Virus record (IMG/VR): IMGVR_UViG_3300042355_000024
Coordinates: 1-20,225 of that record
Origin: a virus
Reading direction: 5' to 3' (one strand)
Length of the DNA stretch: 20,225 nucleotides
Below are positions 1 to 20,225 of this stretch, one piece after another (position 1 is the first letter of the stretch; each line of letters begins with the position of its first letter). The notes beneath the pieces were generated by a model. It had not been told where the DNA came from and did no database searches. It worked only from the letters and a program-made list of their open reading frames with translations. The position numbers were made by a program, and so were the translations under genes.

Positions 1-122
1 GTATTTCCATCGCCAACTACAGCAAAGGATTGAAAGCCAGCAGCAGCCCCAGCAAGCGTGAATGTGCCATTACCTGCAGTGGTGGAAGTCTCTTTTACTC
101 TGTCAGCTAAGATGAGTGCCAT
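1..122 (-). CDS. Phage virion-type protein, N-terminal fragment (cut by window edge)
   Basis: Only the first 40 codons are present; the gene runs off the left edge. It begins MALILADRVKETSTTAGNGT and continues with a glycine/alanine-rich stretch ending GFQSFAVVGDGN. I recognise this N-terminus as a recurrent start of putative tail or virion-surface proteins in tailed phages; that is family memory, not a search. The ATG at 122 is preceded by AGGGACAT, a usable ribosome binding site, and lies just past the stop of the 20-residue-repeat gene, so the two are probably co-transcribed. Its full length and function cannot be judged. Confidence 0.7.
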   Translation of the reverse strand, partial: MALILADRVKETSTTAGNGTFTLAGAAAGFQSFAVVGDGN

Positions 123-131
123 ATGTCCCTA

Positions 132-1001
132 TTATGGTTGAGTTTTTATCACTTGCCAACCACTTGTGCTAGATGTATTTATTGTACTCCAAGTGTTGGA
201 TTCTGAGGTATTAATTACCTCCCAGAGAGGCCTACCTGTAAGGGAATCTGAAGCCGTGGCAAGTTCATTAATTGAGGCTACAAAATTAGCGGCAGTAAAC
301 GTAGATGAAGAAGAGCTAACCAGCTCCTGTATACTTGAATGGAACTCTGCCATGCTCTCAACGGCATCAGAAGCAGTAGCACCTTCAGTAACAAAGCTAT
401 TTAGATATGCTAACGCCTCTACAGCGTCAGACCCAGTGGCAGACTCTTGTATTAAGCTTCCAATACTATAGCTTGATTCTACTTGGTCAGCTCCAGTAAC
501 GCTTTCCTGTATGCTAACTGCAAATACTTCTATTGCTGATACTTGTTCAGATGCCGTTACCTGCTCTGCTATATCAACTTCAAATGTGGCTTGAGCAGAT
601 ATAACATCAGAAGCAGAGACAGCCTCTATAACAGCAGAGTTCATCTCAGCTAGAGCAGCCACTACATCAGCGCCAGTTACTGACTCTAAGATAACGCCGA
701 TTAATTCTACTGATGAGGAAACCTGATCTTCTGCGGTAGCAGACTCTTGTATGGCAGAAGCAAACGCTTGAATTGCAGACACTTGGTCAGAAGCTGTAGC
801 AGAATCAGATAGAGCTGAGTTGAAGGTAGCCCCTGCTGCTATCGTATCTGTTGCAAAAGCAAGCTCAATTAACGCCGCATCAACTTGACGAGATCCGTTA
901 ATAGAATCTGACGCAGAGGCTGACTCACTAACTTCAGAGTTTAGAAAAGCTCCTGCTAGTGACGCAAACGGCGCAGCCGCAAATGATGAGATTCCAAACA
1001 C
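132..1001 (-). CDS. Repetitive Ala/Ser-rich putative virion surface protein
   Basis: A 289-residue protein. After a 26-residue leader (MFGISSFAAAPFASLAG...) it consists of eleven units of exactly 20 residues plus a degenerate twelfth (residues 27-266). The unit consensus is roughly [SL]-[AV]-T-[AG]-S-D-x-V-S-A, then an aliphatic stretch ending I-x-E. The last 30 residues hold a second, shorter W-x-x-I-x-T repeat spaced by 11 residues. Such repeats suggest an elongated fibrous or beta-solenoid-like virion protein, a tail fibre or surface appendage, but this is inference. The start is GTG at 1001, one base after the stop of the upstream 59-residue gene and four codons after an in-frame stop; no strong ribosome binding site is seen, so translation is probably coupled. 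There are no enzymatic motifs. Confidence 0.8.
   Translation of the reverse strand: MFGISSFAAAPFASLAGAFLNSEVSESASASDSINGSRQVDAALIELAFATDTIAAGATFNSALSDSATASDQVSAIQAFASAIQESATAEDQVSSSVELIGVILESVTGADVVAALAEMNSAVIEAVSASDVISAQATFEVDIAEQVTASEQVSAIEVFAVSIQESVTGADQVESSYSIGSLIQESATGSDAVEALAYLNSFVTEGATASDAVESMAEFHSSIQELVSSSSSTFTAANFVASINELATASDSLTGRPLWEVINTSESNTWSTINTSSTSGWQVIKTQP
204..923 (-). repeat. Twelve 60-bp coding repeats (20-residue units)
   Basis: Residues 27-266 of the host protein divide without gaps into 20-residue units, for example SATASDQVSAIQAFASAIQE, SATAEDQVSSSVELIGVILE and SVTGADVVAALAEMNSAVIE. Units 1-11 keep the register exactly; the last is diverged at its C-terminal half. Nucleotide identity between units is modest, so this is an old protein repeat under selection for its period, not a recent DNA duplication. 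Confidence 0.85.
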
Positions 1002-1002
1002 A

Positions 1003-1182
1003 TTACGCTTCGGTCAAAGCGGCTTCTGGGAACCAGCGGTTTTGCTTAGCGCCATCAGCATCAGTCCACTCTACGTTGTAGAAGAAATCCCCATCTTCAG
1101 TCATACGCAGTGCTTGTACTGGACCTTGAGGGACGGTTGTTTGAACTTTTACGTTCTGACCTTTAGTAAATTTGGTTGCCAT
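1003..1182 (-). CDS. Small conserved phage protein (59 aa)
   Basis: A 59-residue protein, MATKFTKGQNVKVQTTVPQG... ending WFPEAALTEA. It has a strong ribosome binding site, AAGGAG, ten bases before the ATG at 1182. The sequence reads as one small beta-rich domain: a basic K-G-Q-N-V-K-V start, then an F-F-Y-N-V-E-W-T-D strand and a Q-N-R-W-F-P-E end. This resembles the small YodC/DUF2158-like beta-barrel domain (sets a parameter, states an interacting surface), but the match is only by eye. It sits between two putative virion genes and overlaps neither by more than a base. Function unknown. Confidence 0.75.
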   Translation of the reverse strand: MATKFTKGQNVKVQTTVPQGPVQALRMTEDGDFFYNVEWTDADGAKQNRWFPEAALTEA

Positions 1183-1194
1183 TTTTACATCTCC

Positions 1195-1770
1195 TTATGC
1201 AGCGTCAAGGCTGAATGTGTAGGTAACACTCAAAGTATCGCCAGCAACTACAGCGCGATCACCGGGAGACTGAAAGTCAGAAGCTGAGAACAGAATACCT
1301 GAAGTACCTGTATCTACTGAAGCCAAGAAAGCACCCGCAACAGTACCACCGGGGGCTGTAATAACAAACGCATTAGGTGCGCCTGAGTTATCAATAACTG
1401 AAGGATCAGCAAGAGTTGCTGCACCAAAAGTCACAGCTTTGCGGTTTCCTGTGTAGTCTGTGTACTCAGTCCAGCCAGTGTGCGAAGCTAAGGTATCTGC
1501 TGCAGCAATGGTTGCAGGACCGGGACCAGTAATAAGACCCAAATACCAAGCTGCGGTGTAGGCAGATCCAGCAAAGTATTTGTCATTCATGTCTTTAAGA
1601 CCTTCATTGACAACTAGATTATGATTCTTCTCTTCCCACTTTAGATTGCCATCTTGACCAAAACACTGAATGGTAAATACACCAGCTCCACCCGCAGCAG
1701 AAGTTGTTGCGCCACTTTGAAGAACACATGCACCTACTTTATCTGTAGAAACTAATTTATTTGAAATCAT
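1195..1770 (-). CDS. Putative phage virion/tail protein
   Basis: A 191-residue protein with ribosome binding site AAAGGAG before the ATG at 1770. The middle segment WEEKNHNLVVNEGLKDMND followed by AAWYLGLITGPGP is a pattern I associate with a recurrent phage structural family (N-L-V-x-N-E-G-L ... T-A-W-Y-x-G-L-I). The remainder is rich in Gly, Ala, Thr and Val, as expected for a beta-sandwich virion protein. It lies in the tail-side block after the adaptor genes. Role assigned as structural by context and composition; the exact position in the particle is unknown. Confidence 0.7.
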   Translation of the reverse strand: MISNKLVSTDKVGACVLQSGATTSAAGGAGVFTIQCFGQDGNLKWEEKNHNLVVNEGLKDMNDKYFAGSAYTAAWYLGLITGPGPATIAAADTLASHTGWTEYTDYTGNRKAVTFGAATLADPSVIDNSGAPNAFVITAPGGTVAGAFLASVDTGTSGILFSASDFQSPGDRAVVAGDTLSVTYTFSLDAA

Positions 1771-1781
1771 TTGAGGCTCCT

Positions 1782-2198
1782 TTAAGCAATTCTAATAACT
1801 GCTGATGATGCTTCGTCTGGTGGTAAAGTTATAACAAATTCTATTACTGTAGTCTTATCTGAACCAAAGTCCAAAACAGCTATAGATTTATTCCCCTTGC
1901 TGGAATTATATATTAATGCACCTCTTGCCGTAAATGAGGCTGGATTCCAAGTTGGGTTACTGAAGTCAACATATGCAACCCCATCTGCAGACTTTACTGT
2001 TACATTAGTTATCAACTTTCCTCCTGCCACATATCCAGTACCTGTAATTTCATTAGTGGCTGTATATATGGTTGTTGTCTCATCTAATGATGCAAGTGCA
2101 GTATACAATGCAATGTACAAAGAGTCAGTCTCTAAGTCATGTACACCATTTAGTATCTGCTCTTTAAAGCTTGTAGTTAGTCCCTGTCTTATGGTCAT
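1782..2198 (-). CDS. Conserved phage structural protein
   Basis: A 138-residue protein. The N-terminus TTSFKEQILNGVHDLETDSL, then YIALYTALASLDETTTIYT, and the later W-N-P-A-S-F-T-A-R-G-A-L-I-Y-N-S-S-K-G-N-K segment are hallmark patterns of a widespread, uncharacterised tailed-phage family often found beside adaptor and tail genes. No catalytic motifs. The ATG at 2198 overlaps the upstream TGA stop (ATGA), indicating translational coupling to the adaptor gene. Likely a tail or neck component, by context. Confidence 0.75.
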   Translation of the reverse strand: MTIRQGLTTSFKEQILNGVHDLETDSLYIALYTALASLDETTTIYTATNEITGTGYVAGGKLITNVTVKSADGVAYVDFSNPTWNPASFTARGALIYNSSKGNKSIAVLDFGSDKTTVIEFVITLPPDEASSAVIRIA

Positions 2199-2872
2199 GT
2201 TATTTTAACCCTAACTTGACCTGATCTGTATGCATCCTGCCTTTCTAGACCATCACCCAGACGTTTGAGTTGACCCATAGCTTCTGCATACTTAGCTTCT
2301 ACATTGCCAATTAGATCCTGCTCACCCTTCATAAACAAGTAAGCCTCTCTTAAAGAGCCATAGAATAATGCTGGATCAAAGTTATCTCCTAGCCAAGTAG
2401 TACTTGCTGTAACTATAGACTCTGGATAATAGTAGTAGTGCAGCTCTACATAATATTGAACATCAGGCGTTGGACCCACAATAAAGGACAGCTCAGTAGT
2501 TACTATGGCTGGATCTGTATTAGTGGTAGTAGGCCCAAATAGAGCATAGTACTGTGGAATCCCAGTATCTGTCTTAATAGGGAATGCCGCCCTTATAAAG
2601 TTAACATCCTTATCCAGCATGTACTCATAGGCTTGGGTTGTATTGTTTATAACCGCCATTGAATAAACTGCTAAGAAATCTAAAGGTGCTGACAGATACT
2701 GGTTATTAGCTGAGACTGTACCAGTTACATTCTTACGCAGCGCTGGAATCTGAACACTGTTATATATCCTAGTCTCTGCCTGACGAACAAACGTAGGGAT
2801 ATACGCTATGAACTCCTGTTCGTAGTTTTCTGTATATGCCTGTATTGCGGCAGTAAGCTGAGTATAGTTAAT
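2195..2872 (-). CDS. Head-tail adaptor-like protein with apparent ATT start
   Basis: A 225-residue reading frame when started at ATT (2870-2872). From there it reads I/M-N-Y-T-Q-L-T-A-A-I-Q-A-Y-T-E-N-Y-E, then R-Q-A-E-T-R-I-Y, then Q-Y-L-S-A-P-L-D-F-L-A-V-Y, and later Y-Y-V-E-L-H-Y-Y-Y-Y-P-E-S-I-V and Y-G-S-L-R-E-A-Y-L-F-M-K-G. This matches my memory of the SU10-type phage adaptor family over its full length, N-terminus included. No ATG, GTG or TTG occurs in frame between an upstream stop (2900-2902) and an ATG at 2659. Starting at 2659 would remove the conserved N-terminal 71 residues and has no ribosome binding site, whereas AGGAG lies eight bases before the ATT. Adaptors bind beneath the portal and close the packaged head. 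The family call is firmer than the start. Confidence 0.75.
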   Translation of the reverse strand: MNYTQLTAAIQAYTENYEQEFIAYIPTFVRQAETRIYNSVQIPALRKNVTGTVSANNQYLSAPLDFLAVYSMAVINNTTQAYEYMLDKDVNFIRAAFPIKTDTGIPQYYALFGPTTTNTDPAIVTTELSFIVGPTPDVQYYVELHYYYYPESIVTASTTWLGDNFDPALFYGSLREAYLFMKGEQDLIGNVEAKYAEAMGQLKRLGDGLERQDAYRSGQVRVKIT

Positions 2873-2880
2873 TTTACTGA

Positions 2881-2885
2881 CTCCT
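2881..2885 (-). promoter_or_regulatory. Ribosome binding site supporting the ATT start
   Basis: AGGAG on the minus strand, overlapping the TAG stop of the upstream gene, followed by eight bases and then ATT at 2872. The spacing is ideal for initiation at that ATT. Confidence 0.6.
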
Positions 2886-3129
2886 AGCCCATTGGGCCTC
2901 TAGACATAGTTCCCTTAGTTGCGGCACCATATCCACGCATTTTAATACCAGAAGTCTTAACATCATTCTTACCTGGATCTCCTGCGCTTACGCGAGGAAC
3001 CGCTTCGCGTGGACCCAACTCAGTAGCTTTAAGAAGGTTAGGATCTCTCATCTTCTTAGGGATGTAAGGACCACCAGACATTGTATGTGGCACTGCGTAC
3101 TCAGATGCAGGCTTATTGTTCTTAGCCAT
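2884..3129 (-). CDS. Small basic phage protein with C-terminal RGPMG tail
   Basis: An 81-residue protein starting MAKNNKPASEYAVPHTMSGG at the ATG at 3129. An upstream in-frame ATG at 3153 lies deep in the preceding gene and is less likely. The chosen start overlaps the upstream stop by eight bases. The C-terminus reads S-G-I-K-M-R-G-Y-G-A-A-T-K-G-T-M-S-R-G-P-M-G; the K-[MV]-R-G-x-G-A-A-T-[KR]-G core followed by R-G-P-M is a recurrent ending of small phage proteins of unknown function. Lysine- and glycine-rich, no hydrophobic core, probably disordered. Virion association is plausible from context only. Confidence 0.75.
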   Translation of the reverse strand: MAKNNKPASEYAVPHTMSGGPYIPKKMRDPNLLKATELGPREAVPRVSAGDPGKNDVKTSGIKMRGYGAATKGTMSRGPMG

Positions 3130-3313
3130 TTTTACCATCCTGGTACATAGCACGGGCTAGGTTACGGCCATACTTCTTCATAGCATCTGTAGTGACTCCG
3201 CCTTTTTTCAAAGATAGGGTGGTGCCTTTTCCATCTTTGTGCTTTTGCTTGTCATGCTGCTTAAATGCTTTCTTAATCAAATCTACGTCTTGCTTCTTAT
3301 CTTTTTTGTCCAT
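3122..3313 (-). CDS. Small lysine-rich phage protein with KKGG motif
   Basis: A 63-residue, extremely basic protein. The first half is nearly all charged (MDKKDKKQDVDLIKKAFKQH...); the second holds L-K-K-G-G-V-T-T-D-A-M-K-K-Y-G-R-N-L-A-R-A-M, a recurrent pattern in small phage proteins. The ribosome binding site is GGAGCAGGAC just before the ATG at 3313. The K-K-G-G motif is shared with most small proteins between 5476 and 7860. Function unknown; nucleic-acid contact is possible given the charge, but there is no recognised domain. Confidence 0.75.
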   Translation of the reverse strand: MDKKDKKQDVDLIKKAFKQHDKQKHKDGKGTTLSLKKGGVTTDAMKKYGRNLARAMYQDGKNG

Positions 3314-3322
3314 GTCCTGCTC

Positions 3323-3751
3323 CTAAGTAGTAGATACCGTTACATTGCTAACTAATCCAGGTGCTGCCAAATAGTTAGGCGTTAGCCCATTATCATTATT
3401 CCTAGCACCACCTACAGGAGCCCAGCCCCACTGGAATATTCTACTACCACCTTCAGGTGTTCCATCTGAATTAATATTTTGGCTTGGCGTTATCACCAGC
3501 TGCAATCCACTATATCCAGATTGGTAGTAGCCAACATCTGGCCTTGGTTCCCGTACTGCCTGTGGATCATTCACAGGATACATACCTAATGATAACTGAG
3601 GCTGATCCGGTTCCCAGCAATTCTTACATACTTTAATACTAGATATCTTTGTTTTAATTGTAAGCCTACGCAACTCTTTAAGCATATACCTGAACCCACA
3701 GCGATCACACTCCGCTATTGAATTCTTCTGTGATGCGTACTTACTAGCCAT
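3323..3751 (-). CDS. Cys4 zinc-finger phage protein
   Basis: A 142-residue protein with an N-terminal four-cysteine finger: C15-x2-C18 (E-C-D-R-C-G-F-R-Y) and C42-x2-C45 (V-C-K-N-C-W-E-P-D-Q-P-Q), which should bind one structural zinc. After the finger comes a P-V-N-D-P-Q-A-V-R-E-P-R-P-D linker and a Gly/Asn/Pro-rich tail with little predicted structure. I recognise the finger plus P-R-P-D linker as a common phage family located next to head-tail connector genes. It sits directly after the 246-residue adaptor-like gene, separated by one base. Probably a neck or connector accessory protein; the function is not established. Confidence 0.8.
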   Translation of the reverse strand: MASKYASQKNSIAECDRCGFRYMLKELRRLTIKTKISSIKVCKNCWEPDQPQLSLGMYPVNDPQAVREPRPDVGYYQSGYSGLQLVITPSQNINSDGTPEGGSRIFQWGWAPVGGARNNDNGLTPNYLAAPGLVSNVTVSTT

Positions 3752-3752
3752 T

Positions 3753-4493
3753 TTATCTGTATGTGATCATGCGCGGAACAAACCGCAGTGGCGCTTTCTC
3801 TCTATCCTCATCAGCAGCCAATTGCCATGCCTCATCATATTGTGCTTTAAGCATAGGCACTCTATCAATTGCATTAGGTAGCTTAACTGACAGCATATAT
3901 GCAAGGCCACAAACAATGGCGTTCTGGAATCTAAAGGGAATTCCTTCCACATTAATACCGTTGCCCGCATCTGGCATCCTAACCAGCCGCCAGTACACTA
4001 AATAATAATATGGTGACTCTACTGTACCTTGACTAGGCGAAGGCCACACAGTGACTTGTGGGACCTGTGGCACCGCACCCTGCGCATTAGTTGTCTGTCC
4101 AGATCTACGGTTAATGTATATCTGAATAGGCCGACCCTGAGTTAACTTGTTAGGGATTGTAGAATAGGTAGAGACACTAATTCTATTAATGTTCAAATCT
4201 GTCTGGTTACTTACCTGGCCAGGACTGGTACGAATCACAGTCTCAATCAGATCTACAGTATTATCCGGCAGATCATATGTGATAGTACCCTGTATTAATG
4301 GGATTGTACCCTGCTCAATAGTCCACAGGTTTATCCCACGATTGGCCCATTCAGTTAGAAGAAAGTTAAGACTTCTCCTAGCCGTTCTAAAGTCATAACC
4401 GCTACGCAGCTCAAGGCCGCATCTCTCAAAGGCTTCTTCTATAAGCTCATTGAGTGCTGGGTTAAATGTTGATGTGGCTACTGTATATGGCAT
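3753..4493 (-). CDS. Head-tail adaptor/gatekeeper-like connector protein
   Basis: A 246-residue protein. The N-terminal helical segment A-L-N-E-L-I-E-E-A-F-E-R-C-G-L-E followed by S-G-Y-D-F-R-T-A-R-R-S-L-N-F-L and E-W-A-N-R-G-I-N-L-W-T-I-E is characteristic of a widespread phage connector family. A beta-rich middle (Y-D-L-P-D-N-T-V-D-L) and C-terminal helices (A-I-V-C-G-L-A-Y-M-L-S-V-K-L-P) follow. The overall plan (helices, beta insertion, helices) resembles phage adaptor proteins such as P22 gp4 or T7 gp11, which dock under the portal. The ATG at 4493 abuts the TAG stop of the downstream gene at 4494-4496 without overlap. Connector assignment is from family memory and context. Confidence 0.75.
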   Translation of the reverse strand: MPYTVATSTFNPALNELIEEAFERCGLELRSGYDFRTARRSLNFLLTEWANRGINLWTIEQGTIPLIQGTITYDLPDNTVDLIETVIRTSPGQVSNQTDLNINRISVSTYSTIPNKLTQGRPIQIYINRRSGQTTNAQGAVPQVPQVTVWPSPSQGTVESPYYYLVYWRLVRMPDAGNGINVEGIPFRFQNAIVCGLAYMLSVKLPNAIDRVPMLKAQYDEAWQLAADEDREKAPLRFVPRMITYR

Positions 4494-4748
4494 CTAACAT
4501 TTCCATTTTTTAAGACTTTTGTTAATGCGGCTATCTGGATCATTTGCCGTTTTAGCAGAAGTTAACTTCTTCTTCATTCCTGACATCCTGGCACAGAATG
4601 ACTTCTTACGGCTACCACCTTCTGGCTGCGGAGCTTTGAGCCCTGGCTTGCCTGGGTTAGCCTTATTATAAGAAGCCCTGCCCTTAGCGTTTAAGCCGCC
4701 ACTCTCAGACTTGCCTTCCTTGCGCTGCCATGCTTCAGTCTTAGCCAT
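4494..4748 (-). CDS. DUF6321-like small basic protein
   Basis: An 84-residue protein: A-W-Q-R-K-E-G-K-S-E-S-G-G-L-N-A-K-G-R-A-S-Y-N, then S-R-K-K-S-F-C-A-R-M-S-G-M-K-K-K-L-T and A-N-D-P-D-S-R-I-N-K-S-L-K-K-W-K-C. I recall this whole pattern as the DUF6321 family, which is very well conserved in phages; the accession is from memory. Highly basic, two cysteines, no enzymatic motif. The start ATG at 4748 overlaps the upstream stop (TAATG), so it is coupled. Function unknown; the strict conservation in the family argues for a specific partner, perhaps nucleic acid or capsid. Confidence 0.8.
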   Translation of the reverse strand: MAKTEAWQRKEGKSESGGLNAKGRASYNKANPGKPGLKAPQPEGGSRKKSFCARMSGMKKKLTSAKTANDPDSRINKSLKKWKC

Positions 4749-4984
4749 TATCTGTACCTTGCTGTTTTCTTTGCAATAGTCTTGGGCTGCGCTACAAACT
4801 GCTTACCTGCTGCCTTGCCTGCACGTTTTGCACGGGTAGTAGCTGCATACTCTGCTGGACTTAAAGACTTTATTGCTGCTTCTGGTAAATAACGCTCTCC
4901 TGTTTTAGAAGAGGGCTTTCCTGACTTGGTGCTCCATTTCTGATCACCCCAATCTTTCAGGGATTTCTGTGGAGCTTTAATCAC
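4748..4984 (-). CDS. Conserved small basic phage protein (RYLP/EYAATTRAKR)
   Basis: A 78-residue protein. Key segments are L-K-D-W-G-D-Q-K-W-S-T-K-S-G-K-P-S, T-G-E-R-Y-L-P-E-A-A-I-K-S-L and E-Y-A-A-T-T-R-A-K-R followed by G-K-Q-F-V. I remember this arrangement as a conserved stand-alone or C-terminal module in phages and large DNA viruses but cannot assign a firm name or function. The start is GTG at 4984, overlapping the stop of the DUF5872-like gene by eight bases. Positively charged throughout. Confidence 0.75.
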   Translation of the reverse strand: MIKAPQKSLKDWGDQKWSTKSGKPSSKTGERYLPEAAIKSLSPAEYAATTRAKRAGKAAGKQFVAQPKTIAKKTARYR

Positions 4985-5156
4985 GATACCCGCCGCCAGC
5001 AGCCTTATATTTCTTGGCTACAAGTTGAGCTTTACGTCCAGACCATTCCCCAGCGCCAGTACCCTGAGTTGCAGCTGCTTTTACCTGAGCCACAATCTTC
5101 TTGCGAAGAGTAGGCTTTGTGTAATTACCAGCAGCATTAACTTTTGTCTTAGCCAT
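4977..5156 (-). CDS. DUF5872-like 59-aa protein
   Basis: A 59-residue protein, MAKTKVNAAGNYTKPTLRKK... ending K-Y-K-A-A-G-G-G-Y-R-D. The core T-L-R-K-K-I-V-A-Q-V-K followed by G-A-G-E-W-S-G-R-K-A-Q-L-V-A-K-K-Y-K-A-A-G-G-G-Y matches my memory of the DUF5872 domain, which is found in phages, bacteria and large viruses. The ATG at 5156 overlaps the upstream stop as TAATG, and the gene's own stop overlaps the next gene's GTG. It is easily missed because it is short. The function of the domain is unknown; the next gene carries motifs that I associate with the same neighbourhood. Confidence 0.8.
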   Translation of the reverse strand: MAKTKVNAAGNYTKPTLRKKIVAQVKAAATQGTGAGEWSGRKAQLVAKKYKAAGGGYRD

Positions 5157-5476
5157 TATAAGATCTTACCCCTTGTCTTACCACGCTGCGCTATACCATC
5201 TGCACGACTAGATGCTGATATCCTGCCACCTGATTTGCGCTTAACCATCCTTGCCCTTGCCTGTGCCATTTCCTGATCTAGCTCATTCTCAGCTGCGGCC
5301 CTATTCATAGCCTGACCAGTCATCCTAGCTTTTGCCTTATCTGCATAGTCATCCATACCTACTTCTGCTGGAGATCTATTCTTATACTGATCTGCCTCTC
5401 TAGCATTCATCTCAGCCTCAGTTACAGGCTGTCCATTCCATGTGCCAGATATATACTTTCTATTCTTATCTGCCAT
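5156..5476 (-). CDS. Tag-bearing small basic protein 1
   Basis: A 106-residue protein. The N-terminal half is mixed-charge and helix-prone (T-E-A-E-M-N-A-R-E-A-D-Q-Y, then A-A-A-E-N-E-L-D-Q-E-M-A-Q-A-R-A-R-M). The C-terminus is ISASSRADGIAQRGKTRGKIL split across a K-S-G-G-R lead-in: the shared tag found at the end of four other genes up to 7860. The ATG overlaps the upstream stop (TAATG). No recognised domain. The body is unlike the other tag carriers, so the tag is modular. Virion or procapsid association is the leading inference; no direct evidence. Confidence 0.75.
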   Translation of the reverse strand: MADKNRKYISGTWNGQPVTEAEMNAREADQYKNRSPAEVGMDDYADKAKARMTGQAMNRAAAENELDQEMAQARARMVKRKSGGRISASSRADGIAQRGKTRGKIL

Positions 5477-5649
5477 TACTTGCCCATCTTCTCGCCAGAT
5501 CCCAAAGATATGCGCTTACGCTTAGCATGCATATTTGCATGTAGCTTGCCACCCTTCTTATAGACTTTTACAGGCTCATTGCCATCACGCTTCTTGATCT
5601 GTCTAATCTTAACTGGGCTGATATCACCCATACCGCGAGAGGCCATCAT
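5476..5649 (-). CDS. Small basic protein with KKGG and GSGEKM motifs
   Basis: A 57-residue protein starting MMASRGMGDISPVKIRQIKK at 5649, one base past the upstream TAA. A longer version from an ATG at 5694 would have its first 15 codons inside the tag-coding end of the upstream gene in another frame, so I prefer the short one; GGGAAG ten bases upstream can serve as a weak ribosome binding site. The C-terminal half reads V-Y-K-K-G-G-K-L-H-A-N-M-H-A-K-R-K-R-I-S-L-G-S-G-E-K-M. Very basic, no tag, no recognised enzymatic domain. Confidence 0.65.
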   Translation of the reverse strand: MMASRGMGDISPVKIRQIKKRDGNEPVKVYKKGGKLHANMHAKRKRISLGSGEKMGK

Positions 5650-5650
5650 G

Positions 5651-5989
5651 TTATACAAACTTCCCACGGGTCTTGCCTCTCTGGGCAATGCCATCTGCTC
5701 TCTTAGATGCTGAGCTTACTTTGCTCTTTACGCTACCACCGCGCTTCATCTCTTGAGCCGGCTCAGGCTGACTCTCAGCGGCTTGTGCACGGGCAGGTTG
5801 AGGAGCAAACTTCTTATCCCCTTGCTCACGCATTCTTTGCCCTGCCTGCTGCCGTCTTTCTTCTATCTCATCTTTTATGTTCTTGGCCTCAGAATCTCCA
5901 CCACCTACTAGCTTTCCAAACAATCCCTTACCAGAAATAATTCCGTAGAGTGGACTTATAGAGCCAAGTATCTCGCTTGCTTTGCCCAT
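5651..5989 (-). CDS. Tag-bearing small protein 2
   Basis: A 112-residue protein starting at the second of two adjacent ATGs (5989), which is better spaced from GGGAG; the first (5992) would add one Met. The N-terminus (residues 1-26, G-K-A-S-E-I-L-G-S-I-S-P-L-Y-G-I-I-S-G) is moderately hydrophobic but broken by Gly and Pro, so a membrane helix is not convincing. It is followed by a charged helix (D-E-I-E-E-R-R-Q-Q-A-G-Q-R-M-R), an Ala/Pro/Gln linker, M-K-R-G-G-S, and the tag KRADGIAQRGKTRGKFV at the very C-terminus. Function unknown. Confidence 0.75.
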   Translation of the reverse strand: MGKASEILGSISPLYGIISGKGLFGKLVGGGDSEAKNIKDEIEERRQQAGQRMREQGDKKFAPQPARAQAAESQPEPAQEMKRGGSVKSKVSSASKRADGIAQRGKTRGKFV

Positions 5990-6003
5990 CATTAACTCCC
6001 TAA

Positions 6004-6480
6004 TTAAACCTTGCCGCCTTTCTTCATATTCTTATTACCCGGCATTGTGACCTGCTTTGCCTTGGTATGGCCTGATTTCTGAACAGTGTGCTCACCATGT
6101 GGCTTGTTACCACCAGCTACTACCTTGCCCATCTTAGATGCACCAACTGATCCGCCCTTCTTCATGCCAGGCTGCATTGCAGGCATAGCCGGTCCAGGCA
6201 TCATTGCTTTAGCTTTAGCGGACATTGGTATACGACCCAGAGCGCTTAGAACTGAACGGCCTGGAGCTTTTACCTTAGCCATTGATGCACCACCACGCTT
6301 CATGCTCATCTTTTCCATTGACTTAGAATCTTTCATTTCTCCGCCCTTTTTATCTCTACGGGCTTCGCTTAATGCTATAGCTATTCCCTGTTTAGGATTA
6401 GTCACCTTTTGCCCTGATGAGGACTTCAGTGACCCAGTTTTAAACTCATGCATTACTTTGCTGATTTTCTTGTTGTTCAT
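6004..6480 (-). CDS. DUF6496-like basic protein with three KRGG/KKGG motifs
   Basis: A 158-residue protein. Residues 3-42 (I-S-K-V-M-H-E-F-K-T-G-S-L-K-S-S-S-G-Q-K-V-T-N, then K-Q-G-I-A-I-A-L-S-E-A-R) match my memory of the DUF6496 domain. The rest is low-complexity, rich in Lys, Gly, Met and Pro, with M-K-R-G-G, M-K-K-G-G-S and a C-terminal M-K-K-G-G-K-V; it lacks the RADGIAQ tag. The ATG overlaps the upstream stop as ATGA. DUF6496 proteins occur in bacteria and phages without a known function. The strong positive charge suggests nucleic-acid or acidic-partner binding (inference). Confidence 0.8.
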   Translation of the reverse strand: MNNKKISKVMHEFKTGSLKSSSGQKVTNPKQGIAIALSEARRDKKGGEMKDSKSMEKMSMKRGGASMAKVKAPGRSVLSALGRIPMSAKAKAMMPGPAMPAMQPGMKKGGSVGASKMGKVVAGGNKPHGEHTVQKSGHTKAKQVTMPGNKNMKKGGKV

Positions 6481-7196
6481 ACCATCCTGCCACGGGTCTT
6501 GCCACGCTGCGCAATTCCGTCTGCACGGCTAGAGGCTGAGCTAGCTAGTCCACCTTTCTTCAGGTTCTTTGCTTTTAGGGGGGAATAGTTCTTTCCCATT
6601 GCCTCTCTCTGGAACCACATGTTCTCAGATACTGGAAGCTTTTTCTTAGGCGGTTTGCCCATTTCTCCAGACTCATCAGAACCTTGCTGACGCTGACTAA
6701 AGGTAGACTTACTAGCATTGCCAAAACTTTGCCGTCCATACTCAGCATCACCAGGCTGGGGCTGTCTACTGACAGATTTCTTTGGGCCAGGTATTTCAGC
6801 TTTAACTGCCGGCTCTTCTCTCTTAACTTCTGGTGCCTTCTTAGGAGCATCATCCTTTACTTGGGTTGTATATCTCTTCCCATTATGCTCAAAGGTTTTA
6901 AGTCCAGCCTTTCTAGCTTCTGCAAATGCAGTACCAAATTTTGGTTGAGCTGCCTTAGCTGGCTCCTCACTCTTTGCCTCTTCTTTTCTTGCCCTAGGCT
7001 CAGCCGCCTTTCTTGATCCCATTCCGCCATAGCCAGTGCTAGCTTTCTCTCTCAGATCATACAGACTCTCATCTATATCTGGGCGGGAGTTAGATCTTGG
7101 CTCACCATAACTTACTTCCTCTCCGTCTGAAGACCTAACAGTATTGCCAGATGAATCCGTTAGCGCTCCACCTGCCATCTTCTTAATACGCTTCAT
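6477..7196 (-). CDS. Tag-bearing protein 3, longest of the set
   Basis: A 239-residue, largely disordered-looking protein. It begins MKRIKKMAGGALTDSSGNTV, similar in layout to the 145-residue tag protein (MKIKKMADGG...). Residues about 87-111 hold F-G-T-A-F-A-E-A-R-K-A-G-L-K-T-F followed by N-G-K-R-Y-T-T, a motif that recurs in several phage virion-associated proteins in my memory, flanked by Lys/Glu/Pro-rich linkers. The end is L-K-K-G-G-L-A then SSASSRADGIAQRGKTRG and R-M-V. Start coupled by an ATGA overlap. The F-A-E-A-R...Y-T-T motif is the only likely folded module. Function unknown. Confidence 0.75.
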   Translation of the reverse strand: MKRIKKMAGGALTDSSGNTVRSSDGEEVSYGEPRSNSRPDIDESLYDLREKASTGYGGMGSRKAAEPRARKEEAKSEEPAKAAQPKFGTAFAEARKAGLKTFEHNGKRYTTQVKDDAPKKAPEVKREEPAVKAEIPGPKKSVSRQPQPGDAEYGRQSFGNASKSTFSQRQQGSDESGEMGKPPKKKLPVSENMWFQREAMGKNYSPLKAKNLKKGGLASSASSRADGIAQRGKTRGRMV

Positions 7197-7423
7197 ACTA
7201 TTCTCCCTTTGGTTTTTCCGCGCTGAGCTATACCGTCTGCCCTTTTAGAAGCTGAGCTAACTGATCCTCCCTTCTTCATGCCAGTCTGCATCATCCTTTC
7301 CATTGCTTTGTTAGGCTCATCCATCTCAGTTGCAGAGAGCGCCTTATCTAATGGCTTAGTCATCTTGCGCTGTAGGGTTGGCCCAAGCATTGCACCAAAC
7401 CCAGCATTAGCTAACATTCCCAT
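7193..7423 (-). CDS. Tag-bearing small protein 4
   Basis: A 76-residue protein, MGMLANAGFGAMLGPTLQRK..., with a short hydrophobic Gly/Ala/Met start, a charged middle (D-E-P-N-K-A-M-E-R-M-M-Q-T-G), then M-K-K-G-G-S-V and the tag SSASKRADGIAQRGKTKGRIV written here in two parts: body KRADGIAQRGK, end TKGRIV. The ATG overlaps the upstream stop (TAATG). The N-terminal layout recalls tag protein 2 (small hydrophobic start, charged middle, KKGG/KRGG, tag), so these two may be distant paralogues. Confidence 0.75.
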   Translation of the reverse strand: MGMLANAGFGAMLGPTLQRKMTKPLDKALSATEMDEPNKAMERMMQTGMKKGGSVSSASKRADGIAQRGKTKGRIV

Positions 7424-7860
7424 TATACAAACTTCCCTCTAGTCTTACCTCTTTGTGCAATACCATCAGCACGGCTAGAAGCTGAACCACCTTTAGCTAG
7501 CTTCTTGGTACCTCTATAACCCTCATCAGGAGAAGGAGCTTTTTCTTGATCTGGGAAATACTTATCATCAGGCCTAGTAGGAAACTTGTCTTTCTTATCC
7601 ACTACTTTGGGTGCAATTATAATAGCAACCGTTCCGCCTTTAGCAAACCTCTTAACCTTGCCACCCTTCTTCATTGCAGTAGGCTGTTGGTTCAAAGTAT
7701 TAGCAGGCTGACTCAAGGGAAATCCAGGCTGTGGAATATTTACATTCTGCACAACACGCGGAGTTGTTGTTGCCTGTGTCTGCTGATTGCCATAGAAAGG
7801 ATATGTAGGCTGCTGCGATCCTGGAGTTGTACCACCATCTGCCATTTTCTTGATTTTCAT
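7423..7860 (-). CDS. Tag-bearing protein 5, Gln/Pro-rich
   Basis: A 145-residue protein. It starts MKIKKMADGGTTPGSQQPTY, continues through a Gln/Thr/Pro-rich region with no charge (residues 12-60), then M-K-K-G-G-K-V-K-R-F-A-K-G-G-T, a short hydrophobic V-A-I-I-I-A-P, a charged stretch and A-K-G-G followed by the C-terminal tag SRADGIAQRGKTRGKFV. It is the first of the tag set in transcription order, just after the 165-residue virion-type protein. No known domain. Confidence 0.75.
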   Translation of the reverse strand: MKIKKMADGGTTPGSQQPTYPFYGNQQTQATTTPRVVQNVNIPQPGFPLSQPANTLNQQPTAMKKGGKVKRFAKGGTVAIIIAPKVVDKKDKFPTRPDDKYFPDQEKAPSPDEGYRGTKKLAKGGSASSRADGIAQRGKTRGKFV

Positions 7861-7863
7861 GAT

Positions 7864-8361
7864 TTATCCGTAGAATACAGTCACGCCAGTAGTACCAGAC
7901 GCAGATAAATATATACCATTAAGCGCAAGAATGCCCTCACCAGGAATCAATATTGTTTGTACATTGCCTGCTGCATTACCATCCGCTGCCATTAGGAACC
8001 GCTGGGCATACACACAAGCTGTACCAGCATTAATCGTACCAGTGTTTACGTCCGTTACTGTGAATGTATTTGCGTTTAGAACAGAAATTACATAGTTACC
8101 AGCAGTTCCCTGCAGCGTGGCTACAGCAAAGTTTAATCCTAATGTTTGACCATTAGTCAGACCATGACCATTTTCAGTAACTGTAATTAGTGTACCAGTG
8201 CGCTCATATTCGGCGGTAACAGGGACGGTAGCGGTATCCCAGAGCGTAATTGCTGATGCCCCAGAAGACACTGTCATTAATCCTTTAAGTCTAGTTCTTC
8301 CTATGAGGAAAAACCCAGCAACATTTAAGTGCCCTGACTTTACGTCATATTGCATACTCAT
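7864..8361 (-). CDS. Putative phage virion protein with GHGL-type beta domain
   Basis: A 165-residue protein with ribosome binding site AGGAG seven bases before the ATG at 8361. The N-terminus M-Q-Y-D-V-K-S-G-H-L-N-V-A-G-F is a recurrent phage pattern. Residues 57-110 carry G-H-G-L-T-N-G-Q-T-L-G-L then N-Y-V-I-S-V-L-N-A-N-T-F-T-V-T, typical of small beta-sandwich modules in phage virion proteins. Gly/Thr/Ala-rich overall, no catalytic residues. It lies between the capsid-side genes and the tag cluster. Likely decoration or surface protein; position not established. Confidence 0.7.
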   Translation of the reverse strand: MSMQYDVKSGHLNVAGFFLIGRTRLKGLMTVSSGASAITLWDTATVPVTAEYERTGTLITVTENGHGLTNGQTLGLNFAVATLQGTAGNYVISVLNANTFTVTDVNTGTINAGTACVYAQRFLMAADGNAAGNVQTILIPGEGILALNGIYLSASGTTGVTVFYG

Positions 8362-8387
8362 AATTAATCTCCTAAGGTAGGATAAGA

Positions 8388-8540
8388 CTACGCGGGTTTA
8401 GATGCCTCAAGTCCGCTAATCTTTGCTATTAACTCAGCATTTTCTTTAGCAAGTTTGGCGGCATGTCCCATTGCAAAGTCTCTTTGGGATTCCAGAAGCG
8501 CCACAATTGTAGCAACTTCCGGATCTTCATGAGTCAACAT
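8388..8540 (-). CDS. Small helical phage protein (50 aa)
   Basis: A 50-residue protein, MLTHEDPEVATIVALLESQR... ending E-A-S-K-P-A. It should form a single long helix with heptad-like hydrophobic spacing (V-A-L-L, F-A-M, A-A-K-L-A, A-E-L-I-A-K-I), so a coiled coil is likely. The ATG at 8540 overlaps the upstream stop (TAATG), which strongly supports it as a real coupled gene. Function unknown; it may oligomerise with a virion protein. Confidence 0.7.
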   Translation of the reverse strand: MLTHEDPEVATIVALLESQRDFAMGHAAKLAKENAELIAKISGLEASKPA

Positions 8541-9268
8541 TAGACAGTAACAGCTTGCCAGTTGCCAGAAGCATCAGATACAAACAATAGTCCATCAGTA
8601 GAATCAATACCTAACGAACCCTTGCCTACACCAGAAGCAGCACCATCAACAAAATTACCTACCTTGATGACAACAGGATCATCGGCAGCATCATCAGCCA
8701 AGCGGATTTCAGCAGTTTTATACGCTATAACTCCAGAAGGACCACCAGCATCAGCAACGGGGTCTTGCATCTTCAAGTCCAGACCATATGTAAAGCCAGA
8801 ACCTGCTGTGGTTTGAGCCATTGCAACACCAAACGCTGTACGGCAAGTCGTAACACCAGAGTCACCCTGCATAAACGCCATAACAGCGGCATCACCAGAT
8901 AAAGTGTTGGTATTAATAATACCCATTACACCGGACATCAAACCATTATTAGCATATGAACCAATAACCGCAAAATTACCAGCTACACCGGTAATATGGT
9001 TAAAAGTTGTTGTAGGGGTTGTAGCAAACGGCGCACCAGTTTGAGTACGCCCAAACACACCATATGCTTCGCCCGGAAGTTCATAGTCGCTAGAACCAAA
9101 ACCTGCGGTTGGCTCGATACGCGTATAAAAACCATATGCTCCAGAGCCGGTATTTATTTCAGCTATTGAACCAGAGTTAACAGTAACTGGAGTTAAAGGT
9201 CCTTGTGAGCTTGCGTCACCGCCTTGATATCCAGACCGCACTGGGCCCGAAAAAGTAGTTTTTGCCAT
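8540..9268 (-). CDS. Putative virion protein (MAKTTFSGPV family)
   Basis: A 242-residue protein started at the ATG at 9268 (MAKTTFSGPVRSGYQGGDAS), preceded by AAGGAAA. A longer frame to 9370 exists but the extra 34 residues look like untranslated leader and lack a ribosome binding site. The M-A-K-T-T-F-S-G-P-V start is familiar from phage structural proteins. The body is Gly/Ala/Thr-rich with repeated short strands and ends L-L-F-V-S-D-A-S-G-N-W-Q-A-V-T-V. It has its own likely promoter in the 117-base gap before it, as expected for an abundant virion protein. Exact role unknown. Confidence 0.75.
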   Translation of the reverse strand: MAKTTFSGPVRSGYQGGDASSQGPLTPVTVNSGSIAEINTGSGAYGFYTRIEPTAGFGSSDYELPGEAYGVFGRTQTGAPFATTPTTTFNHITGVAGNFAVIGSYANNGLMSGVMGIINTNTLSGDAAVMAFMQGDSGVTTCRTAFGVAMAQTTAGSGFTYGLDLKMQDPVADAGGPSGVIAYKTAEIRLADDAADDPVVIKVGNFVDGAASGVGKGSLGIDSTDGLLFVSDASGNWQAVTV

Positions 9269-9360
9269 GATATATTTCCTTTGTGTTATAGCACATGCCC
9301 ATACAGTCTCTATAACGTCTGCCAAGCCAGTCTGTATGAGTCGGGGTTCTTGGTTAGTAT

Positions 9361-9389
9361 GTTTTATCACTTTATATAGGGAGTGTCAA
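9361..9389 (-). promoter_or_regulatory. Sigma70-like promoter for the 242-aa virion gene
   Basis: On the minus strand TTGACA (9384-9389) is a perfect -35; after 17 bases comes TAAAAC (9361-9366), a 4/6 match to -10. The -35 overlaps the TGA stop of the GIY-YIG gene. An AT-rich TATATAAAG within the spacer is an alternative element. Confidence 0.55.
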
Positions 9390-10102
9390 GCATACTTAAA
9401 CGCCCATCCTGTATATCTTCCACGAGTTATAGCACACCCAGATTTTAACGCTCTGTTAGCTGTAGATGGCTTAATATCTAGGGCCGCCCTGAGCTCAGAA
9501 ATGCTTGGGTATAGTGTTTGCTTACCCTGACCGTCTGAGGCCACCACAGCCTTGCTAACCTTGTCTATGAACCCTTGAGACCTAGGCTTGCCATAGTTGA
9601 AGTTCTTCTCGCCAGATAGGGACGCACTTATCTTGGCACGGGTAGATGGTGCCACAAAGTGACCCTGCATTGTCTTGATGCGCTTACTCTTCTCTTCATC
9701 TGTTTGAATGCGCGACTTGCTAGCTGCGGATATCCTGGCCTTAGCTCCTTCTGTATGAGAAAAGGTTTTGCCCCACATGGCATTTTTTTCTCCAGACATA
9801 CCCGTCTGAAATGCAATTGCTTCTGTGCCCAGGTTATAACAGTACTCCTTGCCAACATGTTCTTTAAGCCACACTGTTTCAGCAGCCAATATATCTACAC
9901 CAATCTCAAGCTCCTCAACTATTACAAATATAAATGCCGCTTCCCCATATTTGTTCCATGCGGACTGCAGATGTTTATTGGCGTGTCTTTGACTTCTCAG
10001 TGCCCACCAGTGTCTGCGCTTTCTGGCAACAAAGCTAACCGCGCTACCTACATAAAACTTGTTGTTTAGAACATTGATAATCTTGTATATGCCTTGCGTC
10101 AT
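9386..10102 (-). CDS. Free-standing GIY-YIG homing endonuclease
   Basis: A 238-residue protein. The N-terminal GIY-YIG nuclease domain has G-I-Y at residues 4-6, Y-V-G at 17-19, the basic R-K-R-R cluster near 27-30 and a probable metal-binding Glu at 75 (A-A-E-T-V-W-L-K), ending C-Y-N. Two NUMOD3-type DNA-binding motifs follow (S-G-E-K-N-A-M-W-G-K at 103-112, S-G-E-K-N-F-N-Y-G-K at 163-172). The C-terminus (198-238, Y-P-S-I-S-E-L-R-A-A-L...T-A-N-R-A-L-K-S-G) is a NUMOD1-like helix-turn-helix and ends G-W-A-F-K-Y. It should cut a specific DNA site, usually in related phages lacking the gene. It looks intact. Ribosome binding site AAGGAG before the ATG. No intron structure was recognised around it. 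Confidence 0.92.
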   Translation of the reverse strand: MTQGIYKIINVLNNKFYVGSAVSFVARKRRHWWALRSQRHANKHLQSAWNKYGEAAFIFVIVEELEIGVDILAAETVWLKEHVGKEYCYNLGTEAIAFQTGMSGEKNAMWGKTFSHTEGAKARISAASKSRIQTDEEKSKRIKTMQGHFVAPSTRAKISASLSGEKNFNYGKPRSQGFIDKVSKAVVASDGQGKQTLYPSISELRAALDIKPSTANRALKSGCAITRGRYTGWAFKYA

Positions 10103-10128
10103 TGTGCTCTCCTTGTCATTGAGAGACT

Positions 10129-10157
10129 ATAATACACTAACTAATAATATAACGCAA
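10129..10157 (-). promoter_or_regulatory. Sigma70-like promoter ahead of the GIY-YIG gene
   Basis: On the minus strand TTGCGT (10152-10157), 17 bases, then TATTAT (10129-10134). The -10 is a 5/6 match and the -35 a 3/6 match. An overlapping TATAGT is a second -10 option. It lies between the capsid terminator and the endonuclease start. Confidence 0.5.
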
Positions 10158-10169
10158 CACATAAAGCAA

Positions 10170-10187
10170 AGGGGACCGAAGCCCCCT
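10170..10187 (-). terminator. UUCG hairpin terminator after the major capsid gene
   Basis: The minus-strand RNA reads AGGGGGC-UUCG-GUCCCCU: a seven-pair stem (one G-U) closed by C-G around a UUCG tetraloop, followed by UUGCUUUAU. It starts 27 bases past the capsid stop, the usual place for a capsid transcript terminator. The U tract is imperfect, so termination may be partial. Confidence 0.75.
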
Positions 10188-10213
10188 CTGCAACCCTTAC
10201 TGCTATTGGGTTA

Positions 10214-11122
10214 CTAAGCCCCAGCTGAGCCAAACATACCCAGTGGATCCGACCATCCAAACGAATACCGCTCACGGCTCTTGTAGCGAACATTTCCTGT
10301 GTCAAAATCGCCATCCATTGACTGTTGCAGGGGTGAACGCTCAAAGTGCTTCATACCGTTAGGTACGTCTGTGGTCAGGAACCATGCATTGGTGTCAGTC
10401 AAGAAGTGATTGATACAGTAGCCTTCAGGTATCGAACCATTGTTCTTGATAGCATTGATGTCATTGTCAGCTGTACCAACGCGGAGGGAAGTCTCCAACA
10501 GACGGGTAGCAACGAACTGCAGTGAAGGCGGAACCACCAACTTGCGTGGGCGGCTAGCGATCAACAGGCTACGTTCATCAGTCCACAGTGAGATTTGAAT
10601 AACAGCGGCTTCCAGGGAAGTCTCATTCAAGTCAGCTGGGGTTGAAGGAATGTTGCTGTTAACGCCACCAGACACTAGCGGGTGACTTGCTGAGAACAGA
10701 GCTTGTCCATCACCACCTGGGTAGGAGGATGAGAAGCCGTTGTTCAGCGTGTTAGCCGCTTTAACTTGCTTGGTGTATGCCATAGCACGAGCCAAAGCCT
10801 TGGTGTAACGAGCTGAGAGAGAATCGTACAAGTTATCTTCGATTGCTTCTTCAGTTAGCGAGAAACCAAGAGCGATAGTTTCATGGTTGTAGCGTGAGGT
10901 CCAAGCTTCTTGGCCGTTGTCATAAGCGATGGCGGAGCCTTCATTCTTGACAGGTGCGGCTGAGAATCCAGACAGTTTTGTTTCTTCTTCGAAGGAACGC
11001 TCAGAGGTCTCAGTTTCGTAGATCTCTTTGTGCTCTTCGCCGTAACGAGCGTACTCCAAACCGAACAATGCATTCAGTCCTGGGAGCAACTCTTTCAGTA
11101 GTTGTGCGCGTGAAATAGCCAT
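10214..11122 (-). CDS. Major capsid protein (HK97-fold, by family)
   Basis: A 302-residue protein. The N-terminus R-A-Q-L-L-K-E-L-L-P-G-L-N-A-L-F-G-L-E-Y, the long-helix region L-Y-D-S-L-S-A-R-Y-T-K-A-L-A-R-A-M, the Y-P-G-G-D-G-Q-A-L-F-S-A-S-H-P-L segment and the end R-Y-S-F-G-W-S-D-P are hallmark stretches of a common phage major capsid family distantly like Mu gpT. About 415 or 420 copies of such a protein would form the shell; copy number here is unknown. It follows the scaffold and decoration genes, has the strong ribosome binding site GGGAG, and is followed at once by a terminator. No separate protease gene is seen nearby, and there is no obvious cleavable delta domain; the scaffold is a separate gene. 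Confidence 0.9.
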   Translation of the reverse strand: MAISRAQLLKELLPGLNALFGLEYARYGEEHKEIYETETSERSFEEETKLSGFSAAPVKNEGSAIAYDNGQEAWTSRYNHETIALGFSLTEEAIEDNLYDSLSARYTKALARAMAYTKQVKAANTLNNGFSSSYPGGDGQALFSASHPLVSGGVNSNIPSTPADLNETSLEAAVIQISLWTDERSLLIASRPRKLVVPPSLQFVATRLLETSLRVGTADNDINAIKNNGSIPEGYCINHFLTDTNAWFLTTDVPNGMKHFERSPLQQSMDGDFDTGNVRYKSRERYSFGWSDPLGMFGSAGA

Positions 11123-11136
11123 TTAATTGTCTCCCT

Positions 11137-11751
11137 TTAGGCGTAAGCCAAACCTGTTGCATTGTTATATTGATGGATACCAAAGTTGATCTTGACAATC
11201 ACTTCGCTGTAAGTAGTAGGCGTAGGTGATGTAGCAGGAACAACGTCAATGACCCGAACTGGGAACGTATTGGTAGCTGCTGGGGAGGAGCTCAGTACTG
11301 AATATGCTGAGTTACCGTTCAGTGTGCTACCGGCAGTTGCCAGAATGGACATGTTGGTACCAATTGCGTTTTGGGTAACAGTTGCCATTACTACGCCACT
11401 TGAACAGACAGCTACTTGGTACAAAGTATCAGGATCATCTGCAACAATCGCATAGATCTCAGTACCTGAAGCAACAGTAATTGCATCAGGATAATACTGT
11501 GAACGTGTAGGTGTGCCATTTGCTGCGGTGTAGAAACAGCCCAAGAACACGCCGCAAGGTGTGTTAGCGGTTGTACCTACATCTTTTTCAATAGTGCCGC
11601 CAACAACTCTTTTGACAAAATCGCCAAAGAAGATGTTTTCGCTGTAGCCAACTGCGATTTCCATGTTACGGGTGGAACCTGCAAAAACTTGTCCACCAAT
11701 CAGGTTTATAGGCCGTAGCCCATAAGGTCCGTTAATAGTAGGGTAAGCCAT
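11137..11751 (-). CDS. Probable capsid decoration/head-stabilising protein
   Basis: A 204-residue protein with ribosome binding site AAGGAG before the ATG at 11751. The start Y-P-T-I-N-G-P-Y-G-L-R-P-I-N-L-I-G-G-Q-V-F-A-G is a distinctive family signature that I associate with genes immediately upstream of this type of capsid protein. Beta-rich, Gly/Thr/Ala/Val-rich, with no charged cluster and no catalytic motif. Placed between the scaffold-side genes and the capsid gene, it is most likely a decoration protein of the head; that role is inferred from position and composition. Confidence 0.7.
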   Translation of the reverse strand: MAYPTINGPYGLRPINLIGGQVFAGSTRNMEIAVGYSENIFFGDFVKRVVGGTIEKDVGTTANTPCGVFLGCFYTAANGTPTRSQYYPDAITVASGTEIYAIVADDPDTLYQVAVCSSGVVMATVTQNAIGTNMSILATAGSTLNGNSAYSVLSSSPAATNTFPVRVIDVVPATSPTPTTYSEVIVKINFGIHQYNNATGLAYA

Positions 11752-11772
11752 GTTTTAACTCCTTAAAGGTTT

Positions 11773-12222
11773 TTATTTGCCTTTGCCAAATGAGGTAGTA
11801 GATTTACGCTCAGCAAACATCGGCATACGAGGATCACTTTGTCTCATCATACTGTTATCTACAGACTCAATCTGGCTCTCAGCTTGCTTGCGGTAAAATG
11901 CATCTCGCTGCTCCACGAACTCAATTGGAGTCTTACATAGTAACAATCCACCGATTTCAATATTGTCCTTAAAGCGACTATTGCCATCAATTAACAGTTG
12001 GAACTGTGGCTGTTCATTTACAGTTACTGGCTCCCAACCTTCTCTGAGTTTGGCAGAGAGATTTCTTGGATCAGCTACATTCAATGTTGACACCCTTATC
12101 CATCGGTACGCGTATCCAGGAAGCTTGTCAGGTTCTGGCAAGAGTTCCGGCTGCTTCCACTGCTGAGGACGCTGCTGTTCAATACGAGTATCTGCTGCTC
12201 TAGGTAACTTGTTTTCAGCCAT
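11773..12222 (-). CDS. Conserved phage head-module protein
   Basis: A 149-residue protein started at the ATG at 12222 (MAENKLPRAADTRIEQQRPQ). GGAGG six bases upstream lies inside the last codons of the scaffold gene, and the two overlap by eight bases; a start at 12249 is less well supported. The core Y-A-Y-R-W-I-R-V-S-T-L-N-V-A-D-P-R-N-L-S-A-K-L-R-E-G-W-E-P-V and the G-G-L-L-L-C-K-T-P-I-E-F-V-E-Q-R segment are conserved in phages with this head module. The function is not established; an assembly role at the procapsid stage is possible from its place between scaffold and decoration genes. Confidence 0.75.
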   Translation of the reverse strand: MAENKLPRAADTRIEQQRPQQWKQPELLPEPDKLPGYAYRWIRVSTLNVADPRNLSAKLREGWEPVTVNEQPQFQLLIDGNSRFKDNIEIGGLLLCKTPIEFVEQRDAFYRKQAESQIESVDNSMMRQSDPRMPMFAERKSTTSFGKGK

Positions 12223-13135
12223 TATTGGCCTCCATTTTTTGGACTTCACGATAGTATTGCTCAGGCGTTAACTTGAGCTTCTTTGCAATGTTTAACTGCG
12301 ATTGCTTCAGCGTTACCTTTTTGGAGGAAGTGCTTCTGCCTGCAGATGCAACTATCGTACTCTGTCTATCTGTACGCGGCTTGTTTGTGGGCTGCGTTTT
12401 TTCTTCTTCAAAGTTCTCTGGGAACCGGCGATGCATTGTCTCATCGACTTTCTTCCAGTATTCATCCGTTGATGCGTAACTTGCTCCATGTTGAGTAACA
12501 AGTTTTTGATGTAGCCCTAAAGCTAGACTTGTCATCTCTTCATCTTTCCCGAACCAGGTATTGCGCTCTTGCCACGCCATAGCCCGTGAATCAGGTTTTG
12601 GTATCTCAGTCTGACTATTTACAGGAATTTCTGGAGTTTGTAAAGCAGGCACATATTCTTTTGCTTTCTGTAACTTATACTGTGCACCTGATAACTTCTC
12701 CTGGGCATTTACCAACTGATCTGAATCTCCTAGATCATATGCCTCCTTATAAGCCCTCTTAGCTGCGTCAATTTCAAGCTCAGCTGCATCCTTATATGCC
12801 GCTAGGTAGTTCTGCTCTCCATCGGTTAGGCGGGTTTTAAGCGCCTTGTTCTCAGCCTGGACTGTCTGTGCATAGGCTAGAGCTTCCTTCTGCTCCCTTA
12901 GGGCTTGCTCTTTCTCCCTACGCTCATCGTGCCAGACTTTCTTAAACTGTTTTAACTTCGTCTTAACCGTATCGGAATATTCCTCTAGCTCATCCTTGTC
13001 TAGATCTTCTACTACTTCCTTTGGCATTGCCTCACGACCACGGTCTTTCTCAGGAGTGTCATCCTCTATTTCAAATTCAAACTCCTCCTTCTCTACCTTT
13101 TCGTCTGGGAATTGGAATTCCTTTTCGTCATCCAT
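12215..13135 (-). CDS. Capsid scaffolding protein
   Basis: A 306-residue protein with the layout of phage scaffolds: a very acidic N-terminus (residues 1-55), a long coiled coil (about 50-165, including L-K-Q-F-K-K-V-W-H-D-E-R-R-E-K-E-Q-A-L), a Pro-rich hinge near 165-185, a conserved M-A-W-Q-E-R-N-T-W-F-G-K segment, and a basic C-terminus (S-S-K-K-V-T-L-K-Q-S-Q) that would bind the capsid protein. It should fill the procapsid and leave before DNA entry. Ribosome binding site AGGAG before the ATG. It sits between the co-chaperonin and the capsid-side genes. Scaffold is inferred from architecture and order. Confidence 0.82.
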   Translation of the reverse strand: MDDEKEFQFPDEKVEKEEFEFEIEDDTPEKDRGREAMPKEVVEDLDKDELEEYSDTVKTKLKQFKKVWHDERREKEQALREQKEALAYAQTVQAENKALKTRLTDGEQNYLAAYKDAAELEIDAAKRAYKEAYDLGDSDQLVNAQEKLSGAQYKLQKAKEYVPALQTPEIPVNSQTEIPKPDSRAMAWQERNTWFGKDEEMTSLALGLHQKLVTQHGASYASTDEYWKKVDETMHRRFPENFEEEKTQPTNKPRTDRQSTIVASAGRSTSSKKVTLKQSQLNIAKKLKLTPEQYYREVQKMEANNG

Positions 13136-13170
13136 TTTATTCTCCTAAATGTTACCTTTCGGTATGTTTG

Positions 13171-13542
13171 TTAAATCCTACTTATTCCTCTTGGGTCTTC
13201 TACCACTGCCTCTACGGTGTCATCGTTTATTAATCTAAACTCTTTGCCGTGGATCTTTAAGCGCGTTCCTGAATTAGGACGGGCCAATATAAAGTCACCC
13301 TTCTTACACCAAGCTCCTGCTGGGAACCGGCTTTTATCAGAGTAACAGTCTGGACCCATATCAATTACAAAGAACACAGTACTAAGGACTTCTTCATACT
13401 GACGAGTTGAGTCAGCCTTTAAAAGACCACTGTCGTACTTCTCCTCAATTACTGGAATACTTACAAGGATGTGATACCCAGTAGGCTTTGGTAATTGCGT
13501 TGCTTTTGTTGCCTCATCGCTTTCTGTAGCGAGTTCAGTCAT
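13171..13542 (-). CDS. GroES-like co-chaperonin (Cpn10)
   Basis: A 123-residue protein with a Cpn10-type beta-barrel pattern: G-Y-H-I-L-V-S-I-P at 22-30, a stretch 36-52 (Y-D-S-G-L-L-K-A-D-S-T-R-Q) where the GroES mobile loop should be, V-F-F-V-I-D-M-G-P-D at 56-65, K-K-G-D-F-I-L-A-R at 80-88 and the closing G-K-E-F-R-L-I-N-D-D-T-V-E-A-V-V at 99-114. Cellular GroES is near 97 residues, so this has an N-terminal extension of about 18. It should cap host GroEL and enlarge or adapt the folding chamber for capsid protein, as T4 gp31 does. GGAG seven bases before the ATG. Phage Cpn10 genes beside head genes are known from marine phages. Confidence 0.82.
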   Translation of the reverse strand: MTELATESDEATKATQLPKPTGYHILVSIPVIEEKYDSGLLKADSTRQYEEVLSTVFFVIDMGPDCYSDKSRFPAGAWCKKGDFILARPNSGTRLKIHGKEFRLINDDTVEAVVEDPRGISRI

Positions 13543-13726
13543 TTGATTGCTCCATATGTTTTAAGAGATCGTAAATAAATCCCTCCGCGATGGATAGACC
13601 CCTAATCTCCCCGCAAAGTTTTTGGTACTCCGCATAGTCCTTAGCTGCGCTGGTGGACACAGCTGTGGCTATCTGATCCCTCTTTTCCTTAATTTGCTCT
13701 AATACTATGGATAAAGCCTTTTCCAT
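13535..13726 (-). CDS. Small helical head-module protein (63 aa)
   Basis: A 63-residue, all-helical-looking protein: I-V-L-E-Q-I-K-E-K-R-D-Q-I-A, then K-D-Y-A-E-Y-Q-K-L-C-G-E-I-R-G-L-S-I-A-E-G-F-I-Y-D-L-L-K. The D-Y-A-E-Y-[RQ]-x-L-C-G-x-I-R-G-L segment is common to a small phage family located just after portal genes. Start and stop overlap both neighbours (portal stop as TAATG, co-chaperonin start by eight bases), so it belongs to the same coupled unit. Likely a dimer or coiled coil; function unknown. Confidence 0.75.
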   Translation of the reverse strand: MEKALSIVLEQIKEKRDQIATAVSTSAAKDYAEYQKLCGEIRGLSIAEGFIYDLLKHMEQSND

Positions 13727-16182
13727 TATTTGTTATCCTTGTTCTCTTTTGAGTTAATAATTTGAGATACACCCTCAGAAATTTTTACTCCCAGCTTTGT
13801 ACCTTCTAGCTGCATCTTTGCTTCTAATGCTGCCTTCTGGTTTTCCTGTATTTCCTTCTGATTTGCGACCTTGGCACCGATCTGCAGGCCAGCTAACTGC
13901 TGCTCTGACTCTACCTTGGCTTTGTCCAATTCGAGTTTGTCTGCCTGTGCTGCCGCGTCTATCATAATTTTCTTCTCTTTCAACTCCACTTCCTTGCCCT
14001 TGATCTCTACTTCTTTTGCCCTGAGCTGAAGTTCTTGTTGCTGCATCTGGACAATAGGATCTTGCTGAGCTTGCTGCGCCTGTTGTTGCGCGACCTCTGC
14101 TTGATCTTTTTTCAGTAGCTTTTGTGCAGCTGCTGCCATCATCCTTGATACTTCTATTTCCATATCTGCAGATAGTTCTTTGTCAAGATCTGGCAATGGA
14201 ACGCCTAGCTGCTCTTCTATCTCTTTGCGATATTGGAATGCTATGTGTTCATTAATATGTGCCATACCTGCTGCAGCCTTTACCTGTGCCTGTGGGTCTT
14301 GGCCCAACAGCTTTGCTACCTTTGGATCTTGTGACAGAGACATGTGTACTTGTATATGCGCCTCATGGTCCTGGTAGATAAAAGCTTTAACAGGCTTGCC
14401 ATTTAGAATCGCCATATTTTCTGATACTGGGTCCTTCGGCTTTTGGTCTTCTGAATTTGGGATTAACTTTCCGATATTCTTTATTCCCAAGACTTCTAGC
14501 ATTTGCCGGTTTAATTCCACTTGATCATAGATCTGTGGGTTCGCGCCAGCCATCTGCATTACAGCCTGATACTGAACTACCTTCTGCGACATAGTAGAAG
14601 CGTTAGGATCAGATACTGGGATTACATCACACAGATCATAGTCAGCCTGCTTAGCCTTTCTACTTCCTTCTATTGGCTGATAACTATATTCTTCTGGAGT
14701 GCAGTCTCTAATAATCATCTTCAGCAGTTTAAATTCCTGCTTCATTGAATAATAGATACGCGCCTGAACTGCAGACATAACCTTTAATGTTCTTTCCAAT
14801 ATAGCCAGCGTAGTTCCTACAGGAGCATTAGCAGACATATCAGAAACATTCAGATCAGCAGCTGAGGCAAACCGCCTACCATCCTCAATAATCTGATTCA
14901 TTAATTGGAACAGAACCTGACTAGGCTCTTTATATGGCAGAGGTAAAATATTATCCCGAATAGTTCCAGAGGCTACATCTACGTCCCTAAACTCTCCCGG
15001 AGAAATGGGAGTGTCATCTCCCTTAACTCGCATACCCTTAGTTTTTAATCCGCCTGGTAGATTAGATAAAGTACCTGCATCTACTAGCTGACGAATAATA
15101 GAAGTACCAGACTTAGCAAATGCACCGATTAAATGAATTAGTCCAAAACAATAAAATCCAAAGCCTGGGATATATCCATAATGTACAAAGTGCGATCTCT
15201 TCTGTTTAATGTCATCGCTCTGTCTCCAGTTACGGCGAATAGCTAAAACATCCTGAGTATTTTTATCTATGGTAATAATATAAGGCAGAGCAATACCGGT
15301 CTCTTCTCCGTCCTCATCCTTATCTTCGTACCCAGGCAAATCTAAGTTAACCTGCATTTCTAATAATTTATAGCGGTCATCTGTATTTGCTCTAAATCCC
15401 ATCTTCTCTGCAATCTTCTTCTCTATCTCGTCCATTGTATTAACTGGATCTGACAGCTCTATATCTCTATAGAATCCTGCAGCGATTAGCTTCTTTAGAT
15501 CATTTTTTGTCTTACGCATAACGTGAGTTACGCGCTCAGATGTCTCTAGATTTGACGAGCCATAAGGCACCACAACATCTTCAGCTGGGACAAACAGTGA
15601 GACTTGCCTATCTAGTGCTGGATCAAAGTAAACTTTCTTAAATGCATTACCTGCCAAACCCAAGCCCCACAACATTCTTTCATGCTCAGGGCGGAACTCA
15701 ACCATCACCTCTGTGAGCTGGTAATTCATATCCTCTTTGACCCGCTCAGCAGCCTCTTTTATGGCCGGCGTTTCCTTGCCAATGATCCTAGTTTTGACAG
15801 GTCCTGCCGCAGGAAATGTCTCCATAATTGTCTCTGACTGAAACTTAACTAAAGCCTCTGCCAGTAGTGGGTGATAAACTCCACAAGCTCCTTCCCAAGG
15901 CTCTGACCTTTCTTCAATTCTCATACCCAATAATTCAAGACCGTCTACATAAGTCTGCATCCAATCTTTTCTTGAGCTGACATCATCCTCATAGTCCTGA
16001 ATTAAATCACCGGCAATACTAGCCAGCTCAGATTCAGAAATATATTCGGCTAAGTTCTCACCAAATTCCTCATCCTCTTCTTCTTCCTCTACAAAGCCAT
16101 CACTTATTTCTATTTCAACATCATTATTCTCTTCGTAATCTTCTGCTAACGGCGTTGGATATAAGGCTTTATCGAAACTCAT
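13726..16182 (-). CDS. Portal protein (P22-like)
   Basis: An 818-residue protein started at the ATG at 16182 with AAAGGAG upstream; a longer frame to 16218 overlaps the dioxygenase end and has no such site. An acidic N-terminus is followed by Y-V-D-G-L-E-L-L-G-M, W-E-G-A-C-G-V-Y-H-P-L-L-A-E-A-L-V-K-F-Q-S-E, E-T-F-P-A-A-G-P-V, M-L-W-G-L-G-L-A-G-N-A-F-K-K-V-Y-F-D-P and F-V-P-A-E-D-V-V-V-P-Y, all signatures of a large portal family. The last 150 or so residues are Gln/Lys/Glu-rich coiled coil, like the long C-terminal barrel of P22 portal that projects into the head. Twelve copies should form the DNA channel that docks terminase and later the adaptors. Confidence 0.92.
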   Translation of the reverse strand: MSFDKALYPTPLAEDYEENNDVEIEISDGFVEEEEEDEEFGENLAEYISESELASIAGDLIQDYEDDVSSRKDWMQTYVDGLELLGMRIEERSEPWEGACGVYHPLLAEALVKFQSETIMETFPAAGPVKTRIIGKETPAIKEAAERVKEDMNYQLTEVMVEFRPEHERMLWGLGLAGNAFKKVYFDPALDRQVSLFVPAEDVVVPYGSSNLETSERVTHVMRKTKNDLKKLIAAGFYRDIELSDPVNTMDEIEKKIAEKMGFRANTDDRYKLLEMQVNLDLPGYEDKDEDGEETGIALPYIITIDKNTQDVLAIRRNWRQSDDIKQKRSHFVHYGYIPGFGFYCFGLIHLIGAFAKSGTSIIRQLVDAGTLSNLPGGLKTKGMRVKGDDTPISPGEFRDVDVASGTIRDNILPLPYKEPSQVLFQLMNQIIEDGRRFASAADLNVSDMSANAPVGTTLAILERTLKVMSAVQARIYYSMKQEFKLLKMIIRDCTPEEYSYQPIEGSRKAKQADYDLCDVIPVSDPNASTMSQKVVQYQAVMQMAGANPQIYDQVELNRQMLEVLGIKNIGKLIPNSEDQKPKDPVSENMAILNGKPVKAFIYQDHEAHIQVHMSLSQDPKVAKLLGQDPQAQVKAAAGMAHINEHIAFQYRKEIEEQLGVPLPDLDKELSADMEIEVSRMMAAAAQKLLKKDQAEVAQQQAQQAQQDPIVQMQQQELQLRAKEVEIKGKEVELKEKKIMIDAAAQADKLELDKAKVESEQQLAGLQIGAKVANQKEIQENQKAALEAKMQLEGTKLGVKISEGVSQIINSKENKDNK

Positions 16183-16198
16183 ATTTACTCCTTTTAAA

Positions 16199-16738
16199 TT
16201 ATCTAAATCTAGGACCATTTAACCACAACGTGGCAGATCGCCTTCTGCCCGAAATAATTGGTGTAACTCTGTGTAATACATAGGATGGAAATGCAACTAT
16301 CGATCCTTTGACTAGAGGGATAGTCTCAATCTCACTTTTTCTTGGGTGCTGTAATTGCAATTCGCCGCCCTCAAATCCATCATTTAATAACATTATCAAA
16401 GTTAGCTTTCTATCTAACTCATTACCTGATAATAAAATGGTATCTACATGCCAGTTAAAATGCTGCCCCTTCACATAGTCTGCCACTTGAATAGATTCTT
16501 GGGAGTTTATATGAAATCCCCACCCAGTATTTATATTCGCCAGCATTCCGTGGTGCTGCATAATTCCAGTCAGCCAATGATCATGTCCCGCAAATCTAAG
16601 AGTAGAATCTCTGTGATCGTGGTTAACCACAGCCTCTTCTGACATTACCCTGCTATCCATTGTCGGCAATTCATCAAAGTCCTTAGACGCTGAGTCACAC
16701 AGACTAGGTGGTACGTTTAATAAGCTCCAGAGATCCAT
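16199..16738 (-). CDS. 2-oxoglutarate/Fe(II)-dependent dioxygenase
   Basis: A 179-residue protein of the prolyl-hydroxylase-like (PKHD/P4H) type. The iron triad is visible: H97-x-D99 (F-N-W-H-V-D-T) and distal H156 (P-S-Y-V-L-H-R-V-T-P), with an Arg at 166 or 167 to bind 2-oxoglutarate (G-R-R-R-S-A-T-L-W-L). F-E-G-G-E-L at 122-127 is the usual strand before the distal His. It would hydroxylate an unknown substrate. The gene lies between terminase and portal, overlapping the terminase stop as TGATG, so it is expressed with packaging genes. Similar dioxygenases are common in environmental phages; the substrate (DNA base, capsid or host protein) cannot be told. Confidence 0.9.
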   Translation of the reverse strand: MDLWSLLNVPPSLCDSASKDFDELPTMDSRVMSEEAVVNHDHRDSTLRFAGHDHWLTGIMQHHGMLANINTGWGFHINSQESIQVADYVKGQHFNWHVDTILLSGNELDRKLTLIMLLNDGFEGGELQLQHPRKSEIETIPLVKGSIVAFPSYVLHRVTPIISGRRRSATLWLNGPRFR

Positions 16739-18210
16739 CAGTAATAGCTCTTCTTACGTCTAAATCCGATATTATCATCTTCCTCATCAGAATCTAGTCT
16801 TAAAAACCCACCTTGTCTAAACCTAATAAGGGCTTGCACCGTAGAATCCACCAGATCGTCATGCTCTGCGTTGGGAAATCTAGCCATTTCTTCTATTACC
16901 TCTTCTGCCCACTTAGTCTCAGGAGCCCAGACCCTCCCAGACCTGAATAAATCAGTCACAGAGTTGATACGGACGAACTTATCATTACCTCTTACAGGCG
17001 TATAGTCTGATACCATCACTCCCATACGTCTTAATTCAAATATTAGAGGGGCTCCTGCAGCTTTAGCTTCAATAATACAGGCATCAGGCTGCCACTCATC
17101 ATAAAACCTCTTAGCCGTGTCCTTTAAATCAGGGAATTCCAGCTTATCCTTCCACGCATCTAGCATTATTATATTAACGTCCTCTGGGTTTTCGTTTAAA
17201 TGGAAGATTCCCCAGGTAGTACAGGCTGAATAATCAGCTCTTTGGCTTTTAGTAAAGGCGGTATCCCAAGACTGGATTATAAACTCACACTTAGGGGGTC
17301 TATCAGCCTCCCATCTCTGCCACCAGTCTCTTTTAACTAAGGCTCCCTCTTCTCCAGTCGGGGTTTGTTGGTACTGAGCGTTCCACTTATATACAGGCAG
17401 CTCTTCTTTTAGAGCCAGTAGCTCACTTATATCCCAGAACTCAGGCCACAGAGCATTACCACTAGGTAGAATTGCCGGTAATTGCACTATATCCCAGTCA
17501 GTGTCACCCTTTAATAGCTTGCCAGTTAAATCTTTATCTGACCAGCGTGTCATGACTACTACAATGACACCTCCAGGCTGAAGTCTCTGCCTAGGACCAG
17601 ACGTATACCACTCATATACAGAGTCAAATACACTAGGATCTCCTTGAGCTAGCTTCGCTTCCTGTTCAGAGTGTGGGTCATCTATTATTAATAAGTCAGC
17701 CCCCTTCCCCGTAACAGTGCCGCCAACACCAATAGCGAAGTAATCTCCACCATGACTAGTAGCCCAACGTCCTGCCGCTTTAGAATCAGCCCTTAGAGAA
17801 ACATTAGGGAAGATCTTAGCGTACTGCTCTGAGCCTACTAAATTCCGTACCTTCCGGCCAAAGCCAACAGCCAGTTCTGCCGTATTAGAACATTGAATAA
17901 CCTTCTTCTCTGGGAACTTACCCAAGAACCAAGCAGGCAACATATTAGAAGCAAACTCAGACTTAGTATGTCTAGGCGGCATATTAATAATCAGCCTCTT
18001 TAACTTCCCATCTGCAATATCTTGAAACTTCTTTGCCATTAGTGCGTGGTGCCTGCCATGTATAAATCCGGGCCACATCTCCTTAACAAAAGCCATAAAG
18101 TCTACCTGCGCCTTCTCCCGCGTCAAAGCTCCCTTATACTGGGCCACGTCCTCAAACAGCTTAGCCTGCTCCGCCGCCGGCAACTGAGAGATCATTTCCG
18201 CAATCCCCAT
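16738..18210 (-). CDS. terL: Terminase large subunit
   Basis: A 490-residue packaging motor. ATPase domain: Walker A-like P-P-R-H-T-K-S at 78-84, Walker B L-L-I-I-D-D at 173-178, coupling motif M-T-R-W at 220-223. Nuclease domain: first acidic residue D316 (Q-S-W-D-T-A-F-T), E381 (I-I-E-A-K-A-A-G) and the H-D-D-L-V-D-S cluster around 450-456, giving the RNase H-like metal site. It should cut concatemeric DNA and pump it through the portal. The length is normal and all motifs are present. The ATG at 18210 overlaps the upstream stop as TGATG. The deviant Walker A (no G-K-[ST]) is typical of this terminase subgroup. Confidence 0.95.
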   Translation of the reverse strand: MGIAEMISQLPAAEQAKLFEDVAQYKGALTREKAQVDFMAFVKEMWPGFIHGRHHALMAKKFQDIADGKLKRLIINMPPRHTKSEFASNMLPAWFLGKFPEKKVIQCSNTAELAVGFGRKVRNLVGSEQYAKIFPNVSLRADSKAAGRWATSHGGDYFAIGVGGTVTGKGADLLIIDDPHSEQEAKLAQGDPSVFDSVYEWYTSGPRQRLQPGGVIVVVMTRWSDKDLTGKLLKGDTDWDIVQLPAILPSGNALWPEFWDISELLALKEELPVYKWNAQYQQTPTGEEGALVKRDWWQRWEADRPPKCEFIIQSWDTAFTKSQRADYSACTTWGIFHLNENPEDVNIIMLDAWKDKLEFPDLKDTAKRFYDEWQPDACIIEAKAAGAPLIFELRRMGVMVSDYTPVRGNDKFVRINSVTDLFRSGRVWAPETKWAEEVIEEMARFPNAEHDDLVDSTVQALIRFRQGGFLRLDSDEEDDNIGFRRKKSYY

Positions 18211-18434
18211 CAGTCCAGCTTCCTAAAGTTTAAATACACAGGCCTAACACTCCTACCCATTCCCTTAACTCTCTTTAAAACTCCTAACTTAACTAACCTA
18301 TCTATTATCTTTGCCGTATTACCAATTCCAGGTTTCTTTCTGTAATCGCAGATATCCCGCAGAGAGGGACCAAATCCAAACTCTATCCAATACTCATCTA
18401 TAAACAAAAAGACCTCCCTCTGAACCTCAGTCAT
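18210..18434 (-). CDS. LexA-type winged-helix DNA-binding protein (no peptidase)
   Basis: A 74-residue protein from the ATG at 18434: M-T-E-V-Q-R-E-V-F-L-F-I-D-E-Y, G-F-G-P-S-L-R-D-I-C, A-K-I-I-D-R-L-V-K-L-G-V-L, then G-R-S-V-R-P-V-Y-L. This is the pattern of the LexA N-terminal winged helix (T-x-x-Q-x-E-V...P-S-L-R-[ED]-I). GGAG six bases upstream favours this start; the frame stays open to 18530 and ATGs at 18485 and 18530 could add residues. The Ser/Lys peptidase domain of LexA is absent, so it cannot self-cleave. It may regulate the late operon, or form part of packaging initiation beside the terminase genes; the sequence cannot decide. Confidence 0.75.
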   Translation of the reverse strand: MTEVQREVFLFIDEYWIEFGFGPSLRDICDYRKKPGIGNTAKIIDRLVKLGVLKRVKGMGRSVRPVYLNFRKLD

Positions 18435-18492
18435 CTTTATCTCCATACAAGCCGCCCGGACTAAATCAGCCCTAGCAGCCGTCATCTCCCTA

Positions 18493-18792
18493 TTAATGTA
18501 AATCTTTGCTCCTAACATGTAAGATCCCACTAATCACTCCAGCTACATAAGATACAAAGTCTAACTGATCCTCCGTATCAATCATCTCCCCCATCTCCCC
18601 AATACAGATAGTCAGCGCCGCCAGACTAGGCCCCCACTCCTTCCCCTCCAACAGCTTCTGTATGTCTAATACCAAGTCATTAACCTCATTGCGCTGCTCA
18701 GATGTGGGTTTTATGTGTCTTTTCAATTTATCCAACCATTGATTACATTGAGGAATTAGGGTAGTGATCAGGAATTCCTGATCACTGTGCAA
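18493..18792 (-). CDS. Hypothetical phage protein with uncertain start
   Basis: A 99-residue frame if started at TTG (18792), which lies two codons after an in-frame stop and has no visible ribosome binding site. The likely folded part begins around L-I-P-Q-C-N-Q-W-L-D-K-L-K-R-H and includes L-V-L-D-I-Q-K-L-L-E-G-K-E-W-G-P-S-L-A-A-L and a Gly/Ile-rich helix V-S-Y-V-A-G-V-I-S-G-I. No family recognised. The first ten codons coincide with a perfect 24-bp palindrome, so the true start may lie further in at another TTG near codon 20. Its stop overlaps the longer version of the winged-helix gene by 38 bases. Confidence 0.6.
   Translation of the reverse strand: MHSDQEFLITTLIPQCNQWLDKLKRHIKPTSEQRNEVNDLVLDIQKLLEGKEWGPSLAALTICIGEMGEMIDTEDQLDFVSYVAGVISGILHVRSKDLH
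18763..18786. promoter_or_regulatory. 24-bp perfect palindrome (candidate operator)
   Basis: The half-site AGTGATCAGGAA is followed at once by its exact inverse complement, with no spacer. It covers the start region of the 99-residue gene, about 330 bases upstream of the winged-helix gene. A spacer-free 12-bp half-site suits a homodimer binding site better than an RNA hairpin. Function inferred only. Confidence 0.6.
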
Positions 18793-18821
18793 TAATTAGG
18801 CAATCTAAAATTTATATATAC

Positions 18822-18857
18822 CCCCCACCCATGTGTATTATTTTTCATAGGGGGGGG
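18822..18857 (-). promoter_or_regulatory. C8/G-rich hairpin around the terminase small subunit stop
   Basis: The minus-strand RNA has arm CCCCCCCCUAUG, a 12-base A/U-rich loop and arm CAUGGGUGGGGG, giving 12 positions with one mismatch and one G-U. The TerS stop codon lies in the loop. What follows (UAUAUAUAAAUUUU) is AT-rich but not a clean U tract, so it may be a weak terminator, an attenuator or a processing site. Confidence 0.5.
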
Positions 18858-19620
18858 TGTTCTGGGAATTAGAATCTGATTGTTTGAGGGAATTAGAAAA
18901 AGAATCTGATTGTTTGAGAGTAATAATATGTTCCATTGAGACCACTTCACTCTCTTCAATTCGTGGTGGTTGGGGCACTGTACCCTCTTCAAAACCATCA
19001 ATTAACTCTGTTTTCCCACTTTCTGCTAAATCTTCAGCTGACAGATCGTCACTTTTTCCCACATTGCTATTTAATTCATCTAATAAAGAGTTATCAATTC
19101 CCACTATGTCAGTTATATCTTGACCAGATCCCAGCATAATAGTCTTTAGTTCTGCCATTATCTTAGCCTTAATTGATGCCGAGCCATTGATGGTAGTGAT
19201 CTCTTTGCGCTCAGTGAAGGCACTAACTTCAGTCACCGAGCCTAGTATCTTCGCTGCCGCAAGCTTATCGCTGTTCTTAGAATCTGGGTCTATTAGCACT
19301 GCTACCAGACTCTGAAGCACCAACCCCCTCATCCCTTCAGCGGTGCGGTATTTCGCTGCTTCAATCGCCAGAGAATAAGCTTCAATCTCACGCTTTATCC
19401 TAGGGTCGCTGGCGAGCGTGTATGGAGCGGTTACTATTGTGCTGGGTGCTGGGTTCTGATTATATGCATCCCTATAGGCCTGAGCTTTGGTACTTCCCAT
19501 TGCTACACCCTCAGCGAACCGTCTCTGCTTTGTTGTGAGCGTACCTTTACGGACTAAAAGAGTGGATTCTATTCCTTGCTCTTTTAATGATTCCTTTATT
19601 GCTTTACGAGATATCTTCAT
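18838..19620 (-). CDS. terS: Terminase small subunit
   Basis: A 260-residue protein from the ATG at 19620 (MKISRKAIKESLKEQ...); a frame to 19671 would start without support. Residues about 28-75 hold the terminase small subunit helix-turn-helix pattern: L-T-T-K-Q-R-R-F-A-E-G-V-A-M-G-S-T-K-A-Q-A-Y-R-D-A-Y, then D-P-R-I-K-R-E-I-E-A-Y. It should recognise the packaging start on DNA and form a ring that presents it to TerL. A helical middle (A-A-A-K-I-L-G-S-V) is followed by an acidic, Ser-rich tail with two L-K-Q-S-D-S copies. It lies first in the late operon, after a good promoter. TerL is two small genes downstream rather than adjacent, which is less usual. Confidence 0.85.
   Translation of the reverse strand: MKISRKAIKESLKEQGIESTLLVRKGTLTTKQRRFAEGVAMGSTKAQAYRDAYNQNPAPSTIVTAPYTLASDPRIKREIEAYSLAIEAAKYRTAEGMRGLVLQSLVAVLIDPDSKNSDKLAAAKILGSVTEVSAFTERKEITTINGSASIKAKIMAELKTIMLGSGQDITDIVGIDNSLLDELNSNVGKSDDLSAEDLAESGKTELIDGFEEGTVPQPPRIEESEVVSMEHIITLKQSDSFSNSLKQSDSNSQNTPPYEK
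18871..18918 (-). repeat. 18-bp direct repeat at the TerS C-terminus
   Basis: agaatctgattgtttgag occurs at 18871-18888 and again at 18901-18918 (period 30 bp), each near a gggaattaga. On the minus strand it encodes the two L-K-Q-S-D-S peptides of the TerS tail. The exact identity suggests a recent slippage duplication. Confidence 0.85.
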
Positions 19621-19653
19621 TCTGAACTGTTCCGCTCCGCTATTTATTTGCAG

Positions 19654-19682
19654 ACTATAACAGGGGAACAAATAGAGTACAA
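19654..19682 (-). promoter_or_regulatory. Promoter for the terminase/late operon
   Basis: On the minus strand TTGTAC (19677-19682), a 17-base spacer, then TATAGT (19654-19659), a 5/6 match to -10. It lies 34 bases before the TerS ATG and matches host sigma70 spacing. Confidence 0.6.
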
Positions 19683-19697
19683 GGCAATCCTAGCGAA

Positions 19698-19711
19698 AGT
19701 AAGTACTTACT
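19698..19711. promoter_or_regulatory. 14-bp palindrome between divergent promoters
   Basis: AGTAAGTACTTACT is its own reverse complement and lies between the minus- and plus-strand promoters, a natural place for an operator controlling both. A short GGTG-CTT-CACC inverted repeat lies about 25 bases further right. The binding protein is unknown. Confidence 0.5.
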
Positions 19712-19758
19712 AACATTCTCCAGGTGCTTCACCAGGTAAAATATATATTGCAAGCCTA

Positions 19759-19786
19759 TTGCATTCTCGCAATATGAGCGTATAAA
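19759..19786 (+). promoter_or_regulatory. Promoter for the rightward small-gene group
   Basis: TTGCAT (19759-19764), a 16-base spacer, then TATAAA (19781-19786), a 5/6 match to -10. It is 36 bases upstream of the first plus-strand start. An ATTGC...GCAAT inverted repeat overlaps the -35 and may be an operator. Confidence 0.6.
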
Positions 19787-19822
19787 GATAACTGTACTAC
19801 TAACTCATATAGGATAACTCTC

Positions 19823-20023
19823 ATGACCTACTCAATACCTTGCAAGCTTAAAAACGTGAAGGTTAACGATTTTATTATACGGAAGCCTTACTCTCATACA
19901 GTCTTCATAAAAGGTTTTTATGACAGATCAACAAAGAGATTTTGTATCTCTGACACGATGAACATTAATCGCAGTCTGTACTTAAAGGGTAGCACTATTG
20001 TTTATATCGGCTTCACTTACTAG
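19823..20023 (+). CDS. Small phage protein, first gene of the rightward (probably early) group
   Basis: A 66-residue protein beginning MTYSIPCKLKNVKVNDFIIR. It reads as a compact beta-rich domain: V-N-D-F-I-I-R-K-P, T-V-F-I-K-G-F-Y-D-R-S, then L-K-G-S-T-I-V-Y-I-G-F-T-Y. No family name recognised. AGGA eight bases before the ATG acts as ribosome binding site, and a promoter lies upstream. As the opposite strand from the virion genes and the first of several tiny genes, it is probably expressed early; this is inference. Confidence 0.75.
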   Translation: MTYSIPCKLKNVKVNDFIIRKPYSHTVFIKGFYDRSTKRFCISDTMNINRSLYLKGSTIVYIGFTY

Positions 20024-20032
20024 GGGTAAATT

Positions 20033-20167
20033 ATGTATACCGCACAACAAAATAGGCACGGGAACATCATAGTCTGTAAAGGATGTGATGTTAGAAATTC
20101 CTACAAGATTGTATTCACTGGCACATATGCCGATTGTATGAGAGTTAAATTCGGTGGTGCATCATGA
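20033..20167 (+). CDS. Small phage protein with CxxC motif (44 aa)
   Basis: A 44-residue protein, MYTAQQNRHGNIIVCKGCDV... ending F-G-G-A-S. AGGGG seven bases before the ATG is a good ribosome binding site. C15-x2-C18 and a later C35 suggest metal binding, but only three cysteines are present (His9 could be the fourth ligand). Its TGA stop overlaps the next ATG as ATGA, so the genes are coupled. Function unknown. Confidence 0.7.
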   Translation: MYTAQQNRHGNIIVCKGCDVRNSYKIVFTGTYADCMRVKFGGAS

Positions 20168-20225
20168 CCTACGCCATTGCATTGTCTGCCTATTATCTAT
20201 CCTTGGCCGCTCTCGCATATATGCT
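20164..20225 (+). CDS. Partial small hydrophobic protein (cut by window edge)
   Basis: Twenty codons are present, MTYAIALSAYYLSLAALAYM, and the frame runs off the right edge. The sequence is hydrophobic enough for a membrane helix. The start overlaps the upstream stop as ATGA. Total length and role cannot be judged. Confidence 0.55.
   Translation, partial: MTYAIALSAYYLSLAALAYM

Follow-up and report, generated by a model that had tools for sequence, protein, structure and literature searches.

The window analysed here, the whole of an IMG/VR virus contig of 20,225 bases, carries on its minus strand an SU10-type adaptor gene (2195..2872, 225 aa plus stop, with the stop codon at 2195..2197) whose coding sequence, read from the position at which its relatives begin, opens with ATT. 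The protein falls within the SU10_adaptor family PF24175, matching profile positions 2-188 of 194 with its residues 2-216 (E=1e-19, 72.2 bits against a cut-off of 27). It also matches PHROG 2941 and, at the sequence level, the SU10 adaptor in PDB entry 7z47 (E=1.5e-4). In SU10 the adaptor forms a dodecamer between the portal and the tail (PMC9509320). No close DNA similarity to the window was found among phage records, and its relatives among named phages show less than 60% protein identity. A second gene on the minus strand (3753-4493) gives a marginal match to SU10_adaptor, at 27.7 bits against the cut-off of 27.

The ATT codon occupies positions 2870..2872 of the minus strand, as do all features that follow, and leads into the adaptor codons AAC TAT ACT. 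An AGGAG Shine-Dalgarno (SD) sequence at 2881..2885 lies 8 nt before it, with TCAGTAAA as the spacer, and overlaps as TAGGAG the TAG stop codon (2884..2886) of the upstream gene. The latter is a conserved neighbour with the C-terminal end ..GAATKG..RGPM(A/G); it spans 2884..3129 when begun at ATG 3129 and may start earlier (listed ORF 2884-3153). In the window and its clade 11 nt separate the two genes. Upstream, the adaptor frame is closed by an in-frame TAG at 2900..2902; from 2899 it is open, and ATG, GTG and TTG are absent until codon 72, an ATG at 2657..2659 that lacks an SD. The conserved N-terminus thus has no canonical in-frame start upstream of it or near it, and the SD is properly spaced for the ATT. 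All these details bear out the original prediction, which had placed the start at ATT 2872. Since a usable ATG, GTG or TTG is present in each other gene candidate inspected in the window, an ATT start is not a genome-wide habit. A hairpin holding the start codon in its loop (GAGUcAGUAAAAUUAACUauACUC) was considered and is not claimed, because its fold z-score was only -1.97 and its stem, judged by eye, is not kept in L011, a member of the same clade.

At least 17 IMG/VR contigs, whose metagenome numbers differ, have the same ATT (13 in the first scan, at least 17 with later scans); they comprise all members of the window's clade. Among the adaptor genes of this clade, differences reach about 104 of 678 nt (15%), mostly at third positions and with codons 2-71 included, and dS ranges from 0.27 to 1.03. 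ATT and ATG are one substitution apart, and the codon might accordingly be an artefact of sequencing or assembly, or a mutation private to this contig, with G as the true base at position 2870; yet independent contigs carry the ATT across this divergence, which refutes a sequencing error and leaves such an explanation practically no probability. The one-base error that had been raised as an alternative is thereby dismissed. A mutation, raised alongside it, fares differently in its two forms: a private one does not agree with the clade-wide ATT, whereas a fixed ancestral change of the ATG-to-ATT type stands and is compatible with an AUU start.

Within the clade, none of the three start-codon positions is variable (0/3), and 4 of the 11 intergenic bases are. 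Variable positions in codons 2-71 number 31/70 at third, 10/70 at first and 6/70 at second positions, and dN/dS is 0.07-0.14, indicating purifying selection on this segment as protein and therefore translation of the region before the internal ATG. In the upstream gene, 17 of 37 third positions vary, versus 1/36 and 2/36 at the other positions. Of the 11 Ile columns conserved in the clade, only two show third-base variation, so conservation of the third base of ATT is weak evidence by itself and gains its weight from the whole pattern. From the in-frame stop to codon 72, no near-start codon other than ATT is conserved; a GTC at -9, examined as a further candidate, is changed to GTT, GCA or GTA in clade members. 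L011 and L013 possess an in-frame GTG 33 nt upstream, within the upstream gene, which the other clade members lack. Clade members retain an SD in the form of AGGGG or AAGGG. On the strength of these sequence comparisons, the ATT is a real inherited feature of a phage clade.

The same data bear on two ways of making the adaptor that dispense with AUU. Translation could start at ATG 2659, the earliest canonical codon that the window offers in this frame, or at another internal codon, leaving the first 71 codons untranslated. Against this, codons 2-71 are conserved as protein, as their dN/dS shows, and lie within the PF24175 domain, and ATG 2659 has no SD, so that an internal start has only a very slight chance of being correct; the earlier description of this ATG as lacking a ribosome binding site and following conserved residues holds on both counts. 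Alternatively, the adaptor could be produced by a -1 frameshift as a fusion with the upstream gene, in which case it would need no start codon of its own. The adaptor frame is indeed open upstream of the ATT to 2899, shares 16 nt with the upstream gene and lies in the -1 frame with respect to that gene. However, the codons of the overlap (AGA GGC CCA ATG GGC TAG) contain by eye no X_XXY_YYZ slippery heptamer, the intergenic bases preceding the ATT are variable, and the frame relation is not conserved. In relatives, the distance from the upstream stop to the adaptor start is -4, -1, 0, 1, 2, 3, 7, 8, 9, 11 or 29 nt, and this multitude of spacings argues against a conserved frameshift link, making fusion highly improbable.

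Across 226 distinct loci of the family, the aligned start codon is ATG in 180, GTG in 33, ATT in 10, ATC in two and TTG in one. In the surveyed relatives outside the ATT and ATC groups, exactly this codon is ATG, GTG or, in one case, TTG; the ATT thus occupies the start position of the family, as had been proposed, and the comparison of start codons that was suggested at the time shows it kept in the clade with mostly ATG or GTG elsewhere. In a tree of 144 sequences the window clade forms a single group with 100/100 support, nested among ATG and GTG lineages. A second ATT (L424) and a pair of ATC loci (L363/L364) are separate from it, and well-supported branches of this tree force at least two changes for ATT. 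The predicted anti-SD pairing of the window's AGGAG is -6.8 kcal/mol, and the medians for genes starting with ATT, GTG and ATG are -6.8, -6.1 and -4.1, respectively. Pairing is stronger for non-ATG starts (rank test of ATG against all others, p = 1.3e-8, ignoring relatedness), which suggests that in the adaptor family a strong SD compensates for a weak start codon.

We therefore favour, with a probability of roughly 90% on these comparative grounds, translation of the adaptor from the AUU at 2872-2870, an ancestral ATG having changed to ATT and been kept by the descendants. The clade-wide ATT, the selection on codons 2-71 and the SD together support the genuine AUU start of the original prediction. 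The most likely mechanism is SD-guided initiation at AUU with the initiator tRNA, probably coupled to termination. The AGGAG would hold either a newly arriving 30S subunit or a ribosome that has just terminated on the upstream gene's UAG (2886-2884); the initiator fMet-tRNA would then be placed on the AUU 8 nt downstream, and the protein would begin fMet-Asn-Tyr, like its relatives. The change from ATG to ATT would have occurred in the ancestor of the clade and been retained in all descendants found. We infer that the AUU itself is read, that its use is coupled to translation of the upstream gene, and that it gives considerably less protein than AUG would and is sensitive to IF3.

The finding is a further case of a known, small kind of start codon, of which few examples are established. 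AUU starts are used by orfB of the mobile element IS911 and by gene 26* of phage T4. Initiation at IS911 orfB depends on an SD inside the preceding frame, its AUU overlapping the frameshift signal, and T4 26* is an internal restart; unlike both, the ATT described here is the main start of its gene. The E. coli genes infC and pcnB start with AUU (PMC9410913), and infC starts are ATT or ATC (PMC5472188). The adaptor resembles these in its AUU start, which in infC is likewise conserved, and such starts initiate with low efficiency and are discriminated against by IF3 (PMC9410913, PMC5472188). Unlike the adaptor, a phage structural gene with ATG- and GTG-starting relatives, infC and pcnB are cellular genes, and the AUU of infC is autoregulatory. 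The S. aureus genes cvfC1 (AUU) and ccpN (AUA) share with the adaptor a conserved non-canonical start and a strong SD; in reporter assays in poor medium, these starts reached about 10% of the activity of AUG (PMC13009471). Both are host genes, with starts located by ribosome profiling, whereas the adaptor start is deduced from sequence. Re-initiation in E. coli is sensitive to IF3, a sensitivity that is lessened by an SD (PMC2268962). By analogy with infC, pcnB and cvfC1, it is reasonable that the AUU would limit adaptor expression or tie it to IF3, as had been proposed, and since the adaptor family forms a dodecameric ring in SU10, a low rate of synthesis may be tolerated. Carried over to the phage studied here, IF3 sensitivity and a yield of about a tenth of that of AUG are expectations.

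In other branches of the family, AUU and AUC starts are linked to the insertion of an endonuclease gene, which is the more surprising part of the finding. L363 and L424 each carry, where the upstream gene and the adaptor meet, an intervening ORF that encodes a GIY-YIG domain (PF01541, E = 4.6e-7 and 1e-5, respectively). When the endonucleases were used as queries in two scans, 16 contigs with an insert at this junction emerged, belonging to three types of four, three and nine contigs (L443-L446, L447-L449 and L450-L458). The L424-type endonuclease shares about 53% identity with the second type and 37% with the L363 type. Throughout (16/16 contigs), the TAA of the endonuclease is directly followed by the first adaptor codon, ATT in four and ATC in 12, and an ending GTGGC(G/T)TAA joined to AT(T/C), with Tyr-Gln two codons on, is common to all three types. 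Because the insert types are homologous, a single ancestral insertion, rather than three, may underlie this association. The empty relative L366 reads GGTGATGA ATG AAC TAC at the junction, and, judged against it, the L363 endonuclease ORF appears to open on what was once the ATG AAC of the adaptor. Between L443 and L446 no base differs over the 164 nt that run from the stop codon of the endonuclease gene through the first 161 nt of the adaptor, and beyond that identity drops abruptly to about 69%, a breakpoint consistent with co-conversion during homing, although ordinary recombination could do likewise. An ungapped comparison had made the DNA upstream of the insert in these two contigs appear unrelated; as gapped alignment shows it to be 77-98% alike, the claim is limited to the breakpoint within the adaptor.

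The ATC types offer a TTG at codon 6 as an alternative start; for the ATT type (L424), the listed ORF that opens with a canonical codon does so no earlier than codon 63. Readthrough of the TAA is possible at loci where endonuclease and adaptor are in frame; in the window the frames differ, so readthrough into the adaptor is not possible there. Free-standing GIY-YIG (seg) genes of T4-like phages lie between conserved genes and sometimes overlap the upstream gene (PMC2988022). The adaptor-locus endonucleases similarly sit between conserved phage genes, but, unlike the seg genes, their reading frame opens at or close to the former start of the adaptor, which is left with AUU or AUC in its place. 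The literature searched yielded no report of an endonuclease insertion with this effect on a neighbouring start.

The window's ATT may itself be a relic of a homing endonuclease gene since lost from this junction, or a start change conferring resistance to the endonuclease, either being compatible with AUU initiation. In favour of this, GIY-YIG genes of three types at this junction are followed, after TAA, by an adaptor ATT or ATC in every one of the 16 contigs, and the junctions are loosely alike (GTAAAATTAAC / GTAAATCAAC). However, no endonuclease remnant was found in the window clade, where the 11 nt between the genes hold no GIY-YIG ORF; the insert carriers included in the tree lie elsewhere; and, in alignment, the plain leaders of ATG-starting loci come closest to that of the window, so that a scar or a resistant start is quite unlikely. 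The broader proposition, that AUU and AUC are footprints of a homing endonuclease that takes the adaptor ATG, after which a near-cognate start directly behind the endonuclease stop persists and can spread with the endonuclease, the window clade having lost the insert or escaping cleavage, is unlikely. For the favoured change from an ancestral ATG, the nearest leader outside the clade is that of L341, followed by L325 (CTAGGAATAAGTTAACA/ATGAACTAC versus CTAGGAGTCAGTAAA/ATTAACTAT). Both loci start with ATG and branch beside a larger group that contains the window clade. Judging from one alignment, a small deletion together with a G-to-T change at the start codon would connect their leader with that of the window. 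A conserved 29-nt leader (GTTTACAGTGACCTAAGAATAAGTTATCA or similar) runs from the upstream stop to the adaptor ATG in L289, L291, L296, L297, L300, L325 and L341.

Gene finders limited to ATG, GTG and TTG truncate or misplace the adaptor gene, an error that spreads through viral databases. A structural gene that keeps AUU through substantial divergence, with AUG a single substitution away, raises the question of why a weak start is tolerated or favoured, and the endonuclease-linked AUU and AUC starts provide a natural comparison within the same gene.

Further endonuclease-like genes were observed. In L397 and L403 a different small ORF (WDVDHIVPLQG.., HNH-like by eye) lies about 450 nt before adaptor starts of GTG and ATG; the point where the upstream gene and the adaptor meet resembles a hot spot for insertions. 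In L269 an ORF at 1-601, 36% identical to the L424 GIY-YIG protein, precedes a TTG-start adaptor that overlaps its TGA. The window itself carries a GIY-YIG/NUMOD3 homing endonuclease gene (9386-10102, minus strand) beside the major head protein gene (10214-11122), and the frame at 8540-9385 opens directly after the stop of this endonuclease gene.
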